From the NCBI GenBank assembly GCA_035939775.1, contig DASZFO010000083.1, forward strand, positions 1 to 60,766: a stretch of DNA of 60,766 bases, written 5' to 3'. Shown here piece after piece: positions 1 through 60,766 of this stretch (position 1 is its first letter; each line of letters starts with the position of its first letter). This DNA is from Pirellulales bacterium (GTDB lineage Bacteria > Planctomycetota > Planctomycetia > Pirellulales > DATAWG01). The notes below the pieces were generated by a model. That model ran no database searches, was not told the DNA's origin, and saw only the letters and a program-made list of their open reading frames with translations. The position numbers and the translations under genes are program-made.

Positions 1-3000
1 GGCTTGGCCATGAACGGTGGGGTGCCTGGAGTGAACTTGGTTACGACGAACGCCACGAACAATCTCTACACCAATAATGGCGCATCGAATAACACGGCCG
101 CCCAGCAGCTATTCGTTCCGGTCGCGTTCCTCGGGGCCAACACTGACCCGATGAACGTGACCCTCACTTACGCGCCGCCGAGCGCCGGCAATCTGAGCGG
201 CACTCTGTCAGAAAAGATTGTCGACGCGAATAATGCGGCCAACACTTATACGACAGCCTATAACATCAATTTGGCGAACGTGCTGGGAAACGGCGCCGCG
301 TATCTCGGATTCACCGGCTCGACCGGAGCTTCGAATGCGACCCAGACGATCGGCAATTTCTCGTACGCGGCCGGCGGCGGCTACGCGAACAACGTGAATC
401 TCGCTGGAGGCGTCGCCACGACAATCGACATCGCCGGCGTTACCTCGAACAATCCAACAGTCGCAATGGGCCAACTGACCGTCGGCAGCGGGTCTTCGCA
501 GCTTAATGTTACCGCCACCACGGTCAATGCCGCCGGTCTGGCCTACGGCCTGGCCTTTGGAAATACAACACTTTCGGGCGCGGTGACCTTTAACCTCGCT
601 AATAGCGCGGGGGGCGGGAAGGCCACGCTGACGCTGGCCAACACCTCCGATGGCACGAGCCCCGGAAGCATTAACCTTTCGGGAACTGGCTCGCTCTTTT
701 TAAGCGGCTACAACAGTTATAGCGGTGGGACCATGGCCGGCTCTGGGACCACGATTTCCGTCGCGAACAACGCCGCTCTCGGAACCGGCAGCGTTACGCT
801 CTCGGGAGGCAGACTTCAGGCAGTGGGCGTGTCACCCGGCTCCGTTCCGATTGCCGGGACCGGCTGGAACCAAGATGTGATTTGGGCCCTTGGACAAACC
901 GCGCCGACCGCCGCCAATGGGGCCGCGGCTCCGGCTTGGGGTCAACAGACTGCGGGCGGGCTGGACGGCAACAATTTCTTCTTCTATGCGGCCGCCACGC
1001 CCGGTTCCGTTGCCGGTAGTGGATTGGCCGCCGGCGGAACGATCGTGAGCGTCGCCAGCCAAATCAACCAGACGGGGTCTCCCAGCACCGTCTTTCCGAG
1101 CCTGAACACGACATTTCAGCTCCAACCCTTTGGGTCGACTACAGCCGGGGCACTCAATGTCTTGCAACTAGGCAACGGCACTTTCAATAACTTTATCGGC
1201 GCTTCGATCAATGAGACCAGCGGCGCGCTCGCGTTAACGAACCCGGCCGCGTTTAAGACGATCAGCGTGCTTTCAACGGTAGGAAGCGGGGCCGCCGGCA
1301 TCGGCACCTACACGATGACGCTGAACTTCAACAACGGAACGAGCCTGGTTGTCAATAGCTCGATGGCCCAACCCGGAACCACCGTGAACGCATCCAATCA
1401 GATCACCACATACGATTGGTTTGCTAACGCCGGAAGCGCTGGCTTTCCCACGACGGGCACCGGCTGGGCAATCGCCGGACTGGGACGGTACAACGGCGCG
1501 TTCAGTGGCACGAACTCCAATCCAAAGATGTTCGAACAAGACTTCGCCGTACCGGTCGCCGACCAGAACGTGCCGATCAGCTCCATTACATTCGGCTACG
1601 GAGGTTCGGGGGCCAGAGTCAATATTTTTGGCGTGAGCGGTGCAATCTCCTCGCCCGCGTACAACAACAACCTCAGCGTCACGGCCAGTTCTGGAATCGA
1701 CGTGACGGGGCCGTCGGCCACGACGCTCTCCGGCGCGGTAAGCATCGGCAACACCGGCAGCACGGCACCGGTCACGCTCTCGATCACCGGCGGCAGCACG
1801 GGCGCCAATGCCGCATACAATCTATATTTGGGCACCTATCCCGGCGCGCCGCCGAGCGGCGCCGGCGTTGTCCTATCCAGCGGCGTCGCGTTGACCGGCG
1901 GCGGAACGGGCACCAACCAATACACTTTCGACGTGGCCAACAACGGCAGCGGCGTTGGCGCCCTCTACCTTGGTCCGCTCAACGATAACGGCAATGCCAG
2001 CACAGTCACGTTTCGAAATGCCGGAACCGTCGTGCTGAGTTATGCCGGCTCGATGGTCGCCGGTTCGGCGATCAACGTGGGTCCGGCGTCGGGCGGCCCG
2101 AATGGCGGCACGCTCCGCGTCGGCAATTCCAGCGGCTCGGCCACGGGCAACGCTGCGGTGAATGTCAATAGCGGCGGCACTCTCGCCGAGAGCGCGGGCG
2201 CTTCGCAGGGCATTGTCGCCGGTGCGGCCACGATCAAAAGCGGCGGCACGATTCTCGGCGCAAGCGGCACGCAACTCTTCACCGGCGGCGGGCTGACACT
2301 TCAGGGCGGATCCATTTCCAACTTCACGCTCGGCGCTTCGCCGAACGGAACAAACAGCGCCATGATTGCCACGAGCAGCGTGAGCGGAACCAGCCTTAGC
2401 ATCACCGGCGCTCATACGATCAATCTCAGCGGCGCAAGCGTCCTGCCCACAATCGGAGGGACCTACGATCTATTCAGCTACACCGGCGCCGCGTTGACGA
2501 CGACCGCCCCATCCGGGACGATGCTGAACTTCACTAACGGCGGTGGCGGCAGTATGACGCTCGGGGCGAGCCTGCCCCAGCCGGGGACGTACGTGTATTC
2601 ACTTGCCAATAATTCGGCGCAAAAGCAGATTGATCTCATCGTGTCGATCTTGCAATTGACCTGGACCGGCCGGCTCAATGGCAACGGAGCGCCGGCCAAC
2701 ACTTGGGACACCGCGACGAACAACTGGTCCAACCAAGTTCCCGCGGCGGTCAACTTCACGACCGCTAGTGCGGTGAGGTTCCAGGACAAGAATCCGATCA
2801 CCAACGCGCTTGTACCCAACACGAGCGGCAATGCCACCGTCAATGTTCAATCCGGCGGCATTCAACCCGCGAGCATCGAGTTCGATAATACGGGCGCGGC
2901 CAACGGCGGCGTGGATTATTTGATCACGGGCGGACCAATTGCCGACAGTTCCAGCCCGACCCCGCTGCTACTGGCCGGCAACGGAAGCGTCGGGGGCTCT

Positions 3001-6000
3001 GTGTTCTTGACCAGTTCTAACACCTTTAGCGGACCAATCAGCGTCACGCTCGGAACTTTGGCTTTGGAAAACGCCACGGCGTTGGGGAACAGCTCCGGCG
3101 CGACGGTCCTCGGGACCGGCGGCGCCATCCTGTTGCAACAAGCCGCCAGCGGCAGCCCTCTCACTTTCGGCGGCAAGCAGAACGGCGGCGGCACGATCGG
3201 CTTGACGCTCAGCGGCGCGGGGACGGCCGCCTATCCCGGCGCGCTCGCGAGCGGCACTGGAAACAACACGTATAGCGGCCCGATTTCTCTCGGCGCCGCC
3301 GCGACGATTGCCGCGATTTCGACTGCCGCCGGCGACGGCTTGACGCTCATCGGCGGAATCAACCTCGGCAGCGCTACATTGACCTTTGCCGGGGCCGGCA
3401 ACACGACCGTGAGCACTAATCCAATCGCGGACGCCGGCAGCTCGGGGTCGATCGTCAAGGCGGGTGGCGGCACGTTGACTTTTACCACCGCGAATTCATT
3501 TTTCGGGGCAACGTCGATCAATTCTGGTAGCCTCGTTCTGCAAAACGTCAACGGCTTGGGCAACTCTTCGGGTGCGACCGTCGCATCCGGCGCGGCCTTG
3601 GTGTTGCCCACTGTCAGCGGCGTCGCGGCAACGTATGGCAACTTCACCAACGGGCTGGGCACAGTTCCCCTGACCCTCAACGGCTCCGGGGTGGCAAGTA
3701 ACCCCATTGGCGCCTTGAGCAGCCTCGCCGGTATGAACACATATTCCGGCGCGATCGGCGTCGGCGCCAGCGGCGCCGCCACGATCTTCTCCGGCTCGAC
3801 CGCCAATGGCGACCAGTTGACGCTCAATGGCGGCATCAATATCCCAGGCGGCGCGACGCTGACGGTTGCGGGCCCCGGCAATTCGAATATCGCTCCAAAT
3901 CCTTCCAGCGGCACAGGCGCTATCGGCGGCAACGGCACACTGGCGATGAGCGGCACGGGAACCTTGAACATCTCCACGCTCAACAGCTCGTTCGGCGGCA
4001 ATGCCGTGTTCAATAATGGAACGACTGTGTTCAGTTCGCTGAGCGCGCTCGGAACCGGGACCGTCATCATGAATTCGGGACGCCTGCGGCTCACTCCGTC
4101 GGCGTATGCAGTGGTGGGCTTTGGCGGCAACGGCGCCGGCTGGACGGTTAACAGCGCCGGAATCGCCAGCGCGCCGTTCCCCTCGGCCGATGTCCTTCAG
4201 TTGACCGACAACGGCGGCGGTGAAGCGCGGTCGGTTTTTTTTAATACGCCTCAGCCGATGGCGATCGGATCGACGGGTTTCACCGCCAGTTTCACCTACA
4301 CCCCCTCGGGAACCATTGGGGCCGACGGTGTGGCTTTCATTCTTCAGAACGATTCGCGCGGCCCCTCGGCACTCGGCGGAGCCGGCGGATCGCTCGGATA
4401 TAACGGGATCACGCCCGCGGCGGCGCAGGAAATAAATATCTACAATGGCCATGTCATCGGCACCAACTTCGTCACGGACGGAACGACCGGCACCTATAAC
4501 TCGACCGCCCCGGTGAACGTCGGGAGCGGCGATCCCATCCATGTCGTTCTGTCCTATAATCCGACGACCAACGTGATCGCAGAAACCGACACCGACGTCG
4601 CGACAAATGCCACTTTCAGCACCACCTATCCCGGCGTCAATCTGGCGACCGTCCTTGGCGGCAACTCGGCCTATATCGGGTTCAGCGGGGCGACCGGAGG
4701 CGCTGTCTCCATCCAACAGATCAGCAACTTTGTCTATTCGATTCCCACTGGTGCGACCGCGTCGTACGGCAACAACGTCGTGCTTTCGGCCGGCTCAAAT
4801 TCGACAATCGACCTCGCTGCCACCGCTACGACTTCCAACTTCAGCATGGGAACGTTGACGGTCAATGGAGGCGCCGCTTCCACGCTCAACGTCACCGCCG
4901 CTACCGCGCCCGCCGGACAAGCCTTTGGATTGACGCTCGGCGCGACCACGCTCAATTCAAACGTCACTTTCAACGTCGCAAACAACGGCGCCGGCCTTGG
5001 CAGTTTGACGTTAGGGGCCGTCAGCGGCGGCTTCGGCATCACGAACTCCGGCGCGGGAACGGTTGTCTTGGCCGCCGCCAACAGCTACACCGGCAACACA
5101 ACCGTCAGCGGCGGCACGTTGAGGCTGGCCGATGGCAGCACCAATAATATCCCCAGCTCGCCGCTCATTGCCGTGGGCAGCAGCGGGCGTCTGGATGTCA
5201 CCGGATTGGCCAATGGGAGTCTGGTTCTCGGCGCGGGCGCGATCGCTCAAACGCTCACCGGCGCCGGAACGGTTGCGGGCGACCTAACTGTTAGCGCCGG
5301 CAGCGCCATCGCCGGCGGAAGCGGTACGACCTTGACCGTTACCAACGGCATGACGCTGCAGGGCGGTTCGCTCGCGAACTTCGCTCTTGGTGCGCCGAAC
5401 GGCTCGGGCAGCGCGGCAGCCGCCTTCGTCAACATCATCGGGGGCGGACTGACCGTCAACGGTGCCCACACCGTCGATCTTTCCGGCACGGCCCAAGTGG
5501 GCACCTACGACCTGTATGCGTTCACCAGCGGCGCGCCCACCGCCAACCAGTTCGGCATCGGCACGAACACGGCCGGCAATTTCAAATACACGATTAACGT
5601 CATCGCTAATCAGGAGGTCGATCTCGTCGTCGCCCGGATCGTCAGCTCCGCCGTCTGGAACTTCAACGGCAATGGCAACTACAACGACAACACGAAGTGG
5701 AGCCCTGCCTTATTGCCCAACGGCGTCGCCCTGACCGCCACGTTTGGAAACGGCATGTCGAACGTCGTCAACGCCCCGAACGTCACCGTGACGGCAGATG
5801 GAGCGGATGTCGCGGGGGCGCTTGTGTTTGCTAATACCAATGGAACCGGCTACATCCTGGGCAATGACGGTATCGCAGGACACGGCATCACGCTCAACAA
5901 CAGCGGCGCCGGCGCCACCGTGAGCGTGGCCGCGGGCGTGACGGCGCCGCAGACGATCTTTGCAAACCTCACACTCGCGGAGAATACATCGTTCAATACG

Positions 6001-7098
6001 GCGACGAACACGTCGCTGTTGGTGAGCGTTGGCAGCATTGGCGAGAGCGGCGGCAGCCATAGCCTGACCAAGACCGGCGCTGGCCTGCTGACGATTGACA
6101 CGCCCAGCAGCTACTCCGGCGGCACGATCGTCTCCCAGGGCACGCTGACGGTCACCGGCACCGGAAGCATTGGAACCGGATTGCTCGAAGTGGATGGTCT
6201 GGCTGGCAATGTTTCGGTCGTCAACCTTCAGAATAGTCAGACGGTGACCGCACTTTCTGGGAGCGTCTCCGGCGCCGGCGGGGCCGCGACTGTAAACGTC
6301 ATTGCCGGCCAGACGCTCACTGCAAATCAGGCTTCCGGCAGCGCGACCTTCGCCGGCAGCGTGGCGCTGGCGGCTGGCGGCTCGCCTGCATCCGGCGCGG
6401 CGCTGGTGAAGTCGGGCGGCGGAACGGAGATCCTTACCGCCGCCCCTCAGCTCGGCAATAACACCGCCCTGAACGTCAGCGGTGGTACGCTCAGAATCAA
6501 TGTTGCCTCCGGCTCGGCAAGCGTCGGCAGCGGAGTCACTTCGGCAGTCTCGGGCGCTGGCGTCTTGGAACTTGCCGGCGCCGTCTCGGCGCTCGGCACG
6601 GCGATCGTTGGCCATCGCGTCGATATCACAAACACCAGCACAGCGGCGGCAGGCGTGCTGGTCTCGGGCGGCAATCAGCAAGTTGGCGGCATAGACGGCT
6701 CGGGCAAAGTGCAAGTCAACGCCGGCGCGAGCCTCACGGCCAATCACATTACGGCCGGCGCCCTGGTGATCGGCGGAACGGCGGGCTCTCCAGCCACCGT
6801 CGTGATCGACGCCTCGGACGCGAGCGGCAATCCAACGGCCGAGACGAGCAGCTTGGCGTTGGCAGGCTCGCTTGCGCCGACGGCCCCCTTTGCCACTGGC
6901 ACGCCGAACTCATCGAGTTTGTTTGTGTCCGCCGGCTCACCGGCACGCGGATCGAGCCTCGCCGGACTGGCACGGGACGCCGTTAACCCAGTCACCAGTC
7001 TGTCTTCCGTGCCCGAACCTTCCACGTGGCTGCTGCTGGCGATTGGGATGATAGCCTTTCTGTTGCCAACCTTGCTTCGGCATCTATGCCGACTGTGA
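1..7098 (+). CDS. Giant secreted beta-strand-repeat protein with L-type lectin-like domains and PEP-CTERM tail (5' partial)
   Basis: The reading frame is open from the window edge, so the N-terminus and any signal peptide lie outside; at least 2364 residues are present. The first ~120 residues look like the end of an L-type lectin-like domain (ending around YLGFTGSTG ... IGNFSY). A second, complete copy lies at about residues 1375-1575 (GADGVAFILQND, SLGYNGI, AYIGFSGATGG). Between and after them are Gly/Ser/Thr/Asn-rich beta-helix segments with autotransporter-associated beta-strand repeats of the form N-S/T-Y/F-S/T-G-x-T ... G-T/S-L (for example near residues 235, 1005, 1165, 1690 and 2035). 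The C-terminus has a PEP-CTERM signal: VPEPSTW at residue 2336, a hydrophobic helix, then a basic tail. The family is exported and sorted by an exosortase-like system. The product is inferred to be a surface or matrix protein; the ligand is unknown. Confidence 0.85.
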   Translation, partial: GLAMNGGVPGVNLVTTNATNNLYTNNGASNNTAAQQLFVPVAFLGANTDPMNVTLTYAPPSAGNLSGTLSEKIVDANNAANTYTTAYNINLANVLGNGAAYLGFTGSTGASNATQTIGNFSYAAGGGYANNVNLAGGVATTIDIAGVTSNNPTVAMGQLTVGSGSSQLNVTATTVNAAGLAYGLAFGNTTLSGAVTFNLANSAGGGKATLTLANTSDGTSPGSINLSGTGSLFLSGYNSYSGGTMAGSGTTISVANNAALGTGSVTLSGGRLQAVGVSPGSVPIAGTGWNQDVIWALGQTAPTAANGAAAPAWGQQTAGGLDGNNFFFYAAATPGSVAGSGLAAGGTIVSVASQINQTGSPSTVFPSLNTTFQLQPFGSTTAGALNVLQLGNGTFNNFIGASINETSGALALTNPAAFKTISVLSTVGSGAAGIGTYTMTLNFNNGTSLVVNSSMAQPGTTVNASNQITTYDWFANAGSAGFPTTGTGWAIAGLGRYNGAFSGTNSNPKMFEQDFAVPVADQNVPISSITFGYGGSGARVNIFGVSGAISSPAYNNNLSVTASSGIDVTGPSATTLSGAVSIGNTGSTAPVTLSITGGSTGANAAYNLYLGTYPGAPPSGAGVVLSSGVALTGGGTGTNQYTFDVANNGSGVGALYLGPLNDNGNASTVTFRNAGTVVLSYAGSMVAGSAINVGPASGGPNGGTLRVGNSSGSATGNAAVNVNSGGTLAESAGASQGIVAGAATIKSGGTILGASGTQLFTGGGLTLQGGSISNFTLGASPNGTNSAMIATSSVSGTSLSITGAHTINLSGASVLPTIGGTYDLFSYTGAALTTTAPSGTMLNFTNGGGGSMTLGASLPQPGTYVYSLANNSAQKQIDLIVSILQLTWTGRLNGNGAPANTWDTATNNWSNQVPAAVNFTTASAVRFQDKNPITNALVPNTSGNATVNVQSGGIQPASIEFDNTGAANGGVDYLITGGPIADSSSPTPLLLAGNGSVGGSVFLTSSNTFSGPISVTLGTLALENATALGNSSGATVLGTGGAILLQQAASGSPLTFGGKQNGGGTIGLTLSGAGTAAYPGALASGTGNNTYSGPISLGAAATIAAISTAAGDGLTLIGGINLGSATLTFAGAGNTTVSTNPIADAGSSGSIVKAGGGTLTFTTANSFFGATSINSGSLVLQNVNGLGNSSGATVASGAALVLPTVSGVAATYGNFTNGLGTVPLTLNGSGVASNPIGALSSLAGMNTYSGAIGVGASGAATIFSGSTANGDQLTLNGGINIPGGATLTVAGPGNSNIAPNPSSGTGAIGGNGTLAMSGTGTLNISTLNSSFGGNAVFNNGTTVFSSLSALGTGTVIMNSGRLRLTPSAYAVVGFGGNGAGWTVNSAGIASAPFPSADVLQLTDNGGGEARSVFFNTPQPMAIGSTGFTASFTYTPSGTIGADGVAFILQNDSRGPSALGGAGGSLGYNGITPAAAQEINIYNGHVIGTNFVTDGTTGTYNSTAPVNVGSGDPIHVVLSYNPTTNVIAETDTDVATNATFSTTYPGVNLATVLGGNSAYIGFSGATGGAVSIQQISNFVYSIPTGATASYGNNVVLSAGSNSTIDLAATATTSNFSMGTLTVNGGAASTLNVTAATAPAGQAFGLTLGATTLNSNVTFNVANNGAGLGSLTLGAVSGGFGITNSGAGTVVLAAANSYTGNTTVSGGTLRLADGSTNNIPSSPLIAVGSSGRLDVTGLANGSLVLGAGAIAQTLTGAGTVAGDLTVSAGSAIAGGSGTTLTVTNGMTLQGGSLANFALGAPNGSGSAAAAFVNIIGGGLTVNGAHTVDLSGTAQVGTYDLYAFTSGAPTANQFGIGTNTAGNFKYTINVIANQEVDLVVARIVSSAVWNFNGNGNYNDNTKWSPALLPNGVALTATFGNGMSNVVNAPNVTVTADGADVAGALVFANTNGTGYILGNDGIAGHGITLNNSGAGATVSVAAGVTAPQTIFANLTLAENTSFNTATNTSLLVSVGSIGESGGSHSLTKTGAGLLTIDTPSSYSGGTIVSQGTLTVTGTGSIGTGLLEVDGLAGNVSVVNLQNSQTVTALSGSVSGAGGAATVNVIAGQTLTANQASGSATFAGSVALAAGGSPASGAALVKSGGGTEILTAAPQLGNNTALNVSGGTLRINVASGSASVGSGVTSAVSGAGVLELAGAVSALGTAIVGHRVDITNTSTAAAGVLVSGGNQQVGGIDGSGKVQVNAGASLTANHITAGALVIGGTAGSPATVVIDASDASGNPTAETSSLALAGSLAPTAPFATGTPNSSSLFVSAGSPARGSSLAGLARDAVNPVTSLSSVPEPSTWLLLAIGMIAFLLPTLLRHLCRL

Positions 7099-7273
7099 GT
7101 CAGCGTACTTCTCACGCTGCTGAGCTTGTTTGCCGAATGGCAAAGTCGCTTCCCTCCACGCCAAGTTTCGTGGCATCCTGCGTAGGATTCGCGCGAACCT
7201 AGTCCCGCGGAAATGAAACCGTTATGATGGGCCGTTTCACGTTGCGACGTTTCCTCAGCTTGCTACTCGACTT

Positions 7274-9892
7274 ATGAAAACCGACGAATTGCGCGAAAAG
7301 TACCTCTCGTTCTTCGAGAGCAAAGGGAGCCGCCGCCGGCCGAGCGACGTGCTCGTGCCCCGCTGGGACCCCTCGGTGCTCTTCACCCCGGCCGGGATGA
7401 ACCAGTTCAAGGACCATTTTCTCGGCAAAGTCAAGCTGGAATTCACTCGCGCCACCACCTGCCAGAAATGCTTGCGGACCGGCGATATCGACAACGTCGG
7501 CAGGACGGCATACCACCACACGTTCTTCGAAATGCTGGGCAATTTCAGCTTCGGCGACTATTTCAAGCGCGAGGCGATCCATTGGGCCTGGGAATTCGTC
7601 ACCGATCGCAAATGGCTCGGCATCCCAGCCGATCGGCTCACGGTGTCGGTCTATCTCGACGACGACGAGGCCTACAACATCTGGTACAAGGAAATCAAGC
7701 TCACGCCCGATTGCATCCAGCGGTTCGGCGAGAACGATAACTTCTGGCCGGCCAATTCTCCGAGCCAGGGCCCCGACGGTGTCTGCGGGCCGTGCAGCGA
7801 AATCTTCTACCATCCGCCGACGGGGGGCGAAGTCGAAATCTGGAACCTCGTGTTCACGCAGTTCAATCGTGTCGGCGATCCGCCCGATAACCTTCGCCCG
7901 CTGCCAAGCAAGAATATCGACACGGGCATGGGCCTGGAGCGCACGGCGTCGATGCTGCAAGGAGTCGATACCAACTACCACATCGATATTCTGCGGCCAA
8001 TCGTCGAGGCGGCCGGCGAAGTCTGCGGAATGAAATACGACCCGCAGAGCGAAAACGGCCGCCGCTTGCGGCGGATCACGGACCACGTGCGGGCTTGCAC
8101 CTTCGCCGTGCATGAAGAGGTTTATCCCGGCAGCGAGAAGCAGAAATACGTCGTCCGCCGGCTATTGCGGCGAGCCGTGCTCGATGGGCATCAGATGGGC
8201 GTTCACAAGCCGTTCCTGCATCAGCTCGTGCCGGTCGTCGCTCGGATGATGAAGCAGCCGTATCCAGAGTTGACCGACACAGTCGATCGCGTCGCGAGGG
8301 TCATCAAGACTGAAGAGCAGAATTTCCTCTCGACGATCGACGGCGGACTGGACAGGATCAAACGGCTTTTTGACGCCACGCGGCAGAGTGGCCGGGCGAT
8401 GGTCTCCGGCCACGAGGCAGCCGAGCTATATACGACGCACGGCTTCCCGCCCGAGCTGCTCGAGACGCTCGCGGCAGAGCACAACTTCACCTTCGATTGG
8501 ACGGGGTTTCAGAGCGAGATGGATGAGCACGGCAAGAAATCCGGCGGCGGCGCTCGCAAAGAGCTATTCAAGACCGGGCCGCTCGATCCGCTCAAGAAAG
8601 CGATGAGCGGCACGCAGTTCCTGGGCTATGAAACGGTCGAGGCCGAGGGAAAGGTCGTCGGCATCCTGGCGCAAGACCATCTCGTGGAAACGATCGGCGA
8701 AGATGGCCACGAGCGGCCGATCAAAATCGTGCTTGACCGCACGCCGTTTTATGGCGAAAGCGGCGGCCAAGTCGGCGACACGGGCGAGTTGGACGGTCCC
8801 GGAGTTCGCTTCGAGGTGCTCGACACGCAAAAGGAGGACGGCTTCATCTTGCACGTCGGCCATCTCCGCAAGGGGCGCTTGCAACTCGGCGCCGCCGTGA
8901 CCGCGCGCGTGAATGTCGCCCGGCGGACTGGCATTCGCCGCGCGCATTCCGCCACGCACGTCCTGCACTACGCGCTGCAAAAATACCTCGGCGGCCATGC
9001 CCAGCAACAAGGATCGAAAGTGGATAACGATTGGCTGCGGTTCGATTTCGCCAATCCGTCGTCGGTGGCGACGGAGACGCTCGCGCGCATCGAGGCGGAA
9101 GTGAACGAACGCGTCGTCGCGGCCGATCCGGTGGGTTGGACGAACTTGCCGATTGCCGAAGCCCGCAAGGCCGGTGCCATGATGCTCTTCGGCGAAAAAT
9201 ATCCGGACGTCGTGCGAATGGTCTCGATGGGCGGGTTCAGCAAGGAACTCTGCGGCGGCACGCACGTGGACAACACCGGGCAGATCGGCCTGTTTCATAT
9301 CGTCGGCGAGGAAAGCGTTTCTGCCGGCACGCGACGGATCACGGCCGTAACGGGCCAGGGAGCGCTCGAGCGGCTCCGGCAGGCGGAAGAGGCGCTCGCG
9401 GAAACGGCCGCGGCCCTGCGCGTGCCGGTCGGCGAGGTGCCCGCCCGCGCGGCCGCGCTGGTGAAAGAAGTGCGCGAGTTGAAGAAGCAGCTTTCCGCCG
9501 GCCCGCGAGCCGCGGAATTCTCCGCCGAAAAGCTATTGGCCGACGCGGGCCGAATCGGCGACGTGCCGATCGTCGTCGCCGAAACTCCCGGCGCCGATGC
9601 TCAAGGTATGCGGCAGTTGATCGATCAATTGCGAAAAAAGACCAGCCCGATCGCTGTCATGCTGGCCAGCCACGATGACGAAAAAGTGACGATCGTTGCC
9701 GGAATCACCCACGACCTGGAAGAGCGCGGCTTGAACTCGGGGCAATGGATCCGTTCGGCCGCCGAGGTCGTCGGCGGCAAAGGTGGCGGCCGCGCCGACA
9801 TGGCCCAAGCCGGCGGCCGTCATCCCGAAAAGCTCGCCGAAGCGCTGGCCGCCGCGCGAGTCGAGATCGGAAAGCTCCTTCAACCGGCGTGA
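7274..9892 (+). CDS. alaS: Alanine--tRNA ligase
   Basis: Charges tRNA-Ala with alanine in the cytoplasm and edits mischarged Ser/Gly. The 872-residue length is normal for the family. The class II catalytic core opens the protein (motif around WDPSVLFTPAGMNQFK). The editing domain carries the zinc-binding HxxxH (His558/His562) and CGGTH (Cys660/His664) motifs, and the C-terminal DHHA1-type domain ends with a Gly-rich segment (GGKGGGRADMAQAGG). The ATG at 7274 is followed directly by the conserved KTDELREKYLSFFESKG start, so this start is well supported. The gene stands alone: the giant surface-protein gene ends 175 bp upstream and tpx converges from downstream. Confidence 0.98.
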   Translation: MKTDELREKYLSFFESKGSRRRPSDVLVPRWDPSVLFTPAGMNQFKDHFLGKVKLEFTRATTCQKCLRTGDIDNVGRTAYHHTFFEMLGNFSFGDYFKREAIHWAWEFVTDRKWLGIPADRLTVSVYLDDDEAYNIWYKEIKLTPDCIQRFGENDNFWPANSPSQGPDGVCGPCSEIFYHPPTGGEVEIWNLVFTQFNRVGDPPDNLRPLPSKNIDTGMGLERTASMLQGVDTNYHIDILRPIVEAAGEVCGMKYDPQSENGRRLRRITDHVRACTFAVHEEVYPGSEKQKYVVRRLLRRAVLDGHQMGVHKPFLHQLVPVVARMMKQPYPELTDTVDRVARVIKTEEQNFLSTIDGGLDRIKRLFDATRQSGRAMVSGHEAAELYTTHGFPPELLETLAAEHNFTFDWTGFQSEMDEHGKKSGGGARKELFKTGPLDPLKKAMSGTQFLGYETVEAEGKVVGILAQDHLVETIGEDGHERPIKIVLDRTPFYGESGGQVGDTGELDGPGVRFEVLDTQKEDGFILHVGHLRKGRLQLGAAVTARVNVARRTGIRRAHSATHVLHYALQKYLGGHAQQQGSKVDNDWLRFDFANPSSVATETLARIEAEVNERVVAADPVGWTNLPIAEARKAGAMMLFGEKYPDVVRMVSMGGFSKELCGGTHVDNTGQIGLFHIVGEESVSAGTRRITAVTGQGALERLRQAEEALAETAAALRVPVGEVPARAAALVKEVRELKKQLSAGPRAAEFSAEKLLADAGRIGDVPIVVAETPGADAQGMRQLIDQLRKKTSPIAVMLASHDDEKVTIVAGITHDLEERGLNSGQWIRSAAEVVGGKGGGRADMAQAGGRHPEKLAEALAAARVEIGKLLQPA

Positions 9893-9925
9893 CGCCGCAA
9901 TCCCATACCAGAGTTTAGTCCACCG

Positions 9926-10444
9926 TCACAACAGCTTCTTCAGCGCCGCTAGTGCCGCATCATAGTTCGGCTCAGTGGTCACTTCTTTGACCAATTCCGA
10001 ATACGCCACCTTGCCGTCCTTGTCGAGGACGAACACGCCGCGAGCCAAGAGCTTCAATTCGTCGATGAGCATCCCCCAATTCTTGCCGAAGTTGCGGTCC
10101 TGATAATCGCTGCCGACGCGCATCGACTTGATCGCTTCCGCCCCGCAGAACCGATTCTGGGCGAACGGTAGGTCGAGGCTCACGGTCAAGGCATTCACGC
10201 GGTCGCCCAGCGCCGTCAATTCTTGGTTGAATTTCTTCGTCTGAGTTGCGCACACGCCCGTGTCGAGCGACGGGACGACGCTGATGAACGACGGCTTCCC
10301 CTTGAGGTCGCTCAGCTTGATCGGTTTCAGGCCCCCTTCGAAATAGAAGACGGTGAAATCGGGGGCGGGTTGGCCGACCTTGACGGCCTCTCCCACCAGC
10401 GTCATCGGCGCTCCCTTAAATGTAACGGCACCCGAGCGTGACAT
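9926..10444 (-). CDS. tpx: Thiol peroxidase (Tpx-type atypical 2-Cys peroxiredoxin)
   Basis: Reduces H2O2 and alkyl hydroperoxides using thioredoxin. At 172 residues it fits the Tpx family. The peroxidatic cysteine is Cys65 in PSLDTGVC and the resolving cysteine is Cys100 in RFCGAEAI, the spacing seen in Tpx. An upstream in-frame ATG would add 23 residues that have no family counterpart and that run through a repeat. The ATG at 10444 is preceded by GAGG at a good distance and begins MSRSGAVTFKG, the usual Tpx start. It converges on alaS with a 33-bp gap. Confidence 0.95.
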   Translation of the reverse strand: MSRSGAVTFKGAPMTLVGEAVKVGQPAPDFTVFYFEGGLKPIKLSDLKGKPSFISVVPSLDTGVCATQTKKFNQELTALGDRVNALTVSLDLPFAQNRFCGAEAIKSMRVGSDYQDRNFGKNWGMLIDELKLLARGVFVLDKDGKVAYSELVKEVTTEPNYDAALAALKKLL

Positions 10445-10480
10445 AATTGGACCTCGTATGGTTACAGGGTTTCCGCAATG

Positions 10481-10563
10481 GAATGACATGACGACGAAGT
10501 GACAAGATGACATTTTGACCTCGCGTTGTCACCCCCTCGTCTTGTCACCATGTCATTTTGACC
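10481..10563. repeat. Imperfect inverted TGAC-rich repeat upstream of tpx
   Basis: Two arms rich in TGAC/GTCA (for example AGTGACAAGATGAC on the left and CTTGTCACCATGTCA on the right) face each other around a short CG-rich spacer. The pairing is imperfect. It occupies the leader side of tpx, 37 bp upstream of its start. Function unknown. Confidence 0.4.
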
Positions 10564-10689
10564 GGTCTGAAGGCGTTCAGCCGGGAAAACGGGGGTTGTC
10601 CCGGAACAAAAAAACCTCACAGTTTGCAGTATTCCGGGTCTTGGCAATGGTTTAAACTCGACGAGTCGTAACGCTTGTATCAAAAAGCG

Positions 10690-10717
10690 TTGCATTGCCA
10701 TCTGAATTGCTTATGAT
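10690..10717 (+). promoter_or_regulatory. Candidate sigma70-type promoter for the STAS gene
   Basis: TTGCAT and TATGAT hexamers are separated by 16 bp and lie 54 bp before the STAS start codon. The start has a clear AAAAGGAG ribosome binding site 9 nt upstream of its ATG. This is a sequence match only. Confidence 0.4.
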
Positions 10718-10770
10718 AACGGGTTAAGGGGAGCACCTCTCACGGCCAGAGGGAAAAGGAGCGATCGGCC

Positions 10771-11145
10771 ATGTTGGATACCTCATCGGGTCTGAAATTG
10801 GACGTCGAACGGGGTCCGGACTGGATATTTATTCGGGTGAATCCGCCGGACGGAATGTGGGACGATGCCCCGCCGTTGGCCGAGGCCATCTGGGCCATCT
10901 TGGAGCAGAGCTTTGTCTATCGAGTCGTGCTGGAACTCGATCAGATTCGGCTGCTCCGCAGTTGCGTCATCGGGCAATTGGTGATGTTGGCCAAACGGGT
11001 CCACGCCCACGACGGATTGCTTCGCGTTTGCGGTCTTTCGCCGCACAACCACGAAGTGCTGTTGGCCAGCCGCTTGAACGCGGTCTTGCCGAACTATCGC
11101 GACCGCGAAGAAGCGGTCATGGCCTCGCGACCGCATCCGCGGTGA
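10771..11145 (+). CDS. STAS-domain protein, anti-sigma-factor-antagonist-like
   Basis: A 124-residue single-domain protein with the alternating beta/alpha pattern of STAS domains: an N-terminal strand WIFIRVNPP, the central VVLELDQIRLLRS strand-loop, then helix CVIGQLVMLAKRVHAH and strand GLLRVCGLS. Ser at the tip of the LLRSC loop sits where SpoIIAA-like antagonists carry the phosphorylated serine, but the usual Ser-Ser/Thr-Gly context is altered, so regulation by phosphorylation is uncertain. No anti-sigma kinase or phosphatase is adjacent. It has its own plausible promoter and a good ribosome binding site. Confidence 0.75.
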   Translation: MLDTSSGLKLDVERGPDWIFIRVNPPDGMWDDAPPLAEAIWAILEQSFVYRVVLELDQIRLLRSCVIGQLVMLAKRVHAHDGLLRVCGLSPHNHEVLLASRLNAVLPNYRDREEAVMASRPHPR

Positions 11146-11213
11146 TTCGCGGAGCGGCGCGTGGTGAGCGGCAAGAAAGTCGGGGCGTTTGGATCGAAAC
11201 GCCGGCGTATGGG

Positions 11214-11423
11214 CTACGCCCAGCTCACTTCAAGACGGTTTTCGATCTCTTCGACTCCCGCCAGGTTGCGCAGTGACTCCTGCGCCATCTGTTTGTGATA
11301 ATACGACCGCACCGTGCCGCGCAATGTCACGCGCCCCTGGCTCGTTTCGAATCGCAGTTTGTGGGCGGAGAAAAAGGAGTTCTGCTCAAGTGCGTTTTGG
11401 ATTTGAAAATCGATCGGAGACAT
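11214..11423 (-). CDS. Small BON-domain protein
   Basis: A 69-residue protein that is essentially one BON domain: helix IQNALEQNSFFSA, strand KLRFETSQGRVTLRGTV (the family's V-x-L-x-G-x-V core), helix KQMAQESLRNLAGV and strand EEIENRLEVS. BON domains are associated with phospholipid or membrane binding and often occur in periplasmic proteins, but this copy has no signal peptide or TM segment. It converges on the STAS gene, ending 69 bp away. Confidence 0.8.
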   Translation of the reverse strand: MSPIDFQIQNALEQNSFFSAHKLRFETSQGRVTLRGTVRSYYHKQMAQESLRNLAGVEEIENRLEVSWA

Positions 11424-11569
11424 GCGCCTTTCCCTGTCTAGCGGAACCGTTACGGCTAAGACGTGAGATCGGCGGTGAAAGAGGCGTGCGTTGAGATTAA
11501 CTCTTACAAAGAATGGGCAATTCTATAAAATGCGAACGAATGTGACGGTCGTGCCATCGATTCGGCCGC

Positions 11570-11681
11570 GGGGCGTCCGCGATGTGCTAAGTGCCTATCC
11601 GAATACCGCCTGCGGAGAGGGGGACAGTCCCCGGCGGAATTCGGATAGGCTCTAAGCCCGATCGCCCGCGACGGACGCCCC
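11570..11681. repeat. Nested three-stem palindromic repeat
   Basis: The outer arms GGGGCGTCCG (11570-11579) and CGGACGCCCC (11672-11681) pair perfectly. Inside, GCCTATCCGAAT (11593-11604) pairs perfectly with ATTCGGATAGGC (11639-11650) and is extended by CCGCC/GGCGG. The centre is another small palindrome, GGGGACaGTCCCC. The whole could fold as a long branched hairpin. There is no T-tract, so it is not a standard terminator. It looks like a MITE/REP-type element. Confidence 0.75.
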
Positions 11682-11693
11682 TCGGTTAGTGCC

Positions 11694-11734
11694 GTCAACT
11701 CGCCAATTGCCACTTGTCCCTTCGCCACCTGCCC
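11694..11734 (-). repeat. Degenerate heptanucleotide array (GTGGCAA-like) abutting a start codon
   Basis: Read on the minus strand, about six 7-bp units resembling GTGGCAA/GGGACAA follow one another. The array stops 1 nt before the ATG of the 54-residue membrane-protein gene at 11736. It shares its unit with the array upstream of mgtA at 29420-29447. Confidence 0.55.
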
Positions 11735-11735
11735 G

Positions 11736-11900
11736 ATGCGTTCTCTTGGTCGCGTCCTACAAATGTTCGGGCTGGTCATCCTGCCTCTGGCGAGCCTGAT
11801 GCAGCTAAGCGGCTCAATCTCGGTGGGAAGAATGCTTCAAATGCTCGCCGCCGGCGTTTGTGCCTTTGGAATTGGCTGGATTCTGACTACCTACCGTTGA
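11736..11900 (+). CDS. Small two-helix membrane protein (54 aa), unknown function
   Basis: A short open frame starting [19 protein letters not shown] and ending in TTYR. It has two hydrophobic segments (about residues 10-25 and 36-50) separated by a short Ser/Gly/Gln loop, with positive charge at the N-terminus and in the loop. The composition and layout resemble short predicted membrane proteins common in planctomycetes; this is from general recall, not a search. It lies just upstream of glyA on the same strand. No function is assigned. Confidence 0.6.
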
Positions 11901-12009
11901 CCGTTTTGTTTTGACTTTGCTTCGGCGGTTGAAATCTCAGATCATTCATAGAACAATGCTTCCAGAGTTGCCCCAGTTCAAAACAGCCTCCGCGCCGAGT
12001 CCCCTCCGC

Positions 12010-13263
12010 ATGAATCTAATCGAGCAAGAAGACCCTCAAGTCTGGGTCGCCATCGAAGATGAGATCGATCGTCAGCAGGACGGCCTCGAGATGATCGCCA
12101 GCGAGAATTACACCAGCCCCGCTATCATGCAGGCCGCCGGCAGCGTGCTGACCAATAAATATGCCGAGGGCTATCCGGGGCGGAGGTATTACGGGGGCTG
12201 CGAGCATGTCGATGTCGTCGAGAATCTGGCCCGCGATCGCGCGAAGCAGCTCTTCGGCGCCGAGCACGTCAACGTGCAGCCCCATTCCGGCAGCCAGGCC
12301 AACATGGCCGTTTACATGACGGCCGTACAGCCGGGCGATACGGTGCTGGGCCTCGACTTGGCCCACGGTGGCCATCTCACGCACGGGATGAAGCTCAATG
12401 TTTCCGGCATCCTTTACCATTTTGTCAGCTATGGTGTGACCCGCGACACCCACCGGATCGATTTCGATCAGGTCGCCCGACTAGCGCGCGAGCACAAGCC
12501 GAAGCTGATCGTCGCCGGGGCGAGCGCTTATCCGCGCGAGATTCCGCACGGCCGGTTCGCCGAGATTGCCCGCGAGATTGGTGCGAAACTGTTCGTCGAT
12601 ATGGCCCATTACGCCGGACTCGTGGCGGCCGGGCTGCACGACAATCCCGTGCCGGTCGCCGACTTCGTGACCACCACGACTCATAAGACGCTCCGCGGCC
12701 CGCGGGGCGGGATGGCGATGTGCAAGACCGATTCCGCGAAGGACCTCGATCGCAGCGTTTTCCCCGGCATTCAAGGCGGGCCGCTAATGCACATCGTGGC
12801 CGCCAAGGCGATCTGTTTCGGCGAGGCGCTCAAGCCGGAGTTTCGCGAATACGCTCGCCGCGTAATCGACAATGCGCGCGTGCTGGCTGAGACGCTTGCG
12901 TCGGGCGGGCTGCGCCTGATGAGCGGCGGGACCGACAACCATCTGATGCTCGTCGATGTGACCCCGCTGGGGATTGCCGGCAAACTGGCCGAGGAAACGC
13001 TTGGCCATTGCGGGATCACCGTCAACAAGAACATGATCCCCTATGACGAGCGCAAGCCGCTCGACCCTTCCGGCATCCGTATCGGCACCCCAGCCCTGAC
13101 GACACGCGGCATGGGCGCCGGTGAAATGCGCACGATCGGCGGTTGGATCCTCAAAGCCCTGAAGTCGCCGAGCGACAAGCATCTGCATGAGCAACTCCGC
13201 AGCGACGTTTTCGACCTTTGCGAGCAATTCCCCGTTCCGGCGGCGCGGCTCGCCGACGCGTAA
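12010..13263 (+). CDS. glyA: Serine hydroxymethyltransferase
   Basis: Converts serine plus tetrahydrofolate to glycine plus 5,10-methylene-THF in the cytoplasm, using PLP. Conserved blocks are visible: [39 protein letters not shown] and the PLP-lysine motif [14 protein letters not shown] (Lys226). Starting at 12010 ([12 protein letters not shown]) gives 417 residues and aligns with the usual N-terminus. The frame remains open to ATGs at 11956 and 11911, but the extra residues look unlike the family. Methylene-THF made here would feed ThyX, encoded about 30 kb away. Confidence 0.97.
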
Positions 13264-13353
13264 AGAGCAGTTTGGGCCGCGGCGCTCGCCAAGCGGCGCG
13301 GCAGGCGGTATAAGGAAAGTGGGGGCAAAACGTCGCCGGGAAAAGAGGCTCTT

Positions 13354-13968
13354 ATGTCGCGCAACTGTCTCGCGGTGTCAGCGCTGATCGTGTCGCTCTT
13401 TGCCAACGCCGCTGCCGCAAGGGACATCAAGGGCAAAGTCACCGCCATCGATCCCGACAAGCGAACCATTTCCATCAAAACTGACGACGCCGAGCAAATC
13501 TTCGACATCAGCAAGGACGCCAAGGTCTACCGGCACGTCGGCAGCGGGAGGAAGGCCGGGTTCGACGAAGCCCCTGGCGGACTCAAAGCGATCGCGATCG
13601 GCGATGATGTAACCGCGACCACCGACTTTATCGACGGCGAGGAGCGCGCGATACGCATCAAGATCGAATCGCCGGCGAAGAAAAGGAAGCAACTCGGCCG
13701 CGTCGTCTTGGGCAAGGTCGCCGCGCTCGACGTCGAAAAGCTAACCATCGCGCTCACGATCGATGACAAACAGCAGAAATTCGATTTGGCAAAAGATTGC
13801 AATGTCTTCAAGCTCTTCGGCAATGGACCACGGGCGCACTTCGACCTGGCCCCCGGCGGCTTGAGCGACGTGGCCGTCGGCATGGAGGTAACACTCAACC
13901 TCGACACCCGCGACGGCAAAGAGCAGGTGGCGTACATTCAAGTCGGGTCGCGGTCGAAGAAGAAATAG
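13354..13968 (+). CDS. Secreted protein with two tandem homologous domains, unknown function
   Basis: 204 residues with a signal peptide (about residues 1-22, cleavage near AAA-RD). The mature part is an internal duplication of a ~80-residue all-beta unit: residues ~24-105 and ~115-198 share G-K-V-x-A-x-D, the strand pair around I-x-I-x-x-D-D, a KD-x-x-V-[YF] segment, and an almost identical xF-D-x-A-P-G-G-L turn followed by a G-x-x-V strand. The units are joined by a Lys-rich linker and the protein ends in a Lys-rich tail. It resembles small periplasmic OB-like or DUF domains. Function unknown. Confidence 0.8.
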   Translation: MSRNCLAVSALIVSLFANAAAARDIKGKVTAIDPDKRTISIKTDDAEQIFDISKDAKVYRHVGSGRKAGFDEAPGGLKAIAIGDDVTATTDFIDGEERAIRIKIESPAKKRKQLGRVVLGKVAALDVEKLTIALTIDDKQQKFDLAKDCNVFKLFGNGPRAHFDLAPGGLSDVAVGMEVTLNLDTRDGKEQVAYIQVGSRSKKK

Positions 13969-14023
13969 CAAGCGAGACCGTCGAGCGGTCGTCGAAGCCC
14001 GACGATGGGGGAACGCTTTAATC

Positions 14024-15349
14024 TCAGGCGGAAGAGCGTCCCGCGCGCAGCTTCGCTCGAATCGTTTCCAATCGCTTCGCTAATTCCTGCTCGAATCCGC
14101 GCGCCACCGGCCGGTAGTATTCGCGTTCGACGCCGAGATAATCTTGCGCGGCGACGGCGTCTTCGGCGTTGTGGGCGTATTCGTAGCCGGTGCCGTGTCC
14201 TAGGCGCTTTGCCCCCGAATAGCTCTTGTCACGGAGGTGAACGGGCACCGGCAAGAGCCGCCCCTCGCGAACGTCGGTCAGGGCCTCGCCGATACCGATC
14301 GTGGCCGCATTGCTCTTGGGCGCGCAAGCGAGATAAGTGACCGCCTGGGCGAGCGTTAACTGGCATTCCGGCAAACCGACGAACTCGCAGGCCTGCATCG
14401 CCGCTACCGCCAACGGAAGCGCCTGCGGATCGGCGTTTCCCACGTCTTCGCTCGCCAGGATCACGATCCGCCGGGCGAGAAACCGCACGTCCTCGCCGCC
14501 TTCGAGCATTCGCGCAAGCCAATACAGGGCGGCGTCCGGATCGCTGCCGCGGATGCTCTTGATCAGGGCGCTGGCCGAGTCGTAATGGGCGTCGCCCAGC
14601 TTGTCGTACTCGACCGCCTTGCGCTGCACCGATTCCTCGGCCAGCGCCCGCGTGAAATCGAGCGGCCGCTCGGAACTTGACAGGACGCCAACCTCCAGCG
14701 CGCTGAGCGCTCGACGCGCGTCGCCATCGCTCACTTGAGCGAGAAATTCGAGCGCGTCGTCGTGCAAACGCACGTCCTCTTTTCCCAAGCCTCGCTCCCG
14801 ATCGGCAAGCACTCGGCGAATCACCGTCTTGATCTCGTCGATCGAGAGCCGCTTGAACTCGAACACGCGGCTGCGGCTGACCAGTGCGCTATTGATGGCG
14901 AAGAATGGGTTCTGCGTTGTCGCGCCTGCCAGAATCACGATCCCTTCCTCCACGTCAGGGAGCAGCACATCTTGCTGCGCCCGATTGAAGCGGTGGATTT
15001 CGTCGATGAACAGGAGCGTTTTCTGCCCGCTCGCCGCGAGCCGGTCTCGGGCTTCGTCCAAGATCTGGCGGATTTCCTTCACCCCACTGGTTACCGCGCT
15101 CACCTGGCGGAACTGACTGCGGCTCGCCGCGGCCAACAGGTTGGCGAGCGTCGTCTTTCCCGTCCCCGGCGGGCCGTAGAAGATCACCGACCCGAGACGA
15201 TCGGCCGCCAGCAGCCGCCGGAGCAGCTTCCCCTCGCCAAGAAAATGCTGCTGGCCGACAAACTCTTCGAGCGTCGCCGGCCGCATCCGCGCCGCGAGCG
15301 GCTGGGCCTGACGAAGATTCTCAGTTTCTGCAGCTTCAAAGAGAGACAT
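14024..15349 (-). CDS. rarA: RarA/MgsA-family AAA+ ATPase, replication-associated recombination protein A
   Basis: A clamp-loader-like AAA+ ATPase acting at stalled replication forks. Walker A is GPPGTGKT (residues 59-66), Walker B is LLFIDEIHRFN, and sensor motifs follow (GATTQNP, SRSRVFEF). After the ATPase come the family-specific C-terminal helical domains (YDKLGDAHYDSASALIKSIRGSDPDAALYWLARM is split here only for description). The frame runs upstream to 15478, into the next gene, but MSLFEAAE at 15349 is the typical start and leaves a 25-bp gap to the radical SAM gene. Length is 441 residues. Confidence 0.95.
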   Translation of the reverse strand: MSLFEAAETENLRQAQPLAARMRPATLEEFVGQQHFLGEGKLLRRLLAADRLGSVIFYGPPGTGKTTLANLLAAASRSQFRQVSAVTSGVKEIRQILDEARDRLAASGQKTLLFIDEIHRFNRAQQDVLLPDVEEGIVILAGATTQNPFFAINSALVSRSRVFEFKRLSIDEIKTVIRRVLADRERGLGKEDVRLHDDALEFLAQVSDGDARRALSALEVGVLSSSERPLDFTRALAEESVQRKAVEYDKLGDAHYDSASALIKSIRGSDPDAALYWLARMLEGGEDVRFLARRIVILASEDVGNADPQALPLAVAAMQACEFVGLPECQLTLAQAVTYLACAPKSNAATIGIGEALTDVREGRLLPVPVHLRDKSYSGAKRLGHGTGYEYAHNAEDAVAAQDYLGVEREYYRPVARGFEQELAKRLETIRAKLRAGRSSA

Positions 15350-15374
15350 GGGGGCTACCAATCGGTTGCGCGCC

Positions 15375-16460
15375 TCAAAACAATTGCATTTGTCCATTGG
15401 CCGTCTGCGGCGGGCGGAAGGCCGTGCGGTTGTATTCGGGCAGATCGTTGGCGAGCTTGTAGCGCGCCGCGAACACATGGAAGACGCGCCGGATCTGCTC
15501 GGCGATCTCGCCTTTGCCGCGCATCCGCTGACCGAATTCTGAGTTACTCAGCTTCCCATCGTGCGTCGCCCGGATCAAGTGCTCGATCCGCTCGCGGCTC
15601 GTGGGGAGCGCGCGATCCAGCCATTCGAGAAACACCGGCTTCACGGTCAGCGGCAGGCGGACGAGCGTATATGCGGAGGCCGTGGCGCCAGCCTCGGCGC
15701 CGGCTTTCAACAGAGCCGGGATCTCGCGGTCGTTCAGCCCCGGGATGATCGGGGCCGTCATCACGCGCACCGGCACGCCCGCCGCGGCAAGCGCCGAAAT
15801 CGCTCGAAGCCGCGCCGCGGGGGTGCTCGTGCGCGGTTCCATCGTGCGGGCCAACTCGGCGTCGAGCGTCGTAACGCTCATCGCGACGTGAACCGTCCCG
15901 AGCGCCGCCATTTGGCGCAGGATATCGAGGTCGCGCGTGATGAGTGCGTTCTTCGTGACGATCCCGACCGGCTGGCGGGCTTCCAGCAGCACTTCCAGGC
16001 AACCGCGCGTGATTCGAAATTCACGCTCGGCCGGTTGGTAAGCGTCGGTCACGCCGGACATGACAATCGTTTCGGCCTGCCACGCCGGGCGGCAAAGGAA
16101 TTCGCGGAGTAGCGCCGGCGCATTGTGCTTGACGAACACCTTCGTCTCGAAATCCAAGCCGGCGCTCAAGCCGAGGTATTCGTGCGTCGGCCGAGCATAG
16201 CAATAAGAGCAGCCATGAGCGCAGCCGCGATACGGATTCAGGCTAAAGCGGAACGAAATGTCCGGGCTGTCGTTCTCCGAAATGACCGACTTGGACTGAT
16301 CCGGAATATACTCCGTCGGCGGCCGATCGAGTTCCGCAAGCAGCTCATCATCATGCTCGCATTGCTCCAAGTCCGGCTCGGAATGCACCTTATCGAACCT
16401 ATTCGGCGGATTGATGTGCGACCCGCGACCCGCCGGCGCCGCTCGAAAGGAATGGTTCAT
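15375..16460 (-). CDS. PA0069-family radical SAM protein (SPL-like)
   Basis: 361 residues with the radical SAM cysteine motif Cys80-x3-Cys84-x2-Cys87 (CAHGCSYC), preceded by SLNPYRGC as in the PA0069/spore-photoproduct-lyase-like family. Downstream are the SAM-barrel strands (IVMSGVTDAYQPAE, VGIVTKNALITRD, VAMSVTTLD, VRVMTAPIIPGLND). The substrate of this family is not established. It is probably cotranscribed with rarA, which follows after 25 bp, suggesting a DNA-maintenance role; that is inference. Confidence 0.88.
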   Translation of the reverse strand: MNHSFRAAPAGRGSHINPPNRFDKVHSEPDLEQCEHDDELLAELDRPPTEYIPDQSKSVISENDSPDISFRFSLNPYRGCAHGCSYCYARPTHEYLGLSAGLDFETKVFVKHNAPALLREFLCRPAWQAETIVMSGVTDAYQPAEREFRITRGCLEVLLEARQPVGIVTKNALITRDLDILRQMAALGTVHVAMSVTTLDAELARTMEPRTSTPAARLRAISALAAAGVPVRVMTAPIIPGLNDREIPALLKAGAEAGATASAYTLVRLPLTVKPVFLEWLDRALPTSRERIEHLIRATHDGKLSNSEFGQRMRGKGEIAEQIRRVFHVFAARYKLANDLPEYNRTAFRPPQTANGQMQLF

Positions 16461-16639
16461 GGCGCACCGTCAATTTCGTAACGCCCGGCCCTCGTTTACT
16501 GTACATATATATCGCATAATGGGCAACGCCCGGCAATCCATTCATTGAAAAACGCACCAGGAGTAAACGGAGGTAATGGAGCAAGTCAGTTTCCAGGTTC
16601 GGCTCTCTGGTCCCGCTTGTCTAAGAAGATCGTCGCCGG

Positions 16640-16714
16640 GTGCCACTGCTTGACGGCTGCCAAGTATTGGCGGGAATTCCGCACCGAATGGGGGCAGCCG
16701 TCAAGCAGTGCCAC
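16640..16714. repeat. Long hairpin repeat (22-bp arms)
   Basis: The arms at 16640-16661 (GTGCCACTGCTTGACGGC...) and 16693-16714 pair over 22 bp with one mismatch, around a 31-nt spacer. The right arm supplies the last codons and the stop of the adjacent endonuclease remnant. There is no T-tract. The shape fits a small non-autonomous palindromic element. Confidence 0.75.
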
Positions 16715-17030
16715 GTTTTGTAGGGGCTTCTTGAAGTCCGATTGGCCCGTTGGCCGGTAGCAGGTCGGCCAGCGGGCAGTGATCGCAGTCGGGCGTTTTG
16801 CGGCAGTGTTGGTTGCCGACGCGGACGAGCAAGGCGTGAAATTCGTTAAAGAGCGCGGCCTCGGCAGGAAGCTCCGACTCGAAACGTCGCTTGACCGCTT
16901 TGTAGTCCGCCTCAGAGTTTACGCCGCTTCGACGCGCAAGTGACGATTCGGGCTTCGCCGGCAACAAACCGTCTGCAACGGCTCGGCCAGCAATTATAGG
17001 CGTTTCACGGGCTGGCCGCCAACCATTCAC
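16701..17030 (-). pseudogene. Remnant of an endonuclease III-like (HhH-GPD/4Fe-4S) gene
   Basis: Only the C-terminal part of an endonuclease III domain protein is recognisable: ADYKAVKRRFESELPAEAAL followed by FNEFHALLVRVGNQHC and the cluster motif C-x5-C-x2-CPL. The helix-hairpin-helix and catalytic Lys/Asp region, about 130 residues, is absent, and the first ~28 codons do not resemble the family. The frame ends inside the palindrome at 16640-16714. Most likely a decayed gene truncated at its 5' side. A short expressed protein cannot be excluded. Confidence 0.6.
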
Positions 17031-17189
17031 CAGGATGTGGCGCCAAGCAGCGCGCCGGCCCGCCGCGGCGGGTGCTCAGCGTGAGGGATGACAACGCAAA
17101 GATCGACGCACAGTACGGCTTTCAGCGGTCGTGCCAGAGACAACGCGCGACTCGCACCGTCTCAAGACGATCGCCCAGAGGTTCCGAAG

Positions 17190-18068
17190 ATGAGCATGGC
17201 CGGCGCGACTCCCGATCGCGACTTCACCACGAAGTTTGCCACCGAGAGCCTTCCTTCCTCGCCCCTCACCCTTCGTCACTCTCCGCCCTTCGTGCTCGAG
17301 ACGCTCTTCGGCAACACGTGCTCCTGGCCTCAGGCAAGCGGATACTATTGGCAACAGTCCCGGCGGCCGTTGACCTGCCTGGCGTTCGTCGCGCCGCTGC
17401 TGCTCCTTTACGAAGGGGGAGTGCTCTTTCTCGGCTCTCAGGCGGTGCGCAACGGGGCCGACGTCTGGCTCCGCCAATTGCTCGATCTGATGGGCTTCGG
17501 GCAGTATTTCCTGTTGCCGGTTTTGACCGTGGGCATCTTGCTCGGATGGCACCACGCTGCCCGGCAGCCATGGCGGACCGTGCCAGGGGTGCTCTATGCC
17601 ATGTTCGCGGAATGCCTGCTGCTGGCGCTGGCGCTGCTGGTTATCGCCCGGCTGCAAGGCGCGTTTCTATCGATGTTTCTGCCGGCCCAGACCGATTGGC
17701 CGGTCGCGGCCTCGGTCATCTCGGACACGCTCGCTACGGCCGGAAGGCTGGTCAGCTTTTTCGGCGCCGGAATCTATGAGGAAGTGCTCTTCCGCCTGAT
17801 GCTCTTGCCGTTGGCGGCTTGGGTGCTGAGATGGGCCGGATGCAATTCGCGGCAAGCGCTCGTGGGAGCGGTCGTGCTGACGAGCCTGCTCTTCTCGGCG
17901 GCCCACTACATCGGCCCACACGGCCAGCCGCTCGACCTCTCGACGTTTATGTTCCGCTTCGTGGCGGGCGCGTTTTTCGCCGCACTATTTGTCTACCGTG
18001 GCTTCGGTATCGCGGCTGGAAGCCATGCCTTCTACGACATCCTTGTCGGGCTATGCCTGGCGGCGTAG
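17190..18068 (+). CDS. CPBP-family intramembrane metalloprotease (Abi/CAAX protease-like)
   Basis: A multi-pass membrane protein with the CPBP signature: the paired glutamates and Arg in YEEVLFRLML (first Glu at residue 197), a later FSAAHYIG histidine motif, and a C-terminal GSHAFYDILVG. About eight hydrophobic segments span the region from ALLYEGG-like helix 1 to the end. The start is uncertain: ATGs at 17088 and 17190 are both in frame and the first ~40 residues after 17190 are poorly conserved-looking. The substrate is unknown. Confidence 0.85.
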   Translation: MSMAGATPDRDFTTKFATESLPSSPLTLRHSPPFVLETLFGNTCSWPQASGYYWQQSRRPLTCLAFVAPLLLLYEGGVLFLGSQAVRNGADVWLRQLLDLMGFGQYFLLPVLTVGILLGWHHAARQPWRTVPGVLYAMFAECLLLALALLVIARLQGAFLSMFLPAQTDWPVAASVISDTLATAGRLVSFFGAGIYEEVLFRLMLLPLAAWVLRWAGCNSRQALVGAVVLTSLLFSAAHYIGPHGQPLDLSTFMFRFVAGAFFAALFVYRGFGIAAGSHAFYDILVGLCLAA

Positions 18069-18079
18069 CGGATGGGACG

Positions 18080-18850
18080 TCATTGCGGCCGACTGAAGCG
18101 TTGGATTGCCTTGCGCGCCGCCAGCGGTAGGATCGCCAGCACGACGAAGGCGCCAATCACCTGCGGCGTGGCGATGCTGCAAACGCCCTGCTCTTTGATC
18201 TGGGCGAGCGACTTCAGGTGGGCCCCGGCGTAAACGTAGAACGCGGTCGAGGGGAGCATGCCCAGTTGCGTCGTCCACCAGAATATCGCGGCGCGGACTC
18301 TTGTGCAGCCCACGACCAGATTGATGAGCCAGGAGGGGATCACATGGACCAGCCGCAGCGACAGGAGATAAAATGCCCCGTCGCGCTCGACCATCTCGTC
18401 GGCCCGAGCGACGATCTCCGGCCATTGCCTGGCGATCGCGTCGCGGAGCAAATAGCGGCTGATGAGGAAAGCCACGGTCGCTCCAGCGGTCGAGGCGAAG
18501 CTCGTGATCAAAAGCCCTTCCCAGGTGCCGAGGAGCCAGCCGCTCAATACCGAGAGCGTAATAACCGCTGGGATCGACAATCCGGTGCTGACGATGAAGG
18601 TCGCGGCAAGCAACAGCGGCAGCGCAATCGGATGCGCCTCCTGCCATCCGTGCAGTCGTTCTACGTCGCCGGCCAGCGCAGCAGGGGTTAGATACTGGTG
18701 GTATCGAATGGAGAGGAGGAGGATGACGACGGCCGCACCGAGGAACGCGATCGGCTTTCCCCAGCCACGCCAACGGAAATCGATACGACTCGACGACTGC
18801 TCAATCAAGCTAGCACCGGCGTGAAGGACCTGCAACTCCATGATGAACAT
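18080..18850 (-). CDS. TVP38/TMEM64-family (VTT domain) membrane protein
   Basis: 256 residues with an N-terminal TM helix, then the VTT/DedA-like core: a re-entrant GLSIPAVITLSVLSGWLLGTWEG segment described here only by position (~residues 90-112), GATVAFLISRYLLRD, and the conserved LRLVHVIPSWLINLVVG block, ending with a TM helix and a basic tail. The family is implicated in lipid scrambling or transport. It converges on the CPBP gene with an 11-bp gap. Confidence 0.88.
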   Translation of the reverse strand: MFIMELQVLHAGASLIEQSSSRIDFRWRGWGKPIAFLGAAVVILLLSIRYHQYLTPAALAGDVERLHGWQEAHPIALPLLLAATFIVSTGLSIPAVITLSVLSGWLLGTWEGLLITSFASTAGATVAFLISRYLLRDAIARQWPEIVARADEMVERDGAFYLLSLRLVHVIPSWLINLVVGCTRVRAAIFWWTTQLGMLPSTAFYVYAGAHLKSLAQIKEQGVCSIATPQVIGAFVVLAILPLAARKAIQRFSRPQ

Positions 18851-19035
18851 GCACGGCGAAGATTTGCGCGGCTGCCAGCCCCGATGGCGATCGCCGCTCG
18901 GGAGAAGACCGGCATTGTCTTCTCATACTCGGCAGCCTATTGGGAATGACCACAGAAAAGCCCTCCCTTGCGGTATTATTTCCGCAAACATGGCATCCTT
19001 CCCATCCCGCCCAAGATTTATTGTATAGGTTCGTT

Positions 19036-19731
19036 GTGACGCGAATTACAGACAATCTGGCGGAAATCCGGCAGCGCATCGCCGCAGCCGCGGCGCGGAG
19101 CGGGCGTCCAGCCGAGGCCGTCAAGCTGGTGGCCGTGACTAAACACGTCGAGCCGTCAATAGTGCGCGAATTAGTCGCCGCCGGCTGTCGTGAACTGGGG
19201 GAAAGCCGGCCGCAAGAGCTGTGGAACAAGGCACGCGAGTTGGCCGATCTGCCGATCCACTGGCACATGATTGGTCACTTGCAGCGAAACAAAGTCGAGC
19301 GGACGCTGCCGATCGTGTCGCTCATCCATTCCGTCGATAGCCGGCGCGTGGTCGCGGCTATCGATGAAACGGCGCAATCGCTCGGCCGGACGGTCCCGAT
19401 CTTGATTGAGGTGAATATCTCCGGCGACCGCTCCAAGCATGGCTTCCAGGCTGATGAAATGGCCGCAGCGCTGCCGGATATTATCGCGCCGGGCCACGTG
19501 CGGATTTGCGGGCTGATGGCGATGGCCGGCCGCGAAGGAGATGCAGGCGCCGCCCGCCGCGATTTCGCCCATTTGCGGGAACTGCGCGATCGGATGCGGC
19601 GATCGCTGCCCGACGGAGCGTCGCTCGACGAACTATCGATGGGAATGAGCGGCGATTTCGAGGCGGCGATCGAGGAAGGAGCGACGATTGTGCGCATCGG
19701 TTCGGCGCTTTTCGAGGGAGTGGCTCCATGA
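19036..19731 (+). CDS. yggS: YggS/PLPBP-family pyridoxal phosphate homeostasis protein
   Basis: A small PLP-binding single-domain (fold type III) protein that affects PLP and amino-acid homeostasis. The PLP lysine is Lys36 in LVAVTKHVEP when translation starts at the GTG at 19036, exactly the usual spacing. Other family blocks are LGESRPQELWNKA, IHWHMIGHLQRNK, LIEVNISGDRSKHGF, ICGLMAMA and LSMGMSGDFEAAIEEG. An in-frame ATG at 18940 would add 32 atypical residues. The iscA-type gene follows on the same strand. Confidence 0.93.
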   Translation: MTRITDNLAEIRQRIAAAAARSGRPAEAVKLVAVTKHVEPSIVRELVAAGCRELGESRPQELWNKARELADLPIHWHMIGHLQRNKVERTLPIVSLIHSVDSRRVVAAIDETAQSLGRTVPILIEVNISGDRSKHGFQADEMAAALPDIIAPGHVRICGLMAMAGREGDAGAARRDFAHLRELRDRMRRSLPDGASLDELSMGMSGDFEAAIEEGATIVRIGSALFEGVAP

Positions 19732-19821
19732 TCGCCGTCGAACACCGCCCGAGAGATCGAGTATGGCAGCAAAATTATGTGGAATTTGCTTGGTTCTGTC
19801 TTCCCTTTGGGCAATCCGTTG

Positions 19822-19827
19822 TATAAT
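19822..19827 (+). promoter_or_regulatory. Candidate -10 box (TATAAT) upstream of the A-type carrier gene
   Basis: A perfect TATAAT lies 54 bp before the ATG at 19882. No convincing -35 hexamer is seen at the expected distance. Confidence 0.3.
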
Positions 19828-19881
19828 TTAGGCAGTTTGAGTTGCGAAAAATCTTCTCCCATTTTTGGAGCAGAAACGACT

Positions 19882-20214
19882 ATGGCAGTGACGCTGACTG
19901 AACGGGCCGCCAAGGAAGTCAAGAAAATCATGGACGACCAGAAGATGGCCCCTGAATTGATGCTGCGGATCGGAGTTGCCGGTGGCGGTTGCAGCGGTTT
20001 TCAATACGCGCTGGGTTTCGACGACAAGTTCGATGCAAAGGCCGATGCAAAGCGCGAATACCACGGCGTGACCATCATCGTGGATAAGAAGAGCGATCTC
20101 TACCTCGACGGCACGACTGTTGACTTCTATGAAGACATCAGCCGCCGCGGGTTCACGTTCGACAATCCGAACGCCGTGAAGAGTTGCGGTTGCGGCAGCT
20201 CATTCCAGGCGTGA
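19882..20214 (+). CDS. A-type iron-sulfur carrier protein (IscA/ErpA/SufA family)
   Basis: Carries or delivers Fe-S clusters. The 110-residue protein has the three ligand cysteines in the family pattern: Cys37 in GGGCSGFQY and Cys102/Cys104 in SCGCGSSF near the C-terminus. The ATG at 19882 gives [13 protein letters not shown], the standard start; an in-frame upstream ATG at 19777 would add 35 unrelated residues. No isc or suf partner genes are next to it, so IscA, ErpA or SufA cannot be distinguished. A strong intrinsic terminator follows 113 bp after the stop. Confidence 0.93.
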
Positions 20215-20326
20215 AAGTCGCCAATCTCGGGTGCAAGAAAGGGCGCCTGAGACGGTTCGACCAAGGCCTGAGGCGCATCAGCGGCGATTGCGGTTTTCCA
20301 CCCCGAAAAGCACCGAGTTTCGTTAG

Positions 20327-20353
20327 AGCCCAGGAGTCCTCCTGGGCTTTTTC
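20327..20353 (+). terminator. Rho-independent terminator after the A-type carrier gene
   Basis: The GC-rich stem AGCCCAGGA/TCCTGGGCT (9 bp) with loop GTCC is followed directly by TTTTTC. This is the clearest canonical intrinsic terminator in the window. Confidence 0.85.
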
Positions 20354-20394
20354 GTTGGGATCACAAGCGGCGCAGGACGCAGTTCGCCGGGGCA

Positions 20395-21777
20395 GTGGCT
20401 GTTCACTTGCAAACGTTTGATTTACAATCGCCTTCACGCGGCCGGCGCGGTGGCAATTATTCCAGTATCAGCCGCTCCGTCGAAGAACGGCTTGAACGAT
20501 TGAACGAAGTGCATTCGAGCGAAGCGCAATTGAACGAAGTGCATAAGATCCAGATCGTCGGCATCGGCGACGACGGGCTCGATGGGCTAACCGCTCAGGC
20601 CCGCCGATTGATCGAGCGGGCTGACTTGCTGATCGGCGACGAACCGACGCTAGCGCTGGCTCCCGGCATGGGTCGTGCGCGCCTTGCGCTCGGGAGCAAT
20701 CTGGAAGCGGTTGTCGAGCGAATCTCAGGAGTCAAGGACGGGCAGATCGTGGTGCTGGCCTCGGGCGATCCTCTCTTCTATGGCGTGGCCCGGTATCTGT
20801 GCGATCGGTTAGGCAAAGAACGCTTTGAAGTGCTTCCGCACGTGAGCAGCATGCAGTTGGCCTTCGCCCGAGTGAAGGAGAGTTGGGAAGAAGCGTTTCT
20901 AACCAACTTGGCGAACCATTCCGTCGAGGACGTGATCGAAAAGATTCGCGTGGCCGACAAGGTGGGGATTTTCACGAGCGAATCGTGCCCGCCGTCGGCC
21001 GTCGCTCGGGGCTTGCTCGACTCGCGGATCGACTACTTTTGGGCCTATGTGTGCGAGAACCTCGGCTCGCCGGACGAGCGGGTCACGCAGGGCGAGCTGC
21101 GCGAAATCGCCGGCGATGAATTCTCACCGCTCAACGTCATGATCCTCGTCCGCAAGCCGGCGGCCCCCGACCGCCCGACCGAAGCGATGGGGCTGCGGCT
21201 GTTCGGCAATCCGGACCAGTTGTTCCTCCAATCGCGACCAAAACATGGTTTGCTCACTCCCGCCGAGGTCCGAGCGATTGCACTGGCGCAAATGGATTTG
21301 GGTCCGGCGAGCGTCGTTTGGGATATCGGCGCCGGCAGCGGATCGGTCTCGGTCGAGGCGGCCCAAATCGCGGCGAGTGGCACTATCTATGCCATTGAAA
21401 TGGACGCCGATGATCATCAGTTAATCCGGGCCAACGCCGAGCGGTTCGGCGTGAAGAACCTAGTCGCCGTGCTGGGCCGGGCGCCGGACGCTTGGGCCGA
21501 TTTGCCGGACCCGGATAGCATTTTCGTCGGCGGCAGCGGCCGCGAGATTACCCGGCTCGTCGAATTGGCGTTTGGCCGCCTGCGGGCCGGTGGGCGGTTG
21601 GTCGCGAACGTCGGCAGCATCGAGAACCTTTCCGGCGTCCACGCGGTCTTGAGCAATTATGTCGGCGACGTCGGAGTTTGGATGATCAACGTCGCCCGCG
21701 GCGTTTATCAACTCGAGCGCGTGCGATTCGACGCGCTGAGTCCCACGTTTCTTTTGGCGGTGGTGAAGCCGAAGTAA
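20395..21777 (+). CDS. cbiET: Bifunctional cobalt-precorrin-7 C5-methyltransferase / C15-methyltransferase (decarboxylating), CbiE-CbiT fusion (CobL-like)
   Basis: A corrin-ring methylation enzyme of cobalamin synthesis. The N-terminal half is a tetrapyrrole methylase (IQIVGIGDDGLDGL, VLASGDPLFYGVARYL, LPHVSSMQLAFAR). The C-terminal half is a CbiT class I SAM methyltransferase (AEVRAIALAQMDLGPASVVWDIGAGSGSVSVEAA, given only to mark the DIGAGSGS SAM motif, then FVGGSGREI). The start is unclear: GTG at 20395 encodes ~45 low-complexity residues before the domain, while TTG at 20530 or GTG at 20539 would begin right at it. No other cobalamin gene is seen in this window, so it may act with distant genes. 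Confidence 0.9.
   Translation: MAVHLQTFDLQSPSRGRRGGNYSSISRSVEERLERLNEVHSSEAQLNEVHKIQIVGIGDDGLDGLTAQARRLIERADLLIGDEPTLALAPGMGRARLALGSNLEAVVERISGVKDGQIVVLASGDPLFYGVARYLCDRLGKERFEVLPHVSSMQLAFARVKESWEEAFLTNLANHSVEDVIEKIRVADKVGIFTSESCPPSAVARGLLDSRIDYFWAYVCENLGSPDERVTQGELREIAGDEFSPLNVMILVRKPAAPDRPTEAMGLRLFGNPDQLFLQSRPKHGLLTPAEVRAIALAQMDLGPASVVWDIGAGSGSVSVEAAQIAASGTIYAIEMDADDHQLIRANAERFGVKNLVAVLGRAPDAWADLPDPDSIFVGGSGREITRLVELAFGRLRAGGRLVANVGSIENLSGVHAVLSNYVGDVGVWMINVARGVYQLERVRFDALSPTFLLAVVKPK
20499..20544. repeat. 16-bp direct repeat at the cbiET start region
   Basis: ATTGAACGAAGTGCAT occurs at 20499-20514 and again at 20529-20544, exactly 30 bp apart, so it preserves the frame and duplicates a possible TTG/GTG start. 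Confidence 0.8.
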
Positions 21778-21783
21778 GTATTT

Positions 21784-21818
21784 CGACGCCGGCAGCGTAG
21801 GCGACGCTGCCGGCGTCG
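21784..21818. repeat. Perfect 15-bp-stem hairpin after cbiET
   Basis: CGACGCCGGCAGCGT pairs perfectly with its complement around the 5-nt loop AGGCG. It lies 6 bp after the cbiET stop and 48 bp before bshB1. No T-tract follows, so it is either a factor-assisted terminator/RNA-stability hairpin or a repeat element. Confidence 0.7.
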
Positions 21819-21865
21819 CGTTGCCCAATTCTGTGATCCGACACGAGCAGAATCAAGATTAACGC

Positions 21866-22633
21866 ATGTCGGAAGATGTCGCACAACTCGATGTGATTGC
21901 AGTCGGAGCGCATCCTGACGATGTCGAGATCGCTTGTGGCGGCACGCTGGCGCGGCTCGTGCGCCAAGGTTATCGCGTGGGCATCGTCGATCTTACCGAC
22001 GGTGAGCCGACTCCGGCTTCGCCGGGCCCTGAGGTGCGGCTGGCTGAGGCAAAACAAGCGGCCGAGACGCTCGGAATTCATGCCAGGATCCAGCTCGACC
22101 TGCCCAATCGCCGGTTGTTCGATTGCTTCGAGGCGCGGGTGGCTCTGGGCAAGGTTTTTCGCCGCTATCGGCCGCGGCTGGTGCTTGGATTCGGTGAGAA
22201 AACGCCGCTCGCCTCGCCCGACCATTTTCAGGCGATGCAGATTACTGATGCGGGCGTGTTTTACTCGCGGCTAACGAAGTGGGACCAATACTTCGACGGG
22301 TTGCCGGTGCACACGATCTCCGGATACCTCTACTACACTTTGGCTTTTAGTACGCTAAGCCAACTGCCGGGCTACGGGCATCTGGTGGTCGATATTGGCG
22401 AGACATTGGACGAAAAGCTGGCCGCGATTCGCTGCTACCAGACGCAGTTCCCCCCCGCGAAGGCCCATGTGATTGAGCGGGTCAAAGCCGTGGCGCTCGC
22501 GCAAGGAATGGCGGCCGGCTATACGGCCGGTGAAACATTTGCCAGCCCGCGGGCGCTTGGTACCAAGAACCTGATGCACTTTCTGTTTGGCGAAGCCCCA
22601 GGCGACGAGCCGCGGAAAGAAGACGTTCGCTAA
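21866..22633 (+). CDS. bshB1: PIG-L/LmbE-family deacetylase, BshB1-like (bacillithiol biosynthesis)
   Basis: A zinc-dependent N-acetylglucosamine deacetylase fold. The metal-binding motif AHPDDVE is at residues 15-21. The sequence also has [36 protein letters not shown], the ASPDHFQA motif, and a C-terminal [13 protein letters not shown] that matches BshB1 rather than generic LmbE proteins. In BshB1 the reaction removes acetyl from GlcNAc-malate. No bshA or bshC gene is present in this window, so the pathway role is family inference. The stop is 3 bp before tdh, so the two are probably cotranscribed. Confidence 0.85.
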
Positions 22634-22636
22634 CCA

Positions 22637-23668
22637 ATGAAAGCACTTGTCAAGAAACGGTCCGAGCCGGGACTGTGGCTCGACGACATTCCGGTTCCGT
22701 CGATCGGCATCAATGACGTGCTGATCGAGGTGCTGCGGACGGGCATCTGTGGCACCGACGTGCATATCTACAAGTGGGACGCCTGGGCGCAGAAAACGAT
22801 CCCCGTGCCGATGGCGGTCGGGCATGAATTTGTCGGTCGGATCGTCGAGGTCGGCGCGAATGTGAAGGATTTTCACGTCGGCGAGATCGTCAGCGGCGAG
22901 GGGCACGTCGTCTGCGGCCGCTGCCGAAATTGCCTGGCCGGTCGCCGCCATCTTTGCAAAGACACCAAGGGGATCGGCGTCAATCGGCCGGGGGCGTTCG
23001 CCGAGTATCTCGCGCTGCCGATGACCAACGTTTGGGTCCACGATCCGGCGATCTCGCGCGACGTGCAGGCGCTGTTCGATCCGTTCGGGAATGCCGTGCA
23101 TACGGCGCTGTCGTTCGATCTATTGGGCGAGGATGTGCTGATCACGGGCGCCGGACCGATCGGCATCATGGCCGCCGCTGTGGCGCGTCACGCGGCGGCG
23201 CGGTATGTCGTCGTCACCGATGTGAACCCGTATCGCTTGGAGCTGGCCCGGCGGATGGGAGCGACGCTGGCGGTCGATGTCCGCGAGCAGCGGATCGCCG
23301 ACGCCCAGCGGCAGCTCGGAATGAGAGAGGGCTTCGACGTCGGGCTGGAAATGTCGGGCAATTCGGCCGCGTTTCGCGACATGCTCGCCAACATGTGCCA
23401 CGGCGGCAAGATCGCCATGCTCGGCATCCCCGAGCGAGAGATGGCCATCGATTGGAACACGGTCGTGTTCAACATGCTCACGATCAAGGGCATCTACGGC
23501 CGCGAGATGTACGAAACCTGGTACAAAATGACTGTCATGCTCCAATCGGGACTCGACATCAGCCCCGTAATTACCCACCGCTTCCCGTATCAAGAATTCG
23601 AGAAGGGATTCGAAGCGATGATCTCGGGGCAATCGGGAAAGGTGATCCTGACGTGGAAAGAGGGATAG
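22637..23668 (+). CDS. tdh: L-threonine 3-dehydrogenase
   Basis: Zinc-dependent NAD+ medium-chain dehydrogenase that oxidises threonine to 2-amino-3-ketobutyrate. It shows the catalytic zinc site from Cys38 ([14 protein letters not shown]), GHEFVG, the four-cysteine structural zinc loop ([19 protein letters not shown], positions ~93-111), and the NAD motif [12 protein letters not shown]. The C-terminal [16 protein letters not shown] is typical of Tdh. At 343 residues it is the normal length. Its usual operon partner kbl lies 1.86 kb downstream, displaced by a REP/RAYT/GIY-YIG unit that begins 2 bp after the tdh stop. Confidence 0.95.
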
Positions 23669-23669
23669 A

Positions 23670-23743
23670 CCGTGCGGCACTGGCCGCAATGGGTGGCACT
23701 GGCCAGCGAAGCGAAGCGCAGTCGGCCAGTGCGCGCCGCACGG
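23670..23743 (+). repeat. REP hairpin, left copy
   Basis: The core arms GCACTGGCC (23696-23704) and GGCCAGTGC (23724-23732) flank a GCGAAGC-rich loop. Outer arms CCGTGCGGC (23670-23678) and GCCGCACGG (23735-23743) also pair, and an additional GCACTGGCC is at 23677-23685. Confidence 0.85.
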
Positions 23744-23803
23744 TGGTCTAAGCGCCACCTTGAATCGTTGCAACGGCCCACCAATTCCATCAAACTCGAC
23801 ATC

Positions 23804-24397
23804 ATGCCCAGCATTCAACAGAAGTACAAAACGATCCGTCATTATCAGAATCCGGGCGATTGCCACGAACTTACGTTCTCCTGCTTCCACCGAATTGCGC
23901 TATTGACCAACGATCCGTGGCGAGAGCTGCTGGCCGACAGCATTGACAAATCGCTCGACGATCACGCGCTGCGCCTGTCTGCATTTGTCTTTACGCCGGA
24001 ACACGTCCACTTGCTGGTGTGGCCGATCGATCCGACGGAGGCGACGATCGGTCAGTTTCTCAAGACGGCCAAGCTGTCTTGTTCAACCAAGATCAAGCAC
24101 CGCTTAATCCTCGCCCGAAGCCCGCTCGTCAAACGGCTAACCATCATCGAACGCCCCGGCAAGCCCGTGTTCCGTTTTTGGCAGGAGGGGCCGGGATACG
24201 ACCGCAACCTGAACAAGCCCGAGACGGTTCAGGCCTCGATCAATTACATCCACGAGAACCCCGTGAAGCGCAAGCTCTGCCGTCGCGCCGTCGATTGGCG
24301 CTGGTCGAGCGCACGGCATTATTTTCCGACCCCAGGATTGCCGCCTGTCGCCAGCCCACGCCTGACGCCGTTACCAGCGGAGTTCTTGATGACGTAA
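23804..24397 (+). CDS. REP-associated tyrosine transposase (RAYT, Y1/IS200-like family)
   Basis: A single-strand DNA transposase-like protein of the HUH superfamily that acts on REP hairpins. The metal-binding HUH motif is His67-Val-His69 in FTPEHVHLLVWP. The catalytic tyrosine is in ASINYIHENPVKRKL, and the family C-terminus DWRWSSARHYF follows. At 197 residues it is typical for RAYTs. The frame is open to 23672, but that extension would translate the REP hairpin itself, so the ATG at 23804 is preferred. It is flanked by REP copies, as expected for this family. Confidence 0.93.
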   Translation: MPSIQQKYKTIRHYQNPGDCHELTFSCFHRIALLTNDPWRELLADSIDKSLDDHALRLSAFVFTPEHVHLLVWPIDPTEATIGQFLKTAKLSCSTKIKHRLILARSPLVKRLTIIERPGKPVFRFWQEGPGYDRNLNKPETVQASINYIHENPVKRKLCRRAVDWRWSSARHYFPTPGLPPVASPRLTPLPAEFLMT

Positions 24398-24427
24398 AGA
24401 AGCCGGCGACAAGTGGCGCGCGGCAAC

Positions 24428-24453
24428 GGCCGACTTCCTGGCCAGTGTCACCC
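24428..24453 (-). repeat. Deleted REP copy downstream of the RAYT gene
   Basis: GGCCGACTTC-CTGGCCAGTG-TCACCC matches the right-hand REP at 25466-25504 with the middle of its loop (GCTGCGCTTCG) missing and one base changed. Confidence 0.65.
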
Positions 24454-24494
24454 GGAATATGGCCGGACTGGGGGTGTGGACAATGGAGATTCCG

Positions 24495-25406
24495 ATGTCG
24501 TTGATGTTCAATTCGATTCTGCGGGACGCCGACATAGGTCTTGAGCACGTTCGCCTCATACGTCACAAGGACAATCGTGCCGCCCGGGGTCACACGCCGT
24601 ACGATTTGTGGCGCGATAATCGCCCACAATTCGAGCTCTATCAATCAACAAAAAACATCAAGAACCGCGCAAAACTCAACTCGAAATAGTGGGCCGTGTT
24701 CTTGGGGACGCCCACCGATGAAGCGCTGTTTGTCGGGCTCTACAGCGTGATGTATCGCGGGCTCTTGGAAGAAGATCAGTTAATGCCCCACATGCCAGCA
24801 CAAATGTACAAAGCGGCTAGTTGGGATCGCTACGATCTAACCCTGCGGCAGTCACTCTCCGATCTTATCGGCAGACTCGTGGTCGACTGGGGAGCGCGAC
24901 AGTGGGTTCAATACCCTCACAAGAACAACAAGCCAGTCGTCGAATTGCGTGCGGAATTCAAGGAGCCCGATTTTCCAGGCTTCTTGAACTTCATAAAACC
25001 GCTATCCGAGATCGACAGCCTTCCAAGCAATTGGATAACTGCGCTCAAATCCTGCAGGGGTATCTATTGCCTTTCATGCCCCAGAACAAAGGAGCAATAC
25101 GTGGGATCCGCAACTGGCGAGGAAGGCTTTTGGCAACGTTGGCAGGATTACGTCCGGACCCGCCACGGCGGCAATGTTACGCTCAAGAGCCGAGATCCAA
25201 GTGATTATCAAGTGTCGATTCTCGAAGTGGCGGGGAGCGCTTTGACAGATGATGAAATCTCAAAGTTGGAACAGCGGTGGATGAAAAAAATTGCAGAGCA
25301 AGGAGATGGGCTTAAATCGCTAACCGACGCTGCCGTAGGGCTGGCACGGGCCAGCGACGTCGCGCAATTGGGACCCCGGCCATTGCAGGACTCTCGGGCC
25401 GAATGA
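24495..25406 (+). pseudogene. GIY-YIG nuclease-family gene interrupted by an in-frame TAG
   Basis: Two open stretches in the same frame, 24495-24689 and 24690-25406, read as one ~303-codon protein apart from TAG at 24687. The first part (LMFNSILRDADIGLEHVRLIRH ... TPYDLWRDNRPQFELYQS, described by fragments) and the second (VFLGTPTDEALFVGLY) are consecutive pieces of one family. By recall of that family the stop replaces the Tyr of a conserved Tyr-Trp-Ala pair; Trp-Ala directly follows the TAG. The C-terminal part has the GIY-YIG signature: GIYCLSCPRT ... EQYVGSATG, then FWQRWQDY and YQVSILEVAG. The stop probably inactivates it. Restart at GTG 24696 could still yield a 236-residue protein with the nuclease domain. 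Confidence 0.75.
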
Positions 25407-25454
25407 TGCGCCAAGAGAGAAGACAACCGTTCGCTCGTGACGCGACGACCAACG

Positions 25455-25504
25455 GCGCGCCGCACTGGCCGACTTCGCTGCGCTTCGCTGGCCAGTGCCA
25501 CCCA
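25455..25504 (-). repeat. REP hairpin, right copy (inverted)
   Basis: The core arms GCACTGGCC (25462-25470) and GGCCAGTGC (25490-25498) flank GACTTCGCTGCGCTTCGCT. The reverse complement matches the left REP over about 43 bp with few differences. Confidence 0.85.
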
Positions 25505-25530
25505 TCCGTGTCACAGGGACGTCATCAACT

Positions 25531-26718
25531 ATGTACGCAGCCTTCAAACAGCACCTGAAAGATCAGCTCGCCGCGATCCATTCCGCCGGGCTCTTCAAGC
25601 CGGAGCGAGCTCTTACAACGGCGCAGCAAGCGCACGTCGGCGTGCCAGGGCGCTCCGATGTGCTCAACATGTGCGCGAACAATTACCTCGGCTTGGCGAA
25701 TCATCCCGAGGTGGTCGCCGCCGCTCGCGAAGCATTGGATCGGTGGGGCAACGGCCTCGCCTCGGTCCGATTCATCTGTGGCACGCAACGACCGCATCGA
25801 GAACTTGAGCGAAAAATCGCCGACTTCGTCGGTTGCGAGGACGCAATCCTCTATTCCTCCTGCTTCGACGCGAACGGCGGGTTGTTTGAGACACTTCTCG
25901 GCGCCGACGACGCCGTGATCTCCGACGAGCTGAACCACGCCTCGATCATCGACGGCGTCCGGCTTTGCAAGGCCCAACGGTTTCGTTATCGCAACAACGA
26001 CATGGCTGATCTCGAAGCCAAGTTGATCGAAGCCAAAGGCGCGCGATTCCGCTTGATCGCCACCGACGGCGTCTTCTCAATGGATGGAGTGATCGCAAAT
26101 CTGCCGGGAATCTGCGATCTGGCCGAGCGATATGACGCGCTCGTAATGGTCGATGATTCCCATGCGACCGGCGTGCTGGGGAAGCATGGCCGGGGAACGC
26201 ACGAGCAACACGGCGTCATGGGACGGATCGACATCCTCACCGGCACGCTCGGCAAAGCGCTCGGCGGCGCGACGGGAGGCTACACAGCCGCTCGGGCCGA
26301 GATCGTCGAATTCCTTCGCCAGCGCTCGCGCCCGTATCTCTTCTCCAACTCGGTCGCCCCGCCGGTCGTCGGATCGGCTCTGAAAGCGATCGACTTGCTC
26401 ACGGCCTCGACGGAGCTGCGCGACCGGCTAGGGGAAAACACCCGCTACTTCCGTGGGCAGATGACGGAGCACGGGTTCAACATCGTGCCGGGGGAGCATC
26501 CAATCGTGCCGATCATGCTCGGCGACGCCGCGCTCGCAAGCCGGATGGCCGAGCGGATGCTGGAGCGAGGAGTCTACGTCGTCGGCTTCTCCTATCCCGT
26601 CGTGCCGCAAGGCAAAGCCCGCATCCGCGTGCAAGTTTCCGCAGCCCATTCGCGTGACGATCTCGATTTTGCTGTCGAAGCGTTCAGGGCCGTCCGCGAC
26701 GAAATGAAGTTGCGCTAA
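25531..26718 (+). CDS. kbl: Glycine C-acetyltransferase (2-amino-3-ketobutyrate CoA ligase)
   Basis: PLP enzyme (alpha-oxoamine synthase family) that cleaves 2-amino-3-ketobutyrate with CoA to glycine and acetyl-CoA, completing the Tdh pathway. Motifs are [35 protein letters not shown] (marking the substrate region), [16 protein letters not shown] and the PLP-lysine block [16 protein letters not shown]. The ATG at 25531 ([13 protein letters not shown]) gives 395 residues and the usual Kbl start; an upstream in-frame start at 25495 lies in the REP flank. The stop overlaps the mgtA stop by 4 nt from the opposite strand. Confidence 0.96.
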
Positions 26719-29405
26719 ATCCACCGCCTGCGGACCAGCCAGGTCTTCACGATCTGCGTGAGCACGATATAGCAAAACAGGATCGCGATCACGATCGGCC
26801 AATAGAGTCCGGGCACCGGCACGAAGCCGAGGAATTCGGCGATCGGGGAGAACGGCAGCCAGACGCCGATGCCCATGATCACCGCCGTGGTGACGATCAC
26901 CGGCCAGCTTGCTCGGCTTTGGATGAAGGGAATCTTGTTGGTGCGAATGACGTGGATAATCAGCGTCTGGGTCAGCAACGATTCGATGAACCAACCGGTT
27001 TGAAAGAGCTTTGTTCCATGGGCGGTCGCGTCGGTATGGGGCAGCCAAGCCTTGAAAACATACATCATGACGAAGAACGTCACGTAATCGAAGATCGAGC
27101 TGCACGGCCCAATCAACAGAATGAATCGAGTAATATCTTTCATCGACCATGGGTGCGGCTTAGCCACAAGCTCGGGATCGACGTCGTCGGTCGGGATCGG
27201 AACCTGTGAAAAGTCGTAGAGCAGATTGTTAGTGAGAATCTGGATCGGGGCCATCGGCTCGAACGGCAGAAATGCGCTGGCCCCGAGCACACTGAACATA
27301 TTGCCGAACGACGAACTGGCCCCCATCCGAATGTATTTAAGGATATTGGCGAACACGTTGCGCCCTTCGAGAATCCCCTCTTCGAGCACGAGCAGGCTTT
27401 TTTCGAGCAGAATCACGTCGGCCGATTCCTTGGCGATATCGACGGCCGTATCGACGGAGATTCCCACGTCCGCGGCCCGCAGCGCCGGCGCGTCGTTGAT
27501 TCCGTCTCCCATGAAGCCGACGACGTGCCCCTTGCTCTGCAACGCCTTGATGATCCGCTGTTTGTGGGCGGGCGAAAGCCGAGCGAAGAGAGTCGTCTTG
27601 CCTGCCGCTTCGGCCAATTCCGTGTCGTTCATTTTTTCGACTTGGACCCCGAGGAGCGTCGATTCGGTGGGAATGCCCACTTCGGAGCAGATTTTCCGGC
27701 TCACCAGGTCGTTGTCCCCCGTGAGCACCTTCACATCGACGCCATGCTGCCGCAGGGCCACGATGGCGGGCGACGCCGTCTCCTTGGGCGGATCGAGAAA
27801 CGCGATGTAGCCGCGGAGCACGAGATTGGATTCGTCGTCCTTGGAAAAGACGGTCTTGCTGCGATCAAAGTCGCGGTAGGCGATCCCCAGCACGCGGAAT
27901 CCGTCGCTCGAGAGCCGTTCATATTCCTCGCGCAAGTCCTCGATCAGAATCTGTTCGATCGGATAAAGCTTTCCTTCCAGCTCGAATGTCATGCAGCGTT
28001 TGAACAACTCCTCCGGCGCCCCCTTGCAAACCAAGCGGTGCTTTGCTTCCGGCGTTTCGACGACGACCGACATCAACCGCCGCTGAAAATCGAACGGGAT
28101 TTCGTCGATCTTCTTGTAATCTTGCAAAGCAGAAATGCCCTGGACTTTTTCGTGCTGGAGCACCGCCCGGTCGAGCACGTTTTTTAGTCCGGTCTGAAAA
28201 TGACTGTTGAGATACGCCAAGATGAGCACGTTGTCGTCTTCCTCTCGCACCACGTCGCAATGGTGCTGAAGAATAACGCGGTCGAGCGTGAGCGTTCCCG
28301 TTTTATCGGTGCAGAGCACGTCCATCGCCCCGAAGTTCTGGATCGAATTCAACCGCTTGACGATCACCTTTTTCCGCGACATGGCCAGCGCCCCTTTGGA
28401 GAGGCAAACGGTCACGATCATCGGCAACATTTCGGGCGTCATCCCGACCGCGACGGCCACGGAAAATAAGAAGGCCTCCTTGAGCGTCGTGAGATTCTCA
28501 CCCCGAAACAGTCCCGCGCTCCAATCGAGCTTTGTGGCGGCGTTGATGATGAATACCGTGGGAGCCATAACCAAGATGAATTTGATCATCAGCCAAGTGA
28601 ACTTGCTGACCCCTTTATCGAAGCTGGTTTGCACGTCTTGAGAGACGATCGCCTTGGCCATCCCGCCCAAATATGTGTTCGAGCCGGTTGCGCTCACTAC
28701 CGCCAGCGCCGTGCCGCTCTCGACGCTCGTACCGAGAAAGCACGTGTTTTTCAGTTCTAAGGCGGGGCAACTGTCGACCGGCTCGGCAGCGTCGAATTTC
28801 TCGACCGGGAACGATTCGCCCGTAAGGCTGGCCTGGATCAAGAACAAATCCTTACACGATAGCAGCCGCAAATCGGCCGGGATCATGTCGCCGGCTGCCA
28901 GCTTGACCACGTCTCCGGGAGCCACTTGCGCCAGCGGGACTTCCCGCGCTGCGCCGCCACGGACCACGGTCGCCGTGACGCTGATCATCGCCTTGAGCGC
29001 CGCTGCGGCGCTGTCGGCCTTAGACTCCTGCCAGAACCGCAATCCGACTCCCAAGACAATCATGACGAGCATGACGACGGCCGAACCGAGATCGTCCGTG
29101 AGCACCGAAATGATCGCCAACGCAGCTAGGAGGATCACCAGCGGATTGAGGATCGCCCGGATTAAGAGCTTGAGGCGACTATGATGTTCCGCCTCGGTGA
29201 CGACGTTGTAGCCGTATTGTTCGAGCCGCCGTTCGGCCTCTTCCTCACTGAGACCGTCCGGCGAACTGACGAGCTTTTGCAAGACCTCGGGGGTCGCCGT
29301 CGCTGCCAACTCCGTTAGCAGCGGAGAGACTTTGATCGCCGGCGCCTGCCGACGTAATGAAGGGATTAGTCGCTTTGGCAGTACAGAGGTGGGACGGATC
29401 GGCAT
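26715..29405 (-). CDS. mgtA: Magnesium-translocating P-type ATPase (MgtA/MgtB, P3B)
   Basis: Imports Mg2+ across the inner membrane with ATP hydrolysis. The 896-residue protein has the actuator TGES motif ([12 protein letters not shown]), the phosphorylated Asp367 in CTDKTGTL, the KGAPEE nucleotide-domain motif, the hinge [27 protein letters not shown], and the C-terminal membrane block ending in [15 protein letters not shown] typical of MgtA. The ATG at 29405 is chosen: in-frame sequence upstream to 29540 encodes a low-complexity stretch running through a heptanucleotide array. No Mg2+ riboswitch-like leader could be recognised. It is convergent with kbl. Confidence 0.95.
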
Positions 29406-29419
29406 GACGCGACCGGCAC

Positions 29420-29447
29420 GTGACAAGTGGCAAGTTACGAGTTGACC
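29420..29447 (+). repeat. Four heptanucleotide units (GTGGCAA-like) upstream of mgtA
   Basis: GTGACAA, GTGGCAA, GTTACGA and GTTGACC follow without gaps. The array ends 15 nt from the mgtA start codon, in its leader. Confidence 0.6.
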
Positions 29448-29732
29448 GCGGGCCGACGACGAGTCCGCGCCGATGCCGACGGCGCGCGGTTTTGCCGCCG
29501 CAGGATTCGGTATTGTTGGTCGCGTGGTGGGCGTTTGCAAGGGCTGAGGACGCCGCTTGCCGCAATTCTTTTCGTCACAACGACCGGGATTATTAGCGGC
29601 GCGTGAAAGCGATGCCGCGGCGCATTCCGCTGGTCGATGCTGCCAGCGTCGGAACTGACGGCGGCGTCAGGGGCGAACACAAAGACCGACGATCTCGGGG
29701 CGGGCGTCGTGCGAGAAAACGGGAGCCGCGGC
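29448..29732. other. Intergenic region between mgtA and the kinase gene
   Basis: With the adjacent array this non-coding stretch is ~327 bp. It must hold the mgtA promoter. No convincing hexamers, terminator, RNA gene or riboswitch could be recognised by eye. Confidence 0.4.
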
Positions 29733-31124
29733 CTACGGGCTGCCGAGCGCCCGAATCATCGCCACCAGCACAGCCACGGCAGCCGCCATCGCAAGCGGCA
29801 TCAGAATGATCAGCACCCACATCAGAAGCGGAGTTTCGCGGAGTCTCTCCCACATCAAGCTGAGAAACCGTTTCGGTGCCGCCGCCAGCCGCCGCGGCAG
29901 TCCGTTGGGAAGCGTCTCCTCATCGCCCGACGCCACTGGATCGGTCCCTTGCGAAACCTGGCTGTGGCCGGGATCGGCGGAGAGCAGGTGAACAAACTCG
30001 GCAAATTCGCCGCCGACCTCGCCGGATTGGTCAGGCGGAAGAGTCGGGGGCTTGTTGGATTGCGGAGGAACACCCGCCGTCTGGTCCCATTCCAATGGTC
30101 CCGGCACATTATCTCCGGCCCAAGGCGCCAAACGGCGCATCACTTCGGCGGCCGTTTGAATCCGCTCTTTCGGGTCTTTCTTCATCATGTCGTTGATGAC
30201 CGCGACGAACTCTTCGCTGAGCGACGTGTTGAGTCGGCGCGCGGGCACGGGCGTATCGTTGCAATGCCGATGGGCCTTTTCGGAAGTGGTTCCACCGCCG
30301 TAGGGCACTTTGCCCGTAACCGCGTAATAGAGTGTGCAGCCCAGCGAATAAACGTCACCGGCCGGCGTCACCATTCGAGGATCGAGAATCAGCTCCGGAG
30401 GCAAATAATCGGCGGTCCCGACGATCTTGCCAGAGAGAAATGCGGGGTCGTCCTCGTTCAGCCAGCCGGCCAATCCGAGATCGGAAACCTTCGTATGCCC
30501 TTCGGGGGTCACGAGCAGATTGCCTGGCTTCACGTCGCGATGGACGAGCCCGAGTTCGTGGGCATGTTTCAGACCATCGGCGGCCTGCGAAATGATGGTA
30601 GCTGCCTCGTGCATGCTCAGGGGGCCGCGGTTGCGAACGTAACGCCGCAGATCGGTCCCCGGAATGTATTCTGTTACCAGGAAATAGACATTTCGAGCGT
30701 GGCCCGCATCGAATGCCCGCACCAGGTGCTCGTGATCCAGCTTGGCCTGGGCGCGAATTTCACGGGTAAAGCTGGCAATGGCTGCAGCGGTCGATTTCTC
30801 CGCCGGAAGGACTTTGACGGCTACCACGCGGCCCATCATCACGTGTTCGGCCTTGTAGACTCGGCCCATCCCCCCGTGACCGATTTCATCCAGGATCCAA
30901 TAGGGACCAAGGTTCAGGCTCGAATTGCCGGCCAGAAGCTGATTGGCCTGATAAGAGTTCAGCCGACCCATCACGATCAGCTTGTCGGCCAAATCGCGGT
31001 CGACGATGGTCGCTTTCGTCGCGGTTGTGCCCTCTTTGGAGCGCAATTCGGCGAGCGCGCATTCCATATCGGCCTGCGTAACCAGACCGCTGGCCAAAGC
31101 ACATTGATAAAACTTTGATTGCAT
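29733..31124 (-). CDS. Membrane-anchored Hanks-type serine/threonine protein kinase
   Basis: 463 residues. An N-terminal ~70-residue helical segment (LVTQADMECALAEL ... GRLNSYQANQLLAG) is of the kind often seen in planctomycete kinases. The kinase domain follows: Gly-loop GHGGMGRV (82-89), catalytic Lys104 in VAVKVLP, catalytic loop HRDVKPGN (Asp197), SDLGLA metal motif, and DVYSLGCTLYYAVTG. After the kinase come a Pro/Gly-rich linker and a single C-terminal TM helix (about 440-460), so the kinase faces the cytoplasm. There is no obvious sensor domain outside the membrane. Targets are unknown. Confidence 0.93.
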   Translation of the reverse strand: MQSKFYQCALASGLVTQADMECALAELRSKEGTTATKATIVDRDLADKLIVMGRLNSYQANQLLAGNSSLNLGPYWILDEIGHGGMGRVYKAEHVMMGRVVAVKVLPAEKSTAAAIASFTREIRAQAKLDHEHLVRAFDAGHARNVYFLVTEYIPGTDLRRYVRNRGPLSMHEAATIISQAADGLKHAHELGLVHRDVKPGNLLVTPEGHTKVSDLGLAGWLNEDDPAFLSGKIVGTADYLPPELILDPRMVTPAGDVYSLGCTLYYAVTGKVPYGGGTTSEKAHRHCNDTPVPARRLNTSLSEEFVAVINDMMKKDPKERIQTAAEVMRRLAPWAGDNVPGPLEWDQTAGVPPQSNKPPTLPPDQSGEVGGEFAEFVHLLSADPGHSQVSQGTDPVASGDEETLPNGLPRRLAAAPKRFLSLMWERLRETPLLMWVLIILMPLAMAAAVAVLVAMIRALGSP

Positions 31125-31428
31125 TCGAGACGCTGCTCGCAGCTACCGTAATTGCCGTCGCTCCGCATTTCCTTATGCCACCTTCCAAACCGCGGCCGTT
31201 AATCCCTCAACAGTAGGGTATACTCCAGCCAACGTGCAGACCCCTTCAACATCAAGCCTACTTTATGCACTTATGCCGCGCCAAGCATTTCGAGAAAGAT
31301 ACTTGCGTTGACGCGGCGAGGCAAAGACACTATTGTTCCGCCTCGTCTTTTCTGGCGGAGAGACCGGTGTCTTCCAGCCCGGTTCCGGGCCCATTGCGTC
31401 TCGATCAACCCGTCGACATCTCGCACTT
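31125..31428. other. Divergent intergenic region upstream of the kinase gene
   Basis: About 300 bp between the divergent kinase and methyltransferase-like genes, assuming the latter starts at 31429. It must carry both promoters. No clear hexamers, hairpins or small genes were recognised. The methyltransferase frame is open back to 31333 but without a plausible protein there. Confidence 0.4.
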
Positions 31429-32058
31429 ATGGCCACAGCGGGCATTTCCGACAACGTCGGCTGGTGGTCGAGGATCCAGCCCTGGCTGTGTTTGTTGCCA
31501 TCGGCGCTTACGCTTGGGCTGGCCCTGGTTTCCAGCCCCAGGATCCCAGTCGGCTCCTGGACTCAATTCTACGTCGATACGCTCGGCTGGCTAAGTTTTG
31601 TCCTTGGCGCCGCGCTTCGCTGGTGGAGTGCGTTGTATCTGGCCAGCACGCCGCGAACCGCGTTGATGACCTCGGGACCTTTTTCAATCTGTCGCAATCC
31701 GATGCAAATTGGGAACCTGCTGCTCGGGTTTTCGTTGGTGCTGTTTGTGGCCAGTGCGACATTCGCGCTAGGATTTGCGATCGGAGCGGCGGCCTGTCTC
31801 TCGATGATTTTGGCGGCCGAGGAGAAACGACTGACGAGAAGTCATGGGACCGAATACCGGCAATATTGCCACCGCGTCGGGCGGTTCTTGATTCGCCCGA
31901 CTCTCTTTCAATCGCCGGAAACCCTCTTCATCGACGCGGCGCAATTGGCCGGGGAACTGCGCCTCACCGCCATCTGGATGTGGCTGCCGGTAGTCGGTAA
32001 AACGATGGCGCAAATGCGGGTCGAGACCTGGTGGCCGCACCTGCTGCACCTGCCATAA
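31429..32058 (+). CDS. Isoprenylcysteine carboxyl methyltransferase-like (ICMT/PEMT) membrane protein
   Basis: A 209-residue membrane protein with about four or five TM helices. It carries the ICMT/PEMT C-terminal SAM-binding signature: SGPFSICRNPMQIGNLLLG followed by a hydrophobic helix and AAEEKRLTRSHGTEYRQYCHRVGRF, where the Glu-Glu and the Tyr-x-x-Tyr patterns are conserved (given here in pieces by position ~85-165). Bacterial members methylate small molecules or lipids; the substrate is unknown. The ATG at 31429 is preferred over 31333. Confidence 0.8.
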   Translation: MATAGISDNVGWWSRIQPWLCLLPSALTLGLALVSSPRIPVGSWTQFYVDTLGWLSFVLGAALRWWSALYLASTPRTALMTSGPFSICRNPMQIGNLLLGFSLVLFVASATFALGFAIGAAACLSMILAAEEKRLTRSHGTEYRQYCHRVGRFLIRPTLFQSPETLFIDAAQLAGELRLTAIWMWLPVVGKTMAQMRVETWWPHLLHLP

Positions 32059-32066
32059 ACCGGAAT

Positions 32067-32119
32067 GTTGGAGTTCAGGCTTTAGCCTGCAAGCGGCAGC
32101 CTAAAGGCTGAACTCCAAC
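32067..32119. repeat. 24-bp-arm hairpin repeat (GTTGGAGTTCAGGC...)
   Basis: The arms 32067-32090 and 32096-32119 pair over 24 bp with two compensated-looking mismatches and a 5-nt loop AAGCG. It begins 8 bp after the methyltransferase stop. No T-tract. From recall, similar TTGGAGTTCAGGC hairpins recur in planctomycete genomes; a search would confirm. Confidence 0.8.
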
Positions 32120-32253
32120 GATCAGACCCCGGTGTTTGGCCCTCGATACCTATTGCCTAACTCGTTTTGAATCGGTAGCTTACCCGTTCGCTAAGGACGA
32201 ATACATAAACTGTATCGCTCACGGTATCCAGGGATTTCGGGGAGAATGGAATT

Positions 32254-34860
<2,607 letters not shown>

Positions 34861-34866
34861 GGCATC

Positions 34867-37101
34867 ATGCCGAGCGAAACCTCCGAGAGTCTGCTGAAAT
34901 CGCGGAGTTATATCGGGCTGCTCTTGGCCCAGTTTCTGGCCGCCTTCAACGATCAGGCGATCCACTTCGTCGCAATTTTTTACGCCGGCGACATGCTGGT
35001 GCGCTATGTCGGCACGAAGCACATCGACGAAAAGGCGGTTGTGACGATCGTCACGGCCTGCTTCATCTCACCGTTCTTCTTCTTCTCTCCTCTGGCCGGC
35101 GTGCTGGCCGACAAGTTCAGCAAGCGGGCGATCATCGTTTTCTGGAAATACGCCGAGATCGCGATTACAGGCGTGGCGCTGGTAGGTTTTCTCCTGCCGC
35201 ATGCCGCCGGCTGGGGCTGGGCCAGCCCGCAAACGCTGGCCGTGCTCGGGGCTGCGCTCGTGGTGGCGGCGGTGTTCATGATGGGAACCCATAGCGCGTT
35301 TTTCATTCCCGCCAAATACGGGATTATGCCGGAGATTCTTAGCACCTCGGTCCTCTCGCGCGGCAACGGGCTATTGGAGGGGACGAGCTTCACGGCGAAT
35401 ATTCTCGGCACGGCGTTCGGCGGTTTTTGCTACGCGGCGCTCAAATCCAGAATTCTCGATAGCGGCGAGCTTGAGCCTGGCAAGGAATGGCTCATCGGAG
35501 TCGTCTTGCTGGGGTTGGCGATGGTCGGGACTCTTGCGGCGCGCTTCATCGCGCGCATTCCGGCCGCCGCGCCCGACCAACCTCTGATCTGGCAGCCCTG
35601 GATTCCCTTGAAGTCGAGCTTCGCGGTGCTGCGCTGCTCGCGGCCGCTCGTGCTGGCCACCGTTGGAATCGCCTTTTTCACCTTCATGACGCTGTTCTTG
35701 CGGCAAACGTTGATCTTTCAGGGCGAGTCCGCGAAGGATTACCACGAGTATTTTCAACGTCGCAAGACCGAACGAGTGATTCGAGACAAGGTGGCTGAAC
35801 GCGCCCGCGAACGCGCGGCGGAGGAGGCGGCACTCAGCGACGATGCGAATTCGGCAGGACCTAGCCCGTCGGGAACCGCCACGGATGATTTCATCAATCC
35901 CGCGGACGTCATCCCTGAGGCCAGTCCGGCTCAGCGCGCCGAGCTTCGAATCGCAATGTTGGCGGCGCTTGTCGGACTCGGCGTGGGCATCGGCTGCGCC
36001 GCTGCTGGAATGCTCTCCGGTGATCGGATCGAGTTGGGACTAGTTCCGATCGGCGCGGTCCTCATGTTCTTGCTAACCTTGGCGTTGGCCGGCGCGATTC
36101 CCGTCGGCCGCGGCGAATCGGAATGGCCAACCCGGCTCTTTTTGATCCTGGTCGGCATTGCGGCGGGACTCTACATCGTGCCGCTGTACACGGTTCTCCA
36201 ACATCGGGCTCCAAAGGAGAGTAAGGGAAGCCTGGTGGCGATGAGCAATTTCCTCAACGTCAGCGGCGGACTGGTGGCGATCGGCGTGTTTTATTTCTTG
36301 ACATACGCCTTTCAGTCGTTATTTAGGCTGAATTTGAGTCGGGAGGATGCGAAGATCTCCTTCGAAAAGTTGTCGCAGTATGTCAATCAGCTTCAATTGC
36401 AACTGCGAATACCGCCCCTGCTGTTTCTCGCGGCAAGCCTGATCACGTTGGTGATGATGCTACTGCTCTGCTTCGCTCGGCCCGATTTCGTATTGCGGAC
36501 GTTTTCTTGGTTTCGCGTGCCGGGCCGGCGACGGCTGCACGCCGTCGGGCTTTCCAATGTGCCGGCCGACGGCCACATCATTCTCGCGACCAATTGCCAC
36601 GGCCTGGATCAGTGGCTTCAAGTGCTCTCGGCCATCGACCGCGGCATGCGATTCGTCATACGCGACGGTGCATCGCGAAACGGCGAGGGCAACGATCGAT
36701 TCCTCGAATCGGTCGCGCGAGGGCTGCGTGTGCTCATTCCCGAGCCGACGTCGACCAATGGGCGCGATTGGGAAAAGTTGGTCGACAACGGTGCGACGAC
36801 GCTCGAGGCGGGGAGCCTGATCGGACTGGCCCTTGACTGTCCGGAGACCAAGAACGAAGCCGATTTGCTTTTGCAGGAACTTCAATCGCGAGTGCCCTCG
36901 GAGGTCCTGCCGGTTTACTGCGGCGCCGGTCCGACCGGGCACGCGGCGCTGCACCACACCGCCTGGCGACCGATCGTCGCCGTCGGCAAGCCGCTCCCCT
37001 TCGGCGCCACGCCGGATCAGATTCGCGCGGCGATTCACGGGCTGGGGGAAGGAGTCGTGCCGCTCACTCCCACTCGATCGTCGCGGGGGGCTTCGAGCTG
37101 A
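34867..37101 (+). CDS. MFS (LplT-like) transporter fused to a degenerate PlsC-like acyltransferase domain
   Basis: 744 residues. Residues ~1-540 form an MFS transporter of the lysophospholipid-flippase (LplT/Aas) type ([49 protein letters not shown]), with an unusual ~80-residue charged cytoplasmic insert near 295-365. Residues ~540-730 resemble a PlsC acyltransferase: [19 protein letters not shown], then RFVIRDG and LRVLIPEP. The catalytic H-x4-D box is not intact (N576-C-H-G-L-D581, His-x2-Asp), and the FPEG motif reads IPEP. No AMP-binding domain follows. Transport is likely; acyl transfer is doubtful. It overlaps guaA by 38 nt, tail to tail. Confidence 0.82.
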
Positions 37102-38647
37102 TGTCGTAGACGACGCGGTTGACGCCTTTCACTTCGTTGATGATCCGCGTCGAGATGCGGGCCAGTAGCTCGTAGGGGAGATGGCTCCAGTCGGCCGTCA
37201 TGAAGTCTTCGGTTTCCACGGCGCGAACGGCGATCACGTCTTCGTAGGTCCGTGCGTCCCCCATCACGCCGACGCTTTGCACCGGAAGCAGCACGGCAAA
37301 CACTTGGGCGGTCTGCCGATAGAGCCGGGCGGCCTTGATCTCGTCCACGACGATCGCGTCGGCGTCGCGGAGCGTGTCGAGCCGCTCGCGCGTCACCTCG
37401 CCTATGCAGCGGACGGCCAGCCCTGGCCCAGGGAACGGATGCCGCCAAACGATCTCTTCCGGCAGGCCAAGCTGCAACCCGAGCTTTCGCACCTCGTCCT
37501 TGAACAGGTCGCGGAGCGGTTCGATCAGCTCGAAGCCCAGTTTATCGGGCAGACCGCCGACGTTGTGATGGAGCTTGATCGTGGCGGCGGGGCCGTCCTG
37601 GGCGGCGCCGCTTTCGATCACGTCAGGATACAGTGTCCCTTGGGCAAGAAAATGCGCGCCTTTGATCCGCGCCGCCTCGGCGGTGAAGCATTCGATGAAG
37701 GCATGGCCGATCCGCCGGCGCTTCTCCTGCGGGTTGGTTTCGCCGGCGAGTGCCGTGAGGAACTTTTCCTCGGCCTGCACGACGTGCAGATCGGTGCGAA
37801 AATGAGTGGTGAACTCACGAATCACTGATTCGGCCTCGTCCTTGCGCAGCAAGCCGTTATCGACCAGGATGCACGACAACTGCGGCCCGATCGCCCGATA
37901 GAGAAGCGCCGCCACGACCGACGAATCGACGCCCCCGGACAGCCCGCAGATCACGCGTCGGTCACCGACTTGCTCTCGGACCCGCGCGATCGTTTCCTCG
38001 GCGAATTCGCCGAGCCGCCAGGTGCCGGCGCAGCCGCAAACGGTCGTAAGAAAGTTCGCCAAGATTTTCGTGCCGCGCGGAGTGTGCGTCACCTCCGGAT
38101 GGAATTGCAGGCCGAAGATCGGCAGCCGCCGATGCTTGACCGCGGCGATCGGGCAGGTGCCGGTGCGGGCGAGCGGAACGAAATCGCTCGATACCCGCGA
38201 CACCTGATCCCCGTGGCTCATCCAGACTTCCGACTGATCGGCCACCCCGGCGAACAGATCGCCGTGCGAGAGCACCTCGACGTGGGCGCGGCCGTATTCT
38301 CGCGCCGGAAAACTTTCGACTCGCCCGCCGAGCGCCTCGCAAATCAACTGCATCCCGTAACAGATTCCCAACACGGGAATGCCAAGCTGGAAAATCGTCG
38401 GATCGCAGTGCGGCGCTCCCGGTTCGTAGACGCTCGCCGGACCGCCGGAGAGGATGATCCCTTTGGGCGCCAGCGCTTTGACCCGCTCAGCGGAGACGTC
38501 GTGCCGGACGATCTCGCAGTAAACGCTTTGCTCGCGGACGCGCCGAGCGATCAACTGGGCATATTGCGAGCCAAAGTCGAAGACGAGGACCTTTTCGTCG
38601 GAAATCCGCGCCGGCTCGATTGCCGGCCCGCTCAGTTCGCGGGTCAT
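37064..38647 (-). CDS. guaA: GMP synthase (glutamine-hydrolysing)
   Basis: Converts XMP to GMP using glutamine and ATP. The class I amidotransferase domain comes first ([22 protein letters not shown], nucleophile Cys in [16 protein letters not shown]). The ATP-pyrophosphatase domain follows (SGGVDSSV), and then the dimerisation domain ending [15 protein letters not shown], the invariant C-terminus. The chosen ATG at 38647 has AAGGA 8 nt upstream and yields 527 residues; the frame stays open to 38860 through non-coding sequence. A promoter-like pair and a 5' hairpin lie just upstream. Confidence 0.97.
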
Positions 38648-38695
38648 GACGATCATCCTTCGGCGCCGCTCGCAAGTCGACGCGGCCCGGAAACG

Positions 38696-38717
38696 AAAAA
38701 CGCCCGTGGCGACGGGC
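38696..38717 (-). promoter_or_regulatory. Hairpin plus U-run in the guaA leader
   Basis: Read in the guaA direction, GCCCGT-CGCC-ACGGGC is followed by GTTTTT. It falls only a few nucleotides after the predicted transcription start and ~50 nt before the guaA ATG. It could stabilise the 5' end or attenuate transcription. The stem is just 6 bp. Confidence 0.4.
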
Positions 38718-38728
38718 TTAAAGATGAG

Positions 38729-38756
38729 ATTATAAGGAGCCCGCCGATCGTGGCAA
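38729..38756 (-). promoter_or_regulatory. Candidate guaA promoter
   Basis: On the minus strand TTGCCA (38756-38751) and a perfect TATAAT (38734-38729) are 16 bp apart, which predicts transcription starting near 38722. Confidence 0.5.
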
Positions 38757-38768
38757 GTGGCGGAAGGG

Positions 38769-38878
38769 GAAGTACAAAGTATGAAGTACAAAGTACAAAA
38801 GAGAGCGGGGTAAAGCGCTGCGGGGCTCGTCGGCCTTCTTCCTCGGTTCATACTTCGCACTTAGTCCCTTTGCACTTC
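38769..38878. repeat. Facing heptanucleotide arrays (GAAGTAC-like), upstream pair
   Basis: Four 7-bp units of the form RAAGTAY run at 38769-38796. About 54 bp later, four diverged units in the reverse orientation run at 38850-38878. The pair could fold into an imperfect hairpin. It lies in the guaA/ATP-grasp divergent intergenic region, which is ~340 bp long and otherwise shows only the guaA promoter elements. Confidence 0.65.
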
Positions 38879-38990
38879 TTCCGGGCCGTTCGCAGACTTC
38901 CCGACTCTGTTCTCTTGGCGTCCCCGGCGTCTTGGCGGTAAGATGGGAGTTGCGCAAACTTGCCACTGGCCCTCGTTAGTCCCGTTAGCA

Positions 38991-41594
38991 ATGAGCCTGG
39001 CTATCTCTCCCCGAGCCAATCCGCAACAGGTCGATCTGTTCGCGGGGTATCAGCCGCTGCCGGGCGTTTATGACGAAATGTTCGCGGCGCCTGGCGAACT
39101 TCGGCCGCAATGGCGGCAATTTGTCACGTTATTGAATGCGATGGGGCGGGTCGAGTTGGGCCGGAGGTGGGAGCAGGCCCAGCGGTTGATCCGGGAGAAT
39201 GGCGTCACGTACAACGTGCACGGCGACGCGGAGGGAAAGGATCGCCCGTGGGAACTCGACGCGATTCCCCTCTTGCTACCCGGCGATGAATGGAGCGCGC
39301 TCTCGACAGGTCTGGCGCAGCGAGCGCGGTTGCTGAACCTGATCCTCGCCGATATTTATGGCCCGCAGACGCTTGTGGCCGGTGGGCATCTGCCGCCAGA
39401 ATTGATATTCGCTCATGCGGGATTTCTCCGCCCCTGCCATCGAATCCATGTTCCGGATCAGACGTTCTTGAGCCTCTACGCCGCCCATTTGGCTCGTTCG
39501 GCCGAAACCGGAAATTGGGTGGTTCTCTCCGATCGCACACAATCTCCGTTGGGAGCCGGTTACGCTGTCGAAAACCGGATCGTGATTTCGCGGATGCTGC
39601 CGAATAAGTATCGCGATTGCCGGGTGGAGCGGCTGGCGTCGTTCTTCATTTCGGTTCGCGAAGCGCTGCACGGTCTGGCGGCGCATCATCGAGAGAACCC
39701 GTGGATCGTTTTGCTCAGCCCCGGCCCGGCCAGCCCGACCTACTTCGAAGACGCCTATCTGGCCCGTTATCTGGGCTACACGCTCGTGGAAGGGGGCGAC
39801 CTCACGGTTCGCGATCAGCGCGTTTATCTTAAGACGCTGGGGGGGCTGATTCAGGTCGACGTCATCCTGCGCCGCGTGCCCGACGACCATTGCGATCCAC
39901 TCGAGTTGCGCGGCGGTTCGCGGGCCGGAGTGCCGGGATTGTTGCAGGCGGTCCGCGGCGGCAATGTCGTGGTGGCCAATGCCCTGGGGAGCGGCCTGCT
40001 CGAAGCGCCAGCGCTGTTGGCATTCTTTCCGCGGCTTGCGCGACATCTCATCGGCGAGGAGTTGCGGATTCCGTCGGTGGCCACCTGGTGGTGCGGCCAG
40101 CCCGCCGAACTGACTCACGTGCTCGAGAACATCGAGCAACTCGTGATCAAGCCGGCGTTCTCGCTCGCGCGAACACGGCCGATCGTCGGCGGGCAACTCT
40201 CGCGCGGCGAGTTGACGGAACTGATCGAACGGATCAAGGCCCGGCCGCGGAATTACGTGGGTCAACAGTGGGTCACGCGCTCGACAGCTCCCGTGATGGC
40301 CAACGGCGGAGTGCAGCCCTGGCACGTGGCCTTGCGGGCGTTCCTCGTCGCGGCCGACGGGTCTTACCAAGTCATGCCCGGCGGGTTGACTCGCGTTTCG
40401 GCGGCCGGCGATCGCTTGGGAGATTCGATGCTGGCGGGCGAAGGGAGCAAGGACGTGTGGGTGCTCTCCGAGGGACCGGTGGCGCCGGTCAGTTTGCTGC
40501 AATCTCCCGAAACGCCCGTTCCGCTGCGACGCAGCGGCAACGATCTGCCGAGCCGCGTGGCAGACAATCTCTATTGGCTGGGGCGGCACGTGGAGCGGGC
40601 CGAAGGGGCCGTCCGACTGCTGCGGAGCATCGTGCTGCGTTTGGCGGGCGAATCCGATCCGGCAAACTTGCCGGAACTGACCTCGCTCTTACACGCTTTG
40701 GCCGAGCAGGGACAAATCCGCCCCGAATTCATCGTCTACGCGGGGGGGAAGGAGACGCCGATCGTCGATCGCGAAATCCTGGCGTTCATTTTCGATCCAC
40801 AGCGCGCCGGCAGCCTCCGTTCGACGGTTGACTCGGTGCGGCACGTCGCCTCCATTGTCCGCGACCGAATTTCGCTCGATAGCTGGCGCATCTTGAACCG
40901 CGTCGAGCAGGACTTCCTTTCGATCCAAACCACCGCCGCGGTCCAGTTGAGCGACGTGCTTTCGATGCTCAACCAGATGATCGTCGACCTCTCGGCCTTT
41001 AGCGGCGTGGGGACGGAAAGCATGACTCGCGGCCCCGGCTGGCGGTTCCTCGATATGGGCCGGCGCATCGAGCGCGCGCAGCACACGATCAGCTTGCTGC
41101 GCAGCACGCTTGTCGCCGACGGCCACGACGAGAACCCGGTGCTCGAAGCACTTCTGGAAATTGCCGACAGCTCGATGACCTATCGCAACCGTTATCTCAC
41201 GACGCTGCGACTTGCGCCGGTGCTCGATCTATTGATGACCGACGAGACGAACCCGCGTTCGGTCGGGTTCCAACTTGTCGCGCTCTCCGGGCATGTGGAA
41301 AACCTGCCGCGAGATCAAGCCGAGCCGTTGTTTACCGCCGAGCAGAGAACGATGCTGGGCGCCCTGGCAAGCTTGCGACTGGCCGACGTCGCTCAACTCA
41401 GCCAGTTGGATCGCGAAGGATCGCGCCGCCATCTCGATCGTTTGCTAAGTCGGCTTGCGCAACAGTTGCGTGCGCTTTCCGATGGCATTTCGCACAAATA
41501 CCTTGTTCACGCCGGCCCGTCGCGGCAGCTCGCGGAGATCCGACCAAGCGCAGGCGCGAAGTACGAAGTAGGAAGAACGAAGGACGAAGTATGA
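38991..41594 (+). CDS. Circularly permuted ATP-grasp / alpha-E domain fusion protein
   Basis: 867 residues. The N-terminal ~470 residues are a circularly permuted ATP-grasp domain (COG2308 type): YDEMFAAPGELRPQW, DAIPLLLPGDEW, VWVLSE-like end, and the GGSRAGVPGLLQAVRGG and VIKPAF segments. The C-terminal ~310 residues are an alpha-E domain (COG2307 type): LPSRVADNLYWLGRHVERAEG, RILNRVEQDFLSIQ-like helices, and YRNRYLTTLRLAPVLDLLM (fragments). ATP-grasp enzymes form amide or peptide bonds; this group is linked by gene neighbourhood to transglutaminases and inferred to act on peptides, with the substrate unknown. The ATG at 38991 is preferred over 38943. Its last ~11 codons come from a heptanucleotide array. 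Confidence 0.88.
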   Translation: MSLAISPRANPQQVDLFAGYQPLPGVYDEMFAAPGELRPQWRQFVTLLNAMGRVELGRRWEQAQRLIRENGVTYNVHGDAEGKDRPWELDAIPLLLPGDEWSALSTGLAQRARLLNLILADIYGPQTLVAGGHLPPELIFAHAGFLRPCHRIHVPDQTFLSLYAAHLARSAETGNWVVLSDRTQSPLGAGYAVENRIVISRMLPNKYRDCRVERLASFFISVREALHGLAAHHRENPWIVLLSPGPASPTYFEDAYLARYLGYTLVEGGDLTVRDQRVYLKTLGGLIQVDVILRRVPDDHCDPLELRGGSRAGVPGLLQAVRGGNVVVANALGSGLLEAPALLAFFPRLARHLIGEELRIPSVATWWCGQPAELTHVLENIEQLVIKPAFSLARTRPIVGGQLSRGELTELIERIKARPRNYVGQQWVTRSTAPVMANGGVQPWHVALRAFLVAADGSYQVMPGGLTRVSAAGDRLGDSMLAGEGSKDVWVLSEGPVAPVSLLQSPETPVPLRRSGNDLPSRVADNLYWLGRHVERAEGAVRLLRSIVLRLAGESDPANLPELTSLLHALAEQGQIRPEFIVYAGGKETPIVDREILAFIFDPQRAGSLRSTVDSVRHVASIVRDRISLDSWRILNRVEQDFLSIQTTAAVQLSDVLSMLNQMIVDLSAFSGVGTESMTRGPGWRFLDMGRRIERAQHTISLLRSTLVADGHDENPVLEALLEIADSSMTYRNRYLTTLRLAPVLDLLMTDETNPRSVGFQLVALSGHVENLPRDQAEPLFTAEQRTMLGALASLRLADVAQLSQLDREGSRRHLDRLLSRLAQQLRALSDGISHKYLVHAGPSRQLAEIRPSAGAKYEVGRTKDEV

Positions 41595-41671
41595 AACCAG
41601 GAATCCCGTGATGAGTGACCCTCGCTTCCGTATTTCGTCCTTCGTCCTTAGTACTTTGTACTTCGTCGTTC
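41558..41671. repeat. Facing heptanucleotide arrays (GAAGTAC-like), downstream pair
   Basis: Five head-to-tail 7-bp units at 41558-41592 (consensus GAAGTAC/GAAGGAC) are followed, 37 bp later, by six units in the reverse orientation at 41630-41671. The left array overlaps the 3' end of the ATP-grasp/alpha-E gene. The right one ends 13 bp before the transglutaminase ATG. Confidence 0.8.
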
Positions 41672-41684
41672 ATCGTTGAATCGC

Positions 41685-42572
41685 ATGGACTATAAAATCA
41701 CGCATACCACCGTCTACTCCTACAGCGAAAAGGTGCCGATCTGTCACAATGAGGTGCATCTGACGCCTCGAGAGCATCCGCGGCAGAAGCGCTTGACCAG
41801 CCGTTTGGCCGTTCGCCCGCAGCCGGCGGCGATTGAGAACGTGCTCGATTACTTCGGAAACCACGTCAGCTACTTCACGGTCGAGGTGGGGCACGAACGG
41901 CTGACAGTGACGGCTTCGAGCCGAGTGCGGCTCAGCGAACTATCGGCGCCGCTGGCGAACGGAACGCCCTGGGAGGCGATCCGCGACCAGATGGCGTCCG
42001 ACCGCAGCCCGCCCTTTCTTGAAGCCTGTCAATTCGCATTCGACTCGCCGCATGTGGCAACGTCGCCGGAATTATCCTCGTTTGCCGCGGAGACGTTTAC
42101 ACCCGGCCGGCCATGGCTCGAAGCGCTGTTGCATTTAACGCGCCGAATTCATACGGAGTTCCGCTACGACAAAACGGCGACCACCATCAGCACTCCGCTG
42201 GACGAAGTGCTCCGGCACCGTCGTGGCGTCTGCCAGGATTTCGCTCATCTGGAGATCGGCTGTTTGCGGTCGCTCGGCCTGCCCGCCCGCTATGTGAGCG
42301 GCTATCTGGTCACGGCCCCGCCGCCTGGGCAGCCGCGGCTCGTCGGAGCCGACGCGTCGCACGCCTGGGTGTCGGCCTTTTCGCCCGACTACGGCTGGAT
42401 CGACGTGGACCCCACGAACGATCAAATCCCCTCGACTCGGCACATCACGCTCGCCTGGGGACGCGACTATAGCGACGTCGCTCCGATCAAAGGGGTATTC
42501 ATCGGCGGCGGGCGGCATGGAATGAGCGTTTCGGTCGACGTCGCGCCGGTCTCCGGCGACGGCGAGGCTTGA
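41685..42572 (+). CDS. Transglutaminase-like cysteine peptidase-fold protein (bacterial N-terminal region plus core)
   Basis: 295 residues. A bacterial-transglutaminase N-terminal beta domain (DYKITHTTVYSYSEKV, the usual opening) precedes the papain-like core, whose triad is visible as Cys183 (RRGVCQDFAH), His226 (DASHAWVSAF) and Asp242 (DVDPTND). Family members may crosslink or cleave peptides; the substrate is unknown. It follows the ATP-grasp/alpha-E gene on the same strand, the association expected of this system. Cytoplasmic: no signal peptide. The start is the ATG at 41685; a TTG 9 bp earlier is also in frame. Confidence 0.9.
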   Translation: MDYKITHTTVYSYSEKVPICHNEVHLTPREHPRQKRLTSRLAVRPQPAAIENVLDYFGNHVSYFTVEVGHERLTVTASSRVRLSELSAPLANGTPWEAIRDQMASDRSPPFLEACQFAFDSPHVATSPELSSFAAETFTPGRPWLEALLHLTRRIHTEFRYDKTATTISTPLDEVLRHRRGVCQDFAHLEIGCLRSLGLPARYVSGYLVTAPPPGQPRLVGADASHAWVSAFSPDYGWIDVDPTNDQIPSTRHITLAWGRDYSDVAPIKGVFIGGGRHGMSVSVDVAPVSGDGEA

Positions 42573-42600
42573 CATGCCGCTGCGACCGAGTGATTCCCTC

Positions 42601-42670
42601 GTTTAACCCGGAGCCAACAGCGACGGTGCCGGACAATCGCTACGCCGTCGCCGTTGGCTCCGGGTTAAAC
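42601..42670. repeat. 26-bp-arm hairpin repeat (GTTTAACCCGGAGCC...)
   Basis: The arms 42601-42626 and 42645-42670 pair over 26 bp with one mismatch around an 18-nt loop. It lies between the converging transglutaminase and Tyr/Trp-rich genes. It could act as a bidirectional barrier, but no T-tract follows. Confidence 0.82.
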
Positions 42671-42773
42671 AAAGTAGCGCGCAAAACGAAATCCCGAAGG
42701 ACTGCGCCCTCGGGCTTTCGCGTTCGCACGAAATTCCAGCATGTGCTCATGGGCAAGGAGCCCGCGTCGGAAC

Positions 42774-43556
42774 TCACCGTCGTCGTCCACTGTCGGCCGC
42801 GCCACCGACTGCCGCCCCGACTCGGCCCACACCCTCGCCCGCACGGCCGGCGCCGACTTCTACACGGCCCGTGACGCCCGAACGGCCGTCGTCGTATCCG
42901 CGATAGGCCCAATTGCGATACGGATAGCCGCCATAGTAACCGTAGGGATAGCCGCGGCGGTAGTAATCCGAATTGTCGTAATCGGAATACGAATATCCGC
43001 TGCTCGGAGTGAGCCACTGGCCGTCTTGGTAGATCAGCCAACCGTTGTTAGTCCAATACCACCAGTATCCGTTGTACCAGCGGTAATTACTATCGGCGCC
43101 GCCATAAGCCGGCGCGTAGTCGGTCCAGTTGCCGTTATCGTAGTAGGTCCAACGATTGCCCGGCAACCAGTACCACCATCGTCCGCCGTCCCAGCGGTAT
43201 CGCCAGCGATTACCGTCGGCAAAGTCGCGGCCGTCCGTCGTGCCGCGGTTAATCCGAACATCCGTTCCGGCGCGCGGTTGAACCGTGACATTTCCACCGC
43301 GCGGGCCCTGGACGTTGACGCCAGTTCCGCCGGCCGGCCCCCCGGGCTGCACCTGCACGTTTCCACCTCGCGGCCCTTGAACGCCGACTCCGGCTCGTCC
43401 GCCGATGTTGCTTCCCGCGGCCGCTCCCGTCCCGCCGAGATTGGCACGGCCCTCAGCCGCAGCATTTCCCCCGACGCCGACCCGCTGAGCCATCGCGGCT
43501 GAGCAACCGAGCACTACCACCGTGGCAAAGCTCATTTTTAGAAGTCTTTGACGCAT
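42774..43556 (-). CDS. Secreted Gly-rich and Tyr/Trp-rich protein, unknown function
   Basis: 260 residues with a signal peptide (MRQRLLKMSFATVVVLG ... AMAQ). Next is a Gly-rich region with a duplicated unit GVxVQGPRGGNVxVQP (two copies about 30 residues apart), then a middle section of aromatic repeats (RWWYWLPGNRWTYYDNGNW and YWWYWTNNGWLIYQDGQW, each W-x2-x-W-Y/W-x(4-5)-W/Y-x(5)-G-x-W), then a YGYYGGYPYRN tail and an Arg/Gly end. The aromatic units suggest a carbohydrate- or wall-associated surface protein; this is a guess from composition. The ATG at 43556 is chosen for the signal peptide. Confidence 0.8.
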   Translation of the reverse strand: MRQRLLKMSFATVVVLGCSAAMAQRVGVGGNAAAEGRANLGGTGAAAGSNIGGRAGVGVQGPRGGNVQVQPGGPAGGTGVNVQGPRGGNVTVQPRAGTDVRINRGTTDGRDFADGNRWRYRWDGGRWWYWLPGNRWTYYDNGNWTDYAPAYGGADSNYRWYNGYWWYWTNNGWLIYQDGQWLTPSSGYSYSDYDNSDYYRRGYPYGYYGGYPYRNWAYRGYDDGRSGVTGRVEVGAGRAGEGVGRVGAAVGGAADSGRRR

Positions 43557-43713
43557 GATCACACCTCCACTTCGAGGAACCCTCGGGTGTTTTCCTGCAA
43601 CCAAGCTCGCTATTCCTCATATGAACAACTCACCAACGGCGCCCGACACAGGCGCCGTTCGAATCCGTTGACTTTCACTGTGCTTGCACACCCCATGCCG
43701 GAGGCCAATTCTC

Positions 43714-44718
43714 ATGGCTCAGTCCCCGCAGACGACCGATTTGCCGGGCGAAATGGTCGATTTCCGAGCGCTGCGGGCGATATTCGACCGCCGCGGGAGT
43801 CGGTACAATGGGCCAATGCCGACCAACGCTCCCCAAGCCGACGCCCTGCGATGGAAAAAGTTTCCGGTGCTCGACGACGGTTTCGCCTGTCTGGTCGACG
43901 TGATGGGGGACGATCAGTCAGTCGTACAAGCGGCGCGCGTGAGCTATGGGGAGGGAACGCGCAAGGTGTCGGATGATCGCGGGCTGATCCGTTATTTGAT
44001 GCGGCATCGGCATTCGACGCCGTTCGAGATGGCCGAGTTGAAGCTGTTGGTGCGCGTGCCGATGGATTGCTGGCGGCAGTGGATTCGCCATCGAACGGCC
44101 AACGTGAACGAATACAGCACCCGCTATTCGCTGGCCATCGACGCCGCCCAGGCGACTCCTCCCGGCGAATGGCGCGGCCAGGCGGCTACCAACCGCCAAG
44201 GCAGCGGCGCGCCGTTGGACCCGGCAGTCGGCGAGCGGCTGTCGGCGGCGGAACGCGATTTTCAGGGTCGCGCGAGAGCGTTGTACGAGGAGCGAATCGA
44301 GGCCGGCGTCGCCCGCGAGCAAGCCCGCAAGGACCTCCCGCTTTCCACATATACCGAAGCCTATTGGAAAATCGATTTGCACAATCTGTTGCACTTCCTG
44401 GCACTGCGGATGGATAGCCACGCGCAGTTCGAGATCCGCAGCTACGCCACGGCCATTGGCCAGGAGATTCTCCGTCCGCTGTTTCCGCTGGTCTGGGAAG
44501 CGTTCGTCGATTACCGCCTTGAAGCGATGTTTTTGAGCCGGCTCGATCGGGAGTTGATTGCTCGCCTCGCTCGGCGTTTGGCGGCGAATGGACGGCCGTC
44601 CGCCACTGAAGAGGATTTTCTGGCGGTGCAGGATCCGACGTGGCGCGACCTCACCCGCTGCCGAGAACGAGACGAATGCCGCGAGAAGGTGGTGCAGCTT
44701 GGGCTGCTAACGGAGTAG
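43714..44718 (+). CDS. thyX: Flavin-dependent thymidylate synthase
   Basis: Methylates dUMP to dTMP using methylene-THF and FAD/NADPH. The ThyX signature R-H-R-x(7)-S-x-R is present as [15 protein letters not shown] (from Arg125), with [17 protein letters not shown] before it and the [26 protein letters not shown] block after it (given in pieces). At 334 residues it is longer than minimal ThyX because of an N-terminal ~45 residues and C-terminal extension. The start is the ATG at 43714, which has CGGAGG 9 nt upstream; ATG 43816 would skip this ribosome site. Confidence 0.95.
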
Positions 44719-44776
44719 GCGCACGCCGTGTGCCGTAACAAGAAAGGCGGTCGGCACAACGCGTGTGCCTGCATCC

Positions 44777-46279
44777 ATGTCCAGTTACATCCTGGCTCTC
44801 GACCAAGGGACAAGCTCCAGCCGCGCGATCCTGTTTGGGCACGATGGGCGGGAAGTCGCTCGGGCCCAGCAGGAGTTCCCGCAGATTCTTCCCGCGCCCG
44901 GAGTCGTCGAGCACGATCCGGAAGCAATCTGGTCTTCGCAGCTCAGTGTTGCCCGCGAAGCGCTCAAGCAGGCCGGCGCAGTGGCGACCGATATCGCGGC
45001 CATTGGCGTGACGAACCAGCGCGAGACGACCATTCTTTGGGAGCGCGACAGTGGTCGGCCAGTGGCGAACGCCGTCGTTTGGCAGAGTCGCGTCACCGCG
45101 CCCGAGTGCGATCGACTGAAAGCTCAGGGGCTGGAGCCCCTTTTCCGCGAAAAGACCGGCCTCGTCCTCGACGCTTATTTTTCGGGAACGAAGATCAAGC
45201 ACTTGCTCGACGCCGACGCCAGCCTGCGTCGCCGAGCCGAGGCGGGCGAGATCCTGTTCGGAACGGTCGATACGTTTTTGATCTGGTGCCTCACCGAAGG
45301 TCGGCGGCACGTCACCGACGTGAGCAATGCCAGCCGCACTCTGATCTTCAATATCCACACGCTGGATTGGGACGACGAGCTGCTGTCCTTGCTCAACATC
45401 CCGCGCGCGATGCTGCCGGAAGTTCGCCCGTCTAGCGAGGTTTATGGTTCTGCGGCCGGCGAATGGCTCGGCGCCGAAGTGCCAATCGGGGGTTGCGCCG
45501 GCGACCAGCAGGCAGCCACGTTCGGCCAGGCCTGCTTTGATATCGGCGACGCTAAGAACACTTACGGCACCGGCTGCTTCCTATTGCTCAACACCGGCTC
45601 GCGGCCGGTCGCATCGACCAGCGGCCTGCTGACCACGATCGGATGGCAGCTTAATGGCCAGGTAACGTATTGCCTCGAAGGGTCGGTCTTCATCGCTGGC
45701 GCGGCCGTGCAATGGCTCCGCGACGGCATGGGAATCATCCGCAAATCAGAAGAGATTGGACCGCTTGCCGCTTCCGTGCCGGATGCTGGAGGCGTGGTGT
45801 TCGTTCCAGCGCTCGTCGGCTTGGGAGCGCCCTATTGGGACCCTTATGCCCGCGGCGCAATTCTCGGCTTGAATCGCGGCACGACGGCCGCGCATCTGGC
45901 ACGGGCGGCCGTTGAGTCGATGGCGTTTCAAAGCCGCGATCTGATTGACGCCATGCGCCAGGACTCGGGGGTCAAGCTGTCGCGGCTGAAGGTGGATGGC
46001 GGGGCGAGCGTCAATAATGCCCTGATGCAGTTTCAAGCCGACCTGCTCGACGTTCCCGTGTTAAGGCCGGTCGTGGCCGAAACGACCGCTTTGGGCGCGG
46101 CGTATCTAGCAGGTCTCGCCGTCGGCTACTGGGAGAATCTACAAGACGTCTCTAACAACTGGCAGCTTGACCGCGAGTTCGTGCCTGCCATGTCGGCCGT
46201 CGAACGAGAGCGGCGCTATCGCCAATGGCAGCGAGCCGTCGAACGGGCCAAAAACTGGGAGAGCCCGGACTCGATGTGA
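44777..46279 (+). CDS. glpK: Glycerol kinase
   Basis: Phosphorylates glycerol to glycerol-3-phosphate with ATP. Five hundred residues with the FGGY-kinase features: [15 protein letters not shown] at the N-terminus, [55 protein letters not shown], and the C-terminal [21 protein letters not shown] and [18 protein letters not shown] blocks. The ATG at 44777 is preferred; GTG 44765 is four codons earlier. No glpF or glpD is adjacent; thyX lies 58 bp upstream on the same strand. Confidence 0.97.
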
Positions 46280-46316
46280 TAGCTCAGATCTCAGATTCGA
46301 AGAATTGAGATTATGG

Positions 46317-47468
46317 TTAGCGAACGGCCGAGTGCTGTGGGTTCTCGGCCTGCCGGACTTCGTCGGCAAAATGTCGCGGGTTTTGCTGAAACTTTTCCAG
46401 CGTCTCCATGTTGGCGAACAGGTAGATTCTGCTCTCGAAGAAGATTCCGAACTCGCGGTGCCCAGCAATCAACTGCCCTTTGCTGAATGCCAACACGGCG
46501 TCGTTCCCCGAGAGCGCCGGCGCAAAGCGATCCGGTTCTTGCAGAAACCGCTTTTGTTCCCCGGGGCCGAGAAATAGATAGGTGATACCCCGATGCACGG
46601 CGCCCCATTTCGGATCGCCGCGCATCCAGCAGCGCGGGTCTTGTGGCGCCGTCCGCGAGCGTTCGACGAGGGTCACGGGACAAAAGCCGTCCAAGCCCAA
46701 GGGAGGCATGTTGGCTGGAGTCGTTTGTTGCGCGGTCACGACCTGAGGGCCAGTAGCCGGCCCGCGCGGCGCGGTCGCCGTTGGATTTGACTGCACATTG
46801 GCCGCCGACGCCGCGACACCGTTCGGTTGTCGGTTGCCCGGACCATCGTTGTGGACGAAGGCAGCATAGTTGTTTTGCGAATAGACCGATAAACCGGCCG
46901 CGTCGACCGCTGGCTTCGCGGTCGGGCTCGATCCATTTGGCGCCAAGCCGCTAGCCGTTGCGCGATACGGATTGCCGCCGGCGCTGACGGGCAGCGCTGG
47001 CGCCTGCGCCGCGGCGAACTGGCCCGAATTCGGAGCGCCGGCCGCGATCGTATTTGCCGCGGCCGCCGCTTGATTCAGTTGCGCGACATATTGGGCGGGG
47101 TCTTGCGGACAGCCCAGCGTGTACAGCACCCGACCGCTTGGCGTCATGATCACGTCAGTTGGCAGCCGCTCGATTCCGTAGAGGTTTCGCGACGTCGCTG
47201 GAAAATCATCGGCATTGATTTTCACTGGAACAAAACGAGCATCCATCGCTTGGACGACGCCAGGTTGGTTGAAGACCGTGGTTTCCAATTTCCGGCATGG
47301 CCCGCACCAGGGCGCCCAAAAATGAACCAAAACCAGCCGGTTGCTTTGGGCGGCCAATTGTTTTGCCGTTTCCAGGTTCGCTACCCAATGCGGTCCTTCG
47401 TCAGCCGCCGCCGACACGATCGGCAAAGCGATGAGAATCGTCGGCAGAAACCAGCGGATTGCCCGCAT
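46317..47468 (-). CDS. Secreted thioredoxin-fold protein with a conserved C-terminal YHS-like domain
   Basis: 383 residues. A signal peptide (residues ~1-22) leads to a thioredoxin domain with the redox motif Cys55-Gly-Pro-Cys58 in HFWAPWCGPC and the cis-Pro region in ERLPTDVIMTP. A ~120-residue Ala/Pro/Asn-rich linker follows, then a C-terminal domain: LDGFCPVTLVERS, WMRGDPKWGAVHRGITYLF, EQKRFLQEPDRFAPALSGNDAV, and a second FESRIYLFANMETLEKF repeat. This reads like a duplicated YHS-type metal-binding unit. Likely periplasmic thiol or metal handling. It converges on glpK with 37 bp between stops. Confidence 0.85.
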   Translation of the reverse strand: MRAIRWFLPTILIALPIVSAAADEGPHWVANLETAKQLAAQSNRLVLVHFWAPWCGPCRKLETTVFNQPGVVQAMDARFVPVKINADDFPATSRNLYGIERLPTDVIMTPSGRVLYTLGCPQDPAQYVAQLNQAAAAANTIAAGAPNSGQFAAAQAPALPVSAGGNPYRATASGLAPNGSSPTAKPAVDAAGLSVYSQNNYAAFVHNDGPGNRQPNGVAASAANVQSNPTATAPRGPATGPQVVTAQQTTPANMPPLGLDGFCPVTLVERSRTAPQDPRCWMRGDPKWGAVHRGITYLFLGPGEQKRFLQEPDRFAPALSGNDAVLAFSKGQLIAGHREFGIFFESRIYLFANMETLEKFQQNPRHFADEVRQAENPQHSAVR

Positions 47469-48569
47469 GTCGACACCCCATTTCCCGCAGGTCGGGAGTT
47501 CGTCCGAAAAAACGCTCACCATTCCTTATCGGGCGGGTAAGCCGTTCCAATCGTGTCAAAAATGCCGATTGTCTGGCATCTGACGATTTTTCCTGCACAG
47601 AACGGTAGTTTTGGCAAAAGAGGGAGCACAGATCGGACGCACGACGCCGGAAGCGATTTTGGCATTCCGGATAGGCCGAAATTGCCCAGCCGAATGAAGA
47701 GACCTAAAATGTTGTATAAACCGGGTGCGGTGCAAAATTCATTAAACATGGGACGACCGGCAAGGCTGAGAGACCGAATGGAAATCTTTCGAGGTTTTGC
47801 CCCGAAGTGCTGGACGAACCGCTTGACATGGGCCGACAACTGGTTATGATTGGGCGCAGATTTGAGTTCTGACTAGCAGTTAAGCCTAGCAGTCAGGTGC
47901 AGTTGGCCGCCGCGGAATCCGGCGGTCGCTCCTCGCGGTTAAATGCGGGGGGAGTTAAACGCTTCTAATCTGATTCCTGCTCCCTGCCGACCGGTCTTCG
48001 CCTTGGGGCGAGCCACGGGTTGGCGAGGTTGCGTCGGCGATGGTTGCTTTTGCAGTGATGCTTTAGCAGCGCAATCATGTCGGGGCAGCCGGGTGCAGGT
48101 ATCCCACGCTGTTGGCCCTGGCCAAACGCATAGCCGTTGGTCGGGTTGCCCCGGCGCTGGGCACGAAGTGTTCTGCGAAACGCTCGCTCTAGGCATCTTT
48201 GCCGGTTTGCGTATACATGTTTTCCGTCTGAGAAGGCCAAGCAGGGCCGATAGCCGTTAAGAATCGGTCGATTGCCGTCAAGTGACGGACTTGATTGCCG
48301 TCAAGTGGTGGTGCGGCCTGCTGCCGAGAGACGGAGATTTGTTTGAGGCTCGTCCGACGACGGGTTAATGATCTCATTTTTTTCGCCACTTTGGCGATCT
48401 CGCTGTTTTCGACCGGATTTCCATCGGTCTTCAATGCCAACCAAGGCAGATCAAGTTCGGCAGTGTTGTCGCGTAGACCGGGTTCTGTTCCCGGCGCTTG
48501 ACGCGGGTTCTTAATTCTTGTCGCGCTCTTGATGCGCCATTTTCAGGATTGGGTTTTCAGGTGAGTTCA
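47469..48569. other. 1.1-kb gap between the thioredoxin gene and rho
   Basis: No convincing protein gene: the open frames here lack family resemblance and have no supported starts. No tRNA, RNase P, 6S or tmRNA core was recognised. It holds small inverted repeats (TTGGCCctGGCCAA near 48112; CTGACT...AGTCAG near 47870) and a 15-bp direct repeat at 48270-48307. It is presumably the promoter region of both divergent genes and a long rho leader. Confidence 0.4.
48270..48307. repeat. 15-bp direct repeat upstream of rho
   Basis: GATTGCCGTCAAGTG occurs at 48270-48284 and 48293-48307, 23 bp apart. Confidence 0.7.
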
Positions 48570-49889
48570 ATGGGTAAGAGGAAGAAGGGCCGCGGACGCG
48601 GCCGAGGGCCCGGGCCGCACGGGGGTGGGGGTCCAGGGGGCAGCATCGGCGGTCGAATGCACGACAACCCGCGGATGCGGCATCGCGGCCGACGGTTCAG
48701 CAATGGCGAGCCGCAAGGAATGCCCTATTCTGACGTCGAGCCCACCGCTGAAAACGGCGAGCCGCTGCCGGTCGAACCTGGGAGTGGCGTTTTGGAACTC
48801 CACCCGAACGGCTACGGCTTCCTTCGCAATCCGGACAATAATCTTTCCCGGGAACGGACCGATCCATTTGTGCCGGGCACGATGATCGACAAGTTTCGCC
48901 TCCGAGAAGGGGTGCTCATCAACGGCATGGTGCAGCAGGGACGGCGGCAGCAAGGCCCGCGGCTCAAGGAGATTCTGGACGTCGACGGTCTGAAGCCCGA
49001 AGACTACCCGAACGTCAAGACTTTCGACTCACTAACTCCGATCAACCCGGAGAGTTGGCTCAAGCTGGAGACCGGCCAGCAGCCGCTTACGACGCGCGTG
49101 ATGGATCTGCTCACACCGCTGGGCAAAGGCCAGCGGGCCTTGATCGTCGCTCCGCCGCGCACCGGAAAAACGATATTGTTGCAACAGGTGAGCCACGCGA
49201 TCGCGGAGAATTTTCCCAGGGTCAAGCTCATCATGCTCCTGGTGGACGAGCGGCCCGAGGAAGTCACCGATATGAAGCGATGCGTTCGCGGCGATGTGAT
49301 CGCCAGCAGCCTCGATCGCGACGTGGAAAGCCACGTTCGGCTCTCGCAGCTCGTCGTGGAGCGCTGCAAGCGCCTGGCCGAGATGGGCAAGGACGTGTTC
49401 CTGCTGATGGACTCGATCACCCGTATGGCCCGGGCCTTCAACAAGTGGGTCGGCAACACCGGCCGCACGATGAGCGGCGGCGTGGACGTCAAGGCGCTCG
49501 ACATTCCGAAGAAGCTGTTCGCTACCGCCCGCCTGTTTGAAGAAGGGGGCTCGTTGACGATCGTCGCCACGGCGCTGATCGACACCGGCAGCCGAATGGA
49601 CGAGCTGATCTTCCAAGAGTTCAAGGGAACCGGCAACATGGAATTGGTGCTCGACCGCAAGCTGGCCGATCGCCGCGTCTGGCCGTCGATCGACATTTCG
49701 CAATCCGGCACCCGCCGCGAGGAGAAATTGCTCGATCCCGATACGCTGCACGCTGTGACCATGCTCCGCCGCACGCTCTCGACGATGCATCACGTCGATG
49801 CAATGGAGCAGCTCACCAAGCAATTGGGCAAGTTCAAAACGAACAAAGAGTTCATCAACCTGATCGCCGCCTCGCGCGGGATGGATTGA
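48570..49889 (+). CDS. rho: Transcription termination factor Rho
   Basis: Hexameric RNA-dependent ATPase that terminates transcription. The cold-shock-like RNA-binding domain begins GVLELHPNGYGFLR; the primary-site block DPFVPGTMIDKFRLREGVLI follows (by fragments). The P-loop is APPRTGKT (residues 194-201), then LLVDERPEEVTDMKR, MDSITRMARAFN, and the Q/R-loop region SGGVDVKALDIPKKLFATAR. The N-terminal helical domain seen in E. coli Rho is replaced by a short Lys/Arg/Gly-rich segment (KKGRGRGRGPGPHGGGG), as in several other phyla. The ATG at 48570 (MGKRKKG) is favoured over 48498. It converges on GT87 with a 2-bp gap. Confidence 0.97.
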   Translation: MGKRKKGRGRGRGPGPHGGGGPGGSIGGRMHDNPRMRHRGRRFSNGEPQGMPYSDVEPTAENGEPLPVEPGSGVLELHPNGYGFLRNPDNNLSRERTDPFVPGTMIDKFRLREGVLINGMVQQGRRQQGPRLKEILDVDGLKPEDYPNVKTFDSLTPINPESWLKLETGQQPLTTRVMDLLTPLGKGQRALIVAPPRTGKTILLQQVSHAIAENFPRVKLIMLLVDERPEEVTDMKRCVRGDVIASSLDRDVESHVRLSQLVVERCKRLAEMGKDVFLLMDSITRMARAFNKWVGNTGRTMSGGVDVKALDIPKKLFATARLFEEGGSLTIVATALIDTGSRMDELIFQEFKGTGNMELVLDRKLADRRVWPSIDISQSGTRREEKLLDPDTLHAVTMLRRTLSTMHHVDAMEQLTKQLGKFKTNKEFINLIAASRGMD

Positions 49890-49891
49890 CG

Positions 49892-51232
49892 TCAGGCGGC
49901 GCTGGACCGTGTTGCGGCGGCGACGCCGGCATTGTCTCGATGGGTGCTTGTCTCGGCGAATTCCATCGATTCAGCCGAGCGCGCGGCGTGCCAAGCCAGC
50001 CATCCTGTGAACATCAGCACGCCGATCGGCTCGAGCGCGACCGCGGCTGGGACGACGCCGGACAAAAGGCGCTCCATTCCGCCTAGGCCGAGAATGTAGG
50101 TCGTGACATACGTCGCGGCAATCCAAATTCGGCCGCGGCGCGAGTCGAATGCCGTCAGAACTCCCCAGGCGAGCGCCGGGGCGATCAAGTTGTAGGTCAG
50201 CCTCTCCGTGCCGGGGCCGAAAAGAAGTTGCCACGCGCTCCAGGCCGCGATCGTGAATATCGCCAGGCGCTTCGCGGAACTCGTGCGCCGCCGCTGCCAG
50301 AGGCACCAGCCGAGCGTCGCCGCGCCGGCCGCGATCTGCAAAATCAGATACGCTCGTTTATCGACCGGCGACTCGAATTGCTCCCAGATCGTCCAGGCAT
50401 CGCGATAGCCGGGAAAGCGGAACTGAGTGGCCTGCCGGTTTACCAGACAGTGATACCAGTCGGCATACGCGCCGAGCACCGCGACGGCGGGCTTCGTCAA
50501 GAACGGAACGAGACCCAAAGCGGCGGCGCAAATGGCGACGCGCGCGGTCAATCGTTTCGGCCATTGAACGCAGAACAAGCCGACGGCCACCAGCGGCCAA
50601 ATCTTGATGTACACCGGCGCGGCAAGCAAGAACGAACCGCGCCACCAGCGCCCGCGCACAATCGCCGCCCCGGCAAACAACACGAGCGCCACCAGAATGG
50701 CATTGCTCTGACCCGACCAAACGCTGCGAGCGGTGCCAAGTAGAACGAGCAGATGGAATAGGCCTTCCGAGCGCGCCGGCAGAAGTCCTAGTGTCGGCTT
50801 CCATAGCGCACTCGCCGTCCCCTCTCCCTTTGGGAGAGTGTTAGGGTGAGGGGAAGCGCCTGTAGATCCGACGCCCTCACCCCGGCCCTCTCCCAAAGGA
50901 GGAGGGAGAGGAACGGCCAACACGTCGCGGAAGAAAACTCGCAGGCTCCACGCTAATAGTCCGACGCTCGCTAGGTTCCAGAAAACGCCACCGAGCCAAT
51001 CGGGAAAAATGGCGAACGGCGTCATCGCGATGGCGAAGGTCGGGCTGTAATAGTAGGCCCGATCGACGTACAGCGAATTGCCGTCCCACCAATCGCGCGA
51101 TCCGTGCGAGAAGGCCGTGTAGACCGTATGAAGTTGCGGCTCGATAATCGTCTTGACGCTTGCCGCCACCGCCAGCGCGATCCAGGCGCCGAACGCGATC
51201 CGCAGCCAGGTTGCTCCGCTCCAAGTTCGCAT
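49892..51232 (-). CDS. GT87-family (DUF2029) polytopic glycosyltransferase
   Basis: 446 residues, about ten TM helices, related to polyprenol-phosphate-mannose-dependent mannosyltransferases (GT87/DUF2029): SRDWWDGNSLYV extracytoplasmic Asp motif, AYYYSPTFAIAMTPF, WSGQSNAILVALVLFAG and APVYIKIWPLVAVGLF. It would transfer a sugar from a lipid donor on the outer face of the membrane; the acceptor is unknown. Residues ~108-138 (PLGEGRGEGVGS ... TLPKGEGT) are encoded by an inserted palindromic repeat that kept the frame. It follows GT39 by 21 bp on the same strand. Confidence 0.82.
   Translation of the reverse strand: MRTWSGATWLRIAFGAWIALAVAASVKTIIEPQLHTVYTAFSHGSRDWWDGNSLYVDRAYYYSPTFAIAMTPFAIFPDWLGGVFWNLASVGLLAWSLRVFFRDVLAVPLPPPLGEGRGEGVGSTGASPHPNTLPKGEGTASALWKPTLGLLPARSEGLFHLLVLLGTARSVWSGQSNAILVALVLFAGAAIVRGRWWRGSFLLAAPVYIKIWPLVAVGLFCVQWPKRLTARVAICAAALGLVPFLTKPAVAVLGAYADWYHCLVNRQATQFRFPGYRDAWTIWEQFESPVDKRAYLILQIAAGAATLGWCLWQRRRTSSAKRLAIFTIAAWSAWQLLFGPGTERLTYNLIAPALAWGVLTAFDSRRGRIWIAATYVTTYILGLGGMERLLSGVVPAAVALEPIGVLMFTGWLAWHAARSAESMEFAETSTHRDNAGVAAATRSSAA
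50821..50911. repeat. CCCTCACCCCGGCCCTCTCCC-type palindrome inside the GT87 gene
   Basis: Inverted arms 50821-50855 (CCTCTCCCTTTGGGAGAG, then GGGTGAGGG) and 50874-50911 (CCCTCACCCC, GGCCCTCTCCCAAAGG, GGGAGAGG) match with small gaps. This is the widely scattered bacterial GGGAGAGGG/CCCTCACCC hairpin known from recall, here inside a coding sequence and translated. Confidence 0.85.
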
Positions 51233-51253
51233 TGGAATTTAAGATGGATGGTT

Positions 51254-53029
51254 CTAGCGGCGAAGCTCGTCGCGCTTCAAATCACCCGCCGCGATGTTGT
51301 AAAGTCGCTGGCCGACGATCACGCGTTTGGTCGGATGGTCGTGACGCAAGCGGTCGCAGGGGATCTCGCCGATCTCGTGCCAGGCGAAAGGAAACGGCGG
51401 CATGTAATCGCGGTCCCAGGTGAAGCAGAAGTAATCCGCTCCGCCTTTGAGGTCTTCCTCAGTCGGAGGCCAGTGCCGCGGCTCGATTGGATCGCCGTAG
51501 TAATAGGTGAATAATGTCTCGATGAGGCCGAAGCTCACCAGCCGGATGTGCGGGGGCAGCTTTCGTTTCAGCTCCGCCATCGCGGGAGCCGCATCCGCGC
51601 TGGCCTTGGCCATGCTTCCGATCACGACGCCGACGTGCGACATCGCTACAAACGCGGCCAGCGCGACGACGAAAAGATACCCCCGGCCGCGCGATCCGAG
51701 CGAGCCACGCCACAGCAGCGCGGCAAACGTCGCCAGCGCAAGGCCCAGGTAAATCGCCGCGAACCAGATTGGTTGCGACAATTCGCTCATCTGAAAACCG
51801 TCAATCCAACTCGCCCCTGCGACCGCCAGGCCGCTGAATAGGATCGCCCCCGACACGCCAGCCAAGTAGAGCGTCCAGCCCAGTCGCATCGCACGAGGCG
51901 CATCGGCGGCCAAGGCCCGCTGAATCACCAGGCCGATGAGCAGCGCAAGGCAAGGGAACAGTGGCATGAAATAGCGTTCCTTCGCCCCCGGCACAAGCCA
52001 ACAACTCGGGAATGCCACGGCCAGGCCGATCGCGAGAAACATCACCCAGGGACGCGCTTCCCCAATCCGTTTGCGGAAGCAGGCGAACAGATACGCCGGC
52101 AACAGCGGCGACCAGGGAAGCATGCTAATCAGCACCCCGATGGGGTAAATCAGCAAGTGCATCGCGGCCCGCGTCCAACCCGCGTCTTCGAACCGCAGAC
52201 CGACGTCCGACATCCAAATCTCGCGCACCGATCGCCAATCGGTTGCGAGGTAGAACGGTATTTGCCACGCGCCGACGACCGCGGCGAACAGTCCGATACC
52301 GGCCAAATGCGACCAACTGAAAAGTTGCCGCCAATCGCGCCGCCAGGCCAGATAAACGACAGCCGCTCCCAAGAAATAGATCGGCGCTTGCGGTCCCTTC
52401 GCAAGCGCACCCAGCGCGGCGAATAGATAGCCGGCGAGCCACGGCCACGGCTGGCGCCAATGACACGAGTATCCCCAATGCCAAAGCAACAGCGATCCGC
52501 TCACCAGCAGCGTGAAGATCGCGTCTGTTTCTGCGAGGCGGCCCATTTGCAATACCATTCCCATCGTGGCGAAGACAAACCCGGCGGACAACGCCCCGAA
52601 TCGCGAAAGAAACTGCCGCCCATAGCCGTAAATGAGCAAGGTCGTCAACCAGGTGGCCAAGACACTCGGCAGCCGCACGGCCCATAGCGAGCCTTCGCCG
52701 AACAGCAACTCGAACAGTGCGATCGGATAGCTCCCTAGCGGCGGCCTGCTCAGAAATGGCTGGCCTTGCTGCCGCGGCACGATCCAATCGCCCGTTTGCA
52801 AAATCTCGGTGGCGACTTCCGCTCGGCGCGTCTCTTCCCCGCGAATGGGCAGCGCTGTCAGTCGCGCGCCGTAGGTTGCGGCCGTGACGAGCGCGAGAAC
52901 CAGAAGCTCCCACTCGATGAGACGCGTCCAGCGACGCGGGGCTCGGGACTCGGGATTCGGGGACCGAGACGCGCACGCGGATTCTGAGAATCCAAAATCG
53001 GCAAACTCTTTCGACGCATGGATCGCCAC
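51254..53029 (-). CDS. GT39/ArnT-family membrane glycosyltransferase
   Basis: 591 residues with ~10 TM helices and the PMT/ArnT (GT39) first-loop signature: LTALPIRGEETRRAEVATEILQTGDWIVP is condensed here as RGEETRRAE, then FLSRPPLGSYPIALF, VRLPSVLATW and a GRLAETDAIFTLLV loop. The C-terminal soluble part has YYYGDPIEPRHWP and FCFTWDRDY. It would glycosylate lipids or proteins from a polyprenyl-phosphate sugar donor. The start at GTG 53029 has GGAG 6 nt upstream; an ATG at 53155 is also in frame, but its extra 42 residues look non-coding. A heptanucleotide array (52938-52965) is translated near residue 22. Confidence 0.85.
   Translation of the reverse strand: MAIHASKEFADFGFSESACASRSPNPESRAPRRWTRLIEWELLVLALVTAATYGARLTALPIRGEETRRAEVATEILQTGDWIVPRQQGQPFLSRPPLGSYPIALFELLFGEGSLWAVRLPSVLATWLTTLLIYGYGRQFLSRFGALSAGFVFATMGMVLQMGRLAETDAIFTLLVSGSLLLWHWGYSCHWRQPWPWLAGYLFAALGALAKGPQAPIYFLGAAVVYLAWRRDWRQLFSWSHLAGIGLFAAVVGAWQIPFYLATDWRSVREIWMSDVGLRFEDAGWTRAAMHLLIYPIGVLISMLPWSPLLPAYLFACFRKRIGEARPWVMFLAIGLAVAFPSCWLVPGAKERYFMPLFPCLALLIGLVIQRALAADAPRAMRLGWTLYLAGVSGAILFSGLAVAGASWIDGFQMSELSQPIWFAAIYLGLALATFAALLWRGSLGSRGRGYLFVVALAAFVAMSHVGVVIGSMAKASADAAPAMAELKRKLPPHIRLVSFGLIETLFTYYYGDPIEPRHWPPTEEDLKGGADYFCFTWDRDYMPPFPFAWHEIGEIPCDRLRHDHPTKRVIVGQRLYNIAAGDLKRDELRR
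52938..52965 (+). repeat. Four heptanucleotide units (GGGACTC-like) within the GT39 N-terminus
   Basis: GGGGCTC, GGGACTC, GGGATTC and GGGGACC follow without gaps and encode the disordered segment before the first TM helix of the GT39 protein. Confidence 0.55.
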
Positions 53030-53176
53030 GGGGTTCTCCGTTCGGCGCGGTTTCGTGGACGGGTTCGGCCGGCACGCTAACTGCGGCCGAATCGCAAGAA
53101 AAACGCGGCGAACTATCGCAGATACCGCGGCTTGGGGCAAGAGAAACCTCGCCAAAAACCGGGCGCGGGACCGAAA

Positions 53177-54682
53177 TCAGCGCGATTCCCCGACGCGATA
53201 CGCGGCCGACATCTCCCGCCGGGCTTGGCGGAAATAGTCGGGGGTGAGAACGGTCGTGTGGTCGGCGCCGGGCACAATCGTGATTTGGGCATCGCTGCCG
53301 AGTTGCTTGAGCGATTCGGCCAGCCGCAGCACGGCCCCATCGAGATAGAACGTGTCGAGGCTCCCCGTCGTGATATGCAGCTTGCCGCGGAGCTTTGGCG
53401 CCAGCACCTGCCAATTCCGCTCGAGCTTGAGGCGAATGTCGAAAGCCTGCCATGCCTTGGCCACTTCCGGATCGATCTGCCCGCTTGCTCGGTCCCAGAG
53501 CCGCCGCGGCAGGCCGTCGGCATCGAGCGGGCTGAACACGGCCTCGAACGACCGCAATTGTCCGCCGCGGCCGAGCACGTCGTCCATTTTGCAAAAGGAA
53601 TCGAACCAGAGGACGGGTGTATCACCGTGACGAGCGATCGGCCGGCGATTGCCCTGCGGATCGCGAACCATGTTTTGAGGCGGATCGGCGTAAAGATCGA
53701 TCCGCTGAAAATCGCGAAAATCGACCGGATCAGGCGAAGTGCTCCAGACTCCGCCGAAGGTATCCGGATAGCTCACCTGCAACCACAGGCTCGACCAGCC
53801 GCCGGAACTGTGCCCCGCTACGAAGCGGGCCGAAGCCTTCGGGACCGTGCGAAAACGCCGGTCGATTTCGGGAATCAACTCGGTGGTGAGCGATTGGCCA
53901 CGCGGGCCGTTCGTCGCGCTGTCGGCATAGACGTGGTGCCCCCATTCGCACTGCCCGTCGAGCATCACGCGGATAAACTCTTGCTCGCCGTCCGCGGCGC
54001 TCGGCGGCTGCCGCGCGAATTGGAGCGCCTCGCGATAACTCCCGCCGAAGGAAGGGACAACGTAGATCACCGGGTAGCGCCGCTCGGGTTGATTGAAGTA
54101 ACTTGCCGGCAGCACGACCGCCGCGCGATCGAGCACCTCGCGATGATGGAACGTACCTAGCAATTCGCTCTTGATCACGATCTCTTTGACCCACTGGATG
54201 TCGGGAAATTTCTCGGCTTCCACCGCGCGATCCAGCATCAACGGGACTCTGCCGGTCCGCCCACCGGCGATTTGAATCTCGACGACGCGACTATAGAAAT
54301 TGCCGACGCCTTTGCCCGGCTCGGGGGAATAAAAGTCGTTTGCCAACACGGACTGCGCTCGATACTTGCCCGCCGGCAGCCGCGACAGCATGTCGGGAAA
54401 TCCGGCCGCGGAATCTCCAATGATCTGGCTCGTGCCGGGTCGAAAGTTTCTCACATCGAGCCGGAAAAACGGTTCCGGATTGAACCAATCCGGTCCAAAC
54501 CGCGGTTCGCCGCCGCGACTCGAGAGAAATACATAGAGCCGGCCGCTGACTGGCTGCGATGCGACTTGCGGATCGACTGTCACCTCAAACTCAACTGCCG
54601 CCGCGGGCCCGGCGTGCGCTTCTAGACATGCCGCCAGCGCGACGACCAAAAGAATGCGATGGCAAGATCGGCGAACTTTCAT
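53177..54682 (-). CDS. Secreted alpha/beta-hydrolase, esterase D/enterochelin-esterase-like
   Basis: 501 residues with a signal peptide (MKVRRSCHRILLVVALAAC ... AAA). An N-terminal beta domain (~25-170) precedes an esterase-like hydrolase: RRYPVIYVVPSFGGS, TELIPEIDRRFRT, nucleophile in GHSSGGWSSLW, and a C-terminal His in VPGADHTTVL. The enzyme probably hydrolyses esters outside the cytoplasm; the substrate is unknown. Start choice: ATG 54682 overlaps the ilvA stop by one base (TAATG), typical of translational coupling; the open frame upstream to 55060 lies inside ilvA and is not used. Confidence 0.85.
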   Translation of the reverse strand: MKVRRSCHRILLVVALAACLEAHAGPAAAVEFEVTVDPQVASQPVSGRLYVFLSSRGGEPRFGPDWFNPEPFFRLDVRNFRPGTSQIIGDSAAGFPDMLSRLPAGKYRAQSVLANDFYSPEPGKGVGNFYSRVVEIQIAGGRTGRVPLMLDRAVEAEKFPDIQWVKEIVIKSELLGTFHHREVLDRAAVVLPASYFNQPERRYPVIYVVPSFGGSYREALQFARQPPSAADGEQEFIRVMLDGQCEWGHHVYADSATNGPRGQSLTTELIPEIDRRFRTVPKASARFVAGHSSGGWSSLWLQVSYPDTFGGVWSTSPDPVDFRDFQRIDLYADPPQNMVRDPQGNRRPIARHGDTPVLWFDSFCKMDDVLGRGGQLRSFEAVFSPLDADGLPRRLWDRASGQIDPEVAKAWQAFDIRLKLERNWQVLAPKLRGKLHITTGSLDTFYLDGAVLRLAESLKQLGSDAQITIVPGADHTTVLTPDYFRQARREMSAAYRVGESR

Positions 54683-55923
54683 TACGTAACCTTGGCTGCT
54701 TCCGGGGAGGGAACGGTTGCAATGCCCGCCTGTCGGAGTTGGCGGAAGAGTTCGTCGATGTGACTGCGGTCGGCCGTTTCGACCGTGCAGAGCACATTGA
54801 CGGCCGTCACGTCCGGGCCGCAGAACGCCCGGTCGTGAGTGATCTCCTGGATGCTTGCGCCGGCAGCGGCGATTCGCTCGGCCAATTTGGCCAGGCCGCC
54901 GGGGCGGTCGCTGATGGTGGCCGTGAATCGGCATAGCCGGCCATCGGCAACCAGCCCGTGCTCGATCACTCGGCCGAGCACGCCGAGGTCGATGTTCCCG
55001 CCGGTGAGCACGATCGCGACGTGCCTGCCGGCCAGTTCCGCGAGCGCGCCGTTCATGCAAGCCGCCAGCGCGGCTGCCGCAGCTCCTTCGACGACGCTCT
55101 TTTCGAGTTCGGCCAGCCGTAGAATTGCTAGCGAAATCTGTTCTTCGCTCACCGTGACGACTCGTTCGACCAGCGGCTGGGTCATTGCAAACGGCAAATC
55201 GCCGACCCGCCCGACCGCCAGCCCATCCGCAAGCGTCGGCTTGAGCGGGATATCGACCGGATGTCCCGCTGCCAATGCCGCGGTGAATGTCGGCACCTGC
55301 TCGGCCTCGACGCCGAAGATCCGCACCTCCGGCTTGACGCTCTTAACGGCCGTCGCAACGCCGGCGATCAATCCGGCGCCCCCGATCGGCACGATAATCG
55401 CCTCGACATTGGGAGCTTGCTCGACGAGTTCCAGACCGAGCGTTCCCTGGCCGGCGATAATGGCCGGGTCGTTGAAGCCGTGGATGTACGTGAAGCCGTC
55501 GCGGTTGGCTATCTCGTGGGCGAATCGGATTGCCTCGGGATACGTTTCGCCGTGCAGGACAATCCGCGCGCCGAGACGGCGACAGGTCGATACTTTGATC
55601 AGCGGCGCGAACCGCGGCATGACGACCGTCACGCCGACGCCCAGCAGATTTCCGTGGTATGCCAATCCGAGCGCATGGTTGCCGGCCGAAGCGGCGACGA
55701 CACCGCGCTTGCGCTGAATTTCGTTCAGTTGCAAGAGCGCGTTGCGCGCGCCGCGCTCCTTGAAACTGCCGGTTCGCTGGAGGTATTCCAGCTTGCAATA
55801 GATCCGCGCGCCGCAGAGTTCCGAGAGCTGAATCGACTCGGGGCACGGAGTGACGGCGATTCCGCCGGCGATGCGGCTTCGAGCGGCGACGATATCGGCG
55901 GGAAGGACGGACAAGATGTGCAA
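54682..55923 (-). CDS. ilvA: Threonine ammonia-lyase (threonine dehydratase) with C-terminal ACT domain
   Basis: PLP enzyme converting threonine to 2-oxobutyrate and ammonia. The PLP lysine is in RTGSFKERGA, followed by ASAGNHALGLAYHG, VPIGGAGLIAGVATA (phosphate loop) and LTGGNIDLGVLG. A single ACT domain of ~75 residues ends the protein (FTATISDRPGGLAKLAERIA), the TdcB-plus-ACT architecture rather than the two-ACT E. coli IlvA form, so it may be catabolic or biosynthetic. The start is uncertain: TTG 55923 begins 1 bp after the ltaE stop; ATG 56001 would overlap ltaE by 77 bp. A TTG at 55914 is another option. Confidence 0.92.
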   Translation of the reverse strand: MHILSVLPADIVAARSRIAGGIAVTPCPESIQLSELCGARIYCKLEYLQRTGSFKERGARNALLQLNEIQRKRGVVAASAGNHALGLAYHGNLLGVGVTVVMPRFAPLIKVSTCRRLGARIVLHGETYPEAIRFAHEIANRDGFTYIHGFNDPAIIAGQGTLGLELVEQAPNVEAIIVPIGGAGLIAGVATAVKSVKPEVRIFGVEAEQVPTFTAALAAGHPVDIPLKPTLADGLAVGRVGDLPFAMTQPLVERVVTVSEEQISLAILRLAELEKSVVEGAAAAALAACMNGALAELAGRHVAIVLTGGNIDLGVLGRVIEHGLVADGRLCRFTATISDRPGGLAKLAERIAAAGASIQEITHDRAFCGPDVTAVNVLCTVETADRSHIDELFRQLRQAGIATVPSPEAAKVT

Positions 55924-55924
55924 C

Positions 55925-56980
55925 TCACGCTTTCGCCAATCCGGCCTCGGCGACGGTGCGGAGGACGATTCCGGCGCGCTCGACGTCCACTCGGCTGACA
56001 TCCAGATGCGTTACGGCACGGATCAGTTGCGGACCGACCGGCAGCGTGTGTAGCCCTTGGGATTTGAGCTGCGCCGCGAACTCGGCGGCAGTCCCCAGCC
56101 GCGGATCGACTCGGAAGATCACGATGTTGGTGTCGATTTCCTCGGGGTAAAGCTCGAGACCTTCGACCTCGCGAACCGCGTCAGCAAAGAGCCGGGCATT
56201 TTCGTGATCTTTGGCCAAACGCTCGATATGATGGCCAAGCGCATAGAGTGCCCCGGCGGCGATCACGCCCGCCTGGCGCATCCCGCCGCCAAACAGCTTG
56301 CGATGCCGGCGGGCTTGGGCAATCAGCTCCCGAGGCCCGGCGAGCGCCGAACCAACCGGCGCGCCGAGTCCCTTGCTGAAGCAAACGCTAACGGTATCAA
56401 AATGCTGCGCCCAGTCTGCCGCCGGGATGCCGGTCGCGACGACGGCATTGAATAGCCGTGCGCCGTCGAGATGGGTCACTAAGCCGTGAGCATGGGCCCA
56501 GGTGCAAATATCGACGACAGTGTCATACGGCTGAATCCGGCCGGCCCCACGGTTGTGCGTGTTTTCCAAACAGATGAGCCGCGTGCGGACCTGATGCTCA
56601 TTTTGGGGTCTAATCAGGTCGGTCAATTGGTCCAGCCGCAACAAGCCGAACTCTCCTTCGACCGTCCGCGCCGCCAAGCCGCTAAGCTGTGCGTAGGCCG
56701 CCTGTTCGAAGTTGTAGATGTGGCAACCGGCCTCGCAGATGAACTCATCCCCCGGCGAGCAATGCACTCGCACGCCGATCTGGTTCGACATCGTGCCCGA
56801 GGGAACGAACAGCGCCGCCTCCTTGCCGAGCTTTTCGGCCACGCAGCGCTGGAGTTCCAAGACGGTGGGGTCTTCGTTGAACACGTCGTCGCCCACCGCG
56901 GCGGCCGCCATCGCGGAACGCATCTCGGGGGTTGGTTTGGTGAGCGTGTCGCTGCGAAAATCGAGAGATTTCGTGGGCAT
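55925..56980 (-). CDS. ltaE: Low-specificity L-threonine aldolase
   Basis: PLP fold-type I enzyme cleaving threonine or allo-threonine to glycine and acetaldehyde. Opening motif LDFRSDTLTKPTPEMRSAM, then VGDDVFNEDPTVLELQ, SGTMSNQIGVRVHC, ENTHNRGAGRI, HLDGARLFNA and the PLP-lysine segment VSVCFSKGLGAPVGS; GGGMRQAGVIAAGALYAL follows. The 351-residue length is normal. First gene of the minus-strand run ltaE-ilvA-esterase-GT39-GT87, divergent from hisD (130 bp between start codons). Confidence 0.95.
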   Translation of the reverse strand: MPTKSLDFRSDTLTKPTPEMRSAMAAAAVGDDVFNEDPTVLELQRCVAEKLGKEAALFVPSGTMSNQIGVRVHCSPGDEFICEAGCHIYNFEQAAYAQLSGLAARTVEGEFGLLRLDQLTDLIRPQNEHQVRTRLICLENTHNRGAGRIQPYDTVVDICTWAHAHGLVTHLDGARLFNAVVATGIPAADWAQHFDTVSVCFSKGLGAPVGSALAGPRELIAQARRHRKLFGGGMRQAGVIAAGALYALGHHIERLAKDHENARLFADAVREVEGLELYPEEIDTNIVIFRVDPRLGTAAEFAAQLKSQGLHTLPVGPQLIRAVTHLDVSRVDVERAGIVLRTVAEAGLAKA

Positions 56981-57109
56981 GGATCGGGCGGGATGGTGTT
57001 TTCGTGAACTTTGGCGGGCTTTTCGTTCACCGCGGCAGCCGTCACAATGAATGGCTTATCGACTCCATTGAACCGTGCCGAGCGGCGCCTGTCTATGGTA
57101 TGGGCCCTT

Positions 57110-58480
57110 ATGATCTCAGCCGAATTGAAAATCGAGCGGATCGACACCCGGCAGGACGACGTCCGCCGAGCGCTGACGGCGCTGCGCGAGCGGCTCAGCC
57201 CGCGGGGTAATATCGTCAGCACGGCAGGACGCCGCCGGACGATCGAGGTGTTCGGTGAACCTCTCAGCCCGCAGCAGGTCGTCGAGCGGATTTGCATCGA
57301 CGTTCGCCACAAAGGCCTGCCGGCCGTCCTGGACTACTCGGCCCGGATCGACAAGGCGCGGTTGACCCGGGAGACAATTCGCGTGCCGGCCGCGGACTTG
57401 GCGGCCGCCCATGCCCAGGCTGCACCGGAGTTTCTGTCTGCGATCCGCCGCATTCGTGAAAATATTCACGGGTTCCAACGGGCGCTGTTGCCCGCCGACG
57501 TGATAATCGAAGGCCCGGCGGGAAGCTATCTCCGGCAGCGCTATTTGCCGCTTCGGCGGGTCGGCATCTGTGTGCCGGGAGGCGCCGCGGCGTATCCTTC
57601 GACCGTGCTCATGACAGTGGTGCCGGCGCAAGCGGCCGGAGTAGCGGAACTGGCAGTGATCGCACCGCCGACGCCGCTCGGGGCGTTCAACGTCGATCTC
57701 CTGGCGACTTGCCACGAACTCGGCGTGAGTGAGGTCTACCGACTTGGCGGCGCGCAGGGCGTGGCGGCGCTGGCCTATGGCATCGAGGGGCTGCCGCGGG
57801 TGGACAAAATCGTCGGGCCGGGCAATCTGTTCGTCGCGCTGGCAAAGAAGTTTGTGTTTGGCGAGGTCGATATCGATTCGATCGCCGGGCCGAGCGAAGT
57901 CGTGGTGATCGCCGACGACACGGCTCGGGCCGATTTCACGGCGGCCGATTTGATCGCCCAGGCCGAGCACGCGCCGGGAGCGAGCATTCTCATAAGTTGG
58001 AGTGATCGGCTGCTTGAAGAGACTTCAAAGGAACTCTCGCGGCAATTGGCGCAACTGGAGCGCGGCGACCTAGCACGGCAGAGCCTGGAGCAGTTTGGCG
58101 CGCTGATTCGAGTTCGATCGGCCGATGAGGCGGCGGCGCTCGCCGACGAGATCGCGCCCGAGCATCTGCACATAGCGACGGCCGATCCCGAGCGACTGCT
58201 CGAAAGGATACCGCACGCCGGGGCTGCGTTTCTGGGACACTACAGCCCTGTAGCCCTTGGCGACTACGCGGCCGGGCCGTCGCACGTGCTCCCGACCGGC
58301 GGAACGGCGCGTTTTGCCAGCGGGCTATCGGCGCTGGATTTCGTTCGCGGCAACAGTGTGATCGCCTATACTCAGGCCGGCCTCGCCGCCGTGGCCGACG
58401 ACATTCGGCTGCTCGCGGAAAAAGAAGGGCTAACGGCGCACCGCGCGAGCGTCGAACTGAGATTGAAGTCTTCCTCGTAA
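57110..58480 (+). CDS. hisD: Histidinol dehydrogenase
   Basis: Zinc enzyme oxidising histidinol to histidine in two NAD+-dependent steps, the last of histidine synthesis. 456 residues with the blocks YLPLRRVGICVPGGAAAYPSTVLM-type (VPGG...YPS), GGAQGVAALAYG, IVGPGN, IDSIAGPSEV, DLIAQAEHAPGA (catalytic His) and the zinc-site ending LGDYAAGPSHVLPTGG with DFVR. The ATG at 57110 (MISAELKIERID) is the likely start; ATGs at 57095, 57047 and others upstream are in frame. hisC follows after 12 bp. Confidence 0.96.
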   Translation: MISAELKIERIDTRQDDVRRALTALRERLSPRGNIVSTAGRRRTIEVFGEPLSPQQVVERICIDVRHKGLPAVLDYSARIDKARLTRETIRVPAADLAAAHAQAAPEFLSAIRRIRENIHGFQRALLPADVIIEGPAGSYLRQRYLPLRRVGICVPGGAAAYPSTVLMTVVPAQAAGVAELAVIAPPTPLGAFNVDLLATCHELGVSEVYRLGGAQGVAALAYGIEGLPRVDKIVGPGNLFVALAKKFVFGEVDIDSIAGPSEVVVIADDTARADFTAADLIAQAEHAPGASILISWSDRLLEETSKELSRQLAQLERGDLARQSLEQFGALIRVRSADEAAALADEIAPEHLHIATADPERLLERIPHAGAAFLGHYSPVALGDYAAGPSHVLPTGGTARFASGLSALDFVRGNSVIAYTQAGLAAVADDIRLLAEKEGLTAHRASVELRLKSSS

Positions 58481-58492
58481 ATCGGCTTGAAC

Positions 58493-59539
58493 ATGTCGTA
58501 CGTGCGTCCTGACATTGCCGCGATGCAAGGTTACGTTCCCGGCGAACAGCCGCGCGGCGGAAAGTTCATCAAGCTCAATACGAACGAGAATCCGTATCCT
58601 TGTTCCGGAGCAGTGGTCCGCGCGATCGAGCGGGCGCTCGAGCAAGGATTGCAGCGCTATCCCGATCCGATGGCGGAGGCGTTTCGCCGCCGGGCCGCGG
58701 AAGTGCTCGGGGTCGAGCCGAGTTGGATCCTGTGCGGCAACGGCAGCGACGATATTCTGACGATCGCCACTCGGGCATTTGTCTGCCAAGGCGAACTTCT
58801 GCGGCTGCCATATCCAAGCTACATCCTCTACAAGACGCTCGCTCAACTACAGGGCGCGCGGTCTGAGGAGATTCGATTCCGCGCGGATTGGTCGCTCGGC
58901 GACGATTTCTCCGCCCGCCGCGACGGATTGAAGCTCGCCTTTCTGCCGAATCCCAACAGCCCTTCTGGGACCATGCTCTCGCCCGATCAGATTCGGGACC
59001 TCGCCGACCGGCTCCCCTGCCCGCTGCTGGTGGACGAGGCCTACGTCGATTTCGCTGCGACGAATTGTCGGAAACTCGTCGCGGAGAACGAAAAGATTCT
59101 GATTTCGCGCTCTCTGAGCAAATCGTATGCGCTGGCCGGGCTGCGGTTCGGCTTTGTCGTCGCGCAGCCGCAAGTAATCGAGCAGTTGATCAAGCTCAAA
59201 GATTCATACAATTGCGATGCGCTCTCGATCGCTGGGGCGACTGCGGCCATCGACGACCAACTCTGGCTGGCGGAAAACCGGGCCAAGGTGATCGCTAGCC
59301 GCCGCCGGCTCACGGACGGAATGCGGCGATTGGGGTTCGCCAGCGTCGAATCGCAGGCTAACTTTGTTTGGAACCCCCATCCGTCGCTCGCGGTTCGGCC
59401 GCTCTACGAACGGCTCAAGGCTGAGCGAATCCTCGTGCGATATATGGATTATCCGGGTTGGGGAGACGGACTGAGGGTTTCCGTCGGAACCGATGAGCAG
59501 ATCGACGCGTGCTTGGCCGCGCTGGGAGGAATGGTGTAA
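58493..59539 (+). CDS. hisC: Histidinol-phosphate aminotransferase
   Basis: PLP aminotransferase converting imidazole-acetol phosphate to histidinol phosphate. 348 residues with [49 protein letters not shown] and the PLP-lysine block [17 protein letters not shown]. The ATG at 58493 is used; a TTG two codons earlier is possible. It lies 12 bp after hisD and its stop is 2 bp before hisB, so the three form an operon. Confidence 0.96.
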
Positions 59540-59541
59540 GA

Positions 59542-60135
59542 ATGTCGCGTACCGCTCAGATTGATCGCAAGACGAACGAAACCGACATTCATCTCGAGCT
59601 TTGCCTCGACGGCACGGGGCAAAGCCGGATCGCCACGGGCGTCGGCTTCTTTGACCACATGCTCGCGCTCTTGGCCAAGCATGCGGCCTTCGATCTGACG
59701 GTCGAGGCCGCAGGGGACCTGCACGTCGATCAGCACCACACGGTTGAGGACGTCGGCATCGCTTTCGGCCAATCGCTGCGCAGCGCGCTGGGCGACAAGG
59801 CGGGCGTCCGCCGCTACGGTCATTTCACGCTGCCGATGGAAGAGGCGCTGGTCACGTCGGCCGTCGATCTGAGCGGGCGCTATGCGTTGGCGTTCCAGGT
59901 CGGCTTCCCGTCGGCCAAGATCGGCGATTTCGATAGCGAGTTGGTCGAGGATTTTTGGCAGGCCACCGCGGCCAACGCGCTCATGAACCTGCACGTGCTC
60001 TTGCACCACGGCCGCAACAGCCATCACATCAGCGAGGCAGTCTTCAAATCCACCGCGCGTTCGCTGCGGATGGCCGTCGAGCACGACCCGCGGATGACCG
60101 GCGTGCCGAGCACGAAAGGAACCCTGACGGAATAA
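59542..60135 (+). CDS. hisB: Imidazoleglycerol-phosphate dehydratase
   Basis: Mn2+-dependent dehydratase of histidine synthesis, single-domain type of 197 residues. It shows [48 protein letters not shown], the second [11 protein letters not shown], and [17 protein letters not shown] metal-binding repeats. The ATG at 59542 immediately follows the hisC stop; the frame is open upstream within hisC. No histidinol-phosphatase domain is fused. Confidence 0.97.
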
Positions 60136-60256
60136 TCAGTGGCCGCCGACTTGCAGGCGAAAGGCGGAACGCAAAAACGGTTGGATAACGCACCTGACCA
60201 AAGTAGAATGGGAGGATCTGTCTGGTTTGTTGTCTAGTGTCAGGATCGACGAATTA

Positions 60257-60517
60257 ATGGCCTGCACCAAACGCCGCTATAGCAAGGACGAATTCGCCCG
60301 GCGAGGCGACGCCATTTACGAGACCGACGTCGTTCGCCACATCACGACTGAGGACGAGGGTAAAGTCGCAGCAATCGACATCGTGAGCGGCATGTACGAA
60401 ATCGATCCAGATGAACTTCAGGCATGCGACAGACTGCGCGCCCGCGCTCCCGAGGCGCAAGTTTGGCTGGTGCGAATCGGCTCCCGCTATCTCCATCGCT
60501 TTGGCGGCCGCGTGTAA
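60257..60517 (+). CDS. Small conserved protein paired with an aspartic protease
   Basis: 86 residues (MACTKRRYSKDEFARRG ... RIGSRYLHRFGGR). The pattern KDEFARRGDAIYE, GKVAAIDIVSGMYEIDPDE and RLRARAPEAQVWLVRIG resembles a small family frequently found next to clan AA aspartic proteases. The start is the ATG at 60257, although a start 30 bp earlier is in frame. The protease begins 11 bp after the stop, so they are likely cotranscribed. Role unknown; the pairing has the look of a toxin-antitoxin-like or protease-adaptor module, which is inference. Confidence 0.7.
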   Translation: MACTKRRYSKDEFARRGDAIYETDVVRHITTEDEGKVAAIDIVSGMYEIDPDELQACDRLRARAPEAQVWLVRIGSRYLHRFGGRV

Positions 60518-60528
60518 CGGGGACCGTC

Positions 60529-60766
60529 ATGATCACTGGCGTCGTCACGGGCCGCGAAGCCCGCATCCGCCTGAAGGCAAAGGGGCCCCGGCGCGAGCAG
60601 GAAATCGAAGCGGTCATCGACACGGGGTACACCGCTTGGCTTTCTTCGCCGCCTCGACTTATCGCAGCGACGGGACTTCGCTGGCAAAGTTTTGGGCGTG
60701 GGGTCCTGGCCGACGGTAGCGAATGCCTTTTCGACGTATTTGAGGCGAGGGTCGTGTGGAACCGTC
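60529..60766 (+). CDS. Clan AA (retropepsin-like) aspartic protease, 3' truncated by the window
   Basis: The frame starts MITGVVTGREARIRL and is open to the window edge (79 codons seen). The active-site triplet Asp-Thr-Gly is in EAVIDTGYTAWLSSPP, with the following strand LIAATGLRW and the Leu-Ala-Asp-Gly flap-like turn. Single-domain clan AA proteases in bacteria are small (about 120 residues), so roughly a third is missing. Confidence 0.75.
   Translation, partial: MITGVVTGREARIRLKAKGPRREQEIEAVIDTGYTAWLSSPPRLIAATGLRWQSFGRGVLADGSECLFDVFEARVVWNR

Follow-up and report, generated by a model that had tools for sequence, protein, structure and literature searches.

Facing GAAGTAC arrays on both sides of an ATP-grasp/alpha-E gene in a Pirellulales bacterium: copies of a dispersed heptad element at gene borders

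An ATP-grasp/alpha-E gene in the genome of a Pirellulales bacterium is flanked on either side by a pair of facing arrays of the heptad GAAGTAC, which raises the question of whether the arrays mark past movement of the gene or whether each pair arose at its own gene junction. The gene is located on contig DASZFO010000083.1 of assembly GCA_035939775.1 (a 6.39-Mb draft of 384 contigs, 96% complete), and the stretch of 60,766 nt that was analysed is referred to below as the window. The features concerned are collected in Table 1.

Table 1. Genes and heptad arrays around the ATP-grasp/alpha-E gene (positions in the window)
Feature	Position	Strand	Remarks
guaA (GMP synthase)	37064..38656	-	divergent upstream neighbour; start by sequence inspection
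Upstream pair, left arm	38769..38799	+	GAAGTAC, AAAGTAT, GAAGTAC, AAAGTAC, AAA, i.e. four GAAGTAC-type heptads and AAA
Upstream pair, spacer	38800..38842		
Upstream pair, right arm	~38843..38878	-	degenerate facing heptads
Circularly permuted ATP-grasp + Alpha-E gene	38943..41594	+	883 aa ORF; true start may be 38991
Downstream pair, left arm	41557..41592	+	overlaps last codons and TGA of the ATP-grasp/alpha-E gene
Downstream pair, stop codon end and spacer	41593..41628		
Downstream pair, right arm	41629..41671	-	ends 13 nt before next ATG (41685)
Transglutaminase-like gene (Bact_transglu_N, Transglut_core)	41685..42572	+	

Facing arrays are indeed present at all four sites on direct reading of the sequence, as the preliminary description had reported, and TRF independently reports 7-bp arrays at three of them (38770-38799, 41557-41595 and 41634-41671). 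The copies of the unit within the arrays are partly inexact; the window contains six exact GAAGTAC copies where 2.1 would be expected, and four of the six lie within these arrays. A common GAAGTAC unit, as first described, is borne out in three arms but not in the degenerate upstream right arm, which contains no exact copy. Likewise, the suggested potential to fold as hairpins is evident in the downstream pair, which folds strongly relative to shuffled sequences (z -7.4 as RNA, -4.7 as DNA), whereas the upstream pair folds weakly as the + strand (z -0.7 as RNA, -1.2 as DNA) and well only as - strand RNA with G-U pairs (z -4.7). This pair lies between the divergent guaA and ATP-grasp/alpha-E genes, 64-112 nt away from the nearest gene starts and not adjoining them. 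The guaA frame stays open through these arrays (window 38657-38860, - strand) to a GTG at 38860, and automatic annotation could give guaA a false, array-encoded N-terminus. At the other end, approximately the last 11 codons of the ATP-grasp/alpha-E gene (KYEVGRTKDEV) are read from the left arm of the downstream pair; the orthologous protein (L042) of G001, a genome of a sister genus used for the comparison of orthologous junctions, terminates before its own array. The window is without any Rfam match.

The bracketing had been taken as a possible mark of past mobility of the gene. Arrays on both sides of the gene would suit such a history, as would the upstream neighbour, which is guaA in the analysed genome and another gene in G001. 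Against this, the downstream neighbour is conserved in G001, and orthologs are present in 29 of the 39 related genomes searched, with identity dropping with kinship (72% within the same family), so that the distribution in relatives, which the preliminary description had proposed as a check, looks vertical. Its other check, for paired arrays around other genes, revealed that bracketing is not special to this one: in the sampled DNA ten genes have heptad arrays in both flanking gaps, compared with 5.2 +/- 2.0 expected (p 0.025), and bracketing therefore requires no gene mobility. This excess fits at most mild local clustering. We consider past movement of the gene between the arrays extremely improbable; the gene looks ordinary and vertically inherited, and the two facing pairs are two separate copies of a dispersed short element, each pair being better read as an event of its own at its own junction.

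The GAAGTAC repeat has undergone a lineage-specific, genome-wide expansion. With one mismatch allowed, the 14-mer GAAGTACGAAGTAC has 157 matches in the 6.39-Mb genome, against one for the reversed pattern, and all 56 relatives from the order are at background; an 18-mer occurs 66 times in the analysed genome and 0-2 times in 246 genomes of the phylum. We estimate about 108 GAAGTAC arrays in the genome, i.e. roughly a hundred copies. An exact 23-mer also turns up in unrelated bacteria, at least 100 stretches of which contain it (from Acidobacteria, Thermomicrobiales, Bacteroidota and Thiohalocapsa, among others), and such exact arrays in unrelated phyla may be due to transfer or convergence. 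Many of the arrays seen in other phyla (L071-L150) are in one Acidobacteria assembly, BP8.bin110.

Each copy is an element of about 31 bp, made up of four heptads and a final GAA, with a fixed phase at both ends. Four heptads were counted in 52/94 GAAGTAC arrays, while some arrays have 3, 5 or 6 units; the 5' edge is sharp, no further matching base being found upstream in 87/94, and at the 3' edge exactly GAA more follows in 50/94. The repeat is a defined element and not an open-ended microsatellite. Arrays of other lengths are nonetheless what replication slippage would leave, by microsatellite-like growth at each site, with 7 nt perhaps being the contact length of the polymerase (an idea of Mrazek 2007, as cited in a passage of PMC4679880). 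Slippage would also agree with the unique enrichment of period 7 in the genome: a unit-agnostic scan of 875 kb found 83 period-7 arrays, compared with 0-10 for periods that are not a multiple of 7, and period 14, which is such a multiple, stood out as well. However, one unit at approximately 100 dispersed sites, with fixed end phase and a four-copy mode, is unexpected from a local process, and a version in which slippage takes place at the base of hairpins between genes predicts extra hairpins on the 3' side that are absent (non-heptad hairpins on that side, mean 7.0 beside arrays and 7.0 in array-free gaps, p 0.98). The hairpin-stall version was accordingly rejected, and slippage in general appears improbable.

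GAAGTAC coexists in the analysed genome with the families GGAGGTC, GAATGAC, GGGGACT/GGGGGCT, AAGTGGC, AAAATCC and GGGACTC, and G001 has the further heptad families GAGGGGC, AGTGGTT, GAATGCC and AGGCTAC. The other heptad families of the genome show GAAGTAC-like behaviour. The window itself contains a GAGGGGC-like heptad stretch at 17254-17281 and a GGGACTC heptad stretch, inside a predicted ORF, at 52933-52962.

The arrays are strongly polar and are anchored at gene borders. In tight gaps the 5' end of the purine strand sits at a stop or start codon or no more than about 15 nt from it. (The sampled DNA was partly picked around GAAGTAC matches, which biases densities upward and affects polarity and distance statistics less.) Neighbouring GAAGTAC arrays are convergent in 17 cases, tandem in one and divergent in none, the corresponding figures for all families being 14/1/1, and an inverted partner lies on the 3' side of the purine strand in 41/95 arrays and on its 5' side in 1/95. 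A stop codon on the 5' side of an array is at a median distance of 0.5 nt (<=15 nt in 26/34), compared with 87 nt for a stop on the 3' side (<=15 nt in 3/41); for gene starts, which in these statistics came from a simple codon-usage caller script, 25/44 on the 5' side and 3/37 on the 3' side are within 15 nt. Half of the arrays are unpaired with polarity unchanged, a border lying on the 5' side in 26 and on the 3' side in 4 of the 38 single arrays, and the bias extends to GAAGTAC loci of unrelated phyla (74 versus 34). Even scatter regardless of gene borders, which the preliminary description had set against its own account, was not seen. The AAAATCC family is an apparent exception, yet its three copies fit when the opposite strand is taken as the outward one, and the exception looks like a matter of strand naming. 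Since the arrays point away from the adjoining gene, a junction with one array per side has a convergent pair capable of forming a hairpin.

Such hairpins could be the selected feature, the arms being kept as pairs because they act in RNA as terminators, mRNA stabilisers or operon insulators. The strong folding of the downstream pair points in this direction, as does the behaviour of the long non-heptad inverted repeats of the genome, which favour convergent gene ends (27/57 convergent gaps, compared with 53/262 codirectional and 4/48 divergent). Heptad pairs, in contrast, have no convergent preference (3/57 convergent, 21/262 codirectional and 1/48 divergent gaps), the unpaired half of the arrays has the same polarity, and start-anchored and stop-anchored arrays are equally common. 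Neither was any compensatory change between arms detected in a comparison of 17 pairs only, in which matching was 16.5 within pairs and 15.7 between pairs (p 0.10). An intrinsic terminator, for which a preference for gene 3' ends would be expected, was rejected on the equal use of starts and stops and the lack of enrichment in convergent gaps, and we give selected RNA hairpins of any kind little credence. In the sampled genome many gene gaps are taken up by the long non-heptad inverted repeats; their dispersed families include GTTAGCCGGTTCGCTTGCGAACCG and TTGGAGTTCAGGCTTTAGCCTGC, and in G001 GTAGCAGGCACACTCCGTGTGCC. One such repeat follows the transglutaminase gene in the window (42552 onward). 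Other dispersed repeats were found about equally often in array-adjacent DNA (20/39) and in control intergenic DNA (43/103).

Comparison with G001, in which orthologs of array-flanking genes were located by querying with fragments of those genes, provides one near-empty site: the gmk-yicC gap measures 147 bp in the analysed genome, where a pair fills it edge to edge, and 5 nt in G001. At two further junctions both genera have a facing pair, built in each case from different units: at the alpha-E/transglutaminase junction a GAATGAC-type pair in G001 versus the GAAGTAC pair here, and in the gap preceding accA, where G001 has a GAGGGGC pair and the analysed genome a GAAGTAC pair. Site-by-site conservation of pairs was considered and rejected, matches being too few and hairpin occupancy of the syntenic G001 junctions (5/9) not being above baseline (31/82, p 0.22). 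In L056 (G006), from another family of the order, the alpha-E/transglutaminase junction has an apparent facing pair of GTGGAC-like heptads. G015 and G031 (L058, L070) are two species of the same genus in which the genes on either side of the junction preceding the alpha-E gene are about 90% identical. Both have GAATGAC-like repeats at the two borders of this junction, but the nested palindromes inside it are entirely unlike in the two; G015 has few arrays overall.

One possible explanation is that the pairs are a mobile element of MITE or REP/REPIN type, moved by a transposase acting in trans, with the heptad arms as its terminal inverted repeats. Fixed size, dispersal and insertion into a short junction are in keeping with this, the arms face inward as terminal inverted repeats do, and the arms of the GAATGAC family are longer, with a TCTAAA motif common to both genera. 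The interiors, however, are by inspection unrelated between copies, no target-site duplication was found at the arrays (p 0.48), and two convergent pairs have different heptads in each arm (L032 7221/7290 and L217 2293/2445). Four RAYT-type (Y1_Tnp) loci of the genome were likewise without adjoining period-7 arrays, and an association with RAYTs was rejected. A MITE in the strict form, with target-site duplication, shared interior and specially matched arms, was set aside also, and we regard a mobile element of this general type as unlikely.

We favour the hypothesis, at a probability of roughly 0.55, that a dispersed element of about 31 bp was inserted into tight gene junctions with heptads laid at the edges. 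Copies would have originated when DNA was inserted where the space between two genes was very short, the inserted stretch receiving heptad sequence at one edge or at both. Both edges are occupied in 10 gaps, compared with 2.0 expected under independence, so that the origins of the two arms at one junction are linked; both were probably drawn from a shared family pool, rather than one arm being copied into the other. On this view, the folding into hairpins and the additional residues at the C-terminus of the alpha-E protein would be side effects that are tolerated since the coding sequence is left intact. That the same rule holds equally at starts and stops fits insertion or repair at the DNA level better than a signal at the RNA level. 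Size, phase, polarity, border anchoring and the near-empty orthologous site are direct observations, and the insertion event itself is seen at that one site only, between different genera. Counting against insertion at tight junctions are the frequency of pairs, which exceeds what independent insertions would yield although the arms within a pair show no special match, and the fading of polarity in gaps >200 bp (12 at the 5' edge versus 8 at the 3' edge), the upstream pair of the window not hugging a border either. The negative search for target-site duplications (p 0.48) counts against it as well.

As to how heptads might be laid down, no candidate enzyme for array insertion was found in the genome. 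Conceivably, when the chromosome breaks at a gene junction, the 3' ends would be capped with heptad arrays before they are rejoined, a telomere-like healing with a lineage-specific 7-nt unit. End-capping would account for edge polarity, independent arms, mixed-unit pairs, single-sided cases, phase and border anchoring; we nevertheless hold it to be very doubtful. The RVT_1 profile has no match in this genome (96% complete), and templating by a reverse transcriptase or telomerase-like repeat addition was rejected; the absence of RVT_1 speaks against a telomerase-like enzyme but has no bearing on repair that copies from other arrays. Ku is present in one copy, but a genome with few arrays has it as well.

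Similar heptads have been described elsewhere. In Xanthomonas, the GGGAATC heptamers are dispersed in about 185 copies, mostly intergenic and mostly of four units, with 70-75 convergent pairs, and lie almost always nearer the 5' ORF (28 nt) than the downstream ORF (160 nt); they have no leading/lagging bias, are commoner between convergent than divergent ORFs, and the convergent heptamers have been tied to G-quadruplexes (Rehm et al. 2015, PMC4692102). GAAGTAC resembles them in its 7-bp unit, four-copy mode, convergent neighbours and closeness to the 5' ORF but, lacking a G-tract, cannot form the proposed G-quadruplex, and is a Xanthomonas-type heptamer by anatomy and not by that property. Furthermore, several heptad families coexist in the analysed genome, and whereas 83% of the GGGAATC copies are position-conserved between two Xanthomonas species (PMC4692102), the unit differs at both orthologous sites with a heptad pair in both genera. 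The GGGGACT family of the analysed genome would be G-rich enough to form a G-quadruplex. The tandem heptanucleotide of the cyanobacterium Calothrix has the unit CCCCAGT, to which the GGGGACT family is similar as a string. That tandem heptanucleotides exist in Calothrix is cited in a passage of PMC4692102.

The TAACTGA direct repeats of Beggiatoaceae, cyanobacteria and Bacteroidetes (MacGregor 2015, PMC4679880) are likewise intergenic heptads of patchy occurrence across phyla; unlike GAAGTAC arrays, they lie mostly just upstream of start codons in two to six copies and, with only one indirect repeat, form essentially no facing pairs (PMC4679880). REP, REPIN and BIME sequences are, like GAAGTAC, dispersed extragenic repeats of 20-40 bp that often occur as facing pairs (PMC3733652, PMC3116915), but a single REP/REPIN unit is imperfectly palindromic and tagged with GTAG or CGTC, whereas that of GAAGTAC is a run of tandem heptads. 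The convergent pattern is thus already described for Xanthomonas GGGAATC, where it was left unexplained, and GAAGTAC is a version of it without G-tracts, so that G-quadruplexes cannot be its general cause. A unit free of G-tracts, several units per genome and a border bias across phyla point to a general process that places seven-base repeats at gene junctions, and suggest that neither selection for hairpins nor G-quadruplexes are needed to explain the layout shared with the Xanthomonas heptamers.
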